This document shows positions 1 through 64,000 of a DNA stretch of 64,000 nt, piece after piece (the stretch's first letter is position 1; each line of letters opens with the position of its first letter). Both the position numbers and the translations under genes were made by a program. Source of the stretch: Calditrichota bacterium (GTDB lineage Bacteria; CLD3); contig QQUF01000045.1 in the NCBI GenBank assembly GCA_008501735.1, positions 101,957 through 165,956 on the forward strand. Reading direction: 5' to 3'. The notes below the pieces were generated by a model that was not told the origin of the DNA, did no database searches, and worked only from the letters and a program-made list of their open reading frames with translations.

Positions 1-1
1 A

Positions 2-1840
2 GGCGGTGTAACTTTTTCAGAACTTTTTGTTAGAGGTAACAAATTACAAATTCTTGGTAGAATTACAGAATTTAGTGGAACAGTCGAAATCGAATTACAA
101 CCAACTTCAACTGTAACTTTAATTAGTTCAGGAAATCCTTTACCAGAACCGAAAGTATTTACTCCTTCAGATCTTACAGCAAATATTGCGACTTACGAAG
201 GAACTTGGGTTCAGTTAGTAGGTATTGTTGACGAAATTGCAGGACCTTTTGGAGGTGGTTACTCAGTAACACTACACGGAAATCCTGCTTCAGAAGAATT
301 TGACGCAAGAGTTTGGGAAACAAGTGGAATTGACCCAAATGCAATTTTTACAGTTGGCGACACTGTTACTGTAAATGGAATTGCAGACCAATTTAACGGG
401 GCTTTGCAAATTCCAATCGCAGACGCTTCTGATGTTACACTTGGAGGAGAATTTACAGAACCTCCAGTTGACCCAGTTTCAGACGGTGCAGGAATTGTAA
501 CAATTGAAAATGTTTTTCTTGATTTAGGTTTCAGTGGAGATTTAGAAATCTCTTTTGAAGGAGCTGGACCAGATACACTTGGAATTTCTCAAGTTCAAAT
601 TACAATTCCACAAGAAGTAACTTTTACAGATGCAACTCTTTCGGGAGATGCTTTTGTTGGATTGAATCCTCAAATTAATGGTCAAGAAATTTCAATATCA
701 AATGCCCAACTTTCACAAGGAAAAACAGGAACCCTCAAACTAATAGGAACAAGTTTCCCAAGCACAGACCAAGTAGTTTCATTTGAAACTAAAACAGCTC
801 TTACAAATGGAACATTGACAACGACTGCTTCAAATCCTGTTTTTATTCTTGGAAAAGGAAGTCCTAATGTAACAAATACTTTAGCAGAAATTCAAGACGA
901 TGAAGAATCTTTTGAAGGTGCAAATGTTACAATTGTTGGAGTGATAACTTACGAACAAGGTTTGATTTCCTCCTTAGCAGAAACTTGGATTCAAGACGCA
1001 AGTGGAAGAGGTGTGAATGTCTTCGATTCACAAATCAACGGAATCCAAAGAGGAACTGTTGTAACGATGTCTGGACAAATTGAAAATTACTTAAGTGGAA
1101 CAGCTGGAAACAACGATTTAAAAACTACAGAAATTACAAACTTAACTTCAGTTACTCAGCACGGTCAAATCGGTTCAATCGAACCAATGTTAAACCTTGC
1201 GACTTTCAACGATGTAACTGCTCAAAATGGACAGAATCATTTTTATGAAGGAACAGCTTTTAAAACTAGATTTACAGTTCTAACTGTTCCAAGCACACCA
1301 ATTGGTGGAGGTTACAACGTCCAAGTTGCTGATACTTTAGAAAGCGAACTTACAATCCGAATTTGGGAATCTACAGGAATTGTTCCTGCAAGTATTTTCG
1401 AAGTTGGAAAAGTTTACGACGGAATTTTGATGGTTGATGTTTTCAGAACTGACCCACAACTTATTCTTGGTTATGCTTCTGACGTTGAAGAATATGTAAT
1501 TGATACAAGTGAATTTCCTGATTTTGGCTTAAGACTTAAATACAATGGAGTCTTGCTCCACTCTTTAAGCCAAAAATTTGACATTGAATACCAAGTGCCT
1601 TCAAGAGGAAAAACAAAAATCCGAATTTTTGACCTAAAAGGTCGCTCAATCGCATCTTTAGTTGAATCAGAAGAAGGCGGAGAATCAAACATTTGGAAAA
1701 CAGTTTCTTGGAAAGGAACAAATGACGGCGGCGAAAGACAGCCAATGGGAGTTTACCTTTGCCATTACGTTTTCACTGATTTTGAAAATGGTAAGACTCA
1801 TAAAAAAGTTATTCCACTTGTAATTGGTACTAAGTTTTAG
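2..1840 (+). CDS. Secreted protein with repeated OB-fold-like segments and C-terminal FlgD/T9SS-type domain; 5' end truncated by window
   Basis: Frame of the 404..1840 ORF stays open back to base 2; repeated segments GGGY(S/N)V..L/ADT..E..(A/T)R.WE(T/S)(T/S)GI.P..IF.VG; C-terminus KIRIFDLKGRSIASL..SWKGTNDGGERQPMGVYLCHY. Confidence 0.75.
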   Translation, partial: GGVTFSELFVRGNKLQILGRITEFSGTVEIELQPTSTVTLISSGNPLPEPKVFTPSDLTANIATYEGTWVQLVGIVDEIAGPFGGGYSVTLHGNPASEEFDARVWETSGIDPNAIFTVGDTVTVNGIADQFNGALQIPIADASDVTLGGEFTEPPVDPVSDGAGIVTIENVFLDLGFSGDLEISFEGAGPDTLGISQVQITIPQEVTFTDATLSGDAFVGLNPQINGQEISISNAQLSQGKTGTLKLIGTSFPSTDQVVSFETKTALTNGTLTTTASNPVFILGKGSPNVTNTLAEIQDDEESFEGANVTIVGVITYEQGLISSLAETWIQDASGRGVNVFDSQINGIQRGTVVTMSGQIENYLSGTAGNNDLKTTEITNLTSVTQHGQIGSIEPMLNLATFNDVTAQNGQNHFYEGTAFKTRFTVLTVPSTPIGGGYNVQVADTLESELTIRIWESTGIVPASIFEVGKVYDGILMVDVFRTDPQLILGYASDVEEYVIDTSEFPDFGLRLKYNGVLLHSLSQKFDIEYQVPSRGKTKIRIFDLKGRSIASLVESEEGGESNIWKTVSWKGTNDGGERQPMGVYLCHYVFTDFENGKTHKKVIPLVIGTKF

Positions 1841-1862
1841 AAATTGAAAATTTGAGATAAAT

Positions 1863-2813
1863 ATGAAAAATAAGTTATTTTTTACATCTTTAATCGTCGC
1901 TTCCTTTTGTGGGAACGCTTTTGCAGCAGGCGGAACAGACCAACTTTCTGTTAGTCCAAGAGCAAAAGCAATGGGTGACGCTTTTGTAGCACTTGCAAAC
2001 GATGCTTTTGCAGTTCGTTACAATCCAGCAGGTTTAAGCCGTGTTGACGGATTTCTTGCAGGAATTTCTTACAACAAACCTTATGGTGAAAGTTTCCTAA
2101 AACATTTTTCAGGTTCTGTAACTCTTCCTTGGCACAGATTGTTCGGTTCTGAAAACAAGTTCGGAGTTTCGGCAATTTCTGCTGAATTTTTCACTGTTGA
2201 TTACAACAATGGAAATTATAACAGTGTTGATAATGAACTTTGGAAAGAATCTGTGATTAGTTTTTCACACGGTGTGAAATTAATGGAAGATACGAACAGT
2301 AGTCTTAGTTTCGGTTTTTCAGCAAAATATTACAATCTTTCACTTGGAAAATCACTTCCAGATGCTGTTGGAAATCGTGAAGATTTGGGAAGCGGTGGAA
2401 CTGTTGGAATTGACATTGGAGTTCAAGCAACTTTATGGCAACGTACTTCTTTTGGTGGTTATTTGATGAATATCAACAGACCTTCTTTTGGTGAAGGGAT
2501 TCACGAAGAAGACTTACCGAGAAAATTAGTTGTTGGTCTTGCTTACGAGCCTTACGAACAAGTAATTACAACTTTGGATTTGGAACGTGAGCTTGGAAGA
2601 GATTCACAAGTTAAAACTGGGGTTGAATTTTGGGTTGTCGAAGAACTTGCTTTAAGAGCAGGAATTAACTCAAATCCTAACACGCTTTTTGCAGGATTTG
2701 GACTAAGATTTAGAGGAGTAGAATTCGATTACTCTTTTAGTAAACACCCTGTTTTAGATTTTACAAATCAATTCGGTTTGGCATTAGACTTAGACAAAAT
2801 TCTTAAAAGATAA
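1863..2813 (+). CDS. PorV/PorQ family outer membrane protein
   Basis: Signal peptide; GGTDQLSVSPRAKAMGDAFVALANDAFAVRYNPAGLS motif. Confidence 0.8.
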   Translation: MKNKLFFTSLIVASFCGNAFAAGGTDQLSVSPRAKAMGDAFVALANDAFAVRYNPAGLSRVDGFLAGISYNKPYGESFLKHFSGSVTLPWHRLFGSENKFGVSAISAEFFTVDYNNGNYNSVDNELWKESVISFSHGVKLMEDTNSSLSFGFSAKYYNLSLGKSLPDAVGNREDLGSGGTVGIDIGVQATLWQRTSFGGYLMNINRPSFGEGIHEEDLPRKLVVGLAYEPYEQVITTLDLERELGRDSQVKTGVEFWVVEELALRAGINSNPNTLFAGFGLRFRGVEFDYSFSKHPVLDFTNQFGLALDLDKILKR

Positions 2814-2815
2814 AA

Positions 2816-5332
2816 ATGAGACAAATTAAAAAATATACTCTACTCTTTTTATTTTTCAGTTTCAGTTTTGGTTTTGCTAACGAAAATCTTTTGGATTTGA
2901 ACAGAGCAACTTTAGAACAAATTGAATCTTTACCAATTCCTAAAGAATCTGCAAAAGAAATTTACGAATACATTACTTATAAAAAGTATCTTGATTCAGT
3001 TTATGAAATTCGTTACGTAAGCGGAATGACTCAAGAAACATTTGATGAGTTGAAAGATTTAGTAAAAGTCGAACCTGTAGAATACGAAAATGAATACACA
3101 AAAAGATTAGTCGAGTTACAGTGGCTTGTTGAGCGTTATACAGAAGAAGATGGCTCAAGGCAAAATGATGAATATCTTGAACTTTTGCTTAAACCTACAA
3201 AGTTAAAAGATGCTCGTTATTCGGAATTGAATCGTTTGAGTGGAGTTTCTCCAATTGATGCAGCAGCTGTAATTAAGCACGTAGATAAAGGTATTAGAGT
3301 AAGAAACGTTAGAGATTTGAGAAACATCGATGGTCTTTCAAATTTTGGTTACAGAAATACTCGAAATTTTATTGATTTCAATGAAGAAGAAGACAATAAA
3401 TTTCACTTGAGTTACAGAACAACAATTTCAAACTTGCCTTACTTTTCTGGTGATGACGAAGCTTCAACTGACATTATCGGTTCAACAAACAACTTAGACA
3501 GACCTCACGTTTTACACAAGCTCAGATTTTCAAAAGGAAATATGAAAAGTGGAGTTGCTTACCACAGACGTGCAGGAGAAGATGCAGGTTTTTCTGACGG
3601 ACCAACTGTAAAATGGTATCACGGTTTTGAAAAAATCGGAAGCAAAGACTACGAATTAAGAAAACTCTACTTCGGAAATTACCACATTTCTTGGGGACAA
3701 GGTTTGGTAATGGAAAACACAGATTCATTTTCTTCAAGAAGCACAGGTTTGGGTTTCAGAAAAAGAACTGACGGAGTTATCGGAGACTTAAGCTCAACTG
3801 ACGAATTTGCTTTTCGAGGAATGGCTTTTGAAGGTTACATAAAAGATTTTAGAGTTTTAGGCTTTGCTTCACTTGACAAAAAAGATGCTGTTAATGATTC
3901 AAAACCCGGTTCAAATGCTTGGGACGGATATTTTATTTCTGACTCAAGAAATGACTTTCCATTCTATGACGACAACGGAATAATAATTTCAGACTCACTT
4001 GTTGTTGAAAAAGACCAAGTCAAAGAATTTACTTATGGTGGGCAAATTCAATACTCTTTCCAACCCGGAATGAATCTTGGACTCTCATTTTATGAAAGCC
4101 AATACAATAAAGAACTCACTCCAAGAATCGAAAACCTAATCCGAACAAGCGAGCTTGACAGAGTAGAAACAATTGACAGTGAAATCAAAAATCGTTACGC
4201 TTCAAAAGACGCAAACACAGTTTTTGGTGAAAACACATCTTACAGAAGAATTGTTGGAACTGACTTTCAATACGTTAGAGGAAATTATTCTTTTCAAGGT
4301 GAAGTTGCTTCACTTTTGGATTACCGAAACACAAATTCATTTGAAGTTGACTCAACAAAAGCTCTTGGCTTCAAAGACAGTCCAAAAGCAGTTGTGCTGA
4401 GTGCTTACATCCAATACGACACTTTTAATTTCTTGGCTCTTTACAGAAATTACGACAGAAGATTTGACAATCCTTACAACAGAGGTTTTGCAAACTACTC
4501 TGGTTTTAAAGGCACAATTGCCGAAGATGACTTTAGAGTTTTAAATCCAAATATGCTTCTTTTACAAGAAAATTCTTACACTCCACAATCGGAAGAAGGA
4601 ATGTTTTTTGCAACTCGTTACCAACCTTCAAGAAGATTCGTGGTTTCTTTAAATTATGACATTTGGACAAGAAAACCTGATTTTGCAGATAATTTTAGAT
4701 TTGTTACAAACGTTGAGTTCAGACCAACTTTCAATTTAAGACTTCGATGGAGAAATAAACTTCAATCCAGAGATGGCTCAAATGCACTTTCTAAAAACGG
4801 ATTTGATAACAACGAAAATATCTTTTCTGCAAGAATGTTTCTTTCTAAAAGAAATCAAATCGAACTTAGATATTTTATTTCTAGTATCAAATTCCGCTCT
4901 CGCCCAAGACTTTCTAACACAACTTTAACAGACAATCAAGGCGGTGGAAACTCAATCTTTGGAAATGTTGGCGATAATTCAGAAGTTCTTTCATTTGCAA
5001 TCAATCATAACTTTTCTGAAAAACTTAAGCTCAAACTTTGGGCAGGAATTTATCGTGGATTCTTTTGGGCTTTTGAAGACACACACTTTGGAGTTTTTGA
5101 TGGAAATGGAATTCGTTACAGAGCATTGTTAACAAGTGCAATTACTCCAAATATTTCAATGAGATTACACTACATCGTTGACCACCAGCTCGAAATTCGT
5201 AACCACGAAGCAAGAGATTTTAACGCAATTGCTCCTGAAGGAGCTTCAAGTACAGGACCTGATTACTTTGGTGACAGAGTTGATAAAAGTCCTGAAAATG
5301 TATTTTTCCTACAATTTGATTATAATTTTTAA
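2816..5332 (+). CDS. Helix-hairpin-helix (ComEA-like) protein with large outer-membrane beta-barrel-like C-terminal region
   Basis: N-terminal LLDLNRATLEQIESLPIPKESAKEIYEYITYKK and second HHH-like copy RYSELNRLSGVSPIDAAAVIKHV; alternating aromatic beta strands; ends in FLQFDYNF. Confidence 0.7.
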   Translation: MRQIKKYTLLFLFFSFSFGFANENLLDLNRATLEQIESLPIPKESAKEIYEYITYKKYLDSVYEIRYVSGMTQETFDELKDLVKVEPVEYENEYTKRLVELQWLVERYTEEDGSRQNDEYLELLLKPTKLKDARYSELNRLSGVSPIDAAAVIKHVDKGIRVRNVRDLRNIDGLSNFGYRNTRNFIDFNEEEDNKFHLSYRTTISNLPYFSGDDEASTDIIGSTNNLDRPHVLHKLRFSKGNMKSGVAYHRRAGEDAGFSDGPTVKWYHGFEKIGSKDYELRKLYFGNYHISWGQGLVMENTDSFSSRSTGLGFRKRTDGVIGDLSSTDEFAFRGMAFEGYIKDFRVLGFASLDKKDAVNDSKPGSNAWDGYFISDSRNDFPFYDDNGIIISDSLVVEKDQVKEFTYGGQIQYSFQPGMNLGLSFYESQYNKELTPRIENLIRTSELDRVETIDSEIKNRYASKDANTVFGENTSYRRIVGTDFQYVRGNYSFQGEVASLLDYRNTNSFEVDSTKALGFKDSPKAVVLSAYIQYDTFNFLALYRNYDRRFDNPYNRGFANYSGFKGTIAEDDFRVLNPNMLLLQENSYTPQSEEGMFFATRYQPSRRFVVSLNYDIWTRKPDFADNFRFVTNVEFRPTFNLRLRWRNKLQSRDGSNALSKNGFDNNENIFSARMFLSKRNQIELRYFISSIKFRSRPRLSNTTLTDNQGGGNSIFGNVGDNSEVLSFAINHNFSEKLKLKLWAGIYRGFFWAFEDTHFGVFDGNGIRYRALLTSAITPNISMRLHYIVDHQLEIRNHEARDFNAIAPEGASSTGPDYFGDRVDKSPENVFFLQFDYNF

Positions 5333-5348
5333 TGGAGCGTTAGCTTAA

Positions 5349-6797
5349 ATGAAAAAACTCCTTACAACAATAAATTTAGTTTTAATAAGTTCTCAAGCAT
5401 TTTCTTTCGGTTTTAATGACCAAGCTTACGGTTCAAAATTTGAAGGAATGAATGCACGGAATTTGTCTTTAGGTAAAACTTCAATTACTTCTGACTACTC
5501 TCCAAGTTCATTGATGAAAAATCCTGCATTACTTGGCAAAAGTAGCAATTTCAAATTTTCAGTTGGCAGTTACTTTACTGGAATCAACGAACGTCGTGCA
5601 ATGCCAATTTATGACTCTTTCGACTCAAGAACTATTGAAACAACCGTTGCAAAAAACGATGACATTTATTACAACCCATACTTTGCAATGAGTTACGGAT
5701 TTTATCTTGATGCAATTGATAGCAAAATTGGTTTGGCAGTTGGTTACTTTCCTGCTTACTCTTTTGACTACAATTACACAGAAGACATTCGTAACAACGA
5801 CCCTTTTTCGCTTAGCACAAGAGATGTAATTATTGCAAGAGCGACAAGGAAAATGGAAGGCTCGATTGATGCCTTGTCTTTTGGGTTTTCAGAAACTTTT
5901 AGTAATATTTCGATTGGTGCTTCTTTAGCTCTTTACAAAATTGGTGGCAAAACTAAATACCTCGAAAGACTGCTTGACACAACAGGCGGCAAAAATATTA
6001 GTAACGACCAAATTATTGCTGTTACTGATTACGAAATTACTGTTACTGACGAAATTAGCAATACTCCTTTTGGTTTAAATTTTGGTGCAAATTACGATTT
6101 AAACGAAAGATTTTCATTTGGAGCTTTTGTTCAAACTCCTGTAGAATTTAAATTTGAAAACAAGAAACTTGGCTTTAAAGATTCTGCAACTGGATTAGAC
6201 ACAACTTTTACGATTGAAGATTTAACAGACATTACTTCTTTACAAAATATTTCTATCGGTAGCGAATACTCTTACAAAACTCCTCTTTCAATGGGATTTG
6301 GAACGACTTTCAAACCAAGAAATGAGTTTAATGCAAAAGTTTATTTCGACGTTGAAATGACAAAATGGAGTTCAATCAACACAGACACGACTTTTACAGG
6401 TGAATCTGAAAGAAACATTTACCGCTCAACAAATCTTTACAGAACAGTTGACGAAGATTCTTTAATTGCTCCAGTGAATAAATTTGAAGACACTTGGGAG
6501 TTCAAACTCGGAGTTGAATACATTTTTGAAAATGGAGTTCCAATTAGAATAGGTTTTGATTACTCACCAACTTATTATTTTGAGGACGTTATTTACACAA
6601 ATGTTACTCTTGGAACAGGCTGGAATTTTGGAAACTTAACAGTTGATGTTGGAATGTCTCTTGGGCAAATCGAATATACTCAACCACATCTTTTCACTCC
6701 AACGCTTTACTACCAAAACCCAATTCAGCAGCAAGAAACTGTAAAAGTCAAAGAATCGCTTCTTAAAACAATGATTTCTGCAACTTACGAATTTTAA
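5349..6797 (+). CDS. Outer membrane beta-barrel protein (OmpP1/FadL-like)
   Basis: Signal peptide; GMNARNLSLGKTSITSDYSPSSLMKNPALLG; barrel-like strands; ends in SATYEF. Confidence 0.6.
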   Translation: MKKLLTTINLVLISSQAFSFGFNDQAYGSKFEGMNARNLSLGKTSITSDYSPSSLMKNPALLGKSSNFKFSVGSYFTGINERRAMPIYDSFDSRTIETTVAKNDDIYYNPYFAMSYGFYLDAIDSKIGLAVGYFPAYSFDYNYTEDIRNNDPFSLSTRDVIIARATRKMEGSIDALSFGFSETFSNISIGASLALYKIGGKTKYLERLLDTTGGKNISNDQIIAVTDYEITVTDEISNTPFGLNFGANYDLNERFSFGAFVQTPVEFKFENKKLGFKDSATGLDTTFTIEDLTDITSLQNISIGSEYSYKTPLSMGFGTTFKPRNEFNAKVYFDVEMTKWSSINTDTTFTGESERNIYRSTNLYRTVDEDSLIAPVNKFEDTWEFKLGVEYIFENGVPIRIGFDYSPTYYFEDVIYTNVTLGTGWNFGNLTVDVGMSLGQIEYTQPHLFTPTLYYQNPIQQQETVKVKESLLKTMISATYEF

Positions 6798-6808
6798 GAT
6801 TTATCTTA

Positions 6809-6843
6809 TCTATCAGATGGCTCAAATCCATCTGATAGATTTT
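6809..6843 (+). terminator. Rho-independent terminator downstream of OMP gene
   Basis: Perfect 12-bp stem TCTATCAGATGG-ctcaaat-CCATCTGATAGA followed by TTTT. Confidence 0.8.
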
Positions 6844-6984
6844 CCCTCCTTAAACTTTTCATTTCAACGAGTCAGTTTTCCAATCAACGAGGAAAATTGC
6901 TTTTCTAACGAGACCTAATTTTCTCAACCCACTTTTTTCATTAAAATTCCTGTGTATTTAAAAATAAACCAACAGGATAAAAAA

Positions 6985-7389
6985 ATGAAAACCTTTTTAA
7001 TTTATTCAATCGCATTTTTTCAAGTAATTACTTTCTCTTTAATTTTCGACGTTAAAGTCTCTGAGACTTCAACACATTTTTATGAATTAGTTTTGAATGA
7101 AGAATTGATTAACGAAGAGTTGAAAGAAAACAGAATAACTCCTAAAATTGATATTTATGTGGGAAAACTTAAAAAAGGAAGTCAGTCTCTTTTAAAAGAT
7201 GCAGAGTTTAACAAGGGCTTTCTTTCAGAATTAGTAAGAACCGGAAATGAAGTTTCAGAAGTAACAATTCTTGTCAAACACGAAAAAAGAATCCTCAAAA
7301 AAATATTAGTTCCAGCGATAGGAAACGGACAAATTTCAAAATTTGACATCTTTTCAAATACTTTATGGGTCTGTTTTTTGGACAAGTAA
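6985..7389 (+). CDS. Hypothetical secreted/membrane-anchored protein
   Basis: ORF with hydrophobic N-terminus; ATG at 6985 preceded by AGGAT is preferred over GTG at 6952. Confidence 0.55.
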   Translation: MKTFLIYSIAFFQVITFSLIFDVKVSETSTHFYELVLNEELINEELKENRITPKIDIYVGKLKKGSQSLLKDAEFNKGFLSELVRTGNEVSEVTILVKHEKRILKKILVPAIGNGQISKFDIFSNTLWVCFLDK

Positions 7390-7484
7390 ATTTCAATTTT
7401 TTCAGTTTGGATTTTCAATTTGTTTTCAAAATTGATTTAGGTTAATTTTACTCAATTCTTAACTAACCTACTTTCGAGGACAAA

Positions 7485-8861
7485 ATGAAAAAAATCTACT
7501 CTTTTTTAACTCTTGCCTTTTTATGTTTTGGAGTTTATTCAAACTCATTCGCTCTTCCAGGTGACACAACTTACGTTACAACATTCGACGAAGAATTTCA
7601 CAATTGGGCTACACCTCACGACTCAGTTTTTGTTCTTCCAAGCACAAGTGGAAAAATTTTTAGTAAAGTTACACTCTTTTACACAATTGCTTGCCCATAC
7701 GCAACTCCTGGAGCAGAATGTGATCCTTGGGATAGAACAGGTTACTTAGGTTTGTTCACAAATGACACAACTTACTACGAAGTTGCAAGAATTATTACAC
7801 CTTACAGTATTAGTCAATCGCAATTTAATGGACCAGGTTCTTGTACTTGGGAAATTGATGTTACTGATTACCAAACACTTTTGAGTGATTCACTAAAAAT
7901 GAGAACCAAAATCGAATCTTGGATTGGTGGTGAAAGAGGCTGGATTGTTACAACAGAATTTCAATTTATTGAAGCAGAAGTTGGTGAAGTAGTTAGCTTT
8001 CCTTACAAAGTCGAAAACCTCTGGCAGAATTATTCTGTAGTTTACGGTGATCCAGCAGTTCCAATCGATAGCACTTTAGCTCCAATTGATGTAATGATTG
8101 ATATAAATGCTGATTCTGTGAAAATGAGAGTTATGACAACAGGACACGGACAAGGTGGTTACGACAATGCAGCAGAATTTTATAATTCTTCACACTACTT
8201 TTTTATGAATGGAAACATTAAGGCTCACAACTTTTGGCGAAGTAATTGCCCTCAAAACACTTGTTCTCCTCAAGGTGGAAATTGGACTCCGGGAAGATTT
8301 GGTTGGTGTCCTGGAGACAAAGTTGATCCATTGGTTTGGGACGTTACAAGCTTAGTAACTCCTGGACAAACTGCAACTGCTGAATACAGACCTGACTTAT
8401 TAGTCCCTTATGAAAATGTTTGTCGTCCAAATAATCCAAATTGTGTTACTGACCCAAATTTTTGCCCAGATTGTAACTACAATTCTACTGGTCATACTCA
8501 ACCAATTTATTCAATTCAAAGCCAATTAGTGTTTTACCAAAATGTTACTGTTGTTGGAGTAGAAGAAAATTCAAATCCAAAGCCTGAAAATTTCATTTTA
8601 CTTTCAAATTACCCGAACCCATTCAACCCAAGCACTACAATTAATTATGAATTACAAATTATGAATTACGAATTTGGTTCAATTCAAATCTTTAATCTTT
8701 TAGGCGAAAAAGTTCGTGAGTTTGAAATTTCTAATTCCAAAGGTTCAGTAGTTTGGGACGGGACAAATTCTGACGGAAAACAAGTGAGTTCAGGAATTTA
8801 TCTTTACACTTTGAAAGCAGGAAAATTCACTAAAAGCGAAAAGATGTTACTTTTAAAATGA
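7485..8861 (+). CDS. Peptide-N-glycosidase F-like protein with T9SS C-terminal sorting domain
   Basis: Signal peptide; CDPWDRTGYLGLF, GHGQGGYDNAAEFYNSSHYFFMNG, GRFGWCPGDKVDPLVWDVT; C-terminal NYPNPFNPSTTINYEL...GTNSDGKQVSSGIYLYTLKAG. Confidence 0.75.
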   Translation: MKKIYSFLTLAFLCFGVYSNSFALPGDTTYVTTFDEEFHNWATPHDSVFVLPSTSGKIFSKVTLFYTIACPYATPGAECDPWDRTGYLGLFTNDTTYYEVARIITPYSISQSQFNGPGSCTWEIDVTDYQTLLSDSLKMRTKIESWIGGERGWIVTTEFQFIEAEVGEVVSFPYKVENLWQNYSVVYGDPAVPIDSTLAPIDVMIDINADSVKMRVMTTGHGQGGYDNAAEFYNSSHYFFMNGNIKAHNFWRSNCPQNTCSPQGGNWTPGRFGWCPGDKVDPLVWDVTSLVTPGQTATAEYRPDLLVPYENVCRPNNPNCVTDPNFCPDCNYNSTGHTQPIYSIQSQLVFYQNVTVVGVEENSNPKPENFILLSNYPNPFNPSTTINYELQIMNYEFGSIQIFNLLGEKVREFEISNSKGSVVWDGTNSDGKQVSSGIYLYTLKAGKFTKSEKMLLLK

Positions 8862-9361
8862 TTAGAAAATTGAATTTTGAAGACATTAATTCTTTTATAA
8901 AAATAAGATTAGAGAGCCTCAGAGTAAACCCTGAGGCTTTTTTAACGACTTACGACGAAGACCATTGCCACGATTTAAAAGCAATTACAGAAAAGTTTGA
9001 ACAACACAACGAAAATAATTTCATTCTGGGAAAATTCGTAGAAAACGAGCTAGTTGGAATTGTAGGTTTGTTCAGAGAACAAAGAATTAAAACTTTGCAT
9101 AAAGCAATGGTTTGGGGCGTTTTTATTAAAGAAGAATTTAGAGGGAAAGGCTACTCAAGAGATTTAATGGATGAATGTTTAAGACTTGCTAAAACCTTAG
9201 AAGGACTTGAATTAATTAATATTTCAGTGGTCTCAGAAAACCAAAGAGCCTTTAAACTTTACAAAAGTTTAGGTTTTGACGAATGGGGTTTTGAGAAAAA
9301 TGCAATGAAACACAATGGAATTTATTACGACGAATATTTTTTAGTTATAAATTTATGGTAG
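8858..9361 (+). CDS. GNAT family N-acetyltransferase
   Basis: VWGVFIKEEFRGKGYSRDLMDECL ... SVVSENQRAFKLYKSLGF acetyl-CoA-binding motifs. Confidence 0.85.
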   Translation: MIRKLNFEDINSFIKIRLESLRVNPEAFLTTYDEDHCHDLKAITEKFEQHNENNFILGKFVENELVGIVGLFREQRIKTLHKAMVWGVFIKEEFRGKGYSRDLMDECLRLAKTLEGLELINISVVSENQRAFKLYKSLGFDEWGFEKNAMKHNGIYYDEYFLVINLW

Positions 9362-9385
9362 AACTCAAATCGGAAAGGTAAAAAA

Positions 9386-9985
9386 ATGATTTTGGAAAAG
9401 GTAAACGAGAACCCTTTTGAACAATTTAAAATTTGGTACCAAGAAGCAAATAAAATTGAAACTGTTCCAATTATTGAAACAATGTGCCTTTCCACAATTG
9501 ACGCAAACGGTTTCCCAGATTCAAGAGTTGTTTTGCTGAAAAGTTTTGACGAAGATGGATTTACTTTTTACACAAATTTGAACTCTGTTAAATGTAAACA
9601 TTTAGAAAAAAATCCTTTTGCATCACTTTGTTTTCATTGGCAAAACCTAAAAAGACAAGTTCGTATTCAAGGAAAAGTTTCACAAGTTCTTGACTCTATT
9701 GCTGATGAATATTTTGCAAGTCGTCCAAGAGGAAGTCAAATCGGAGCTTGGGCTTCTGAACAAAGTGAAGTTTTGGCGAGCCGTGAAATTCTTTTAAAAA
9801 AAGTAACTGATTTTGAGAAAAAATTTGAAAACCAAGAAATTCCAAGACCTGACTTCTGGTCAGGTTTCGTAGTTAAACCTTTTAAAATTGAATTTTGGCA
9901 AGACCAAGAAAACCGACTACACGACAGGTTCCAGTATTCTTTACAAAATGATAATTCTTGGAAAATCGTGAGGTTAAACCCATAA
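9386..9985 (+). CDS. pdxH: Pyridoxamine 5'-phosphate oxidase
   Basis: SRVVLLKSFDEDGFTFYTNLNS, FASLCFHWQNLKRQVRIQGKV, SRPRGSQIGAWASEQSEVL, C-terminal NRLHDRFQY...W...RLNP. Confidence 0.92.
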   Translation: MILEKVNENPFEQFKIWYQEANKIETVPIIETMCLSTIDANGFPDSRVVLLKSFDEDGFTFYTNLNSVKCKHLEKNPFASLCFHWQNLKRQVRIQGKVSQVLDSIADEYFASRPRGSQIGAWASEQSEVLASREILLKKVTDFEKKFENQEIPRPDFWSGFVVKPFKIEFWQDQENRLHDRFQYSLQNDNSWKIVRLNP

Positions 9986-9986
9986 G

Positions 9987-10622
9987 ATGCCAAAATTTGA
10001 CTTAATAATCTTTGACCTTGACGGAACCTTGGTTGACTCTTCGCTTGACCTCGCAAACTCAACAAACCAAATGCTTTCTGAATTCGATTTACCGCTTCAC
10101 TCTGTTGAAAAGATAAAATCTTTCATCGGAAACGGAGCAAAGAAGCTAATTGAAAGAAGCCTTCCAAAAGATTCTGAAATTTCAGTTGAAAAAGCACTGA
10201 ACAGATTCCAAGAGGTTTATAAAGAAAAATGTTTGGAAAACACAAACTTCTTCCCACAAGTTAGAGAAACAATTTTACAAATTTCGGGAATTCCTTTAGG
10301 AGTTCTTTCAAACAAGCCTGACAAATTCACAAAAGAAATTATTCGTTCACTTGGACTTTTCGATAATTTTGATTTTGTTTATGGAGCAGATTATTTTGGG
10401 CTTCTTAAGCCGAATCCTGAATTGATTGAAAAGATAAAAGGCGATGCAAAAAATATTCTTTATGTCGGTGACAGCATTGTTGATTTAACCTTTGCACAAA
10501 ATTCTAAAGTCAGTTCGTGCATCGTAACTTACGGATTGGGGAATTTGGAGGAAATCAGAAAACTTGAACCTGATTTTTTGATTGATGATTTTGAAGAACT
10601 GCTTAAAATCTTGGATTTGTAA
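9987..10622 (+). CDS. HAD-family hydrolase (phosphoglycolate phosphatase-like)
   Basis: LIIFDLDGTLVDS, GVLSNKPDKF, LYVGDSIVDLTFAQNS. Confidence 0.85.
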   Translation: MPKFDLIIFDLDGTLVDSSLDLANSTNQMLSEFDLPLHSVEKIKSFIGNGAKKLIERSLPKDSEISVEKALNRFQEVYKEKCLENTNFFPQVRETILQISGIPLGVLSNKPDKFTKEIIRSLGLFDNFDFVYGADYFGLLKPNPELIEKIKGDAKNILYVGDSIVDLTFAQNSKVSSCIVTYGLGNLEEIRKLEPDFLIDDFEELLKILDL

Positions 10623-10650
10623 TTTTGCTTGAAGCATAAAACTGTTAAAA

Positions 10651-10689
10651 CAAAAAATGCAGATTGTGTGGAGGGAAGCACAACCTGCA
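10651..10689 (-). terminator. Intrinsic terminator reading on minus strand
   Basis: Stem TGCAG(A)TTGTG / CACAA(C)CTGCA with one mismatch; minus strand continues into TTTTTTG. Confidence 0.6.
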
Positions 10690-10790
10690 TCAAAATAAGT
10701 AAATTCTTTAAACGGAGGAAATTTGTAAGTAAGTTAACCGACTCATATTTCGGTTGAAATTTTACTTTGTTTCATTTTTTTTGAAAAAAA

Positions 10791-11744
10791 TTAATTTTTC
10801 AAAGCAGTTAAATTTAAGTCAACTTCATTAGACTTTTTAAGCCTGTTAAATTTCATTTTCATAGTTGTAACCCATTCTTTTTCGCCATCTTTCTTCTTGT
10901 CCATTTTCCAATCAAAAGAGTTCTCAGAAATATTTGAAAATGTTATTCTTGAAGTAGTTTTCATTTTTTCATTTGTAGTAAAAAAAGTTCCAACTCCATC
11001 TTCTTCCCATTTTCCATTCCAAACTGTGAAACCTGTCATTCCAAGACTTCCTTGCCCAGTAATTTCCCATTCATTTGTATTGATGTTAAAAGTTCGCATA
11101 TAAAGCCCACGTGAAGGAGCGGATTTTGATTCCCAGTAATCTACAATTCCATTTCCATCAGCAAATTTTGCAGTTTTACAAGTGTCAGTCCAAGTAAACC
11201 ATTTTCCTTCGCCTTGATTAAAACTTGATTCTGTTTGCCACTCTCCAAGGAAAAAATCGAATTGTTTTCCTTCGTTCATTGCAACCAATTTCATTTTTGC
11301 ATTTTTTCTTTGAAATGATTTTTGTTGGTCTGTGAGTTCTGAATCTTCAATCATTGCCAAAGCTTTTTTGTAATACTTTGTTGCACTTTTCTCATCACCC
11401 TCATTAAAGTAAGTTTCTGCTAAACTGTCATAAGTATTTGGAGATTTTGGGAACTCCTCAATATTTAATTCAAAGATTCTTCGAGCCTCTTCTGCTTTAC
11501 CTTCACCAAGTAATTTGTAACCTAAATTATTAAGTTCCCCTTCACCGAAATAATATTTATCTGCCTTCTTCTTTTTCATCTTTTTATAAGTTTTAATTCC
11601 TGCTTCAACACCTTTATCAGAAATTGTTGAATAAATTACTTCGCCAATCCCGTCTTTTTTCTCTTTATCGCCAGCAAAGGCAAACGTAGAGACAAGTAAA
11701 ATGTTAATCAAAACAACGCAAATCGCTTTAGTTAATGATTTCAT
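10791..11744 (-). CDS. TPR-containing secreted protein with DUF1579-like C-terminal part
   Basis: Signal peptide MKSLTKAICVVLINILLVSTFAFA; TPR-like SPNTYDSLAETYFNEGDEKSATKYYKKAL; FFLGEWQTESSF; ATG at 11744 with upstream AGGAG preferred over 11804. Confidence 0.7.
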   Translation of the reverse strand: MKSLTKAICVVLINILLVSTFAFAGDKEKKDGIGEVIYSTISDKGVEAGIKTYKKMKKKKADKYYFGEGELNNLGYKLLGEGKAEEARRIFELNIEEFPKSPNTYDSLAETYFNEGDEKSATKYYKKALAMIEDSELTDQQKSFQRKNAKMKLVAMNEGKQFDFFLGEWQTESSFNQGEGKWFTWTDTCKTAKFADGNGIVDYWESKSAPSRGLYMRTFNINTNEWEITGQGSLGMTGFTVWNGKWEEDGVGTFFTTNEKMKTTSRITFSNISENSFDWKMDKKKDGEKEWVTTMKMKFNRLKKSNEVDLNLTALKN

Positions 11745-11963
11745 TTTTAACTCCTGAAAATTTAGTTTAATGTGAAAATTAGTTACCAAAAAGAAGGAAT
11801 CCACAAAAGTGAATTCCTTGCTACCCGTAAAAAAATAGTGCAGTCTAAGAATTCATTCAGTAATTCAAAAACTCGGTAAGAATATAAAAATGTGGATTTG
11901 GAAGTGGTAACAACGAGGTCTTAACTTTTAACACAAATGTCGCAAGTCAATAAAAAATGAGTT

Positions 11964-14162
11964 TTAATCATTAAAAACCCAGCGAATTCCCCAATGAGTT
12001 TGGTAAGGAAGTTCAGGATACCCTTTGACTTCAAAATAATTGACATTGCCAATATTTATGAAATTGTAGAAAAGCTCAAAGTCACTGATAATTGCACGAA
12101 TGTTTGCATTCACAACAGAATTTAAAGGAGAACGTGAATTTGTGTTGAAGTAGGTTGCTGATTCAAAATCAAAACCTTGCCGTTTTCCTCTTGAAAAAGT
12201 TTCACCGCTTAAATTCACAAAAACTTTAAGATTGTCATTGAAAAATTTGTCTTTGTAACCAATTTGCCATTTGAAAGTCAGGTCTGGAAAATTTATTTCG
12301 TCAGAAGCAAAAAAGTAATCAGCTCCAAATCCAAAATTAAATTTGTAAAACTCTGCATTTTCAAAAGCTAATTCGATTCCGCGATATTTTAATTCTTTTG
12401 TAGAATTTGAAACATTCACGGTTGTGGTTGTATCAGAAATTTCTGTGTAAACAATTGAATGCTTTACAATTGTGTCGAAATATTCGAGACGGGTCTTTTC
12501 AAAAAATAAATTTTTAAAATTTAAACTAGCCCAAATTTCATTGTTTTTTTCAGATTTCAAATTTTTATCTGAAAAAAATCTAAGTCCGTTAAATCGTAAA
12601 TCTACCAAACTTGGATTTCTAAAATTATTCGCAGCAGCAGTTTCAATCCAAAAATCTTTAAAATCAAATGGAGTTGTTTTGATTAAAAAAATTGAGCCGC
12701 TATTTGAAAGAAATTTGTCAGATGCTTTGTAAAAATCTCTTCTAATACTTCCATAAACTGAAAAGTTCTTGTTTAGTCTTGTCGAGTTCGCAAAGAAAAT
12801 TCCGAAGTTTCCGCTTTTCGATTCAATTTGTGGAATTGAATCATTTGGTACAAGGTCATAATTTTGCCACACAAGTTCACCATCAATTCCAATTTCAGAA
12901 GTAAAATGTTCAGTGTAGCCAAGCTCATTAATTTCAATACTTTCAGAAGTTCTTCCGCCAAATTTATTCACAGACATTTCAGTTCGAGAAATTGAGTTAA
13001 GACTTTCAACATCTTTTGCCAAAGTTCTGTCGCCATTGTAAAACCACAAATCTCCTTTAAAGTCGTCATCTGTCGAGTGAAGGAACTTTCCTTCCGTTTT
13101 CAGATGAAAGTGATATTCTTCTTCAAAATTATCAAAATAATCTCCGCTACTAAATTTTGAGGAATAATCTGGTCTGCTATAAAATGTGTTATTGTTCAAA
13201 TCCACCAAGAAAGGGTCTAAACTTTGCGGAATATTCAATTCGGTTTTGTTATAAAGCCCATAAAGTTTTAAGTACCAATCTTGGTTAAAATCGTAGAGTA
13301 AATTGATTGAAACTTTTTGTCCTTCGTAACTGCTTTTGGTTGAGTTATTAAACCCAAGTGTGTAACCTTTTGTCTTTTTGATTGTTCCAGAAGCACTTCC
13401 CCAAAGATTTCTTGCAATTCTTCCGCCTATTAAAAGGTCAACGTTTCGGTAACGATAGCCTCCTCTTTCCAATGCAATTTTCGACTTTGGTTTTAGTGGG
13501 TAATATTCTTTGGTAACAACATTTATCCAACCTGAAATAGCTCCTGAACCATAAAGTGCAGAGTTTCCGTGAGTTGAAAATTCGATTCTTTCAATTTCTG
13601 TAACTGGAATTTTGTTTAAGTCAGTCAAACCAGTTCCCAAAAGTGAAAATGGTATTCCGTTTAATAAGACTTTCGTGTGCTGAATTTTTCCGCCTTTTGA
13701 ACGCAAACCAATATGCCTTCCGACTTCTCCCAATCCAATTGAATTAAAACCGATTTCTTTATCTAAAATATCACCCAGAGTTTGGTAAAAAGAATTTTCG
13801 ATTTCTTCTTTTGAAATTATTGAAACAAGAAGTGAATCTTTTCTTTTATAATTATTTCTAAAAAATATCTTTTGGAATCTTTCAGTTTCAAGCGAATCAA
13901 TAACGACTTCAATTGTGTCTTCAACTACAATTTTTGCCGAGTCTTTTTTGGCTTGGTCTAACTGAACTAATTTTCTTAAAGAGTCTAACTTAGGTGATAA
14001 TTTTTGCTCAACAGGAGGGTTTTTCAGTCTTTCATTTTGCTCTTTAACTAAAGCCCTTAAAGAATCTAATTTTGACATTGTTGTTGCAACTCTTAAAGAA
14101 TCGTCTGCCTTCACAAAACTTGAAAAAGTTAAAAGAATTATTAGAATTAAAATATTTTTCAT
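11964..14162 (-). CDS. TonB-dependent receptor
   Basis: Plug domain QTLGDILDKEIGFNSIGLGEVGRHIGLRSKGGKIQHTKVLLNGIP...IERIEFSTHGNSALYGSGAISGWINVVTK; barrel C-terminus. Confidence 0.85.
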   Translation of the reverse strand: MKNILILIILLTFSSFVKADDSLRVATTMSKLDSLRALVKEQNERLKNPPVEQKLSPKLDSLRKLVQLDQAKKDSAKIVVEDTIEVVIDSLETERFQKIFFRNNYKRKDSLLVSIISKEEIENSFYQTLGDILDKEIGFNSIGLGEVGRHIGLRSKGGKIQHTKVLLNGIPFSLLGTGLTDLNKIPVTEIERIEFSTHGNSALYGSGAISGWINVVTKEYYPLKPKSKIALERGGYRYRNVDLLIGGRIARNLWGSASGTIKKTKGYTLGFNNSTKSSYEGQKVSINLLYDFNQDWYLKLYGLYNKTELNIPQSLDPFLVDLNNNTFYSRPDYSSKFSSGDYFDNFEEEYHFHLKTEGKFLHSTDDDFKGDLWFYNGDRTLAKDVESLNSISRTEMSVNKFGGRTSESIEINELGYTEHFTSEIGIDGELVWQNYDLVPNDSIPQIESKSGNFGIFFANSTRLNKNFSVYGSIRRDFYKASDKFLSNSGSIFLIKTTPFDFKDFWIETAAANNFRNPSLVDLRFNGLRFFSDKNLKSEKNNEIWASLNFKNLFFEKTRLEYFDTIVKHSIVYTEISDTTTTVNVSNSTKELKYRGIELAFENAEFYKFNFGFGADYFFASDEINFPDLTFKWQIGYKDKFFNDNLKVFVNLSGETFSRGKRQGFDFESATYFNTNSRSPLNSVVNANIRAIISDFELFYNFINIGNVNYFEVKGYPELPYQTHWGIRWVFND

Positions 14163-14851
14163 TGTTCACTATTCATTGATAATTGTAAAAGTTTTTCAGC
14201 TAAAATCAAATCTTCAGGTGAAGTAATTTTGATGTTTGAGTAACTTCCTTCAATAATTCCTATCTTTTGACTTGGGAAATATTTTTCGACTAAAGCTGAC
14301 TCGTCTGTTGAGTAAAAATTTTGTTCTTTAGCTTTTCTTTCTGCTTCAAACAAAACTTCAAACCTAAATCCTTGAGGAGTCTGGACAGACCAAAGTTTTT
14401 CGCGATTTGGAGTTTCCTTGACTAATCCATTTTCACCAAATTTGATTGTGTCTTTAACTTTCACAGCCAAAATTGCTCCACCAAGTTCTTGAGCCTTTTT
14501 GAATACTTCCAAAATTTCATTTTCATTAACAAAAGGTCTTACACCGTCGTGAACTAATATAAAATCTTGATTTTTGCAGGCTTTAAGTCCATTAAAAACG
14601 GAATCTTGTCTTTCTTTACCGCCTTCAACAATTTTGAAATTTATGAAGCTAATTTTAGACACAATTTGCTCAACCTCACTAAAACAATCTTTAGAAGTAG
14701 AAATGACGATTTCAGAAACTACTTTAATTTTTGAGAATTTCTCTAAAGTGTAAGCAAGAATCGGTTTTGAATTTATTTCTAAAAACTGTTTTGGTCTTGT
14801 TGAATTCATTCTTTTTCCAATTCCAGCAGCAGGAATAACTACACTAAACAT
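14159..14851 (-). CDS. ispD: 2-C-methyl-D-erythritol 4-phosphate cytidylyltransferase
   Basis: VIPAAGIGKRMNSTRPKQFLEINSKPILAYTLEKF; LVHDGVRPFV; WSVQTPQGFRFE. Confidence 0.93.
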   Translation of the reverse strand: MFSVVIPAAGIGKRMNSTRPKQFLEINSKPILAYTLEKFSKIKVVSEIVISTSKDCFSEVEQIVSKISFINFKIVEGGKERQDSVFNGLKACKNQDFILVHDGVRPFVNENEILEVFKKAQELGGAILAVKVKDTIKFGENGLVKETPNREKLWSVQTPQGFRFEVLFEAERKAKEQNFYSTDESALVEKYFPSQKIGIIEGSYSNIKITSPEDLILAEKLLQLSMNSEQ

Positions 14852-14913
14852 TAACTTTACAATCTACTTTTTTAAAATTAACTTTGGCAAATTTCGGTAA
14901 AGTTAATTAAAAA

Positions 14914-15384
14914 GTGAGCAAAGTTTTGGCAGAAATTATTTCAGAATTAAAATTGACAAATCTTGCAAAAGAAAACGAAACAGAAAACAATGGAAAGTTA
15001 GTTTTAACAAAAGACGGATTCATTGAATTAATCTTAGAGCAAAATGCTTTTCATTCATTAGTAACACAAAGATTAGAAAATTTAGAGACAATAAAAAAAC
15101 GTGCAAAAAATCCTGGTGGAAGTTGGTTTAGAAAAATTTTGGTTAATCTTTTAGCAAAAGCAGTGAACGAAGAAGAAGTAAAAGAGCAAGTTGAAGGAAT
15201 TCAAAAAAAGCATAAAATTCAAGAAATTAAAATTTTTACGGAAACTATCAAAAAGAAAGAATACTTAACTCTTCTCTGGGGCGAAGCAAGAGGACAGAAA
15301 TTCCATTTTAAAGAAAATCAATTTGATAAAAATGAAATAGAAGATTTCCAAAAATCGCTCAAAACCCTTATCGAACCAAAATAA
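14914..15384 (+). CDS. Hypothetical protein
   Basis: GTG-start ORF; divergent from ispD; no recognised motif. Confidence 0.5.
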   Translation: MSKVLAEIISELKLTNLAKENETENNGKLVLTKDGFIELILEQNAFHSLVTQRLENLETIKKRAKNPGGSWFRKILVNLLAKAVNEEEVKEQVEGIQKKHKIQEIKIFTETIKKKEYLTLLWGEARGQKFHFKENQFDKNEIEDFQKSLKTLIEPK

Positions 15385-15617
15385 CCTTTTACCGACAAAA
15401 GTCATCCGTTTGCCTTGGAAATTCCTTCACTCATAGAAAACTCACTCAAGAATGAACTAAAACCTATAAAAAGAACAAAACAGTTCTTAAATTAAATTCA
15501 ATCTTTGTGATAAGTTTTTACAAAATTTAATGTTACAAAAAATAATTTTTTGTTAAATTCACGTCCACAAAGAAAGGCTATGTAAAACATAAACCTTTTA
15601 TTCTCGCGAGGTAGTAA

Positions 15618-18600
15618 ATGAAAAAAATCAAGTTAATGCTTACTTGTCTTGTTGTATTCTTTACAATAAGTTCTTCTTTTGGGCAAAATATTGGAATTTC
15701 ATCCGTTACATTGGATAAGTTCACGTATGACCCAAACGAAACTATGAACGTTTCAATTACGGTCATAAATAATGAGCTAACTCCACAATCCTTTGATTTG
15801 GACTTCAACAATGACGGAGTAACTGGTACTTTCGCTTCGGAAACCCAAACAGCTTCAAGTACAGTTACTTACAATTACAGTTTATCAGCTGTTTCACCAG
15901 TTTCATCTACGCCAAAATCACTTTTAGTAACTGTGAGTACTTCAGGAGCTATTGGAGTTGATACGTATTTTCACACAGCAGAATTAAAAATTGATTCTTT
16001 AATATTTTCTGGTAATAATAATGCTGTTTGTGCAGGACAACAAATAAACACGATATTGGTTTTTGTATTTAATTCAGGAAGTGAATTTGTAGAAAATGCT
16101 TCCAATGCACTAGGGACAGCTACAATAAATGTAAATGGAATTGATTATTCCTCATTACAAACAAACTTAGTTCCAGGTACAAATGTTTTTGTAATCAATA
16201 ATGCGATTGCTCCCCCAACAACCTCTTCTACTCCTTTTAATGTAGCTGGAAGTGTAACCTTAGACAATGATACAGAGTTCAACACTGCCGATAACACAAA
16301 TAATTTAGCATTGAATTTTGGCTACAAATTAGTCCTTGATAATGTTGTAGTAACTCCTGACCCAAGTAATGCTGGAGACCCAATTGATTTTTTAATTACT
16401 TTAAAAAACATCGGCGGAACAACAAGTCTTAGCTTAGGTCCTGTTTTTGTAAATAACAATGGAACTAATACAACATTGCTAAATTATGGTGCAATAGCAC
16501 CTGACGGGCTAACTACTCTAACAATTTCAGATGTTTCAAATGGAACGAATCCACTTACTGCTCCAGTGCCTTTTGATGTCATTTTTAGACCATCAATTTG
16601 TACCGCTATAAACGATACTGTAAGTGGAAACACATACAACAACCAAGCTGATTTGGAAGTTCTAAGCACAACAGTTACTTCTGCGACACCAAATTGTCCC
16701 GGTTCTGCGATGACAGTTGATGTTCAAGTTAGGAATAATGGAGGAGTTAACGCTGATGGAGATGTTCAACTTTTCAGTTCTGACCCAACATTAACACAAA
16801 GTTTTACAGGTCTTACTCCCGGAGATACAACAACAATTGCCTTTAATACTACTTCCTACAACAGCGGAGGTTCTGCTCCTTTTTCAATTACAGTTGCAAA
16901 TAATTTGACAGCAACTGCTACACTCACAAGCGGAACTGAAGGAAACACAGCAAATAACTCTGCTTCTACTTCTTACTATCACAAAGCAAACTTTAGAGTT
17001 GATGCTCTTTCAGTAAACAAATTCACTAATTGCCCTAATGACCCTATGAGTTTTGACGCAATTGTTGCAAATGTTGGTGGAACGACAGGAAACGGAACTG
17101 TTTTCGTTGACGTTGACGGAGACGGAAGCAATGACGCAAGTGCTACTTTTACTGGTTTAGCTCCAAACAATGTTACGATTGTTACTGTTAATGCTTTTTC
17201 ACCTTCTGTTTACAATCCTTCACCAGCAGTTTTCACAGCGAAATCAAGTGCTTTAGTAACAAGCGACACTGATTGCGGATTTAATTTAAACACAATCACT
17301 CCCGCAACAGCAAACCACGAACACAACGCTTACATTAACGAAGTCCAAATTACAGGAGTTAATTTTACAACAAATCCAGAAGTTGGAAATCAAACAACTT
17401 TGGAAGTAACACTTTACAACAATGGCTGTAATCCTGCTTTGGGATTTTTAAACGTTGATTGGTTTAGTGCTAACGTTTGTGAAAGCAATGTAAATTTTGG
17501 ACCAATTCCTTTTGAAGGTTCACAAACAATTTTTATTAACGACCCAAATTTTGCTTACAACGAATCTTATATTTTGGAAGTTGTCGCAAACTTAACAAGC
17601 GGTGCAGATGAAGTAACTGGAAACAACGCAGCGGCTCTTGGTTACACTGTGAATTCAGGAATTTTGCCGACTTTCTCAACATTTTTAGGCTCAATTTGGG
17701 ACGATTTCGGAACAAAAGTAGCTGTTGACAAATGGGGTTATTCTTACGTTGGAGGAAAAACAAGCTCTACGGCTTTTCCAGTAACTTCAGGAGCTTATGA
17801 CAACAACAACACAGGCGGAGAAGCATTCCTATCAAAATTAGAAACTAAAGGCGATGCACTTTGTTACTCAACTTATCTTGGTGGAAGTAGTTATGACGAA
17901 ATTAGAGGTGTAACTGTTGATCAATTCGGAAATGCTTATGTTGGAGGACACACAGCTTCAAATGATTTTCCTACTACACTGACTTCACTAAGCCAAACTT
18001 ATAATAACGCTGGTGATTTATTTGTAACAAAATTTAACACTTATGGAAGTGCTTTACTCTACTCTACTTACTTAGGCGGAAATTCAATTGAGCAATTAGA
18101 CGACATTTCTGTTAACACTTCTGGTAACGCAACTGTAACAGGTTTTACAGATTCAAATGATTTATTAGTAACTGGTGGGGCTTTCCAAACTTCTACAAAT
18201 GGAAACACTGACGGTTTTGTTTTCAAATTCGACTCAATTGGCGACGCTGTTTTTGGAACTTACTTTGGAACAACTAACGACGACTTCGGTTCTTCGGTTT
18301 TTGTTGAAGATTCAAGTGGAGACGTTTACGTTGGTGGACATACTTTTGCTCACGATTTCCCGATTTCTGCTGGAGCTTTACAAGACGAATACAACGAACT
18401 TGGCGATGGACTTGCTTTAAAATTCAATGACTCTGGAACTTCATTGCTTTACGCAACTTACCTTGGTGGAAGTTTTAACGACCATATTTGGGGAATTCAA
18501 GTTGACGCGAATGGAAATCTTTTTGCTGGTGGAATGACAGAAGCTACAGATTTCCCAACAACTCCAACTGCTTACGACACGACTTACAACGGTGGTGTTA

Positions 18601-21600
18601 GAGATGCTTTTGTTGCAAAAATTAATCAAACAGGTTCAAACTTAGATTTCTCAACTTACGTTGGTGGCAATAATGACGATTACGGTTATGATCTAGGAAT
18701 TGACTCTGACGGAAATTCTTTTATCTCTGGTTACACTTACTCAGGTAATTTCCCCCTTTCTGCATCAACTTTCGATGCAACTTGGAACGGAAACAGAGAT
18801 GCTTTCTTTAGCAAACTCTCTCCAAATGGAGGTCATCTTTACTATTCTACTTATTTAGGTGGAAGTCAAATTGACCAAATTAATGGAGTTGTGATTGATA
18901 AAATTGGTGATGCAATTGTGAGTGGAACAACTTATTCACAAAACTACCCAGTTCAAGGCGGTTCTTTTGACATTACTTATAATGGACACAGTGAAGCATT
19001 TGCTAAGAAATTCAGTTTCCAACCTGATGCAGGTAATTTAACTCTTTCAAATCTTTCTGTAACTTACAATTATGGAAGTTGCCCAACTGATGCAATTTCA
19101 TTTAACGCTCAAGTTACTAATAATGGCTCAATTTCAGAAGATGGCTTAGTTGAATTAGATGTTGACGGAGATGGAACTTTCGATTTATCTCAATCTTTTT
19201 CTGGATTAAATGCAGGAAATTCCACAAATCTAATTTTCAATACAACTTCACCTGATACAACTGGACCTTTTACTCCTATTGCATTTGTAACTCTATTAAG
19301 TGGAAATGATTCAAACATAGCTGACAATTCGAATACTTCAACTTACGACCATACAAATAGTGCAAATGATATTGCAATTACATCTTTTGGTTGGAACTTT
19401 AATCCACAAGTTAATGATATTGCTGAATTAAGCGTTTTAATTTCAAATAAAACTTGTAATGATGCAATTGGAACATTAACAATTGATTGGTTTAATGATG
19501 GCTCTAATGTTGAGACAGTCCCTTATGGAACTTTAGAAGCACAAGAGACTGAAATTCTTTCATTTACTACTCCAATATTTGGAACGACTGGAAGTTTTAC
19601 ACTTGCACTAAATCTAGCTCTCACAAATGCTTCTGATGATGTATTAGGAAATAACATAGCAACTTTAGTTTACACTGTTGACCCAGCAGGAACAACTGCA
19701 AATTCTGATGAATACATCACTTACTTGGGTGCTGACTTTGACGACTTTGCTCACGCAATTGATGTTGATGACAATGGTTATGCTTATATTGGTGGAATGA
19801 CAAAATCTGCTCTTTTCCCAACAACACCTGGAGCTTATGATATTGTTAATAATGGTGGTGAAGCTTATATCTCTAAATTAGACTATTTTGGAAGTTCTTT
19901 AATTTTCTCAACTTTCTATGGTGGAACAGCACAAGAGATTGTAACTGATTTAGTGGTAAATGATACAAACGGTGAAATTCACATAATCGGAAACACGAAC
20001 TCAACTGATTTACCAACAACAGCTTTTGCAGGCGACCAAACTTACAATGGCGGCGGGGATGCCTTTGTTGCAAAATTTAATAATTATGGAAGCTCTTTAC
20101 TATACTCTACTTACTTAGGTGGAAACAGTATTGATGAAGGTTGGGGACTTACAGTTGATAATTCAGGAAATGCTCACGTAACAGGTAGCACTTGGTCAAA
20201 CACTTTCTCGGTTACTGGAACAGCCTATAAGTTAGCAACAAACAGTTCAGTTGACGCTTTCATCACTTCTTTAGATGGTAACGGAAATTTTGTTTACTCA
20301 ACTTACTTTGGTGGTTCAGCTGACGATTATGGAAGAGGAATTGATGTAGATGCAAGTGGAAATCTTTATGTTGGTGGGCACACTCATTCTTACAATTTTG
20401 AAGTAACTCCAAACGCTTTCCAAACTGAATACCAGCAACAAAGTGAAGCATTTGTAACAAAATTAGACCCTGCAACTAACACTTTACACTATTCTACTTT
20501 AATCGGCGGAAATCATAACGATTATGTCTGGAGAGTCGAACTTGTCAGTAATGACGAATTAGTAGTTGCTGGAAACACAGGCTCAACAATTTTTCCAACA
20601 ACTGAAGGAGCTGCTGACACAACTTACAACGGTTGGTACAGCGATGTTTTTGTTGCAAGATTAACTGCTGATGGAAGCAACTTAATTTACAACACTTACA
20701 TTGGTGGTGGAAAAAATGACCTTTGTTACGGAATGGACGTTGACACAGATGAAAATGTTTATGTTTCTGGTTATCACCTTTCAGGAGATTATCCAACAAC
20801 TACTGATGCTTTAGATGACACTTTCAACGGTGAAAGAGATATTTTCTTTACAAAGTTAAATTCAACAGGAAGTGCAGTTCTTTACTCTACTTACATTGGA
20901 ACTGAAAAAGATGAACAATCTTGGGCATTAGCTGTTGACCAAACTGGAGCTGCTTACATTGCTGGTGAAGCAACAACTGGAATTCCAACAACTCTTGGAG
21001 CTTACCAACAAACTTGGAATGGTTACAAAGATTCTTTTGTAGCAAAATTCGATTTCCAAGACTCTCAAGACTTAGAGGTTACTTTAGTAAATATAACTTC
21101 TCCATCTTTCAACTGTCCAACTGAAACAATTACTGTTGACGTTACTGTTACTAATCTTGGTGGTTTCCCAGAAGACGGAATTCTTTCTGTTGACACTGAC
21201 GGAAATGGTTCTTTCGATAAGAAACAAACTTTTACAAACTTGAGTGGAAGTCAAATTTTTAGCTTTTCAGGTGTTTCCCCTTCTCCAGCCTCAACTGGTT
21301 TTAAAACAGTAACTGCGACTGTTACTCCTTTAACTGGCAAAGACCCAAATGCTGGAAATAACACTGGAACCGATACTTTCCAACACGACACAGCTAACAA
21401 TGACATTGCAATCACTTCAATTTCTTTCCAAAATTCTCCACTCGTTGCAGTAAAATCTAAACTTGACGTTACTATCACAAATTTAGAATGTAACGATGCA
21501 AGTGGAACTTTGACAATTGATTGGTTCGATGACGGAACTCAAATTACTACTTTGCCTTTTGGTCCAATTACTTCTGTTGATGATACAACAATCACTTTTA

Positions 21601-22643
21601 ACTCTCCTGTTTGGGGAAGTGCTGGAAATTTCACTTTAAATGCTGTTGCAAACCTTACAAGTGCAGTTGACTTAAACTTAGCTAATAACGATGTTGATGC
21701 AAACTTCTCTGTAACTTTTGCTTCTGGTGATTTGATTGCTGGCGATTCTTTTGAATCAGCTGCTGGAAACTGGAACATTTCAAATTCTGACCAAACAGTT
21801 GGTTGGGCAAATGCTTCAACTCCAAAGAATGTTCTTGGAGTTACAATTCCTTCAAGCGGAAATGGTTACTTGAAATATTCAAATGGTTCAAACTACGACA
21901 GTCAAAACAACACTGCAAACAACGGAACTGCGACTTCAAACTTTACTGTTGATTTAACCAACTTATCTGACCCACACTTAGTCTTTGATTATGTTTACGA
22001 GACTGAGACAAGTGCAAATTCTTACGACCAAAGATGGGTTGAAGTAAGTAATGATGATTTTGCAACTACTGTTCACAGTGAACAATTAACAAACGACTTG
22101 ATGGGAATTTGGAACAAAAGATTTATCCAACTTGACCCAACTTGGGGAACTGTTAAAGTTAGATTCAAATTTGACACAGTTGACGGAGCTTCAAATAATT
22201 TTGCAGGTTGGTTCATTGACGATTTAGGCATTTATTCTGTAACTTGTCCAGACCCACAACAACCTGTAGTAATTACTGAAATCAAGCAAAGTGGCGATAA
22301 CATTCGACTTTCTTGGACTGAATCTCCACAAGCTGACAATTACAGAGTTTACTTTGACACAGTTTTGAACGGACAAATTAACTTCGTAGATGTTGGAACT
22401 AATTTAACTTGGACTCACATTGACGCTTTAGCTAACAACACAAATTACTACTACTCTGTTGTTGCATCTTGTGGAACTAACTTGAGTTCACCAATCACTT
22501 CGACAACAACTAAAGGAAGTTCTAAAACTTTCAAAGCTAAGACTAAAGAATCTGTAAAAATCTTTGACTCGTCATTACAAGAAACGACTCAAAGTAGAAC
22601 TAAGCAAAGCAAAAGTGCTCAGAGAAACAGAGTCAATAAATAA
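15618..22643 (+). CDS. Giant SBBP-repeat / CARDB-like multidomain secreted protein
   Basis: Signal peptide; CARDB-like segments; two propeller blocks with repeated LLYSTYLGGN..D...I.VD..GN.YV.G.T.S..FPTT..AYD.TYNGG..DAFV.K; jelly-roll-like and FN3-like C-terminal region. Confidence 0.85.
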   Translation: MKKIKLMLTCLVVFFTISSSFGQNIGISSVTLDKFTYDPNETMNVSITVINNELTPQSFDLDFNNDGVTGTFASETQTASSTVTYNYSLSAVSPVSSTPKSLLVTVSTSGAIGVDTYFHTAELKIDSLIFSGNNNAVCAGQQINTILVFVFNSGSEFVENASNALGTATINVNGIDYSSLQTNLVPGTNVFVINNAIAPPTTSSTPFNVAGSVTLDNDTEFNTADNTNNLALNFGYKLVLDNVVVTPDPSNAGDPIDFLITLKNIGGTTSLSLGPVFVNNNGTNTTLLNYGAIAPDGLTTLTISDVSNGTNPLTAPVPFDVIFRPSICTAINDTVSGNTYNNQADLEVLSTTVTSATPNCPGSAMTVDVQVRNNGGVNADGDVQLFSSDPTLTQSFTGLTPGDTTTIAFNTTSYNSGGSAPFSITVANNLTATATLTSGTEGNTANNSASTSYYHKANFRVDALSVNKFTNCPNDPMSFDAIVANVGGTTGNGTVFVDVDGDGSNDASATFTGLAPNNVTIVTVNAFSPSVYNPSPAVFTAKSSALVTSDTDCGFNLNTITPATANHEHNAYINEVQITGVNFTTNPEVGNQTTLEVTLYNNGCNPALGFLNVDWFSANVCESNVNFGPIPFEGSQTIFINDPNFAYNESYILEVVANLTSGADEVTGNNAAALGYTVNSGILPTFSTFLGSIWDDFGTKVAVDKWGYSYVGGKTSSTAFPVTSGAYDNNNTGGEAFLSKLETKGDALCYSTYLGGSSYDEIRGVTVDQFGNAYVGGHTASNDFPTTLTSLSQTYNNAGDLFVTKFNTYGSALLYSTYLGGNSIEQLDDISVNTSGNATVTGFTDSNDLLVTGGAFQTSTNGNTDGFVFKFDSIGDAVFGTYFGTTNDDFGSSVFVEDSSGDVYVGGHTFAHDFPISAGALQDEYNELGDGLALKFNDSGTSLLYATYLGGSFNDHIWGIQVDANGNLFAGGMTEATDFPTTPTAYDTTYNGGVRDAFVAKINQTGSNLDFSTYVGGNNDDYGYDLGIDSDGNSFISGYTYSGNFPLSASTFDATWNGNRDAFFSKLSPNGGHLYYSTYLGGSQIDQINGVVIDKIGDAIVSGTTYSQNYPVQGGSFDITYNGHSEAFAKKFSFQPDAGNLTLSNLSVTYNYGSCPTDAISFNAQVTNNGSISEDGLVELDVDGDGTFDLSQSFSGLNAGNSTNLIFNTTSPDTTGPFTPIAFVTLLSGNDSNIADNSNTSTYDHTNSANDIAITSFGWNFNPQVNDIAELSVLISNKTCNDAIGTLTIDWFNDGSNVETVPYGTLEAQETEILSFTTPIFGTTGSFTLALNLALTNASDDVLGNNIATLVYTVDPAGTTANSDEYITYLGADFDDFAHAIDVDDNGYAYIGGMTKSALFPTTPGAYDIVNNGGEAYISKLDYFGSSLIFSTFYGGTAQEIVTDLVVNDTNGEIHIIGNTNSTDLPTTAFAGDQTYNGGGDAFVAKFNNYGSSLLYSTYLGGNSIDEGWGLTVDNSGNAHVTGSTWSNTFSVTGTAYKLATNSSVDAFITSLDGNGNFVYSTYFGGSADDYGRGIDVDASGNLYVGGHTHSYNFEVTPNAFQTEYQQQSEAFVTKLDPATNTLHYSTLIGGNHNDYVWRVELVSNDELVVAGNTGSTIFPTTEGAADTTYNGWYSDVFVARLTADGSNLIYNTYIGGGKNDLCYGMDVDTDENVYVSGYHLSGDYPTTTDALDDTFNGERDIFFTKLNSTGSAVLYSTYIGTEKDEQSWALAVDQTGAAYIAGEATTGIPTTLGAYQQTWNGYKDSFVAKFDFQDSQDLEVTLVNITSPSFNCPTETITVDVTVTNLGGFPEDGILSVDTDGNGSFDKKQTFTNLSGSQIFSFSGVSPSPASTGFKTVTATVTPLTGKDPNAGNNTGTDTFQHDTANNDIAITSISFQNSPLVAVKSKLDVTITNLECNDASGTLTIDWFDDGTQITTLPFGPITSVDDTTITFNSPVWGSAGNFTLNAVANLTSAVDLNLANNDVDANFSVTFASGDLIAGDSFESAAGNWNISNSDQTVGWANASTPKNVLGVTIPSSGNGYLKYSNGSNYDSQNNTANNGTATSNFTVDLTNLSDPHLVFDYVYETETSANSYDQRWVEVSNDDFATTVHSEQLTNDLMGIWNKRFIQLDPTWGTVKVRFKFDTVDGASNNFAGWFIDDLGIYSVTCPDPQQPVVITEIKQSGDNIRLSWTESPQADNYRVYFDTVLNGQINFVDVGTNLTWTHIDALANNTNYYYSVVASCGTNLSSPITSTTTKGSSKTFKAKTKESVKIFDSSLQETTQSRTKQSKSAQRNRVNK

Positions 22644-22672
22644 AACTTAAATTTTTACAACCTCATTTTAAA

Positions 22673-22700
22673 AGCCTCGATTTTGTCGGGGCTTTTTTTG
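22673..22700 (+). terminator. Rho-independent terminator of giant SBBP gene
   Basis: AGCCTCGA-ttttg-TCGGGGCT (one G-T wobble) followed by a run of T. Confidence 0.85.
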
Positions 22701-22985
22701 TTTTAAAGAGAATAATTTTTTCGTTACTTTATTTTTTTAAAGCGTAGTTCATTTACATTGGCTCATTTTGTTCCATTTTAGATACACTTTCCCCCACAAA
22801 TCACTGTATTCCAAAGAGTTAAAGACTAAAAAAATTTTAAAAAAATCTTCTCAAAGAACAAAATTAAATTTTTATTTGAGCCATAACAATTTCACAAATC
22901 ACTGTTTTAATTCAGCTTATCAAAACTCAATTAATTGGCATAATTTTTTATTCACTAAAAACAAAACAATCTAACAAGAAGGAAA

Positions 22986-23879
22986 ATGAAAATGAAAAAA
23001 CTGATTCTAACAGGAGTTTTTTCTTCCATTGTGCTTGTCGGTTCTTTAGCCGCTCAAGAACAAAAACCAAATTGGAAAACAGGCGGAAGCTACGGTGCAA
23101 ACTTTAGCCAAGTTGGACTAAAAGATTGGTCTGGCGGAGGCGAAAGTTCAATGTCACTTTCTTTATTCACTGACTACTTTGCAAATTACAGAAAAGGCAA
23201 ATACAGTTGGGATAATGAACTGGAACTTGCTTATGGTTTGACAAAACAAGGAGATGAAAAAAACTCCGTTCGTAAATCTGATGACAAAATTGCTTTTACA
23301 ACAAAAGCAGGACGTGATTTTGTTGAGTTTTGGCAATACACTGCTCTTGCAGAATTCAAGACTCAATTCGCAAAAGGTTACAAATATGACGTTGACTCTG
23401 ATGGAGATGGAGTAGCAGATATTGACAAAGTTCAGTCGTCAGAATTTTTAGCACCTGCTTATTTAACAGTTGCACTTGGTATTGAGTACAAACCAAACGA
23501 TAACTTTTTTGTATTTATCTCACCACTTTCAAGTAAGTCAACTTTTGTTCTTGACGATAAACTTTCTGATGCTGGAGCTTACGGAGTTAATCCTGGCGAC
23601 AGTAGAAGAAGCGAAGTTGGTGCGTATTTAAATGCAATGTACAAAAGAGCTTTAATGGAAAATGTAAAATTTCAGACAAAGCTAAACTTGTTCAACAATT
23701 ACAAAGATCCATTTCTTGACATTAGTTGGCAAACACAACTTTTGATGAAAGTGAATGAGTACATTTCTGCAAGTTTTTCAACTCATCTAATTTATGACGA
23801 TGATATTAAGGACAAAGATGGAGATACGGCTTTACAATTCAAAGAAGTTTTAGCAGTCGGAATCCTCTACAATTTTTAG
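22986..23879 (+). CDS. DUF3078 domain-containing protein (predicted outer-membrane barrel)
   Basis: PNWKTGGSYGANFSQVGLKDWSGGGESSMSLSLFTDYFANYRKGKYSWDNELELAYGLTKQG typical of DUF3078. Confidence 0.8.
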   Translation: MKMKKLILTGVFSSIVLVGSLAAQEQKPNWKTGGSYGANFSQVGLKDWSGGGESSMSLSLFTDYFANYRKGKYSWDNELELAYGLTKQGDEKNSVRKSDDKIAFTTKAGRDFVEFWQYTALAEFKTQFAKGYKYDVDSDGDGVADIDKVQSSEFLAPAYLTVALGIEYKPNDNFFVFISPLSSKSTFVLDDKLSDAGAYGVNPGDSRRSEVGAYLNAMYKRALMENVKFQTKLNLFNNYKDPFLDISWQTQLLMKVNEYISASFSTHLIYDDDIKDKDGDTALQFKEVLAVGILYNF

Positions 23880-23924
23880 AAAAAGAATACTTTAATTGAT
23901 CTTTAGTAGGAGTTTATTAAAGTT

Positions 23925-23964
23925 GCCTGTGTGGTTAATTTTGCGACACAGGCTCTCTTTTTAA
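23925..23964 (+). terminator. Rho-independent terminator
   Basis: GCCTGTGT ... ACACAGGC perfect 8-bp stem followed by TCTCTTTTT. Confidence 0.75.
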
Positions 23965-23987
23965 CAAATTAATTTTTTAGGAAAAAA

Positions 23988-24809
23988 ATGGATAATATTA
24001 ACTCAATAATGGAAACCGTAACAAATTTAGCAATCGAGTACGGTACAAATGTGCTTTTAGCAATTATTACCTTAATTATTGGTCTTTGGATCATTAAAAA
24101 AATTGTCAAAGTTTTAGAGAAAGTAATGCAGAAAAATAGCATTGAAATTACTCTTCAAAAATTTGCAATTAGCTTACTCGGAATAAGTTTAAAGGTTCTC
24201 TTACTTATTAGTATTGCCTCAACACTTGGAGTTGAAACAACTTCATTTATGGCAATTATTGGAGCAGCAGGTTTGGCTGTTGGTTTAGCTTTGCAAGGAA
24301 GTCTATCAAACTTTGCAGGTGGAGCTTTAATCTTAATTTTCAAACCGTTCAAAGTCGGAGATTTTATTAAAGCTCAAGGTTATGCAGGGGTTGTAAAGGA
24401 AATACAAATTTTCAATACAATTTTAACAACACCTGATAACCAGAGAGTAATTATTCCAAATGGTCCTATTTCAAATGGTGCAATTACAAATGTAAGTGCT
24501 GAAGATAAAAGAAGAGTTGATATGGTTTTTGGAATCGGTTATGGAGACGACATAAAAGCCGCAAAAGAAATTTTGAAAAATATGCTCGAAAAAGACGACA
24601 GAGTTTTAAAAGAACCAAATTACCAAATTGTGGTTTCAACCTTAAACGAAAGTTCAGTTGACATAACTGTAAGAGCTTGGTGTGAAAAAGCAAACTATTG
24701 GGGAATTTTCTTCGATATGCACGAAAATGTAAAATACGAATTCGATGCTAACAACATCTCAATTCCTTTCCCACAAAGAGATATTCACGTTTTTAATCAC
24801 AATGAATAA
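23988..24809 (+). CDS. MscS family mechanosensitive channel (paralog 1)
   Basis: IGAAGLAVGLALQGSLSNFAGGALILIFKPFKVGDFIKAQGYAGVVKEIQIFNT pore and beta-domain motifs. Confidence 0.92.
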   Translation: MDNINSIMETVTNLAIEYGTNVLLAIITLIIGLWIIKKIVKVLEKVMQKNSIEITLQKFAISLLGISLKVLLLISIASTLGVETTSFMAIIGAAGLAVGLALQGSLSNFAGGALILIFKPFKVGDFIKAQGYAGVVKEIQIFNTILTTPDNQRVIIPNGPISNGAITNVSAEDKRRVDMVFGIGYGDDIKAAKEILKNMLEKDDRVLKEPNYQIVVSTLNESSVDITVRAWCEKANYWGIFFDMHENVKYEFDANNISIPFPQRDIHVFNHNE

Positions 24810-24834
24810 GTTTTAGCATTTAGCTAATAGATTT

Positions 24835-24897
24835 GCACGACTTTAATTTTATTGGTTTAAGATTGTTTCTCCAATAAATTAGTCGTGCATTTTTTTT
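24835..24897 (+). terminator. Rho-independent terminator with long stem
   Basis: GCACGACTTTAATTTTATTGG ... CCAATAAATTAGTCGTGC followed by a T run. Confidence 0.8.
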
Positions 24898-24956
24898 ATC
24901 AATTAGTTTAGTTCTAAAGTATTTTTTAATCATTAATTTAATTTTAAGGTGAAGAA

Positions 24957-25772
24957 ATGAATGACTTTTCAGAAATCATTTCGACTGTACAAGGCTATGT
25001 AATTCAGTATGGTTCAAAAGTCTTACTTGCAGTTCTTACATTAATTATAGGTCTTTGGGTTATTAGTAAATTAACTAAAGGTGTGGAAACCGTCTTTAAT
25101 AAGAACAAGTTCGATGAAACACTGCAAAAGTTTCTTGTAAATTTGGTCAATATTGCTCTGAAAGCTATGCTTTTAGTGAGTATCGCTTCGATGATTGGTA
25201 TTGAAACAACTTCATTTGTAGCAATTATTGGTGCTGCTGGATTGGCTATCGGTTTAGCTTTGCAAGGAAGTTTATCAAATTTCGCAGGTGGAGTTTTAGT
25301 TTTGATTTTCAAACCTTACAAAGTCGGAGATTTAATTGATGCTCAAGGATTTCTTGGAAAAGTTAAAGAAATTCAAATATTTAACACAATTATCAACACA
25401 CCTCAGAATAGGTTAGTCATCATTCCAAACGGATTAATTTCAAATGGTTGTATCACAAATATGTCTGCAGAAGAACACATCAGAATTGATTTGACTTTCG
25501 GAGTTGGTTATGGTGATGATATTACAAAAGTAAAAAGTGTTCTCGAAGAAGTAGTAAAAAGTGATTCAAGAATCCAAAAAGACCCTGCTCCAGTAATTGC
25601 AGTTAAAGAGCATGGTGCAAGTTCAGTAAATTTTGCATGTAATGTTTGGGCTAAACCAGCAGACTATTGGGGAGTTTATTTTTATATGCACGAAAAGGTC
25701 AAAATCGAATTCGATAAAGAAGGAATCTCAATTCCATTCCCACAACGCGATGTTCATATGATTAATTCATAA
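24957..25772 (+). CDS. MscS family mechanosensitive channel (paralog 2)
   Basis: IGAAGLAIGLALQGSLSNFAGGVLVLIFKPYKVGDLIDAQGFLGKVKEIQIFNT; closely similar to upstream ORF. Confidence 0.92.
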   Translation: MNDFSEIISTVQGYVIQYGSKVLLAVLTLIIGLWVISKLTKGVETVFNKNKFDETLQKFLVNLVNIALKAMLLVSIASMIGIETTSFVAIIGAAGLAIGLALQGSLSNFAGGVLVLIFKPYKVGDLIDAQGFLGKVKEIQIFNTIINTPQNRLVIIPNGLISNGCITNMSAEEHIRIDLTFGVGYGDDITKVKSVLEEVVKSDSRIQKDPAPVIAVKEHGASSVNFACNVWAKPADYWGVYFYMHEKVKIEFDKEGISIPFPQRDVHMINS

Positions 25773-25803
25773 AATTAGAATTTTGTAGGGAACAAAAAAT
25801 TCA

Positions 25804-25829
25804 TAGGGAACAATAATTATTGTTCCCTA
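25804..25829. repeat. Perfect 26-bp palindrome at convergent junction, likely bidirectional terminator
   Basis: TAGGGAACAATAATTATTGTTCCCTA; extra half-site TAGGGAACAA just upstream at 25786. Confidence 0.75.
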
Positions 25830-25832
25830 CTT

Positions 25833-27644
25833 TTAAACCAAATTTTCCATAATGTATTGCTTACGAGCTGGGGTATTTTTCCCCATATAAAATTCTAAGA
25901 TTTTGCTGATCTCTTTAATATGTTCAATTCCAACCTGTGTTAATCTAATTTCATCTCCAATAAATTGCCCAAATTCCTTTGGAGAAATTTCACCCAACCC
26001 TTTGAATCTAGTTACTTCTGGATTCTTGATTTTCTTAAAAGCCTCTACTCTTTCGCTTTCGGAAAAACAATAAATTGTCTCTTTTTTGTCTCGAACTCTA
26101 AAAAGCGGAGTCTCCAAGACATAAACGTGTCCACGAACTACAAGTGTCTCAAAGTAATGTAAAAAGAAAGTCAAAAGTAAATTTCTAATGTGCAAACCAT
26201 CAACATCTGCATCAGTTGAAATAACAATTTTATTGTAACGCAAATCATCAATCGAATCTTCAATGTCAAGTGCTTTCATAATATTGTAAAGTTCTTGATT
26301 CTTATAGATTTGGTCACGTTTCATTCCAAAACAATTGAACGGCTTTCCCCGAAGTGAAAAAACTGCTTGTGTGTAAACATCGCGACAACTCACAATGCTT
26401 CCACTTGCAGATTGACCTTCAGTTAAGAAAATCATTGTTTTGTCAGAATCTTCGTGTTTATCTCCAAAATGATGTTTGCAATCTCTCAAATTTGGAATTT
26501 TTATCGAAATCTTTTTAGCTTTTTCACGAGCTTCTTTTTTGACATTTTGAAGCTCTTTTCTAATTCTTTCATTGTGAGAAACTTTGTCCAAAATTATTTT
26601 TGCAAGTTCCTCATCTTTGTAAAGTTCAACCGAAACTGCTTCTTTAACTTCATTAACAATCCAACCACGAATGTCAGCATTTCCGAGTTTATTTTTAGTT
26701 TGAGATTCAAAAATCGGGTCTTTCAACTTAATCGAAATTGCTCCGATAATTCCATCTCTAACGTCAACACCTTGAAAAGATTTTTTGGAAAATTCATTAA
26801 CACCTTTTAAAATTCCTTCACGAAAAGCACTCAAGTGAGTTCCACCTTCATTTGTAAATTGACCGTTTACAAATGAAAAATGATTTTCGCCGTAATTCAC
26901 CGAATGTGTAAACGCAAATTCAATCTTTTCACCTTTATGATGAATTATAGGGTAAAGTTTATCGTCCTGAACTTCATCTTCAAGTAAGTCCTTTAAACCT
27001 TCATTACTTTGAAATTTTTCACCATTTAAATAAAGTTTTAAACCACTATTTAAATAAGTGTAGTAACGAATTCTTCGTCTTAGAAAATCATCTACGTAAT
27101 TGAACTTTGAAAATATTTCTCTGTCAGGAGTAAATTCAAAGTAAGTTCCGTCTTTTTCATTTTTCGCTCCATCACTTTCTGTTAGCAATTTCCCTTTTGA
27201 AAAGTTCGCAGATTTGAATTTACCTTCTCGATAAGAAGTAACAGTAAAATCTTCTGAAAGTGCGTTAACAGCTTTTGTTCCAACTCCATTTAACCCAACA
27301 CTAAATTGAAAAACATCATCGTTGTATTTTGCACCAGTGTTAATTTTGCTAACACAATCAACAACTTTGCCAAGTGGAATTCCTCTTCCAAAGTCTCGCA
27401 CAGACACAATTTTCGTCTCGTAGTCAATATTTACGTCTATTCTTTTTCCGAATCCCATTATGTATTCATCAATCGAATTGTCAATCACTTCTTTAACCAA
27501 AACGTAAATTCCGTCGTCTGGATTCGAGCCATCACCAAGTCTTCCAATGTACATTCCAGAACGAAGGCGAATATGTTCTAATGATGAAAGGGTTTTAACT
27601 TTGCTTTCATCGTAAATTGCTGGTTTATTTTCTTCTTTTGACAT
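25833..27644 (-). CDS. parE: Type IIA DNA topoisomerase ATPase subunit (topoisomerase IV subunit B)
   Basis: LSSLEHIRLRSGMYIGRLGDG; GLNGVGTKAVNALS; TEGQSASGSIVSCRDVYTQAVFSLRGKPFNCFG; STDADVDGLHIRNLLLTFF; TRFKGLGEISPKEF. Confidence 0.9.
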   Translation of the reverse strand: MSKEENKPAIYDESKVKTLSSLEHIRLRSGMYIGRLGDGSNPDDGIYVLVKEVIDNSIDEYIMGFGKRIDVNIDYETKIVSVRDFGRGIPLGKVVDCVSKINTGAKYNDDVFQFSVGLNGVGTKAVNALSEDFTVTSYREGKFKSANFSKGKLLTESDGAKNEKDGTYFEFTPDREIFSKFNYVDDFLRRRIRYYTYLNSGLKLYLNGEKFQSNEGLKDLLEDEVQDDKLYPIIHHKGEKIEFAFTHSVNYGENHFSFVNGQFTNEGGTHLSAFREGILKGVNEFSKKSFQGVDVRDGIIGAISIKLKDPIFESQTKNKLGNADIRGWIVNEVKEAVSVELYKDEELAKIILDKVSHNERIRKELQNVKKEAREKAKKISIKIPNLRDCKHHFGDKHEDSDKTMIFLTEGQSASGSIVSCRDVYTQAVFSLRGKPFNCFGMKRDQIYKNQELYNIMKALDIEDSIDDLRYNKIVISTDADVDGLHIRNLLLTFFLHYFETLVVRGHVYVLETPLFRVRDKKETIYCFSESERVEAFKKIKNPEVTRFKGLGEISPKEFGQFIGDEIRLTQVGIEHIKEISKILEFYMGKNTPARKQYIMENLV

Positions 27645-27714
27645 TTTATCTCAAAATTTTTGTTATTTTGCAAAAAAATAATTCTTTTCAATCATTCAAA
27701 GAAAAATCTTTTTT

Positions 27715-28074
27715 ATGTATAATTTTTATGGAATTGGATCCGATTTAATTGAAATCGAAAGAATAAGCCAAACTTACGAAAAATTCGGAATAAAATTTTT
27801 AAAAAAAATATTTTCTGAACAAGAAGTTGAACTTTGTAAAAGTAGAAATTTTATTGAATCACTTGCTGGTAAATTTGCAGCCAAAGAAGCTGTTTTCAAA
27901 GCACTCAATGCTGAACGTGAAGATTTAAATTGGAATCAAATCGAAATTCTTAACAGAGAAAACGGATCACCTTTTGTAAAATTATCTTCAAAATTTAAAG
28001 AATTTCAAATCGAAATTACAATTTCTCATACAAAAAACTTAGCTCAAGCATTTTGTATAATTTTTAGAAATTAA
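27715..28074 (+). CDS. acpS: Holo-[acyl-carrier-protein] synthase
   Basis: GIGSDLIEIERI; ESLAGKFAAKEAVFKAL; ITISHTKNLAQAFCII. Confidence 0.92.
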   Translation: MYNFYGIGSDLIEIERISQTYEKFGIKFLKKIFSEQEVELCKSRNFIESLAGKFAAKEAVFKALNAEREDLNWNQIEILNRENGSPFVKLSSKFKEFQIEITISHTKNLAQAFCIIFRN

Positions 28075-29846
28075 TTCGCAATTACAATTTTACCCCAAAA
28101 GTCTTTTTTACCTTCTCTTTCAAGTCGGTAAAAATAAACTCCATTTGCAACTAACCTTCCGAACTTATCTTTTCCATTCCAAATCTCATCTGTTTCTCCT
28201 GCACTTCGAGTAGAATTAGAAACTAAAGAAATGACGTGTTCCATTGCAAAACTGAAAAGTTTAAGCGAAACCTTCGATTCATTCTCCAAAAAGTAATGAA
28301 TTCTCAAATGACCATCTCCGTCAAGATTGTTGTCTCTTGTCGAAGAAAATGGATTTGGGTAAGCATAAACATTTGGAACGTCAGAATCATAATTTTCTGC
28401 TTGTGGATTTGAAGGTGGAAAAACTCTTAGAATTTTCCAGTTTAAAGTTTTATCACTAGTAATCGCTAAACCATCACCACTTCCAATCCAAATTCCAGTG
28501 TATTCGTCAAAACCTGCTGAGTAAAATTCTTGAGTTAAAATTTGGTCGCCACCACTTGTAATCCTTGGTAATTCTGCCCAAGTGTTTCCACCGTTTTTAG
28601 TAACGAACACTGCAAATTCACTAACGGCATAAACGTAATCGCCATCAAAAGCAAAATTGAAAACTCTGCCTGTGTTTGTGAGCATTGTTTCCCAAGTTTT
28701 TCCGCCGTCAACACTTCTTGCAATTCCAGATTTCTCACCACTGATGTCGGTCGGCATAACTCCAGCCCAAACTGTTTCACTTCCAGATAGATTTTGAATT
28801 CCAATTGAGATTATCCAATTACCAGGTAAATTGCTGTTTAAAAATGAGTAACGAGCCCATTCTTTTCCGATTTTTCCGTCAAGAGATTTGTTAATTCCAC
28901 CAGCTGAACCGTACCAAATTGCATCTTTTCCAACAGCAACTGAGAACCCGCGATAATTTAGGCTTCCAATCAAAAGCTGTTGTCCGCTACTAATCAAATC
29001 AACAGGAGAAATGTAAAAATCAATGTCGTCTGTTTCTCCGTTGTAAACAAGTGAATCCATTTTATCACTCGGTACAATTATTCTTTCAAAAGATTGCCCC
29101 AAATCTGTTGATTTCCTGAGTCCTCCTGCAAAACTTGCAATCCAAACTGCTGAGTCATCAATTGCAATATCAAAAGTTAAATTTTGAATGTCTGTCGTAA
29201 CAGGATTTGCTATTAAGGTATCGCCGTCAATAATTTCGTAAGTAAGTCGGAATTCATCTAAATTAATTCCTTGAAGACTTTCAGGTTGATCATCTTTCCT
29301 CAAAGAATCAAGGGGTTGTGGAAAATGAAACCACGTTTTTCCGTCATCTTCTGTAAAGCTCAAACCTTCTCCGCGAGACAAATCATCCCCAGCACTCGAT
29401 GCAGTTGAAACCCAAACAAATTTGTCATTCGCAGCAAGAGCAGCAACTGAACCACCTCCAATTCCCAAAGAATCAATTGCACTTTGTCTGTCAGCATCTC
29501 GCAAAGAATCAAGAACAACTAAAGGAATTTCATTTTTGTAAGAGCTTGTAAAAGTCGTCCATTCAAATTCTTGGTTAGCTTCAAAAGGTGAAATTTCAGC
29601 ACTTGAAACTCCAATTCCATTTCCGACCCAAACTTTGTTATTACCTTCGACAGTTTTGGATTTTGAAAAAGCTAAGTCAATTATAAAATTGGACACAAGG
29701 CGTTTTTCAGGCTCAGAAAATTCTAAAGAGTCTTCTGAAACTTGTAAAATTGAAGTGTCAAAAGATATTTTTTTAGGAATTATTTTTGAAAAAGAATTTG
29801 CCCAAACAACTCCGAGTAAAATTAGACTTAATGAAAATTTATTCAA
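28071..29846 (-). CDS. Secreted BNR/propeller-like protein with C-terminal FlgD/T9SS-type domain
   Basis: SVDGGKTWETM, TKNGGNTWAEL BNR-like motifs; AYPNPFSS...W.GKDKFGRLVANGVYFYRLEREGK. Confidence 0.75.
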   Translation of the reverse strand: MNKFSLSLILLGVVWANSFSKIIPKKISFDTSILQVSEDSLEFSEPEKRLVSNFIIDLAFSKSKTVEGNNKVWVGNGIGVSSAEISPFEANQEFEWTTFTSSYKNEIPLVVLDSLRDADRQSAIDSLGIGGGSVAALAANDKFVWVSTASSAGDDLSRGEGLSFTEDDGKTWFHFPQPLDSLRKDDQPESLQGINLDEFRLTYEIIDGDTLIANPVTTDIQNLTFDIAIDDSAVWIASFAGGLRKSTDLGQSFERIIVPSDKMDSLVYNGETDDIDFYISPVDLISSGQQLLIGSLNYRGFSVAVGKDAIWYGSAGGINKSLDGKIGKEWARYSFLNSNLPGNWIISIGIQNLSGSETVWAGVMPTDISGEKSGIARSVDGGKTWETMLTNTGRVFNFAFDGDYVYAVSEFAVFVTKNGGNTWAELPRITSGGDQILTQEFYSAGFDEYTGIWIGSGDGLAITSDKTLNWKILRVFPPSNPQAENYDSDVPNVYAYPNPFSSTRDNNLDGDGHLRIHYFLENESKVSLKLFSFAMEHVISLVSNSTRSAGETDEIWNGKDKFGRLVANGVYFYRLEREGKKDFWGKIVIAN

Positions 29847-30774
29847 AGATTTCTCCGCTGTATTTTTTCTGTGGTTTAAAATTGAAAGGATTAATCAAGT
29901 AAAGAGTGTCTAAAACTGGTTCAGCTGACAAACCATCTTTATCAATTCCATAGTAAACTATTGGAAAATTGTAAGTTGGATTGCCTTTATTAATCGAAAG
30001 TGTAACTGTAAAAGTTCCATCGTTTGCTACTTCATCACCTTTAAATTGGTCACCAGTATCGTCCATTGCAATTGTAGAAATATTTCCTGACGAGCTTTCT
30101 ACAGTAATCCAAACTGCTTTCAAATTGTCTAAGCCTTGTTGGTCTTGAAGGTTGGCTGTAAATTGTAAAGAAAGCGTGTCAACGTCGAAAAATTTCGTAG
30201 AATCTTGATTCCAAATAATTTCAGCTGTGTGTTCGTTAAATTGCAAAAATCTAACTGTATCAGGAGAAAAAATTGACAAAATTTCAGGTGGATTTCCAGC
30301 AGTATAAAAGATTGAATCTTGAAGTTGAAAACTTTTATTCGATTTGTCAGATGCTAAAACTTCAAAAGCGTATTTTCCTTCCCAATACCTTGTAATGTAA
30401 AGTCCGTCAATTGGGTCTAAAACAATGTCTCGAAAAGCAAAACCTGGAGGAATTGCAACACTCCAAAGATTGTCATTTGGTAAAATATCTGCTCCTAATC
30501 CATCATTTTGCAACAAAAGTGAATCATAAGCAAGCGAACTGTCAGGACGAAAAAATTTGCATTGCACAGATGTAATGTCTTCCAAACTATCAGAGTCTTC
30601 GACTTTAACCTGAATGAAAAACTCACCTGTTTGCTTATCAATTTGACCTTGTAATTCACTAACAGTTGGTGAAACATTTACTTCTTTTTCATCGGTTTCA
30701 ATGTTTTCTGAACAAGCAAAAATGAGAACTGAGATACCACAAAGAATTTTGAATTTAGATTTATTGGAAATCAA
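29839..30774 (-). CDS. Putative lipoprotein, hypothetical
   Basis: Lipobox-like ILCGISVLIFACSEN; Ig/cadherin-like content; overlaps the downstream gene start by 8 bp. Confidence 0.65.
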   Translation of the reverse strand: MISNKSKFKILCGISVLIFACSENIETDEKEVNVSPTVSELQGQIDKQTGEFFIQVKVEDSDSLEDITSVQCKFFRPDSSLAYDSLLLQNDGLGADILPNDNLWSVAIPPGFAFRDIVLDPIDGLYITRYWEGKYAFEVLASDKSNKSFQLQDSIFYTAGNPPEILSIFSPDTVRFLQFNEHTAEIIWNQDSTKFFDVDTLSLQFTANLQDQQGLDNLKAVWITVESSSGNISTIAMDDTGDQFKGDEVANDGTFTVTLSINKGNPTYNFPIVYYGIDKDGLSAEPVLDTLYLINPFNFKPQKKYSGEIFE

Positions 30775-31006
30775 AGACTTCTCCTATTTTTTTAGATTCT
30801 TGACCGTGAAACTAAAATTACGAAAGTTTTAAAACAAGAGAAAAATAAAGTGTAAATCTGCAAAATTATTCCATTTGAGCTAAAAACAAAACTTGACACG
30901 CTAAGTTTATTTATTTATGTTTAATCCGATTCCAAAATAATACCTCTTAAGTATTAAATTTTAAATCTCATCTCAAAAAAACTTAATTAAAAATAATTTC
31001 TGTCAA

Positions 31007-32305
31007 ATGAGACAACCTCACAAAGAGGATTTCGCCGAAACTATTAATTTTTTGTATAGCCTTTTTAAATTTGGCATTAAACTCGGCTTAAAAAATATCC
31101 AAACAATTTTAGAAGAGTTAGAAAATCCTGAAACAAATTTTAAAACTATTCACATTGCTGGAACAAACGGCAAAGGTTCGACTGGAGCAATGCTACAAAG
31201 CATTTTTAGAGTTTCAGGTTACAAAACAGGTTTTTTTACCTCACCGCATTTAATTGACTTTCGCGAAAGAATCAGAATTAATGGGAAACCAATTCCTCAA
31301 AAAGATGTCATTGAATTTGTAAATCGAATGCAAAACTCTATTTTAAAAAACAAGTGTACTTTCTTTGAAACTACAACAGCTATGGCTTTTGATTACTTTG
31401 CAAAAGAGAACGTTGACGTTGCTATTATTGAAACAGGACTTGGCGGAACTTACGATTCAACAAATGTAATCTATCCCGAATTATCATTAATTACGGACAT
31501 TGGCTTCGACCACAAAGAGATTTTGGGTGAAACTTTGGTACAAATTGCTAAAGAGAAAGCAGGAATTATTAAAAATAATATTCCGTTAATTACTTCAAAT
31601 ACGAACAAAGAAATTTTAGATGTTTTACAGGAAGTTGCTATCGAAAAGAATGCGGAATTGATTAGCTCCGAACAAAATTCTACTTTAGAACTCATAAATG
31701 ACAATTCAAATAATTTGGAACTCAATTACAGTTTGGGCGAAGAAAAAATTAACGGAATCAAAATGCCATTTTTGGGAAATCATCAGCAAAAAAATGCAAA
31801 ACTTGCAATTACTTCAGCTATGTTTCTTTCAAAAAGATTTGATAAAATTTCCAAAGAAGCTATTAGAAATGGAATTCAAAATACAATTTGGTTAGGACGT
31901 TTCACAATCATTGAAGAGAATCCAAAGATGATTTTGGACGTAACTCATAACCCTGACGGAATGAAAGTATTTGTCGAAACTTTGCAAAAATATTTCCCTA
32001 CTTCAAAAGCATTTTGTGTAATCGGAATGGCGAGTAACAAAGACATAAAAACTTGTTTTGGCATTTTAGAGGGCAATTTTGAAAAATTTGTCTGCGTAAC
32101 ACCAAACGTCGAGAAAGTTCTTGAAGCTAAAGAGTTAGTAAAATTTGCACCAAAAAATTCAATCGCTTCTACAACAGTTGAAAAAGGAATTGAGTTAGCT
32201 AAAAGTTTAACAACAAACGAAGACATAATTTGTGTAATTGGTTCACATTTTACAGTGGGTGAAGCCTTACATAAAATTTATAACAAAAAAGAATTATTAA
32301 TTTAA
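31007..32305 (+). CDS. folC: Bifunctional folylpolyglutamate synthase/dihydrofolate synthase
   Basis: TIHIAGTNGKGSTGAMLQSIF; VAIIETGLGGTYDSTNV; LDVTHNPDGMK. Confidence 0.92.
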   Translation: MRQPHKEDFAETINFLYSLFKFGIKLGLKNIQTILEELENPETNFKTIHIAGTNGKGSTGAMLQSIFRVSGYKTGFFTSPHLIDFRERIRINGKPIPQKDVIEFVNRMQNSILKNKCTFFETTTAMAFDYFAKENVDVAIIETGLGGTYDSTNVIYPELSLITDIGFDHKEILGETLVQIAKEKAGIIKNNIPLITSNTNKEILDVLQEVAIEKNAELISSEQNSTLELINDNSNNLELNYSLGEEKINGIKMPFLGNHQQKNAKLAITSAMFLSKRFDKISKEAIRNGIQNTIWLGRFTIIEENPKMILDVTHNPDGMKVFVETLQKYFPTSKAFCVIGMASNKDIKTCFGILEGNFEKFVCVTPNVEKVLEAKELVKFAPKNSIASTTVEKGIELAKSLTTNEDIICVIGSHFTVGEALHKIYNKKELLI

Positions 32306-32332
32306 ACTATCATAAAATAATTGGAAAAACCA

Positions 32333-33712
32333 ATGCCAGCACCAATCAGAAGAAGAAGAATCCCAAGACCTAAACCACAAGTTGAAGAGAAAGCTGAAAT
32401 TGTTGAAGTATTTGAAACAGAAGCTAAAACTGAAAGTAAGCCAAAAGAAAAAGAAGTCGAAAAATTAGACATCTCACAATTACAGAATCTTAAAGTTACC
32501 GAGCTAACAGAAATGGCTATTTCTTTTGGAATCAAAAATCACTCTACTCTTAAAAAACAAGATTTAATTTTTAAAATACTCGGAGCAAAAGCCAAAAAAG
32601 ATGGTTTCATTTTTGCTAAAGGTGTAATCGAAGTCCTTCCTGATGGTTACGGATTCCTTCGTTCACCAGATTATAATTACCTTCCAGGTCCAGACGATAT
32701 TTACGTTTCACCTTCTCAAATTAAAAGATTTCATCTTAGAACAGGAGACACAGTTCAAGGTCAAATTCGTCCTCCAAAAGATTCAGAGCGATTTTTTGCA
32801 CTCCTCAAAGTAGAAGCAATTAACTTCGAGAAACCTGAAAAACAAAAATACAAAACTTACTTCGACAACTTGACTCCGCTCTACCCTGAAGAAAGAATTA
32901 AATTAGAAGCTGCCCCAAAAGACTACGATATGAGAATTATGGATTTGTTTACTCCAATTGGTAAAGGGCAAAGAGCTTTAATTGTAGCACAACCAAAAAC
33001 AGGTAAAACAACCTTACTCCAACACATTGCAAACAGCATTTCTAAAAACCACCCTGAAATTTATATGATTGTTCTTTTAATCGACGAAAGACCTGAGGAA
33101 GTAACCGATATGAAACGTTCAGTTTTTGCCGAAGTTATTAGCTCAACTTTTGACGAACCACCTGAAAGACACGTTCAAGTTGCCGATATGGTTATTGAAA
33201 AAGCAAAACGATTGGTTGAAGTTAAAAAAGATGTTGTTATTTTATTAGATTCACTAACAAGACTTGCAAGAGCTCACAACGTTGTAATTCCTCACAGTGG
33301 AAAAATCCTTTCTGGTGGTGTTGATTCAAATGCTTTACACAAGCCCAAAAGATTCTTTGGAGCGGCAAGAAATATCGAAGAAGGTGGAAGTTTGACAATC
33401 ATTTCAACCGCTCTTGTTGAAACAGGAAGTAGAATGGACGATGTGATTTTTGAGGAATTCAAAGGAACTGGAAATATGGAACTTCAACTTGACAGAAGAC
33501 TTAGCGACAGAAGAACTTATCCTGCAATTGACATCATTAAATCCTCAACTCGTAAAGAAGAATTGCTTCTTAACCAACTTGAACTTGGTAGAGGTTGGAT
33601 TCTTAGAAAATTCTTTAGCGATATGACTCCGATGGAAGCAATGGAAGAATTGCTCGGAAAAATGAAAGGTACAAAATCAAACCAAGAATTTTTCAAAGTA
33701 ATGAGTTCGTAA
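32333..33712 (+). CDS. rho: Transcription termination factor Rho
   Basis: [54 protein letters not shown] at 32333 preferred over TTG at 32321. Confidence 0.95.
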
Positions 33713-33786
33713 TAATTATTAATGTTTAATGACTAATAAATTTGCACTGAGCGACTTTAACATTCATCTTTATTAGGTTCTCTGAC

Positions 33787-33934
33787 GTTACGCAAAAAAT
33801 ATCCTTCACGATAAAAAACAAAAATTGAAATTTAATTTTTGTTTCGGATACGCCGCACACTGCCGTGCGTCTCTACGCAGTTTAGTTTTTCGTGTGTTTT
33901 GTGGGCAGTTTCTTAATTTCATTTTTTGCGTAAC
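33787..33934. repeat. 148-bp element with 14-bp terminal inverted repeats and internal hairpins (MITE-like or decayed intergenic repeat)
   Basis: GTTACGCAAAAAAT at left end; ATTTTTTGCGTAAC at right end; internal hairpin AAACAAAAATT/AATTTTTGTTT at 33816..33844. Confidence 0.7.
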
Positions 33935-33940
33935 ATCAAA

Positions 33941-34513
33941 TTAATTTAATTTTAGAAATGGGATAAATCTTGGAGTATTTCTTTTGTACTCCAAATATTT
34001 TTCTCCAATCTCTTGAATCATTCTTTTTTCTTCAAAATAACTTCCGACAAAAAAGTAAGTTGCACAGCCAACACTAAAAACCAATTTGTTTTCTGTTGGC
34101 GAAGAGTCAAAAATTAGTAAAATTGTTGAAAAAAAGTAAAGTGGATGGCGACAAAATTTGAACATTCCTTTGGTAGTAAAGGAAGTTGTTTTCTGTTCTT
34201 TTAAGCCAAGAAATTCTGTTCCTGAAAAATCCCTAAGTGTCAAAAGAAAGCCTAAAATGCCTAACACTCTTAAAGCATTGAAAATGCTCTTCCAAGTCCC
34301 TTCTAAAGTGTAAATTGAGTTTTGGTTGGTTTTCAAAATGAAAAAATAATACCAAAAGCCAAAAGTCAAAACACTGAATAAATTGTAAATAAGTCGGTAA
34401 TTCTTGTCTGAAATTTTCTGTTTTTGGAAAGTCTGTTTTATTGAATAAGTAGCAGTTAGCGAATGAAGAATACAGCAAAAGATAAAAGTCGAAATTGTTA
34501 GAAACAAATCCAT
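33941..34513 (-). CDS. Isoprenylcysteine carboxyl methyltransferase-like / NnrU-like membrane protein
   Basis: Multiple TM segments; GMFKFCRHPLYFFSTILL ... EEKRMIQEIGEKYLEYKRNTPRFIPF. Confidence 0.75.
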   Translation of the reverse strand: MDLFLTISTFIFCCILHSLTATYSIKQTFQKQKISDKNYRLIYNLFSVLTFGFWYYFFILKTNQNSIYTLEGTWKSIFNALRVLGILGFLLTLRDFSGTEFLGLKEQKTTSFTTKGMFKFCRHPLYFFSTILLIFDSSPTENKLVFSVGCATYFFVGSYFEEKRMIQEIGEKYLEYKRNTPRFIPFLKLN

Positions 34514-34515
34514 TT

Positions 34516-35364
34516 TTACCCAACAGGACTTTTCTGGAGAATCATTGAAAATCTTAAAAAGGCTTCCATTTTTTCTTTTTGGTCAAGATTTTGGTAAACA
34601 CCGACTAAGTTCCGCAACATTCTTTGCAAAATGTATTTATCAGAAACAGGATAAAGAAATTCATCTTTGAAAGGAATGTTTAGAAGTTTCACAAACTTCT
34701 TGCAATCTTCGGCAGTTAAAAAATTTCCGTTATTAAAAGGGTCAATAAAAATATCTCTTTTGCCTCTAAACTTGAGCAAAAAATGTCCCGGAACCCCTAC
34801 TCCGCTAATTGGAAAATTCAACCTTCTTGCAACCAAAATAAAAATCACAGAAAGGCTAATCGGAATACCTTTTTTCCCGTCAATTACGCAATTTATGAAA
34901 CTATTTTCAGGCTCATAATAATTTGTTTGATTGCCTCTGAAATTCATTTTCTCAAAGAAAAACCTGTTCATTGCTCCCAAAACTTCAAAGTGGTCATCGA
35001 AATGCACAATATCTTCAAGAATTTCGTTTGCAAAATCATCTAACTTTTCGAGGTAATTTATTGAATTCAAAGTTGGAAATTCTAAATTTGAAATTAAAAA
35101 AACTCCACTTTCCAAACAATCAAAAGTATTGTTGTGCAAAATGAATTTAAATTTTTCTTCCAAAATTGGTTGGTTAATTACTTTCAGCAAATCATTAATT
35201 TTTGACTTGTAATCTGAGTTTGTAGAGTCAAAATAATTTTCTTTGAGATTCGGAATTGCCTTTTCACCGAGCAAGACTAATTCATTAAAAGCAACAGTTG
35301 AAATTTTTTCGTCAGTGTCTTCAAGAAGTGAAATCAAAGCCGTAGTTTTATCATATTTAGACAT
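34516..35364 (-). CDS. SirB1 family transglutaminase-like protein
   Basis: NCVIDGKKGIPISLSVIFILVARRLNFPISGVGVPGHFLLKFRG..IFIDPFNNGNFLT. Confidence 0.85.
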   Translation of the reverse strand: MSKYDKTTALISLLEDTDEKISTVAFNELVLLGEKAIPNLKENYFDSTNSDYKSKINDLLKVINQPILEEKFKFILHNNTFDCLESGVFLISNLEFPTLNSINYLEKLDDFANEILEDIVHFDDHFEVLGAMNRFFFEKMNFRGNQTNYYEPENSFINCVIDGKKGIPISLSVIFILVARRLNFPISGVGVPGHFLLKFRGKRDIFIDPFNNGNFLTAEDCKKFVKLLNIPFKDEFLYPVSDKYILQRMLRNLVGVYQNLDQKEKMEAFLRFSMILQKSPVG

Positions 35365-36031
35365 TTTTTAGTTCTTCCAATTCGTAAACAAGTAGTTTTT
35401 CAGTAACCAAATTCTTTTGAGAAATTAGTGTAATCGAAATTTTTTCTTTAAAGTCATTTAGAATTTCAGGCAATTTTGAATTTGTAGAAATTACAATAAA
35501 TGCCTTACCATTTTCATTTAAATAAAACTTAAACTCATCGAGAAAATTCACAAAAGTTTCAAAGTTCTCCCCTGCCCTCCAAGAAAAATCGTGTAAATCT
35601 TCCGGTTTTCCTTTGTAGTAAGGCGGATTAAATAAAATGAAATCAAATTTTTCACTCTTTAAATTTTCAAAAAGATTGCTGACTTTAAAATTTATGTTTT
35701 TTTCTGTTTTGTTCAGAAGTGAATTTATTTTAGCAGAACGAATTGCCTCTTCGTTAATGTCGGCACAAACAACTTTTGCATTCTTTTTCGCACAAGAAAT
35801 TCCAATTACTCCTGTTCCAGTTCCTAAATCTAAAACTTTGGAATCTTTTTTTATAAAATTTATGATTGAGTCAATAAAAAATTCGGTTGCAAAGTAAAGT
35901 GTTGGATTAAAAGTTTCTTCTAAAACCAAAATATTTAAGTCTTTAAATTTCTCCAAAACCAAATTTTTGTAACGCTTGGAATCAAATATTTTGAACTTTA
36001 AATACCTTAAATTTCTTAAAACTTTAATCAC
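35357..36031 (-). CDS. HemK/PrmC-like class I SAM methyltransferase
   Basis: VLDLGTGTGVIGISCAKKNAKVVCADIN; FDFILFNPPYYKG. Confidence 0.85.
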   Translation of the reverse strand: MIKVLRNLRYLKFKIFDSKRYKNLVLEKFKDLNILVLEETFNPTLYFATEFFIDSIINFIKKDSKVLDLGTGTGVIGISCAKKNAKVVCADINEEAIRSAKINSLLNKTEKNINFKVSNLFENLKSEKFDFILFNPPYYKGKPEDLHDFSWRAGENFETFVNFLDEFKFYLNENGKAFIVISTNSKLPEILNDFKEKISITLISQKNLVTEKLLVYELEELKNV

Positions 36032-36034
36032 AAT

Positions 36035-36865
36035 TTAATCTTTAATTTTTGGATCTAAAATATCTCTCAAGCCATCACCAAAGAGATTAAAGCCTAAAAC
36101 TGTAATCAAAATTGCAATTCCCGGAAATGTAATTGCCCACCAAGCACGAAGAATTAAAGGTCTTGCTTGAGCCAACATTGCTCCCCATTCTGGTTGTGGC
36201 GGTTGAGCTCCAAGTCCAAGAAATCCCAAACCAGCAGCTTCCAAAATTGCTCCTGCAAAACCAAGCGTTGCTTGAACAATTATCGGAGCAAGGCAATTTG
36301 GTAAAATCTCAATGAACATTGTGTGAAAATCACCGAATCCTGCAGCATTTGCGGCTTCGGGATATTCGTTACTTTTTTCAACTAAAACAGTTGCACGGAC
36401 TAATCTGATGTATTGGGGAATTCCAACAATTCCGATAGCAATCATTGCATTTGTCAATCCAGGTCGAAGAACAGAAACAATCATAATTGCCAAAAGAATA
36501 CTCGGAAACGCAAGCATTATGTCTGTGAATCTCAAAATTATCGAATCTACTTTGCCACCGTAGTAACCAGCCAAAACTCCAAGTGGAATTCCAATTGTGA
36601 GTGAAATCCCAATCGAAATAAACCCAACAAAAAGGGAGATTCTTGAGCCGTAAATTATTCTGCTCAAAATGTCTCTGCCAAACTCGTCTGTCCCAAGAAG
36701 ATTTGAAGTAACAAAAGGTTCAGTCAACCTTCGAGAAAGTTCCTGTGAATTTGGGTCAAAAGGAGCAAGAATCGGAGCAAAAATAGCTGTAAAAATAACC
36801 AACGAAATTAGTGCAAGTCCAAAAACTGCGATTGGGTGTTTTTTTAAATCTTTTAAAAAAGTCAA
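36035..36865 (-). CDS. Dipeptide/oligopeptide ABC transporter permease (DppC/OppC-like)
   Basis: LGTDEFGRDILSRIIYGSRISLFVG; EAANAAGFGDFHTMFIEILPNCLAPIIVQATL; LGLGAQPPQPEWGAML. Confidence 0.9.
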   Translation of the reverse strand: MTFLKDLKKHPIAVFGLALISLVIFTAIFAPILAPFDPNSQELSRRLTEPFVTSNLLGTDEFGRDILSRIIYGSRISLFVGFISIGISLTIGIPLGVLAGYYGGKVDSIILRFTDIMLAFPSILLAIMIVSVLRPGLTNAMIAIGIVGIPQYIRLVRATVLVEKSNEYPEAANAAGFGDFHTMFIEILPNCLAPIIVQATLGFAGAILEAAGLGFLGLGAQPPQPEWGAMLAQARPLILRAWWAITFPGIAILITVLGFNLFGDGLRDILDPKIKD

Positions 36866-36894
36866 ATTTGTTTTGGTTTATTTTAGAGGTAAAA

Positions 36895-37644
36895 TTAATT
36901 TTTCTTACAAAAGAAAACTTCTCTTTCAGGAGCTATTGACATTTGTTTCAAAGCATTTTTGCTAACAATTTCATCTGCTTTGAAAACTCTTACTTCAAAC
37001 CCTGCTTTTTCGAGTCTGTCTTTGTAATCTCTTCCGTAGTTTCTGACGTGGTCGATTTGCCCGTAAAGTCTTAGTCTTTCTTCGTCCGAATCAACTGTAA
37101 AATCTTCTTCTGTAACTTCAACATTTATCGGAACTTGCAAAACTGCCCAACAACCCGTTTTCAAAACTCGGTAAAATTCGCCCATTGCCTTCCAATCTTC
37201 AATTACGTGTTCTAAAACGTGGCTACAATAAATTACGTCAAAAGTTTCGTCAGGAAATTGAATTTCTGTAATATCCATTTTTACCATTGCATCAGGGTCA
37301 TTCAAGTCCGCCGTAACATATTCTAAATTTTTCTCTCTTTCAAGAATTGGTTTTATCGAAAGTTCAGGTGCAACGTGAAGCATTTTTTTGGAGTTTGAAT
37401 CAAAAAGGTTTGTGTTTTTACGGAAGAAAAGTAAATCTAATCTGTGCCTTTGTTCAGACTCGCAAATTGGACACCAAGAATTTGGTTTCCCTGTTTCCAA
37501 ATGATTCAAGAATTTTTGGATTTTTGTATCGCAAACAGGACAATAAAATTCATCTCCTTTAAAAACATTTCTTTTTGTCTCAAAAGGAAGTCTTGCCAAA
37601 AATTTACGAGCCAGCCAAACATTTTCCATTAATGAATAGAACAA
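36895..37644 (-). CDS. Class I SAM-dependent methyltransferase with N-terminal CxxC motifs
   Basis: FYCPVCDTK..WCPICESEQRHR; YCSHVLEHVIEDWKAMGEFYRVLKTGCWAVLQVP; ATG at 37629 is an alternative start. Confidence 0.8.
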   Translation of the reverse strand: MFYSLMENVWLARKFLARLPFETKRNVFKGDEFYCPVCDTKIQKFLNHLETGKPNSWCPICESEQRHRLDLLFFRKNTNLFDSNSKKMLHVAPELSIKPILEREKNLEYVTADLNDPDAMVKMDITEIQFPDETFDVIYCSHVLEHVIEDWKAMGEFYRVLKTGCWAVLQVPINVEVTEEDFTVDSDEERLRLYGQIDHVRNYGRDYKDRLEKAGFEVRVFKADEIVSKNALKQMSIAPEREVFFCKKN

Positions 37645-37713
37645 AACAAAAAGCCTTAGTTTGTTAAAAGATTAGGTTGAATTTAAACATTTTATGAATT
37701 TTAACAAATTTAT

Positions 37714-39024
37714 TTAAACTTTCACCCAAAGATGAAATCTACTCTTGGCAAAAATGCTCAAAGTAACTCCTCTTGCAAACATAAACAAGGTCATTGCCAA
37801 CCAAAGACTGTTGTTTCCCAAAACTTCTTTTGTCAGGTAAAAAATAGGTATAAAAACTATAAAAGTGCAAATGAGCATTGAGTTTCTTAAGGTTTTTGAA
37901 TCTGTTGCTCCGAGATAAATTCCGTCCCAAATGAAACAAAATCCATTAATCAAAGGTGCAAGAATTGTCCAAATCATAAATTCTTTTGCTAATTCAATGA
38001 CTTGATTTTTGTCTGTAAAAATGGAAAGAATGTGTTCAAAGAAAAAGTAGTAAACCAACGCAATCAAAACTCCAAGCCCGATTCCCCAATAAAATATTTG
38101 AATAATTATTTGTTTCAGATTTTCAATATTTTTGGCACCGATGAATTTTCCGACTAAACTTTCAGCAGCGTAAGCAAAACCATCAATTCCGTAAGCAAGA
38201 ATCATCCAAAGTTGGAAAAGGATTGTGTTGACAGCAAGAACTTCTTCGCCAAATTCTGCTGACTTTGCTGTAAAAAATGACAGTGCAAAAACTAAACTCA
38301 AAGTCCTAATTGTGATGTCTAAGTTTAAACGAAAAAACTTCTTCAAAGCCACAGAGTCTAAGATTTTTTCAAAGTTGAGTTTAAAGGAAAAATTGTAATG
38401 TTTAATTAAAATGTAAAATGAAAGGAAGAAACCTAAATACTGTGCGAAAACAGTTCCTAAGGCAACACCATCGGATTTGAAATCAAAAACTTTAATAAAA
38501 ATTAAATTGAAAATTACGTTTGAAAGGTTTACTACAATTGTTAGGAAAAGTGGGATTTTCGAGTTTTGCATTCCCAAAAACCAACCTAAAACGACGTAGG
38601 AAAAAAGAGTCGCAGGAGCAGCCCAGATTCTAATTTCAAAATAACTCCTTGCAAAAACTTCAACTTCTTCTGTTCCATCGACAAGAAAAAAACTTAGTTC
38701 AGCAATTGGAAATTGTAAAAGAATCAAAGCCAAACCGCCAAGAATTGCAACCAAAAGTCCACGCATCAAAATCAAGTTCTGTTCTTCGGAATTGTTTTCA
38801 CCGAATGCCTGAGCAGTCAAACCTGTTGTTCCCATTCGGAGAAATCCAAAACCCCAATAAATGAAGTTGAAAATCATTCCGCCAATCGCAATTGCACCCA
38901 AGTAATGCAATCCTTCCAAATGTCCGACTAAAGCTGTATCAACCGAACTTAAAAATGGAATTGAAAGGCTTGTGAGAATGTTTGGAATTGCTAAATTCAG
39001 AATTTGCTTGTTAAGAGATTTCAA
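37714..39024 (-). CDS. MATE family efflux transporter
   Basis: ILNLAIPNILTSLSIPFLSSVDTALVGHLEGLHYLGAIAIGGMIFNFIYWGFGFLRMGTTGLTAQAFG. Confidence 0.9.
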   Translation of the reverse strand: MKSLNKQILNLAIPNILTSLSIPFLSSVDTALVGHLEGLHYLGAIAIGGMIFNFIYWGFGFLRMGTTGLTAQAFGENNSEEQNLILMRGLLVAILGGLALILLQFPIAELSFFLVDGTEEVEVFARSYFEIRIWAAPATLFSYVVLGWFLGMQNSKIPLFLTIVVNLSNVIFNLIFIKVFDFKSDGVALGTVFAQYLGFFLSFYILIKHYNFSFKLNFEKILDSVALKKFFRLNLDITIRTLSLVFALSFFTAKSAEFGEEVLAVNTILFQLWMILAYGIDGFAYAAESLVGKFIGAKNIENLKQIIIQIFYWGIGLGVLIALVYYFFFEHILSIFTDKNQVIELAKEFMIWTILAPLINGFCFIWDGIYLGATDSKTLRNSMLICTFIVFIPIFYLTKEVLGNNSLWLAMTLFMFARGVTLSIFAKSRFHLWVKV

Positions 39025-39127
39025 GATTTCTCGAAGTTGAGGTTCAAATACTTTACTTTTGGCTGAATTTTAACTAAGTTTTCTGAAATCTTAAGATATT
39101 TTTTAATTCCTTATGATTTAATGCTTG

Positions 39128-39157
39128 GGAAAAAACTAATTGCCGTTAGTTTTTTCC
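39128..39157 (-). terminator. Hairpin at 3' end of minus-strand gene, including its stop codon
   Basis: GGAAAAAACTAA-ttgccg-TTAGTTTTTTCC perfect 12-bp stem. Confidence 0.5.
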
Positions 39158-39985
39158 TATTTTTTTGCCAAAAATCTTTTGTTGCAAATCGTCTCTGTGA
39201 TTAATTTCGTTTACCAAGCTTTCAAAACAAAATTTAGAATTTTCATTTCTAACTTTTGACTCAAAAAAAACTTTACCTTTTTCAAAAACTTGAATTGTAA
39301 AAAATGGTTGATTGTTGAAGTCTAACTCTTTGTTGTAACGAAATTCAAAATCAGCTTCGTTTGAAGAATTGACCAAAATTAAACCTGTTTCATCAAAAAA
39401 TGGCTTCTCTTTTCCTTTGAGTAAATCAACTTTAAAGTTTGAGCTAAAAATCACTTTTGTAGCCTCCAAGTCATTTTTGATTTTTAGGTTAAAGTAAAGA
39501 TTTTCAAGAACAGACTTTATTTTTTTACCTGTGAGCAATGCAAGTTCAACTTCGTCTAAATCTTTAATTTTCAAGTTTTCAGCAAAAACAATTTCGCCCC
39601 TCAAAATGTCAATCAATTGGTAAGAGAAATATTTTTGAGAAATGAAAAATGTGATTAAAATATTTGCACTTATCCAACTTTGAATTTCACGTTTTTGAGA
39701 AGAATCACTTCCCAATAAATATTCACCAATTTCACTTTCTCCAAAACTAAACTCTGCCAGAAGTTTTTCAATCTGATGTCGTGGAACTAAGTTAAAAGCA
39801 TTGTAGTTTGAAGTTGACTTTAGTTCCGACTGTAAAATGAAATTGAAACTACTAACTGAAAATTCCTCAATTCCTTGCTCAACTTGTGGAATTGTTACAG
39901 CCACAACAAACGGCTTTACACTTTTTTCTTGTGCAAAAATTTGAAAAGTAAAGATTACCAGAAATAAAATTATTAATTTTTTCAT
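39146..39985 (-). CDS. Secreted protein resembling the CsgG/LpoB fold
   Basis: Signal peptide; LVPRHQIEKLLAEFSFGESE...ISANILITFFISQKYFSYQLIDILRGEIVFAENL pattern. Confidence 0.5.
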   Translation of the reverse strand: MKKLIILFLVIFTFQIFAQEKSVKPFVVAVTIPQVEQGIEEFSVSSFNFILQSELKSTSNYNAFNLVPRHQIEKLLAEFSFGESEIGEYLLGSDSSQKREIQSWISANILITFFISQKYFSYQLIDILRGEIVFAENLKIKDLDEVELALLTGKKIKSVLENLYFNLKIKNDLEATKVIFSSNFKVDLLKGKEKPFFDETGLILVNSSNEADFEFRYNKELDFNNQPFFTIQVFEKGKVFFESKVRNENSKFCFESLVNEINHRDDLQQKIFGKKIGKN

Positions 39986-40005
39986 TTTTTACCTCACTTA
40001 AGAAA

Positions 40006-40039
40006 TAGCCTTCAAGCAACTAAAATCACTTGAAGGCTA
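40006..40039 (-). terminator. Hairpin downstream of 40047..40601 gene
   Basis: TAGCCTTCAAG ... CTTGAAGGCTA perfect 11-bp stem followed on minus strand by TTTC. Confidence 0.6.
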
Positions 40040-40046
40040 GGTTTTC

Positions 40047-40601
40047 TCATAAATTAAAACCTGTGGTAAAATTGTAGTGTAAACCGTCTCTCGAACGAGA
40101 AACTGCGAAGTTAAACGGAAAATACATTCCGTCCATTTTCAAACTGTAACCTGTTGCAAAGACAAAAGCAGGTTTAATGTCTTTTACACTTTTGTCTTTC
40201 ATCGTAAGGTTTGGACCAAAAGCAAACTCAAAACCTGATGCAGTTCTAATTCCAAGAAGCCAAGAAACGCTTGGAATGAGAAGTGATTGGTCAAGCCCAC
40301 CAACTAACGGAATGAATTCTGTCAAAGCGGTTACTCCATTATTTGTTGAAAAAAATCTTTTTTCAAATTGATAACCAAATTGAACAATCAAAGGATTCGC
40401 ATCGAATTTATTTTTAAGTCGATTTTTATCCTCTCCAGTTACTAACGTTAATCCAACTCTTGGACCTGATAGATTTAAAACTTTAACTCCTTTTTTATCT
40501 CCCCAATTTCTATTGGGAAGTTCACTTTGGGCGAACCCAACTTTGCTTCCAAACAAACAGAATGATAGAATTGCCGTTGCTATCAAATTTTTTGTTTTCA
40601 T
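40047..40601 (-). CDS. Hypothetical outer-membrane protein
   Basis: Signal peptide; beta-strand rich; ends in YNFTTGFNL. Confidence 0.6.
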   Translation of the reverse strand: MKTKNLIATAILSFCLFGSKVGFAQSELPNRNWGDKKGVKVLNLSGPRVGLTLVTGEDKNRLKNKFDANPLIVQFGYQFEKRFFSTNNGVTALTEFIPLVGGLDQSLLIPSVSWLLGIRTASGFEFAFGPNLTMKDKSVKDIKPAFVFATGYSLKMDGMYFPFNFAVSRSRDGLHYNFTTGFNL

Positions 40602-40637
40602 TTTAAATTTTCCTTTTGATTTAATGCTTAAATTAAA

Positions 40638-40677
40638 TTGACGTTGTCAACTTAAAAACAAAACTTGACCTTGTCAA
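40638..40677. promoter_or_regulatory. Tandem palindromic operator-like sites for the adjacent TetR regulator
   Basis: TTGACGTTGTCAA (40638..40650) and TTGACCTTGTCAA (40665..40677), 27 bp between centres, in the divergent intergenic region. Confidence 0.65.
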
Positions 40678-40734
40678 TATTTTTTTTACCTTTATCAAAA
40701 ATTTTCTTAAAATGTTTAACAAAAAGTTAGAAAA

Positions 40735-41337
40735 ATGCCCAAAAAACAAAACTACCATCACGGAAATTTACGGCAGCAATTATTAACTAAAGCAGATGAG
40801 ATGATTTCATCTGGTGGACTTGACAGCCTTACAATGCGAGAAATTGGAAAACAAATAGGTGTTTCAAGAACTGCACCTTACAATCATTTTAAGGACAAGT
40901 CTGCTCTACTCTCGGCAGTTGCGACGGAATATTTTTTGGATTTGAAAAATAGGCTTAGTGCAATTGACGCAACTGATTACGAAGATGCAATGGATTATTT
41001 TAAAGCAATGAGCAACACCTATTTAGAATTTGCACTTGAAAATCCTGAACGTTATCAATTAATGTTTGGAAAAAATTCTTTGAGAAGAAGTGATTACCCT
41101 GAACTTAAAATTGCTGCTGACGAAGCATTTTATCAATTGATTTTGATAATTGAATTTTTACAAAGATATAATATTCTGAAGGAAGGAAATTCTCGTTCTT
41201 ACGCTTACATTGCTTGGGCAAGTTTTCACGGACTTTCATCGTTAATTATTGACAAGCAAATTGAGCATCAAGTTGATTCTAAAATTTTAACAGATTTTAC
41301 AATCCAAACTTTGATTGAAGGAATGAAAAAAGATTAG
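40735..41337 (+). CDS. TetR/AcrR family transcriptional regulator
   Basis: YHHGNLRQQLLTKADEMISSGGLDSLTMREIGKQIGVSRTAPYNHFKDKSALLSAVA. Confidence 0.92.
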   Translation: MPKKQNYHHGNLRQQLLTKADEMISSGGLDSLTMREIGKQIGVSRTAPYNHFKDKSALLSAVATEYFLDLKNRLSAIDATDYEDAMDYFKAMSNTYLEFALENPERYQLMFGKNSLRRSDYPELKIAADEAFYQLILIIEFLQRYNILKEGNSRSYAYIAWASFHGLSSLIIDKQIEHQVDSKILTDFTIQTLIEGMKKD

Positions 41338-42065
41338 GCATTTTTATTTTTAAATTTCCGCGAAAAATAAATCGAATTTGCTGCTTCTAAAGGTCCGATT
41401 AACCAATAAATCATTCCTGCCCATTTCGAATCTTCGATTTCTCCAAAGAAGGCGATGCAAACGGACAAAAAAGAAATAACTACACAAATCAAAAAGGCAT
41501 TAATTCCTAATTTGGTTTGTGAAATTTCGTATTGATTTAATTCTAACTTCTCTTTTAAAGTCAGAACGTGAAAATACATTAAGGTAAGAACTGTCGCTAT
41601 TGCAAAAAAACCACTCGAATAAATTATCATTAATGTTGGAACTTGCTCGCCGACGATTGAAATATTTACACTAATGTTAAATCCCAGAATTTCCTTGAGC
41701 AAAAGCGAATCAATCAAAAGTGTAGTCAAAAATTTTAACGGATAAATGTAGAACAGAACGAAAAAGAGAAGAAAGCCATTTAAAATTATCATTTTGGTAT
41801 CCGAAACACCATAATGCCGAAAGAACTTGTAATGCCTAAACCAAATCGCAAAAATTACTAAGAATGTTACACCAAAAGAGACAAAGCCTTCCATAATCAA
41901 TTGTAATTCATTGAATGTTTTCGGCACTTCAAGCGAAACAATCAACAATGCAATTGCGATTGCAAAGACAGCATCACTTAATCCTTCAACTCTGGAAACT
42001 TCATTCCCTCTCCAACGAAAATCATTTTTGCCAAATTCATTTTTGATTGCTTGTTGACGAATCAT
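41334..42065 (-). CDS. TMEM175-family (DUF1211) predicted potassium channel
   Basis: EVSRVEGLSDAVFAIAIALLIVSLEVP; six-TM-like layout. Confidence 0.8.
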   Translation of the reverse strand: MIRQQAIKNEFGKNDFRWRGNEVSRVEGLSDAVFAIAIALLIVSLEVPKTFNELQLIMEGFVSFGVTFLVIFAIWFRHYKFFRHYGVSDTKMIILNGFLLFFVLFYIYPLKFLTTLLIDSLLLKEILGFNISVNISIVGEQVPTLMIIYSSGFFAIATVLTLMYFHVLTLKEKLELNQYEISQTKLGINAFLICVVISFLSVCIAFFGEIEDSKWAGMIYWLIGPLEAANSIYFSRKFKNKNA

Positions 42066-45000
42066 TTTAACAAGACCATTTTTTTCACAATTTTAAAATC
42101 CTGACTTTCAAGTCTGTAAAAATAAATTCCGCTTGAAACAGGTTTTTCTAAAGAATTTGTGCCATTCCAAACAACTGTTCCTTTTTGTTTTTTTATCTCA
42201 AACTCTTTTACTGTTTCACCTAAAATATTAAAAATTGTCAACTTACTTTTTTCGTAATTCCTAACTCGTAACTCGTAATTAATCGTAGTTGTTGGATTAA
42301 ATGGATTTGGAAAATTTTGACTTAAACTGAATTTCTTTGGTGTTAAGTCTTTTTCTTCAATACTCGTAGGGAAATCATTAATTTCACCCGGAGTTCCGAA
42401 GGGGCTCAAACTTATCGACCAATTTTCAGGTAAAGAATTATCGCTCAAAGGGTCTTTTAAAGACAATGTTTTTCCAGTTCCGTTAGCTTCAGAAGACCAA
42501 AGTGAATCAGGCTCAAATTTCACCGAATCCACTAAAGTTCCAAACAAATCGTAAAGTTTAATTTCATCGCCGTTGCTACTTAAACCAAAATTAAACTCGC
42601 CTACAAAATTTTGAACACTTGGATTAAAATTCACAAAATCAGTAGTATCTCTACAAATGACAAGAAATTCTTGTGGAGGTAAAAATGTAGAATCAGGAAA
42701 AACAAAAACATTCCCTGTGTCAGAATCAGTGATTTTCCAAGAACTCAAATTTACTGTTTCAGAGCTAGAGTTGAAAACTTCAAACCAATCTTCTGTATCG
42801 AAATTCGGTTCAGAGTTATAATTTATTTCGTTGATTACAATTGAATCACTTACCGTTGTAGAATCAATTGCAAAAATTGCATATTTCAAGATATTGTCAG
42901 TAATTGTAAAATTGATTTCTAAAGAATCATTAAAAGTTGGTCCAGTCCAACCAACAAAAGTATAACCTTCTTTTGGTATTAATTTCAATTTCATTTTTGC
43001 ACCGTTGAAGAAAAGTCCACTCAATGCTCCATTTTCCATTGCTCTGTCATTAAAAATCAAGTCCGCTGCCTCTGACGGTGCAACTTGAAAATAAATATTT
43101 GAAGTAGTGCCAGAAAGTCCAAATTTATTAATCACATGATTCCGAACGTATGGATTTCTATTGTTTGCAAAAACAATCATATTTTGTATATCTGAATTCC
43201 ATTGTGAAAGACTTCCTCCATTCCAACGGCTTAAGTGGTTTTGAATCTCATAAAATATCTTGTCTTTTTTTGAGTTAATATTTGCAACCATCGAGTCTGC
43301 GACAAAAACTTTATTCAAGAGATAAGCGAATTCATTAATGAAGTAATTTTGATAATCAGAATTTTCTAAAAGCTTCCTTAAATAAAGAGTTGACCAAGGA
43401 GGATTTGGCCAACTTGGTCCATTTGGTTCAGTAGCAAAATCTAAAGTATTATTTGTATAGGAACTAAATCCAAAATCTGTATCAAATAACATCCAACGCC
43501 ATTTCCCATCTGAAGAACGTTTTCTCCACATACTTGAATTATTTCCAGGCCAATCTGTGTTATCAAAATAAATTTGAGAGATTTGGTATTGTGTAAAATT
43601 CAACAAATCAATCATTTTACTTGCTGAATCATAAACAGCACTGTCCGTGAAATTATTTGTTTCAAAATAATTTTCTAATTGATTGAAAGAATTAATACTT
43701 CCTGCTTTAACTTCACTTCCATTTTTTATTAAATCAATACTGTCTTGGCTAACTCCGTGATGGTGAAAAATATAATCTGCATTTAGTTTTTCTCGCAAAT
43801 TCAACATTCCCCAATACTGCCCATTTAAGTACAAAACTGCTGGACGAAATTTTTGTAAATCAATGTTCAAATCGTCAACAAGTGAAGTCATAACTCCATC
43901 TCGAAACATTGTATTATTCCAATCATTTCCAGAATTTCGCATCATAAAAGAGTTAAAATTTTTAATCTCAGAATCTGGAAAAATTTCATATTCAATTTCT
44001 TTTATTCCATATTCGCTTCTTGCAAAAATCGACATAGATTTTTGAGAATGCCCTCTACTCCAACCACCTGAAATTTTAATTCCACAATCTAACTCAAACC
44101 CTAAATTCCCACTTTCATCAAAAAATTCTGTGTGAGCTGGGCGTTCCCAATCTTGCCAAAAATTTGCATTAAAATAAGGATAATTCGGGTCTGCATTAGG
44201 ACCTAAAGCATAAATTCCAAAATTCTCGTCCCAAAGATTTTCAGGTGTAGTTGAAATCGAAACAACAGGCAAAGTTTTACTAACATTCATAAAGTAAGTC
44301 TTTGTAACTACTTCACTTGGTAAAAAACCTACTTCAAAACTTCTTGCTCTTAAAACTGTCGTTTGTAAAACTGAAATTGGATTTGTATAAACTTGTGAAG
44401 TATCAGTCGGTTCTGTTCCATCTAACGAGAAACGAATTACAGAATTTGGTGAATTTGAGTTTAAATTAACTGTAATCGAATTTTGGTAAAAACCATTTGG
44501 TTGCGAGAAATTAGGAACTTCTGCAAAATTTAAATAACCAGGATTTACATTCGCAGTTTCAGGAGTCGGTTGGTCAAAAATTACAAAAGTTGAATCTGCA
44601 TTCGGGAACCTACCAAATGAGAAATTGCTTGGAACTTGTCCGAAAGTTAAAGAATCAATTATTTGTCCATTTGAATCAGAAATTACTAAAAATTCACCGC
44701 CTGAACTCAAATTAAAATTCGTGTGTAAATTTGGAATTGCAAAGCTAAGAAGTGGATTTAAACCTTGTGGAACTAAAGGAGAATTCTCCATTCCAAGTAC
44801 TAAAAATGGAATCGCTGTCAAATCGGAAGAAGTTGTTGAGGCGTTATGAACTTGAATTGACAAAACATTTTGTCCTTGAACTAGAAGATTTTGAAAATTA
44901 TTCAATTTATAAACTAATGGCAAACCTCCGTTGTAAATTTCTGCTTCTCTTCCTCCATTAGATAAAGTATTAAAAGGAGGTGACAAACCGCTAATATTTT

Positions 45001-45595
45001 CTCTGGCAATTTCAACTCCGTTCAAGTAGGCGATGAAAGAATCGTCAAAATCCATAAAAAATAAAGCGAAAGTTATATTTTGTAAATCTGTAACAGTGAA
45101 TTCTTGCCTTAAGTAAACAGAAGTAACTTGCGGAATTACCGTGTTGTCATCTCCGTCTCCATAACCAACACCAGTTTGACCATTTAACCAAGAATTATCA
45201 TTAAAATTAATTTCTTTCCAAGTTACGGGAGGCTCTGAGTTTCCCACAAAATATTTACAATTATCGCCTTCATTGATTACTGTTTCCCAATGATTCGCTC
45301 CTTTAATGTCTTTTCCAGAAGCCCAAAGTAAAAAATATTCTTGCGGATTTAGAGTTTTGGAAGGGAATGTCCATTTTCCCAAATCAGTTGAGTCATCTGA
45401 AATCGAATAGTTTTGCAAATTTATTGGTATACTTCCATAATTAAATAATTCAATCCAATCAGAGGAATCTCCGTCTTCGTCAAAAATCGTTGTTGTGTTC
45501 GATGACATAAATTCATTAATCAAAATGTCTTGAGAAATTGCAAGGCTTGATAAAATGAAAATCAGAGCTTGAACTAAAGTTATTTTTTTTAGCAT
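42062..45595 (-). CDS. CotH kinase family protein with lamin-tail domains, chitobiase/BNR-like segments and T9SS CTD
   Basis: INEFMSSNTTTIFDEDGDSSDWIELFN and INEINYNSEPNFDTEDWFEVFN (LTD); ISGGWSRGHSQKSMSIFARSEYG...FMMRNSGNDWNNTMFRDGVMTSL...YLNGQYWGMLNLREKLNADYI (CotH); NFPNPFNPTTTINYEL (CTD). Confidence 0.88.
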   Translation of the reverse strand: MLKKITLVQALIFILSSLAISQDILINEFMSSNTTTIFDEDGDSSDWIELFNYGSIPINLQNYSISDDSTDLGKWTFPSKTLNPQEYFLLWASGKDIKGANHWETVINEGDNCKYFVGNSEPPVTWKEINFNDNSWLNGQTGVGYGDGDDNTVIPQVTSVYLRQEFTVTDLQNITFALFFMDFDDSFIAYLNGVEIARENISGLSPPFNTLSNGGREAEIYNGGLPLVYKLNNFQNLLVQGQNVLSIQVHNASTTSSDLTAIPFLVLGMENSPLVPQGLNPLLSFAIPNLHTNFNLSSGGEFLVISDSNGQIIDSLTFGQVPSNFSFGRFPNADSTFVIFDQPTPETANVNPGYLNFAEVPNFSQPNGFYQNSITVNLNSNSPNSVIRFSLDGTEPTDTSQVYTNPISVLQTTVLRARSFEVGFLPSEVVTKTYFMNVSKTLPVVSISTTPENLWDENFGIYALGPNADPNYPYFNANFWQDWERPAHTEFFDESGNLGFELDCGIKISGGWSRGHSQKSMSIFARSEYGIKEIEYEIFPDSEIKNFNSFMMRNSGNDWNNTMFRDGVMTSLVDDLNIDLQKFRPAVLYLNGQYWGMLNLREKLNADYIFHHHGVSQDSIDLIKNGSEVKAGSINSFNQLENYFETNNFTDSAVYDSASKMIDLLNFTQYQISQIYFDNTDWPGNNSSMWRKRSSDGKWRWMLFDTDFGFSSYTNNTLDFATEPNGPSWPNPPWSTLYLRKLLENSDYQNYFINEFAYLLNKVFVADSMVANINSKKDKIFYEIQNHLSRWNGGSLSQWNSDIQNMIVFANNRNPYVRNHVINKFGLSGTTSNIYFQVAPSEAADLIFNDRAMENGALSGLFFNGAKMKLKLIPKEGYTFVGWTGPTFNDSLEINFTITDNILKYAIFAIDSTTVSDSIVINEINYNSEPNFDTEDWFEVFNSSSETVNLSSWKITDSDTGNVFVFPDSTFLPPQEFLVICRDTTDFVNFNPSVQNFVGEFNFGLSSNGDEIKLYDLFGTLVDSVKFEPDSLWSSEANGTGKTLSLKDPLSDNSLPENWSISLSPFGTPGEINDFPTSIEEKDLTPKKFSLSQNFPNPFNPTTTINYELRVRNYEKSKLTIFNILGETVKEFEIKKQKGTVVWNGTNSLEKPVSSGIYFYRLESQDFKIVKKMVLLK

Positions 45596-46056
45596 TTTTC
45601 AAATTCCACAAAAGTAAAATTAGTGTATTCAATTTTTTCGACTTCTTTCCACTTGGTAAAATCAATTTTGGGAAAGTAAGTATCACCAACAAAACTACCT
45701 TTTATAAAAGATAGGTACATTTTTTCGACCAAATCTTGCTCAAGAGTTTGTTTATAAATTGTTGCTCCACCACAAATGAAAATGTCATTCTCAAACTGTT
45801 TTGCTTCAGTAATCGCGTCTTTTAAACTACTACAAACAGTGGCATTTTCAAAATCAATACCCAAATGACTAACAACGAAATTTCTCGTCGTTTTTGTGTC
45901 TCCACTAAAAATTTGAAAAGATTTTCGCCCAAAGATTACTGATTGGTTTTCTACAATCTTCAGAAAGTGTTCGTATTCTTCTGGGAAATCCCAAGGCAAT
46001 CCATTCCCTGAGCCAATTAAAAAATTTTCATCAAAGGCTGAAATTAATTTTATCAT
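45589..46056 (-). CDS. folA: Dihydrofolate reductase
   Basis: LISAFDENFLIGSGNGLPWDFPEEYEHF; VIFGRKSFQIF; IFICGGATIYKQTL. Confidence 0.9.
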   Translation of the reverse strand: MIKLISAFDENFLIGSGNGLPWDFPEEYEHFLKIVENQSVIFGRKSFQIFSGDTKTTRNFVVSHLGIDFENATVCSSLKDAITEAKQFENDIFICGGATIYKQTLEQDLVEKMYLSFIKGSFVGDTYFPKIDFTKWKEVEKIEYTNFTFVEFEKC

Positions 46057-46057
46057 T

Positions 46058-46435
46058 TTAGTCTAATTCATCAATTTCGTTTGATAAAAGATTATCTCGA
46101 ATAATTGCCAAAATTCCAATTTGTGGAACGATTAGGTATTTTTTGCCTTCAAATTCTATCTCAATTGCCTCTCTTTTAAGGAAAATTGCATAATCTCCAA
46201 TTCTGACTTGAAGCGGAATGTAACGAGGTTCATTTCCAGAATTTGCCCAAGGTTCTGATGAATCATTATTAGGAATTACGTAACCAGGACCAACATTTAC
46301 AATCGTTCCACTTTGCACATTTTCTTTTTCAGAAATTCCCGGAGGAAGGTAAAGCCCTGCATTTGTCTTATTTTTTTCGGAGTCAGGTTCAACTAAAACT
46401 CTATCGCCAATAATTATTATTTCTTTATTCTTCAT
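46058..46435 (-). CDS. Divergent GroES-family co-chaperonin
   Basis: IIGDRVLVEPDSEKNKTNAGLYLPPG...VQSGTIVNVGPG...IGDYAIFLKREAIEIEFEGKKYLIVPQIGILAII. Confidence 0.8.
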   Translation of the reverse strand: MKNKEIIIIGDRVLVEPDSEKNKTNAGLYLPPGISEKENVQSGTIVNVGPGYVIPNNDSSEPWANSGNEPRYIPLQVRIGDYAIFLKREAIEIEFEGKKYLIVPQIGILAIIRDNLLSNEIDELD

Positions 46436-46596
46436 TTTAAACCTATTTTTTGAAGTTAGTTTTTCAAATTTAACAATTTTTTGAACCTCAAAATTGAAAG
46501 ATTTAAAATTTATTTAACAAAACTGACATACAGTCGTCAAAAGTATTTTGCATCTTAGCCAAAACAATAGAAAATCTAAACTTAGGAGAATTTCAA

Positions 46597-47679
46597 ATGT
46601 CTAAAACTTTAGTAATGATTGGAACTCAAAAAGGTGCTTTTCACCTTTGGTCAGATGAGAAACGTGAAAAGTGGGAAGTCGAAGGACCAATTTTAAAAGG
46701 TTGGAAAGTCCAAGATATTGTTCTTGATCAAAGAACAGAACCAACAATGTACGCTTCCGTTGGACATTACGTTTACGGACCAACAGTTCACATCTCTAAG
46801 AATTTGGGCAAAAATTGGGAAGTCGTCGAAAGTTCTCCTCGTTACGAAAAAGATTCTAAGAAAAAGCTAAATGGAATTTGGTGCATTGTTCCTGGTCGTG
46901 AAAGTGAACCCGAGACTATTTTTGCAGGAGTTGACGAAGCAGGACTTTTTGTTTCAAAAGACAAAGGTTACACTTGGGAAGAATTCAAAGGACTTTCAAA
47001 TCACAAAACAAGTAACGAATGGTATCCAGGTTTAGGAGGACTTTGTTGTCATTCAATTGCTCTTGACCCAAAAAATGAAAAAAGAATGTGGGTTGGAATT
47101 TCAGCAGTTGGAACTTTTTATACAGAAGACGGAGGCAAAACTTGGCAAACTCAAAACGAAGGTGTTACAAAAGTCATTGAGTGTAAAGAACATAAAGACA
47201 TTGGATTTTGCGTTCACCACCTTTTAGTTGACTCCAAAAATACAAATCGCCTTTTCCAACAAAATCACAGAGGAGTTTACCGAAGTGATAATGGTGGGAA
47301 ATCTTGGACGAAAATCGAAAACGGACTACCAACAAGTTTTGGCTTTCCAATGGCAATTTCACCGCAAAATTCAGACACACTTTTTGTAATTCCTCTCGAA
47401 AGTGATGAGTACAGAATGACCAAAGACGGAAAATTATCTGTTTATAGAACTACAAACGCAGGCAAAACTTGGGAAGAGAAAACTCAAGGTTTACCAAAGA
47501 ACTCTTTTGTTACAGTTTTGCGTCAATCTTTAAATACTGACAACCACAAGGAAACAGGAGTTTATTTTGGAACTGCAAACGGGCAAATGTTCTGTAGTAA
47601 AGACAATGGCGAAAGTTGGTCACAAATGCCAGGGATTTACCCAAGAATTCTAAGTGTAAACACAGCGATTATCGAATGA
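46597..47679 (+). CDS. WD40/YVTN/BNR-type beta-propeller protein (sialidase/sortilin-like), cytosolic
   Basis: Repeated SKDKGYTWEEF, TEDGGKTWQT, SDNGGKSWTKI, TTNAGKTWEE, SKDNGESWSQM; no signal peptide. Confidence 0.85.
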   Translation: MSKTLVMIGTQKGAFHLWSDEKREKWEVEGPILKGWKVQDIVLDQRTEPTMYASVGHYVYGPTVHISKNLGKNWEVVESSPRYEKDSKKKLNGIWCIVPGRESEPETIFAGVDEAGLFVSKDKGYTWEEFKGLSNHKTSNEWYPGLGGLCCHSIALDPKNEKRMWVGISAVGTFYTEDGGKTWQTQNEGVTKVIECKEHKDIGFCVHHLLVDSKNTNRLFQQNHRGVYRSDNGGKSWTKIENGLPTSFGFPMAISPQNSDTLFVIPLESDEYRMTKDGKLSVYRTTNAGKTWEEKTQGLPKNSFVTVLRQSLNTDNHKETGVYFGTANGQMFCSKDNGESWSQMPGIYPRILSVNTAIIE

Positions 47680-47972
47680 AAACTTTAGACAAAAAAATCA
47701 AAATTCCAGTAAAGATTCCTGGGATTCTAACAAACTGTACAAATGGAGCAAAAACTATTTTTGTTTCTGCAAACAAATTGAACGAATGTTTCTCAGAACT
47801 TTATAATAAATTCCCCCTTTTGAAAATGCACATTTTAGATGAAAATGAAAACTTGAGACCTCACATTCTTTTTTTCTACAACCAAGAGAATGTGAGTTGG
47901 CTTGATTCGCTTGAAATTGATTTGAAAGAAGGAGACAAAATTCAAATCATTCAAGCTGTTTCAGGGGGATAA
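47676..47972 (+). CDS. MoaD/ThiS-family ubiquitin-like small protein
   Basis: IKIPVKIPGILTNCTNG...HILDENENLRPHILFFYNQENV...LKEGDKIQIIQAVSGG ending in GG; ATG overlaps upstream TGA (ATGA). Confidence 0.8.
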   Translation: MKTLDKKIKIPVKIPGILTNCTNGAKTIFVSANKLNECFSELYNKFPLLKMHILDENENLRPHILFFYNQENVSWLDSLEIDLKEGDKIQIIQAVSGG

Positions 47973-47978
47973 ATTTTC

Positions 47979-48656
47979 TTAGCTCTTAATTCTTTTAAGA
48001 GCTTCTCTTTTGCTTAAACCCGAAAGAATTTCCTCGTGAGTTTTTACGAATTCGATAACCCAATTTGAATCTGAGTAAGAGTATTCACGTAATACCCAAC
48101 CGATTGCTTTACGGATAAAAAATTCTTTTTCGTGAGCTAATTTGAGAATAATTTTTGAAAGAAATTCTGTGTTAGTTTCTTCTCTGTGCTTAAGGTGAGC
48201 AAGAATTGAAGCTCTTCTTACCCAAAAATTTTTGGATTCTGACCAAACTTCTAAAGTTTTTTCAAGATTTCTGTTCTTGAGAATTAATGGACTAATTAAT
48301 TTGCTACAAATCCAATCTAGAGTGTCCCAATTCGTAGCTGTAAAAACTAACTTTTCAAAAAATGGAAATGCTTCGAGGGTAATGAATTTCTTATTCGATT
48401 CAGCAACATCAAGTGCAAAGTACATTTCTTCCCTACTCTTTCCTTCCCAAAGTTCTAAAATGATTTTTTGGTATTCTTCTTGGGTTTGAATTTTGAAGTT
48501 CTTTTTAACTTCTTTGAAGATTTGTCTTCTTTTCGGCGAATTAACTCCGTAAAAGAACTGCTCAGTTTTCATATAGGCTTGCATTCTTTTTGCATTTTCG
48601 ATGTCTTGAGCATCTTTAAGCCGAGTTAGCAATTCTTTTACGAAATTATATTTCAT
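47979..48656 (-). CDS. AlkD-like DNA alkylation repair protein
   Basis: AYMKTEQFFYGVNSPKRRQIFKEV; NWDTLDWICSKLISPL; SKNFWVRRASILAHLKH; FFIRKAIGWVLREYS. Confidence 0.88.
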   Translation of the reverse strand: MKYNFVKELLTRLKDAQDIENAKRMQAYMKTEQFFYGVNSPKRRQIFKEVKKNFKIQTQEEYQKIILELWEGKSREEMYFALDVAESNKKFITLEAFPFFEKLVFTATNWDTLDWICSKLISPLILKNRNLEKTLEVWSESKNFWVRRASILAHLKHREETNTEFLSKIILKLAHEKEFFIRKAIGWVLREYSYSDSNWVIEFVKTHEEILSGLSKREALKRIKS

Positions 48657-48663
48657 TGGAAAT

Positions 48664-49476
48664 TCATTTTAAAATCACATTACGAATTTCAGTAGTAATT
48701 GCTAAAATTGATTTAATTTCTTTCTGTGAGAAATTATAATTCACAGGTTTGTTAATCAATTTATCAATTTTAGGCAAAGCTTCGTAAATCACTCGAACTT
48801 CTTTTTTATTTTTAATATCTTTATCTAAAGTGTCCAAATGATAAGTCAAATAACGTGAAAAATCTCTATCAGCAATAATATCTTTTGCATTGTCTGAAAA
48901 GTTTTTGTCTAACGATTTTGCCACAATATGCAGCCCTTCAATCCAACCTGATGTCATTGCTAAAACTGCGTCATTTTTCATATCCTCTTCATAAAGTCGT
49001 TCTGAAATTGCATCTTTTAGTTCATAGATTTGATTTTCAACATTTTCCCACTTACCTTCACGAACAGCACTTGTCATTTCAGAATATTTGCTCAAGATTG
49101 TATTTTCAACTCCCAACCTATCGGCATAATCGTGAATATTTGTAGCATATTCTGTGAAAATATTTGTGTTTTTATTTACCACACTTGTCAAAGAACCAGC
49201 AACAGCAAGTCCAAGATTTAATGAAGTTTTATAATCAGAAGTTGAAGTATTTAAAATCGGTTTTGGCATTTCAACAGGAATTCCTAATGAACTAAGTTTA
49301 AAGAGAATTTCAATTTCAACTGATTCAAATATTTTTGCATTTTTAGTAGGGTTTAAACCTAATTCTTCAACTTTTGCTGCATCAGCTGAAATACTTTTTT
49401 TCTTGTCAGAATTACCAGCAACTAAAACTGTGCATAATCCTGCGATTAATAAAATTGATGTATTTTTTAAAAACAT
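48664..49476 (-). CDS. Hypothetical secreted alpha-helical protein
   Basis: Signal-peptide-like MFLKNTSILLIAGLCTVLVAG; ATG at 49476 with GGAG upstream preferred over TTG at 49488. Confidence 0.6.
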   Translation of the reverse strand: MFLKNTSILLIAGLCTVLVAGNSDKKKSISADAAKVEELGLNPTKNAKIFESVEIEILFKLSSLGIPVEMPKPILNTSTSDYKTSLNLGLAVAGSLTSVVNKNTNIFTEYATNIHDYADRLGVENTILSKYSEMTSAVREGKWENVENQIYELKDAISERLYEEDMKNDAVLAMTSGWIEGLHIVAKSLDKNFSDNAKDIIADRDFSRYLTYHLDTLDKDIKNKKEVRVIYEALPKIDKLINKPVNYNFSQKEIKSILAITTEIRNVILK

Positions 49477-49491
49477 TTTTTTCTCCAAGGT

Positions 49492-49929
49492 TTACTCTTC
49501 GCCTGTAATATTTACTCTTAAAAATCCACGTCCATTAAAATTAATGAAAATTGTAGAACCATCTAAACAACCATCAATTGTTCCTAAGACAGGATATTCA
49601 GCATACTTCCCAACTTTTCCAGAAGAATAAATTTTCAAATTTAATCTTTGTAAGCCAGGAGGGCTTTTATGTGTTACAACATATTGAGGTCCAATAGTAT
49701 AATTTTCATAACCATTCCAATTTTTCCCACTTGGCTCACACCAACCAGCAGAGTAAAAAAGCCTTTCATCTGTTGCATTTTCAACACAAACATAGTAAAT
49801 GTTTCTATCTTTTTCTTCCTCCTCAACATCTGTTGAATCTCTGTCAGAAGCAATGTTTTGAAAACTCATCATTAACATTGCACTGAAAATTAAAAATAGA
49901 AAGCGATAAGTTTTTTTAAAGACAAACAT
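49492..49929 (-). CDS. Hypothetical secreted protein
   Basis: Hydrophobic N-terminus; 16-bp gap to downstream ORF. Confidence 0.5.
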   Translation of the reverse strand: MFVFKKTYRFLFLIFSAMLMMSFQNIASDRDSTDVEEEEKDRNIYYVCVENATDERLFYSAGWCEPSGKNWNGYENYTIGPQYVVTHKSPPGLQRLNLKIYSSGKVGKYAEYPVLGTIDGCLDGSTIFINFNGRGFLRVNITGEE

Positions 49930-49951
49930 ACTTAAAACCTTAATTTAGTTT

Positions 49952-52900
49952 TCATTTTTGGAGTAATTTAAAGAAATTGATTTGTAAAAATTTAGTAAAA
50001 AAGATTTTATGGTTAAGTATTTTTTTTATTTTCAAAATAAGCATTGTATAAAAAAGGCAGGATAAAATCATAAATATTAGAACTAAAAAATTAAAATAAA
50101 TTGTTTCAATTTCGAAATAAGTCTTACCTATAAGAATTCCTTTGTGTTTAGAATAATAAGGTGCATTAAAAATAACATTTTTAACAACTTTTTCACCACT
50201 TTTAATCTCAAAAATTTTATATGGTATAAATTTCTTCTGCTCCTTTAAAAGGAAAAAATTATTTAAAAAACTTGCATAATTTCCTGTTCCACTCATCACA
50301 GTTTGTTCAATTACTTCATTTTTATAAAGTGAATTTGGGTACTCTACATCTATTTGTGCTTTATTCTTTTTTAGGCTTTTACGTTTTTCCCGAAGCTGTT
50401 CTATTGCACTTACGTCATTACCAACTTCTCTAATTTCTTGAGTTACTTTTTTAATTTCTTCTTTGCTCTTTTGAATTGCAGCATCTCTTGAATTTAAAGT
50501 TGCTTGAGCAACAATTAACGATTCGTGAGCCCATCTTGAAGGAATAAATTGACAAAATTCAGGAATCATTTGGTCAGCATTCAAAAATAGTTGTTTACTC
50601 ATATCTTCAAATTTAATTAATGCACCACCAAGAATGATTTGTGGAATCAAAATTAATGGAATCCAATTAACTGCAGTTTCTGAGGACTTGACAAACGAAG
50701 AGAGTAAAAGCCCAAAAGCTATACCAACAAGTGATGACAAAAACAAATAAACAAAGATTAGTAAAAAATTTCCGTGAATCTCTAATATTAGACTTCCAAT
50801 TGCCATAAAAATAAAAACTTGTACAAAAGAAATCACTGATAAAACTATAAACTTTGCTAAAACATAATCAGGAATTTTTAGCTTAATTTTACTTTCCATA
50901 TTAAAAATCGCAATTTCGCTAACAATATCTCTAACACTGTTTGTTAGTCCAAGAAAAATTGAAAAAACAACACCAATAAAAAAGTAAAGTGAAATCAATT
51001 TGTTTTCATAAAATGAATACTCTTCAACGTCATCAGGTGTGAAATACAAAATGAAAGCAAGTAAAGTTGCAATTAGAATTGGAGCAGAAACAGAAACTCC
51101 TAAATTGCTTTTATTTTGCAATTTGACAAGAAAATTCCTCTTTATAAGCATTTGAAGTTGACTCAAATGTCCTTTTAAAGTTAATCTTGGAACACTTAAA
51201 GTGCCTTCTTTGGAAGAAATATTTTTCGGCTCGGATTTTTCACTTAAACCTGTTGTTTCAATAAATCTTTTTTGCCAAAACTCATTTGAAAATATTCTTT
51301 CACCATTTTCTTTTTTTGCTTCCAGAATTTCAAAAATTTGTTCAGGTTGAGTTGTTCCGCATTCAGGACAAACAGAAGGGTCAGAATCTTTAATTACATC
51401 TTTCATATAATCTAAGCACTCGAAAATTCCACCTGTAAAAACTAATTTTCCACCTTTATCCATAAAAACAATCTTATCAAACATCTGAAAAATCTTTGAA
51501 CCTGGTTGGTGAAGCGAAGCAATTACAATTTTACCCATATCAGAAAGATTTCGTAAAAATGAAACGATTTCTTCTGAATCTTTCGATGAAAGCCCGGAAG
51601 TTGGCTCATCTAAGAAAATTATGTGTGGATCAAAAATTAATTCTTTAGCAATGTTCACGCGTTTCCTTTCTCCACCACTTAAACCTTTTTGTTCAAGACT
51701 ACCAATAATCTCATTTTTTTTATCATAAAGTTTAAGACGCTCCAGAACAATGTCTATCTTCTTTTCTAAAATCTCATCACCTACAAAAGGCTCTCTAAGT
51801 TTAGCAGTAAAATAAAGATTTTGATAAACAGTCAATTCTGACATTAACATATCGTCTTGTGGAACATAGCCGAAAATCGAACGGTAAAATTCAATGTTTT
51901 TTGTAAGCGGTTCATCGTCGTAAAAGATGTAGCCTGAATTTTGAATTTTCGAACCATAAATAAGCTCCAAAATTGTACTCTTCCCAGCTCCACTTGGACC
52001 CAAAATGCAAACCATCTCATTAGATTCAGCAGCAAAAGAGACGTTGTCAATTATTTTTAAATTCTTAATTGAGTAAAATAAATTGTCAACATACATTGTG
52101 TGAAAATCAATCTTTTGAAAACGTATTGAGTCTTTCAAAAAATCAATTATGATTTTATAATCACCTACTGTTAACTCGTCGTGTATCTCTAAAACAGTTT
52201 CAGAATTGATGAGTTGTTTGTTCACAAATGTTTTGTACTGAGCCGCTGTTGCAATTGGCTGAACGGTGTAACGAATGCTTCCGTCTTTTTTCTTGAACTT
52301 TACAATTTTTGCGTGTTGTGGTGCAATGTTATCAGAATTGATTTTTAATAGGCATTTTGAACTGCTTCCAATCAAAACATTTTCAATATCTAAAGTGTAA
52401 GACATTGACCTGTCTTTTAACAGGCTTTTGATGTAATTACCCTTTTGTGTCTCTAAAAATAATTGGAAATTTTCTTTTGTCAATGAAACCAAAGTGCAAT
52501 CAGTAACACAAGTTACATTTGCGGTTCTTACAGAATCTTCAAGCAAAGCTAATTCGCCAAAGAAATCTCCTGCATACAAATTTCCATAGTGAACATATTG
52601 TCCGTCTTCATCTTTTGATGAAACTTTAACTTCACCAGAGACTATGATGTAAAATTTATCAGCGACTTCATTTTGTAAGACAATTTTGGTATCACTTTTA
52701 TAAAATTCTATTTCCATTGAAGAAATCACATCTTCATTTTCAATACTAAATCCAGGAATGTTCAGAACCTTAAAAAAATTGTAAGCTCCGAAAGGAATTC
52801 GATACAAAAAAAGATTGTCTTTAATGTGTTGACTTGATTTAAATAGTTTTTGTAATTCAGATTTATGTATCTTAAAAAAGATTGCCATTTCAGACATTAC

Positions 52901-53182
52901 AATTACTGTATAAGGATATTTTTCTTCAAATTCATTCCAACCACAATGACCGTTTAACTCAATTAATTCACTTACAACTTTACCTTCACTTGAAAGTAAT
53001 AAAGCACTGCCGTGATAAAGAAAAAATAAAAAATCAGATTCTTGTTCAGGTTCACAAACCATTTCGCCAAGAGGAATTTCTACAAATTCGCCTTTTTGCA
53101 TTATTGAATTTAGGTGAAGAGGGGAAATTTTGGCAAAAGCATTATGAGGTTTTAAATTTTTGTAGGAGTTTGAATTAAGCAT
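49952..53182 (-). CDS. ABCG-like ABC transporter (NBD-TMD) with N-terminal cyclic-nucleotide-binding-like and FHA-like domains
   Basis: GDFFGELALLEDSVRTANVT (cNMP); IGSSSKCLLKINSDNIAPQHAKI (FHA-like); CILGPSGAGKSTILELIYG Walker A; LSGGERKRVNIAKELIFDPHIIFLDEPTSGLSS; ABC-2 TM segments; ATG 53182 preferred over TTG 53203. Confidence 0.85.
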   Translation of the reverse strand: MLNSNSYKNLKPHNAFAKISPLHLNSIMQKGEFVEIPLGEMVCEPEQESDFLFFLYHGSALLLSSEGKVVSELIELNGHCGWNEFEEKYPYTVIVMSEMAIFFKIHKSELQKLFKSSQHIKDNLFLYRIPFGAYNFFKVLNIPGFSIENEDVISSMEIEFYKSDTKIVLQNEVADKFYIIVSGEVKVSSKDEDGQYVHYGNLYAGDFFGELALLEDSVRTANVTCVTDCTLVSLTKENFQLFLETQKGNYIKSLLKDRSMSYTLDIENVLIGSSSKCLLKINSDNIAPQHAKIVKFKKKDGSIRYTVQPIATAAQYKTFVNKQLINSETVLEIHDELTVGDYKIIIDFLKDSIRFQKIDFHTMYVDNLFYSIKNLKIIDNVSFAAESNEMVCILGPSGAGKSTILELIYGSKIQNSGYIFYDDEPLTKNIEFYRSIFGYVPQDDMLMSELTVYQNLYFTAKLREPFVGDEILEKKIDIVLERLKLYDKKNEIIGSLEQKGLSGGERKRVNIAKELIFDPHIIFLDEPTSGLSSKDSEEIVSFLRNLSDMGKIVIASLHQPGSKIFQMFDKIVFMDKGGKLVFTGGIFECLDYMKDVIKDSDPSVCPECGTTQPEQIFEILEAKKENGERIFSNEFWQKRFIETTGLSEKSEPKNISSKEGTLSVPRLTLKGHLSQLQMLIKRNFLVKLQNKSNLGVSVSAPILIATLLAFILYFTPDDVEEYSFYENKLISLYFFIGVVFSIFLGLTNSVRDIVSEIAIFNMESKIKLKIPDYVLAKFIVLSVISFVQVFIFMAIGSLILEIHGNFLLIFVYLFLSSLVGIAFGLLLSSFVKSSETAVNWIPLILIPQIILGGALIKFEDMSKQLFLNADQMIPEFCQFIPSRWAHESLIVAQATLNSRDAAIQKSKEEIKKVTQEIREVGNDVSAIEQLREKRKSLKKNKAQIDVEYPNSLYKNEVIEQTVMSGTGNYASFLNNFFLLKEQKKFIPYKIFEIKSGEKVVKNVIFNAPYYSKHKGILIGKTYFEIETIYFNFLVLIFMILSCLFYTMLILKIKKILNHKIFFTKFLQINFFKLLQK

Positions 53183-53351
53183 TGAGCAACTATTTTGATG
53201 CAATTTTTATGGAAAAGTGTTTCTAAAAAATCACACAAAATATAATTGTGTTAATTGTTTTTTCAATTTTTTAAATTTTTTATTTTATTTTGAAGCACTT
53301 GAATCGGCTAAATACATTTTTAAATACCACAAAATTGTTAGATTTTTTTGA

Positions 53352-54623
53352 ATGAATAACGAAACTAATCGTATCAAAATTTTGATGATTGATGATGAAC
53401 AATCGATTTATTTTCTAATTAAAGCATTACTCACCGAAATATCAGAAAAAGACTATGTAATTGATTGGTCTTCTTCTTTTGATGAAGGCTTTGAACTTAT
53501 GACCAATAATTCTTACGACGTTTATTTGGTTGATTTCATTTTGATTGATGGTAGAACAGGTTTGGAACTAATTAGAGAAGCAAATGAAAATGGTTGCACA
53601 AAACCAAGTATTCTACTAACTGGAATTGGTGATAGAGACATTGACATTCAGGCAATGGAAGCAGGAGCAACAGATTATATTTCTAAAAATGATTTTGATT
53701 CAAAGTACCTTGAGCGTTCAATTCGTTACTCAATAATGCAAAAAGAGAACGAAAATAAAATGATAAGATACCAAGCTGAATTGGAAAGCCTTGTTAATGA
53801 ACGTACCAAAAAACTCGAAGCAATAAATACACAGTTAAAAAAAGAGATTGAGCAAAGGAACATAATTGAAACAGATTTGAAATTGACGAACAGACAATTA
53901 CAAAAAGACTTGGATTTAGCAAGTGAACTACAACAAGCGGTTTTGCCCGAAATCAGAAACTTACCTTTTCTAAACATAGCCGCAAAATACCTTCCTTGTA
54001 GTAGTGTTTCAGGTGATGTTTACGATATTAATTTTAATCGTGAAGGAGCAATTAATATTTTTGTCGGTGATGCAACAGGACACGGAGTTGCAGCTGCGTT
54101 TATGACAATGATGGTTCAAATCGGTTTAGACAGCATTCGACAAGATACTTCTCCAAATGAAGTTCTTGATTCTTTAAACTCTTTGCTCGTTTCAAGGGAA
54201 ACTGAAAAATTTATTACAGGAGTTTACATTAGAATTACTCCTAAAGGTTTAATGTCAGCAACAAATGCAGCTCATCCTCCTTTAGTAATTCTTCCTGCAA
54301 ATGGAGAAGAAGTTGTAATTCTTCAAGAAGGTGGCTGTCCACTTGGTGCATTTCCCGAAAGCCCGATTCCTTATCCTGTCGAAACTTACCAACTCAAACA
54401 CGGTGATAAAGTTATTCTTTATACCGACGGAGTTTCTGAAACCGAAATTACAGCAACTGAACTTTTTGGAATTGAAAATACAATTGAATTTTTATCTCAA
54501 AACCGCAAATTGCCGCTCGAAGAAATTATTGATAAACTCTTGAGTCAGTTGGAAACCTATAAAAATGGCAAAAATATTACAGATGATTTAACAATTCTAT
54601 GTGTTGAATTTTTGGAAACCTAA
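53352..54623 (+). CDS. Response regulator with C-terminal PP2C/SpoIIE-type serine phosphatase
   Basis: ILMIDDEQSIYFLIKALL, VDFILIDGRTGLELI, TGIGDRDID; coiled coil; SGDVYDINFNREGAINIFVGDATGHGVAAAFMTMM; VILYTDGVSETE. Confidence 0.9.
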   Translation: MNNETNRIKILMIDDEQSIYFLIKALLTEISEKDYVIDWSSSFDEGFELMTNNSYDVYLVDFILIDGRTGLELIREANENGCTKPSILLTGIGDRDIDIQAMEAGATDYISKNDFDSKYLERSIRYSIMQKENENKMIRYQAELESLVNERTKKLEAINTQLKKEIEQRNIIETDLKLTNRQLQKDLDLASELQQAVLPEIRNLPFLNIAAKYLPCSSVSGDVYDINFNREGAINIFVGDATGHGVAAAFMTMMVQIGLDSIRQDTSPNEVLDSLNSLLVSRETEKFITGVYIRITPKGLMSATNAAHPPLVILPANGEEVVILQEGGCPLGAFPESPIPYPVETYQLKHGDKVILYTDGVSETEITATELFGIENTIEFLSQNRKLPLEEIIDKLLSQLETYKNGKNITDDLTILCVEFLET

Positions 54624-54632
54624 AACCAATAA

Positions 54633-55496
54633 ATGCTAAAAATTCTAAAATCATTCTTCGATATTCTAAAAGAAGCATTTTTTGAATGGGTTGATGACAA
54701 TGCTTCACAATTAGCTGCTGGAATTTCTTACTACACAATTTTTTCATTAGCTCCACTTTTAGTAATTACAACTTCAATAGCAGGAATTTTCTTTGGTGAA
54801 GATGCAATTCAAGGAAAACTTGTTTCTGAAATTGAAGGTTTTGTCGGTCTTCAAACTGCCAAAATTATCGAAACAATGTTAATTGGAATCGGAGAAGATT
54901 ACTCAAATATTTTTGTCGGAATTTTCGGTTTTGCACTCTTATTTTTTGGTGCCTCCAAAGCAGTAATTGAACTTGAAAATGCTTTTAACAAAATTTGGAG
55001 AGTTAAACCAAAGGAACATTCAAATATCTTTTTAGATTTGTTGATGGAAAGGCTGAATTCATTTTTAACGATTTTTCTTTCAGGTTTTTTATTACTAAGC
55101 ATTTTAATTATTAGTGCAACATTAAATTTTTTTTCCGGACTTCTCCAAGAATTACTTCCCCAAGTTAGGATTTTTTGGAAAGTATTAGAGTTTTTCGCTT
55201 CTCTCGGAATTTCAAGTTTAGTTTTTGCTACTTTGTTCAAATCAATTCCAAACGAAAAAATTGCTTGGAGCGATGTTTGGCTTGGTTCAATTTGCACTTC
55301 ACTTTTATTTTTACTAAGCAAATTCTTACTTAATCTTTACATTTCAAGTGGTTCTTTTGCAACAGTTTATGGAGCTGCAAGTTCACTAATCATTCTTTTA
55401 GTTTGGATTTACTACTCAATCCAAATCCTCTTTCTCGGTGCAGAAATTTCCTTTGTTTACTCTAAGAAATTTGGCTCGAAGAAAATGTCAGCTTAA
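54633..55496 (+). CDS. YihY/BrkB family inner membrane protein
   Basis: DDNASQLAAGISYYTIFSLAPLLVITTSIAG; FGASKAVIELENAFNKIWRVKP; ISSGSFATVYGAASSLIILLVWIYYSIQILFLGAEISFVY. Confidence 0.9.
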   Translation: MLKILKSFFDILKEAFFEWVDDNASQLAAGISYYTIFSLAPLLVITTSIAGIFFGEDAIQGKLVSEIEGFVGLQTAKIIETMLIGIGEDYSNIFVGIFGFALLFFGASKAVIELENAFNKIWRVKPKEHSNIFLDLLMERLNSFLTIFLSGFLLLSILIISATLNFFSGLLQELLPQVRIFWKVLEFFASLGISSLVFATLFKSIPNEKIAWSDVWLGSICTSLLFLLSKFLLNLYISSGSFATVYGAASSLIILLVWIYYSIQILFLGAEISFVYSKKFGSKKMSA

Positions 55497-55497
55497 A

Positions 55498-57132
55498 TCA
55501 CTTTGTGTAAGTAACAAAATAGTAGAATTTATTAGAGTTTTGCAAAACATTTGGGTCTGTATAACTAATAGTGCTTCCATTTTGAGTAATAGTTGAAATC
55601 AAATTAGAGTTTTCGTAATTAGGTAATGTGTTTTTATAAATTTTGTAATTTATTGCATTTGGAATTGAATTCCACGTTAATGAAATATCATTACCAACTA
55701 ATGACACATTAACATCTTCAATCATAGAGAATCTTTCAAAAATAGTAACAAAGGCATCTTCAGCTCCATTAAAAGATTCATCATAAGAGTTTGAAGTAGT
55801 ACTGTAAGAAGAATTATTTGTATTTCCAGTTAAAAACATTTTACCATTTTTTAAACAAGTTTTTTGTCCAATTAAATCAAAATTTCCTTGTGTCAAGAGT
55901 GAACTTAATTTTACATTATTTAGTGTTGAATCAAGAATTATAAAAGCTATTCCATATGGAAAAAATTTTTTCTTTCCAATTAAAATCACATCATTATTTT
56001 CCAATATTTCCATTACATAAGATTTAACAGTTTGAGTAATTCCTGTTGGTGTAATGTACCCAATCTTTTTAGAATTTATCAAATTTGAACCATCATTTGT
56101 GAATTTTATTGCAAATCCTTGACTATTATTTGAAACAGGTGATATTATAGGAAAATTATTTGACAGAGACGAGCCAGTAACATAGATATTCTCTGAAAAG
56201 TCTAAAGCAATTGAATGCCCAATATCATTATCACTTCCTCCAAAATAAGTAGAAAATAATAGGTTCATGCAATTTGAAGATATTTTACTTATAAAAATAT
56301 CTCTTCCACCATTTACACCATTGTAAGAGGAGTCATAAGCATTTAAAGTTGGAAAATTACTTGAATTAGAAAACCCTGTTAAATAATAGTTTGAATTATT
56401 ATCTATAGCCAAATCATAAGCATAATCTTCACCATTTCCACCTAGAAATGAAGAATTTAAAATGTTAGTTCCATCATTAGAAATTCTAAGAAAGTAAGCA
56501 TCTCTAAATCCTCCAAAAGAATTATAAATAGAATTTACAATTGGAAAATCATTTGACATAGTTTGACCAACAATAATATAATCACCATTTTGATTTTCCA
56601 ATATCCTACTTGGTGTATCGGATAAAGAGCCACCTAAATAAGTGGAAAAGGTTAGATTATTTCCACTTATAGAAAATTTGGAAATAAAAATATCGTTTAC
56701 TCCTCCATAAGTAGAATCTATAGGATTAAAGGTTGTAAAATTAGTAGAACGGGTAAATCCAGCAATAACAATATTAGAATTATTAACGATTATACCTGTT
56801 CCTGCATCCTCATCATTTCCTCCCCAATACGTAGAATATTCTAAGGTTGATAAATCATTTGAAAATTTACTTATAAATGAATCACTGTCATCTCCTGCAT
56901 AAGAACTACTCATAGCTCCACTAGTTATTGGAAAAGTTGTTCCACTTGTCGAACCAGTAACAAAAACTCCTCCATTATCACCTACAGCTAACGTACTTGC
57001 AATATCAACTTGGTTCGAACCTAAGAAAGTCGAATATTTTAATTCAAATGCAAAAATATTCCCAACAAAAATAAAATTTAAAAAAATTGCAAATAGTATA
57101 ATATAGTTTTGCAAAAAGTAAAATCTTTTCAT
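55498..57132 (-). CDS. SBBP-repeat beta-propeller secreted protein with FN3-like C-terminus
   Basis: YSTYWGGNDEDAGTGIIV, FSTYLGGSLSDTPSRI, FSTYFGGSDNDIGHSIALDFSENIYVTG; ISLTWNSIPNAINYKIYKN. Confidence 0.82.
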   Translation of the reverse strand: MKRFYFLQNYIILFAIFLNFIFVGNIFAFELKYSTFLGSNQVDIASTLAVGDNGGVFVTGSTSGTTFPITSGAMSSSYAGDDSDSFISKFSNDLSTLEYSTYWGGNDEDAGTGIIVNNSNIVIAGFTRSTNFTTFNPIDSTYGGVNDIFISKFSISGNNLTFSTYLGGSLSDTPSRILENQNGDYIIVGQTMSNDFPIVNSIYNSFGGFRDAYFLRISNDGTNILNSSFLGGNGEDYAYDLAIDNNSNYYLTGFSNSSNFPTLNAYDSSYNGVNGGRDIFISKISSNCMNLLFSTYFGGSDNDIGHSIALDFSENIYVTGSSLSNNFPIISPVSNNSQGFAIKFTNDGSNLINSKKIGYITPTGITQTVKSYVMEILENNDVILIGKKKFFPYGIAFIILDSTLNNVKLSSLLTQGNFDLIGQKTCLKNGKMFLTGNTNNSSYSTTSNSYDESFNGAEDAFVTIFERFSMIEDVNVSLVGNDISLTWNSIPNAINYKIYKNTLPNYENSNLISTITQNGSTISYTDPNVLQNSNKFYYFVTYTK

Positions 57133-57246
57133 TTATAAACCTCATTTGAATAAAACATAATTTTATATTCTTTCAATTTTTTCTTAGAAAAAAAAAAGAT
57201 ATTTCAATACTTTTAAAATGTCCATAGATAAATTAAGAGTAGAACC

Positions 57247-58623
57247 TTGGAAATTCATTTCGACAAAGGCACATTGATTTTCAAAAATCTTTCTCAGGAA
57301 ATTGCGACTTCGCTTGAAGGCGTAAAATGGGACGAAAGAACAAATGTTTTCAGAAGTCCTGCAATTTTCTATCGCAAAATTGTGCTTGAACTTCGCAAAC
57401 GAAAAATTCCTTACCAAGACCTTGCCCGAAAATTTAATCCGACAGAATTCCCACTCAAAAATGAAATCATTCCAAGAGACTTCCAACAAGAAGGAATTGA
57501 GGCTTGGTTAAAAAACGGCTCACAAGGAGTTGTTTCCCTTCCAACAGGAGCTGGTAAAACGATTCTTGCAGTTCTTTTAATCGAAAAAGTAAAACGCCCG
57601 ACTTTAGTTCACGTTCCGACAATTGACTTAATGCAACAATGGCACTCAGTTTTACAGAACTTTTTCTATGAAGAAATCGGACTTCTCGGAGGCGGTTACA
57701 AAGAAATTACAAATTTGACAGTTGCAACTTACGACTCTGCTCTACTTCACGTAACGAGCAAAGGCGACAAATTCGGATTTCTCATTTTTGACGAATGCCA
57801 TCACTTACCAAGCACACAAAATCAGTACACAGCTTTAAGTTCAATCGCTCCTTTTCGACTTGGTTTGACAGCAACTCCAGAACGAACAGACGGAAAAGAA
57901 GACTTACTTTACAAACTCGTCGGAAATCTCTGTTATACAACTCACATTCACGAACTCGAAGGTTCAACTTTAGCTCCTTACAACGTCAAAACTTTAGAAA
58001 TTAATCTTTTACCCGAAGAACAAGAACAGTACGATTTGCACCGCGAGAAATACATTAATTTCTTGCGTTCAGAGCAAATAAATATGTCTCAACTTAGTGG
58101 GTGGAGAAATTTTCTTTGGAAATCGAGTCGAACTCCCGAAGGAAGAGATGTTTTCAAGTCTTACTTAATTCAGAAAAAACTTAGCCAAGTCGCTTCTCAA
58201 AAAGTCCAAAAAATTTGGGAGCTTTTACAGAAACACAAAGGCGACAGAATTATAATTTTTACGCAAGACAACGAAATGGCTTACAAAATCGGAAAAACAT
58301 TTTTACTTCCCGTTCTGACTCATTTGACAAAACTCAAAGAACGTGAAAACTTTTTGACCAAATTCAGAAACGGCGAATATTCGGTTTTAGTAACTTCAAA
58401 AGTTCTAAACGAAGGAGTTGACGTTCCGGAAGCAAATGTTGGAATTATCGTTTCAGGAAGTGGAAGCGTCAGAGAACACGTGCAAAGACTTGGCAGAATT
58501 TTACGTGGAAAACCCGGAAAACAGGCTTTCCTTTACGAACTCGTTTCGCAAGGAACAGGTGAACATTTTGTAAATCAAAGAAGAAGGCAACACAGTGCTT
58601 ACGAAGGACCTCGTTTGTTATAA
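57247..58623 (+). CDS. XPB/Rad25-like superfamily 2 DNA helicase
   Basis: PRDFQQEGIEAWLKNGSQGVVSLPTGAGKTILAVLLIEK; FDECHHLP; LGLTATPERTDG; VTSKVLNEGVDVPEANVGIIVSGSGSVREHVQRLGRILR; TTG start, no in-frame ATG nearby. Confidence 0.85.
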   Translation: MEIHFDKGTLIFKNLSQEIATSLEGVKWDERTNVFRSPAIFYRKIVLELRKRKIPYQDLARKFNPTEFPLKNEIIPRDFQQEGIEAWLKNGSQGVVSLPTGAGKTILAVLLIEKVKRPTLVHVPTIDLMQQWHSVLQNFFYEEIGLLGGGYKEITNLTVATYDSALLHVTSKGDKFGFLIFDECHHLPSTQNQYTALSSIAPFRLGLTATPERTDGKEDLLYKLVGNLCYTTHIHELEGSTLAPYNVKTLEINLLPEEQEQYDLHREKYINFLRSEQINMSQLSGWRNFLWKSSRTPEGRDVFKSYLIQKKLSQVASQKVQKIWELLQKHKGDRIIIFTQDNEMAYKIGKTFLLPVLTHLTKLKERENFLTKFRNGEYSVLVTSKVLNEGVDVPEANVGIIVSGSGSVREHVQRLGRILRGKPGKQAFLYELVSQGTGEHFVNQRRRQHSAYEGPRLL

Positions 58624-59806
58624 AAATTACAAAAACAACGTTAATCCGAAATTTATAAATCCGTTTGATTCGGAACTTTTGAACGTTGCAGAGGAATTAA
58701 TTGAAATTTTCAAAGACTCTGTCGGAGATACGCGAGCAGAACTTTTGGAAAACTCAAAAATGATTCTTGACGGAAGCGAAAAACCAATTTTAGTTTTGCG
58801 TGGATTTCAGAAACTACTTTTGGATAGAACAAAGTTTGACACTTCGGCAGACGAAAAGTTCACAAATTTTCGTGAGAAAGTTTTTACTAAAACAAGTGAG
58901 TTTTTGACAACACAAGACTTTGAAAACTTTGCAGAATTTAGAGCAAAAATTGAAACTAATTTTTCACAAAAATACAAAGAAATTTCAACTAAACTCTACT
59001 CTGACTTACCTGAATTTCAAGAAGTTTTGAAATTTAAATCAATAACTTCCGAACAACTTTTGAACCGCTACAACTGTGCTCAAATTCAAGGTTTGCTAAT
59101 TCATTGCAATCAACTTGAAATCACAGTTTCAGATTCTGAGCCTAAGAAATTACGCCAACTTTTTAAATTTTTGAGATTCTTTCAACTCCTCGCAAAAGTT
59201 GAGAAATTAAATGAAAACACTTTTAAAATCTTCGTTGATGGTCCGCTCAATTTGTTTTACAGAACTCAAAAATATGGTTTAAATTTGGCGAACTTCTTTC
59301 CGTCTTTGCTTCACCAAGAGAAATGGCACTTAGTTGCAAAAGTACAACTCAAGAACCGCAAAATTTACGAATTAAATTTAGACCAATCTTGTGGAATCAA
59401 GCCGATTTCGCAAAGATTTTTAGCTTACGTTCCAAAAGAAGTTCAGATGTTTCAAAAGCTGTTCAGTGAGAAAAATTCGGATTGGCAAATTTCGACAACA
59501 TCGAATTTTGTTCCGCTTGAAGGTGAGGCTTACTGTTTCCCTGATTTTTCATTGAAGCACAAAAATGGAACTGAAGTTTTTCTTGAAATTTTCCACGCTT
59601 GGCACTCAAGTCACTTTTCAGAAAGGTTACAAACTTTGAATCCAAACTCTCCCAAGTTAATTTTGGGAATTGCTCAAAATTTGCTCAAAGACCCTTTTCT
59701 TTCTCATTCAATTGAAAGTTCTGAATATTTCCAAGAGTTCGGGTTTACCTTTCGAGAAATGCCAACAGTTACAAAAGTGAGTAAAATTTTAAAGAAGTTT
59801 GAATAG
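58595..59806 (+). CDS. DUF790/Bax1-like predicted nuclease
   Basis: GTG start overlapping helicase 3' end by 29 bp; MLTKDLVCYKNYKNNVNPKFI; NRYNCAQIQGLLIHCNQLEI; C-terminal CFPDFSLKHKNGTEVFLEIFHAWH nuclease-like core. Confidence 0.75.
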   Translation: MLTKDLVCYKNYKNNVNPKFINPFDSELLNVAEELIEIFKDSVGDTRAELLENSKMILDGSEKPILVLRGFQKLLLDRTKFDTSADEKFTNFREKVFTKTSEFLTTQDFENFAEFRAKIETNFSQKYKEISTKLYSDLPEFQEVLKFKSITSEQLLNRYNCAQIQGLLIHCNQLEITVSDSEPKKLRQLFKFLRFFQLLAKVEKLNENTFKIFVDGPLNLFYRTQKYGLNLANFFPSLLHQEKWHLVAKVQLKNRKIYELNLDQSCGIKPISQRFLAYVPKEVQMFQKLFSEKNSDWQISTTSNFVPLEGEAYCFPDFSLKHKNGTEVFLEIFHAWHSSHFSERLQTLNPNSPKLILGIAQNLLKDPFLSHSIESSEYFQEFGFTFREMPTVTKVSKILKKFE

Positions 59807-59815
59807 TGAGAAACG

Positions 59816-59841
59816 TAGGAAACAAAAATTTTTGTTCCCTA
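59816..59841. repeat. 26-bp palindrome related to the one at 25804..25829, likely bidirectional terminator
   Basis: TAGGAAACAAAAATTTTTGTTCCCTA with one mismatch, between convergent genes. Confidence 0.7.
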
Positions 59842-59856
59842 AAATCAAACATCATT

Positions 59857-62178
59857 CTACTTTGCCATTGACTTTCTTTTTTCTTCAAAGAAAAACATTG
59901 CTGCTGGAGTGATTATCAAGTCCGCAATTAATGCAGAAAAAATTGTCAGTGAGCAAAGAATACCCATATAAACTGTTGGAATCCAAACTGACACGACTAA
60001 ACTTGAAAAGACTAAAATCAAAATTACCGATGTAAAAAATATCGCTCTTCCTGAAATTTGCATTGAGTGTAAAGTTGCATCGTAATTATTTTTCCCCATT
60101 TCTTTGGCTTTCTTGAGCTTTTCCAAAAAATGAATCGTGTCGTCAACAATAATCCCAAGAGTGATACAAGCAATTAACGAAGTTCCGACGTCGATTTTAA
60201 TTCCCAAAAATCCCATCAGACCAAAAGTAATTAAAATTGGAACTAAGTTTGGAATCAAGCTAAAAAGTGCAAATTTCACAGAACGAAACGCCAAGCCAAT
60301 CAGCAAAATTATAAATCCTAAAGCCCAAAGAAACCCGTCAACCATACTCCAAAGCAAGTGATATTCCATATTTTTAAACATCACCATCAGACCTGTCGGC
60401 ATAATTTTGAACTGCGAAACATACATAGAAATGTATTCATTAACTCTTTCCATAAAAACATTGTATTGAGCAGAATCCATAAAAATCGTTCTTGCTGTAA
60501 CTCTCGCTAAATCGGATTCAGAATTTACAAGGCTCTCTAAAATTCCACCAAAACCTTCAACAAGGTAAAACAGTTCGTCTAAAACACTTTGCTCCTCTGG
60601 AATTTTTGCAAATCCTTCTTGACGATTGTTAAGTTCAAAATTCGTTCGTTCTATGAATTTACCAACTGAGACAACTTCCTTGACTCCAGCTAAATTTGCA
60701 AGAAAATCTTCAAATTTCACAAGTTCTTCCAATACTTCTTTTTCTTGAATTTTACCATTTTTAGGTTGTGCCAAAAAGTCAATTTGGACTGTTGAACCAA
60801 GTTCATTTTGGATTGTTTCTGTCCACTTTCTCGCAGGATGGTCTTCTGAAATGTAATCCAAGAAGCTCGACTCAACTTTTAATTTTGAAATTCCAAAAAC
60901 GGAAGCAATAACAATTAGTAAAGAAGCGTAAACAATGATTTTTCTATTTTTGTAAGAAAACTCAACCAATTTTTCATAAATGGTCAGAGTGTCTTTTTTG
61001 ATGAAAAAGTTTCTACACTTTTTGAACTTCGGTTTAAAAATTAACATCAAAGCAGGCATAAAAGTTAGAGTCAAAATCAACGCAAGGAAAACACCAAATG
61101 CGACTTCATAACCAAATTCTTTCAGAGGTCTCAAATGACTTTGGCTTAGAGTTATAAAACCAATTGCAGTTGTCAAAGTTGTGAGCAAACAAGGCAAAAA
61201 CACTTTCTTCACTGATTCTGAAACTGCTTTAGCATAAATTTCTGTTTGGCTAACTCCTTCTTCTTCCAAACGAGCTAAAGCCTGAATGTAGGCACTTAGA
61301 AAATGAATTGAATCCGCAATTCCAATAGCCATCAAAATCGTTGAGACAGAAATATTGAGCGAAGTGTAAGCCCAATCGAAAATCCCAACAAAACCAAGAG
61401 TTCCCATAAGCGACAAATAAACAACTGACATCGTAAGTGCCAAGCCAGCAAAACTTCTAAAGAGAAAAAGAACGACAGCAAACAAAATCAAAGTGCTAAA
61501 CGGGAAAACAACTTTCAAGTCGTCCAAAAGGGTTTTCATTAATTCCCATTGAACAACAGGTCCACCAGTTGCAAGAATTTCACAGCCAGTTTTTTGCTCC
61601 TCTTTTTCAACTTCCACATAAATTTTCTTGACCAAATTAATTTTGTAATCGGCATTTTCATTTGGTTTGTATTCAACTTTAACAAAAATTAAAGCACCTT
61701 TTCCGTCAGGTTTCAAAAGGCTTTTAGTTAAGACTTCATCTTTTAAGGCTTTTTCTTTTGCAAAATTTATTTCTTCAATTGTTGGAAGTTCGCCGTCATC
61801 AAATTGCGGGAAAAGAAATTTTGATTCTAAAACGTCATTTTCAGATTCAAGAAACCTATAATTTGTAATACTAAAAATCTCGGTTACGTATTCAAATGAA
61901 GCTACTTTTTGAGTTAAAGAATCTATCGAGGAAAGGATTTCTTGCGTAAAAATTGTTTTGTCGGTTTTGTAGTAAAGCACCAAAAATTCGTCGTTGTCAA
62001 AATTCTCTTTTAACAAATTAAAAGACTGAATAGCAGGGTCATTGTCTAGAAACCAAATTTCAGGTGAGGAATCAATCTCTTTAATTTGAATGAAAAATGA
62101 AAGGAAAATTATAAAAGCTAAATTTAAGACAATTAAAAGGTATTTCTGTTTGATGAGAAAGTCAGTGAATTTGTTCAA
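59857..62178 (-). CDS. MMPL/RND superfamily transporter
   Basis: ISVSTILMAIGIADSIHFLSAYIQAL; CLLTTLTTAIGFITLSQSHLRPLKEFGYEVAFGVFLAL; second SSD half TCITLGIIVDDTIHFLEKL. Confidence 0.9.
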   Translation of the reverse strand: MNKFTDFLIKQKYLLIVLNLAFIIFLSFFIQIKEIDSSPEIWFLDNDPAIQSFNLLKENFDNDEFLVLYYKTDKTIFTQEILSSIDSLTQKVASFEYVTEIFSITNYRFLESENDVLESKFLFPQFDDGELPTIEEINFAKEKALKDEVLTKSLLKPDGKGALIFVKVEYKPNENADYKINLVKKIYVEVEKEEQKTGCEILATGGPVVQWELMKTLLDDLKVVFPFSTLILFAVVLFLFRSFAGLALTMSVVYLSLMGTLGFVGIFDWAYTSLNISVSTILMAIGIADSIHFLSAYIQALARLEEEGVSQTEIYAKAVSESVKKVFLPCLLTTLTTAIGFITLSQSHLRPLKEFGYEVAFGVFLALILTLTFMPALMLIFKPKFKKCRNFFIKKDTLTIYEKLVEFSYKNRKIIVYASLLIVIASVFGISKLKVESSFLDYISEDHPARKWTETIQNELGSTVQIDFLAQPKNGKIQEKEVLEELVKFEDFLANLAGVKEVVSVGKFIERTNFELNNRQEGFAKIPEEQSVLDELFYLVEGFGGILESLVNSESDLARVTARTIFMDSAQYNVFMERVNEYISMYVSQFKIMPTGLMVMFKNMEYHLLWSMVDGFLWALGFIILLIGLAFRSVKFALFSLIPNLVPILITFGLMGFLGIKIDVGTSLIACITLGIIVDDTIHFLEKLKKAKEMGKNNYDATLHSMQISGRAIFFTSVILILVFSSLVVSVWIPTVYMGILCSLTIFSALIADLIITPAAMFFFEEKRKSMAK

Positions 62179-63423
62179 TTAGGTAACCTTTATGCGTTTA
62201 TTAAGCTGCTTGTTGGAAAGTTTTACAGAAAATTTTTCTTTGGTGAATGAGTTCTCGAAAAGTCTGTAAAATGTTTCTCTTTCACGATTTGAGACAACCG
62301 CAAAGTTATGAGCTTCTGCAATTGAAATTGGAAATCCCAAGCCCTTTTGAGATTGTAAATAAATTTGCGAGTGGATAAAATCCAACTTTTCGGGAAAGTC
62401 TGTTAGCCAAATTGGAATCTCAATTCTTGCGACTTCATTTTGCACTTTGAGGTAAAAAAATCCAATCTTTAAATGAAAAGGAAAAAGCTCTTCTCCTTCA
62501 ATTTTGGCGTTAAGAGCTTCCGAAGTGCTTAAAAAAACTTGGGTTCTTTCGCCTTCTTCTAAAATTTCGCCTAAAAGTTCAGAGTCTGAAATTCCATTAA
62601 TTTTTTCGCAAGTGATTTCCTTTTTTTCAAGTCTTGGCTTACAATTTTTGCAATCAATTTGATTTTGGTCGCAAAGGTTGAGTCTTAAAAAATTCGTAAC
62701 CTCGTTTGACCTTGAAGAAGAAATGTAACTCGCAAATGGTATTTTTGCCTCGTAGAGTTCTGCGTAAACTTTTGAGTAACGTTCTAAAATATCTCGTTTT
62801 AAGTTGTCTTCTTTTAAGTCGTCTGGTGTAAATCTTCCGGGAATTTCTGTCCCCAAAACCCAAGGAATTAAAGTTCCGTCAATCAAGCCAAAAAGGTTTG
62901 TGTTTTCTAATTTTGAAAGGCAAATTTCTGACAGTTTTTCTCTTTCAAGAATGTCGCGATTAAAGTCAACGAGTGCCGAATTTACTTGGACTTTTCTTCC
63001 ATTAATTCTTGGAAAAATCTCATCTTCTTTAGCAAAAAGTAAAGCCTCAGAATTCATTTCAGCATTGGAATTTTCGCCGTAAGTAAGGCAAATTATTCCA
63101 AGATTAATCAAGTAACAAGGAGTAACTTCGTGACTGTCAGGATAAATTTGAGAACCGTCAACGGCAACGACTGTGTAATTTTCAATCGAATTTGGAAGTG
63201 GAAATTTTTCGGAGATTTTGAGTTTGGAAATCGGAATGTGCCAAAAAGAATTTCTTTCGTTTAGGTCTTCTTTTAACCTTCTTTGAAATTCTTCCCAATT
63301 TGAATCTAATTCGCTAAAATTTTCCAGAGCAATTTTAAATCTGTCTTTCATTACAGAATACAATTTTTTGTTTTCAAAAATCGTTTTGTCTAATTCTTTA
63401 ACAACTTGAGTAAAATCTAACAT
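62179..63423 (-). CDS. NurA-domain predicted nuclease
   Basis: TVVAVDGSQIYPDSHEVTPCYLINLGIICLTYG; LVDFNRDILEREKL; LFGLIDGTLIPWVL; cysteine cluster CDQNQIDCKNCKP. Confidence 0.8.
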   Translation of the reverse strand: MLDFTQVVKELDKTIFENKKLYSVMKDRFKIALENFSELDSNWEEFQRRLKEDLNERNSFWHIPISKLKISEKFPLPNSIENYTVVAVDGSQIYPDSHEVTPCYLINLGIICLTYGENSNAEMNSEALLFAKEDEIFPRINGRKVQVNSALVDFNRDILEREKLSEICLSKLENTNLFGLIDGTLIPWVLGTEIPGRFTPDDLKEDNLKRDILERYSKVYAELYEAKIPFASYISSSRSNEVTNFLRLNLCDQNQIDCKNCKPRLEKKEITCEKINGISDSELLGEILEEGERTQVFLSTSEALNAKIEGEELFPFHLKIGFFYLKVQNEVARIEIPIWLTDFPEKLDFIHSQIYLQSQKGLGFPISIAEAHNFAVVSNRERETFYRLFENSFTKEKFSVKLSNKQLNKRIKVT

Positions 63424-63480
63424 TGAATGTGATTTCTTAAAATTGGGTTTTCCAAACTCGCATTTGAGCCTTTAACTAAT

Positions 63481-63730
63481 GTTACGCAAAAAAAAGGAAC
63501 TCGGCAGAAATGAAAATTTATCACAAAATTTGACTTTGCTTTAACCACCCCATTTTTTCGTTTTCAGAAACTAAAGTTTCAAACGAAAAAAATCCCCTCC
63601 TTTAAAAAGATGGGAAAAAATTGTCGTGCTTCACACAACTAAAATCTCTCCGCCTTTTCAAGGAGGAGACAGAAAATAAATTCAAGCAAAGCGTTAGAAT
63701 TTTTTTCAGAGGTGGTTTAAAAGAACGTCA
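63481..63730. repeat. Decayed intergenic repeat region containing a GTTACGCAAAAAA end motif and short inverted repeats
   Basis: GTTACGCAAAAAAAA at 63481 matches the 33787 element end; CTCC..GGAG hairpin segments; no convincing ORF. Confidence 0.4.
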
Positions 63731-63961
63731 AAATCAGCAAGAAATCAAACTTTTCCAAATTTGCGTAGCAACAGCCTTTAATTTCAAAAAATATAAACAA
63801 TTTTGAATTAATAAAAACCTGTTAAAGTAAACACTTTTAAATTTTGAGGTAACACTAAAATCGCCTAATGAGCTATTTCAAAGCTGATTAACTTTGGCAT
63901 AGAAATTGGTTTTACTAATTAGTTTAAACTAAAGTAAACAAAACAAAAAGGCGTAACCTAT

Positions 63962-64000
63962 ATGAAACAATTTTTAACACCTTTGCTTTTGCTTTTTGCA
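63962..64000 (+). CDS. 5' end of a secreted or membrane protein gene, truncated by window end
   Basis: ATG at 63962, MKQFLTPLLLLFA signal-peptide-like start. Confidence 0.5.
   Translation, partial: MKQFLTPLLLLFA

Follow-up and report, generated by a model that had tools for sequence, protein, structure and literature searches.

A beta-propeller and a ThiS/MoaD-family protein encoded as a conserved gene pair with a possible role in sulfur transfer

We describe two adjoining genes, one encoding an Asp-box beta-propeller and the other a small ubiquitin-like protein of the ThiS/MoaD family (the carrier), in a 64,000-nucleotide stretch of DNA (the window; G000:C24:101957-165956) within a 4.14 Mb genome. 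The original prediction that these proteins form a dedicated pair is strongly supported by the adjacency of their genes in 77/97 loci, the correlated divergence of the partners and the conservation of a C-terminal Gly-Gly, and we regard the partnership as near certain. Our best single guess at its purpose, to which we give an even chance, is that the propeller acts as a sulfur acceptor. Searches of open-licence PMC text for MoaD together with BNR, propeller or sialidase returned no paper on the pair, leaving room for a subscription paper, and a text search of papers on beta-grasp and ubiquitin-like proteins found no mention of it.

The gene pair and its protein families

The overlapping, GG-ending reading frames that had been predicted were confirmed (Table 1), and the carrier terminates in AVSGG. 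The shared ATGA suggests translational coupling of the two genes, and the same junction is present in the majority of relatives in which the propeller comes first. No signal peptide was seen in the window propeller, which looks cytosolic.

Table 1. Features of the propeller/carrier gene pair, in window coordinates
Feature	Position	Strand	Basis or remark
AGGAG, ribosome-binding-site-like	46584..46588	+	8 nt upstream of propeller ATG; read from sequence
Asp-box (BNR) seven-bladed beta-propeller, 3b7f type, 360 aa	46597..47679	+	Pfam, PDB 3b7f_A
ATGA start/stop overlap of propeller and carrier ORFs	47676..47679	+	Read from sequence
ThiS/MoaD-family ubiquitin-like sulfur-carrier-type protein, 98 aa	47676..47972	+	Pfam ThiS, NCBIfam, PDB
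Gly-Gly codons (ggg gga) at carrier C-terminus	47964..47969	+	GG kept in 76/77 paired relatives

On sequence grounds the window carrier belongs to the ThiS/MoaD family. It matches the Pfam beta-grasp profile ThiS above the curated cut-off (1.3e-9; 38.8 bits against 22.5), its Gly-Gly is the expected site of adenylation and thiocarboxylation, and an E1-like activating enzyme is encoded in the same genome. Three further profiles were matched below their cut-offs, namely NCBIfam SAMP1 (40.6 bits; cut-off 60), NCBIfam moaD_arch and Urm1 (20.9 bits; cut-off 21.8), and the nearest solved relatives are PDB 4n6e_B (3.6e-7) and CysO of Mycobacterium tuberculosis (3dwg_C, 8.7e-6). To our knowledge, every known bacterial ThiS/MoaD carrier has been linked to a named product: thiamine, the molybdenum cofactor, cysteine, thio-tRNA or one of some natural products.

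Among the carriers of 77 pairs, GG is the exact end of 72 and is missing from one; in the remaining four the chain continues beyond GG (GTN in L061, ER in L094, CD in L095 and a fused phosphatase domain in L081). The tails of two to three residues recall precursors that require trimming, or could be due to sequence error. The L081 protein (7110-7802, from a Brocadiia MAG) has a low-molecular-weight tyrosine phosphatase (ArsC-like) domain behind AVSGG; the GG is thereby internal and would require cleavage. In L054 (4084-4392; Nonomuraea) the GG has been lost, the carrier ends in PALA and the gene pair is still there. A simple rule separated 53 carriers as type A (98 residues, an RFFAC motif and a GA[MIV]AGG end) from a diverse remainder to which the window carrier belongs.

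The window propeller matched the Pfam families Sortilin-Vps10 (5.7e-19) and BNR (8.6e-15), as well as the PSII_BNR model. Its sole close solved relative is PDB 3b7f_A, to which it is similar over the full length (E 3.6e-61), and it shares with this type the repeated Asp-boxes; 3b7f was also the top Foldseek match (E 1.1e-31) of a modelled relative from L085. The 3b7f structure is a structural-genomics entry titled 'putative glycosyl hydrolase', and the available text of PMC2716378 gives it seven blades and a function 'Not known'. Seven polar residues (K12, W142, H152, H207, Q222, H224 and R309 in window numbering) are invariant over 95 propellers, with the exception of a single alignment row gapped at K12, and are kept whether or not a carrier adjoins the propeller. 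By sequence, these residues are not those of the Asp-boxes and resemble a putative site.

Database labels of relatives are 'exo-alpha-sialidase' or sialidase family protein for the propeller and 'MoaD/ThiS family protein' for the carrier. A sialidase or glycosidase activity, as in current annotation, would fit these names and the weak family matches to BNR and GH74-like structures. However, both features expected of GH33 sialidases are missing from the window propeller, which has no RIP (of the FRIP motif) and no sialidase-like arginine triad among its conserved residues, the NCBIfam glycosylhydrolase model reached 75.7 bits against a cut-off of 175, and no sugar genes recur beside the propeller in relatives. 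We consider such an activity highly improbable and the sialidase label one that misdirects annotators.

Conservation of the pairing across genomes

A contig scan found at least 584 relatives of the propeller. Eighty of these loci were retained and, together with 17 taken from relatives and plasmids, gave 97 loci for examination, which are best matches to the window propeller and not a random sample. A same-strand carrier ORF adjoins the propeller in 77 of these loci. Fifteen of the other 20 genuinely lack a carrier, and in five (L047, L056, L092, L096 and L115) the contig ends too near the propeller to judge. A carrier model built from the paired partners had no match in 33 control loci from the window genome and one relative. 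The pairing is thus far beyond chance, and the gene-neighbourhood survey proposed with the original prediction found the adjacency conserved in other genomes.

Paired loci were found in at least 10 phyla (Acidobacteriota, Chloroflexota, Actinomycetota, Planctomycetota, Gemmatimonadota, Rhodothermota, Pseudomonadota, Verrucomicrobiota, Vulcanimicrobiota and Hydrogenedentota), with further examples in one Bacillota MAG and two archaeal MAGs; as placement of MAGs is fallible, phyla known from a single MAG are soft. The propeller was present in 9/9 examined genomes of the window's phylum. Gene order could be measured for 75 pairs, with the propeller first in 70, mostly at a distance of no more than 30 nt, and the carrier first in five; reversed order with retained adjacency occurs in Pseudomonas/Burkholderiales and in archaea. 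Propeller and carrier distances were correlated overall (Mantel r 0.955) and within subgroups (0.67 for type A and 0.82 for the remaining carriers; 0/2000 permutations in each case), and this correlation, to which no marker-gene correction was applied, is partly due to common descent of the host genomes.

A quick tree served solely to assign phyla and to show how the carrier-less loci are scattered. The carrier-less propellers of L050, L055, L058-L060, L062, L116 and L119 cluster in Rhodobacterales, some Chloroflexota and Streptomyces and keep the invariant residues. As these residues are kept in the 15 carrier-less loci, the job of the propeller can persist without an adjacent carrier.

No third partner was constant among 123 neighbouring genes, the commonest being glyoxalase/VOC (five) and YCII (three), numbers too small to mark a partner. 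The pair therefore resembles a module of two genes that relies on a housekeeping enzyme for activation. CysM or Mec+ (JAB) genes were absent from the window neighbours and did not recur in relatives, where one PALP match was found among the 123 neighbours. Elsewhere in the window, a 1083-aa ORF (49952-53203) looks, on inspection by eye, like an ABC transporter with its membrane part together with an FHA-like segment and two segments of the cyclic-nucleotide-binding type.

Pfam ThiS identified two proteins only in the window genome, the window carrier and a protein at C32:9597. The latter directly precedes moaE, the two spanning C32:9.6-10.3 kb, which indicates an ordinary molybdopterin-synthase pair, and this moaE is the sole one in the genome. 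With the canonical moaD-moaE at a locus of its own, the window carrier is a second carrier and not the ordinary molybdopterin synthase subunit, an identity against which the original prediction had to be checked. It might still be a spare small subunit that lies beside the propeller by chance, as it shares the ThiS/MoaD family and both MoaE and a canonical MoaD are present in the genome. Set against this, beyond the separate canonical locus, are the failure of the carrier model to match the canonical MoaD in control locus L035 and the presence of the pair in genome G025, in which no MoaE was found (this genome may be incomplete). We give a spare subunit very little credence.

Probable activation of the carrier by a MoeZ-type enzyme

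The original prediction had noted that no activating enzyme was visible. This holds within the window, where the ORFs at 40000-55000 included neither an E1 nor a thi gene, but not genome-wide: whole-genome searches placed all matches to ThiF, MoaE and other ThiS proteins outside the window, and two of these were to ThiF. One is a 379-aa ThiF+rhodanese protein of the MoeB/MoeZ type (match G000:C32:252906-253607), the single such protein in the genome. The second, a 568-aa protein on C22, was ruled out as a dedicated E1, being Cap2-like and inside a CBASS locus. That locus (L037:7886-12221 on G000:C22) encodes an oligonucleotide cyclase, the E1-E2 (Cap2-like) protein, a JAB (Cap3-like) protein, which is the sole JAB of the genome, and a 2TM/SAVED effector; it reads as a complete-looking type II CBASS.

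With one MoeZ-type E1 in the genome, this enzyme is a candidate activator of both carriers. There is a precedent in mycobacteria, in which a single MoeZR sulfurates MoaD1, MoaD2 and CysO (PMC3227635). A ThiF match was found in 25/26 propeller genomes tested, including 23/23 with a carrier-paired propeller, and most of these matches lie in an open frame of ~380-430 aa, the size expected for ThiF+rhodanese. The lone genome without an E1 (G009) has a propeller with no adjoining carrier (L060) and four other ThiS proteins. In L135 a MoeZ-type ORF lies 74 nt past the carrier stop on the same strand and matches the window-genome E1 at 4e-145; in L069 a MoeZ-type gene adjoins the propeller divergently. 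Such adjacency occurs in just two of the 77 pairs, and these two loci are the most direct indication that MoeZ may act on the carrier. Most pairs have no adjacent E1, so that it is usual for no activating enzyme to be seen beside them. The earlier hint of a missing or unusual E1 is not supported, in view of the MoeZ-type E1 of this genome, the E1 matches in the propeller genomes and the two MoeZ-type neighbours. Activation of the carrier by MoeZ is probable.

In an alternative reading, the carrier is a SAMP/Urm1-like protein modifier that MoeZ activates for conjugation to lysines, and the propeller is a target, receptor or specificity factor. The weak matches to the SAMP1 and Urm1 profiles agree with this, and Urm1-type proteins perform both sulfur transfer and conjugation according to the available text of PMC8561144. 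However, no SAMP or Urm1 profile was matched above its curated cut-off, no E2 and no JAB-type deconjugase accompany the pair, four genomes with the pair (G001, G003, G006 and G011) are without any JAB match and the only JAB of the window genome belongs to CBASS. A role as protein modifier therefore seems unlikely.

A possible sulfur-transfer role and its relation to known systems

Structure prediction of the pair, which the original prediction had proposed, was carried out with AlphaFold2 on a natural read-through fusion across the TAG between both L085 genes, with a one-residue linker, and the model was of high confidence (pLDDT 94.7, pTM 0.85). The last nine residues of the carrier had a mean of 77 in the fusion and ~77 in the carrier alone, as estimated from block means. 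As the GG tail is no better ordered in the fusion than in the carrier alone, the model lends no support to docking of the tail, which so short a linker may prevent.

In another reading, the propeller would hydrolyse or bind a ligand, and the MoaD-like protein would serve it in a structural or regulatory capacity only, with the GG tail inserted as a plug into the propeller funnel. Propellers of the same fold do bind peptides (entries of YCF48 with the D1 peptide were among the structural matches in PDB), and carrier-less propellers keep the same invariant residues. A non-catalytic partner is nevertheless doubtful in view of the unordered tail of the L085 fusion (which the one-residue linker may itself have constrained), the GG of 76/77 partners, as expected of carrier chemistry, the E1 in every tested genome with a carrier-paired propeller and the two occurrences of MoeZ beside the pair.

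In the sulfur-transfer reading that we prefer, the shared E1-rhodanese would adenylate the C-terminal glycine of the carrier and convert it to a thiocarboxylate, by analogy with the biochemistry of MoeZ, CysO and MoaD. The charged carrier might then dock on the propeller, a step with less support than activation, and the invariant Lys, Trp, His, His, Gln, His and Arg could form an acceptor site at which sulfur would be handed to a putative substrate, in the manner of MoaD to MoaE, ThiS to ThiG and CysO to CysM. That MoeZ thiocarboxylates the carrier and that the propeller is its dedicated acceptor seems to us an evenly balanced proposition. More tentatively, and with somewhat less than an even chance, the propeller may be an enzyme that accepts sulfur or uses a thiocarboxylate and has a carrier of its own, in an undescribed sulfur-transfer pathway of many bacterial phyla and some archaea. 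Several points weigh against the acceptor proposal: the unordered tail in the L085 fusion, the 15 carrier-less propellers with the same invariant residues, the loss of GG in L054, the rarity of MoeZ adjacency and the share of host ancestry in the distance correlation. In addition, we know of no sulfur-transfer chemistry for beta-propellers. If our proposal is true, a sulfur-transfer pathway has been hidden under the name exo-alpha-sialidase, and a pair this widespread, with no product assigned to it, would add a branch now missing from sulfur metabolism or from ubiquitin-like signalling in prokaryotes.

Comparison with known systems either sets the window carrier apart from the MoaD-MoaE, CysO and SAMP systems or does not establish that it belongs to them. 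For the propeller, the Ralstonia eutropha BNR protein YP_299179.1 (3b7f) is of the same type over its full length, although the available text of PMC2716378 does not connect it with any carrier. The Asp-box propellers of YCF48 and sortilin Vps10 have a related fold and were solved with bound peptides or ligands, but act in photosystem assembly or as a sorting receptor and have much lower similarity to the window propeller. Dual-function Urm1, SAMP and TtuB share with the carrier the ThiS/MoaD fold, the GG, probably activation by an E1-rhodanese and, through weak matches, the Urm1/SAMP1 profiles; they differ in that the window carrier falls under the curated cut-offs and no tRNA-thiolase partner was seen. 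In the CysO-CysM-Mec+/MoeZ system of M. tuberculosis, CysO also has a GG tail, is among the nearest solved relatives and is activated by a shared MoeZ-rhodanese (PMC3227635), and the window genome has one MoeZ-type E1; here, however, neither a cysteine synthase nor a JAB peptidase recurs beside the pair, and the partner is a propeller. The arrangement of a ubiquitin-like carrier gene adjoining the gene of an acceptor enzyme is that of MoaD-MoaE, with the propeller in the place of MoaE and the canonical pair encoded separately in the same genome.
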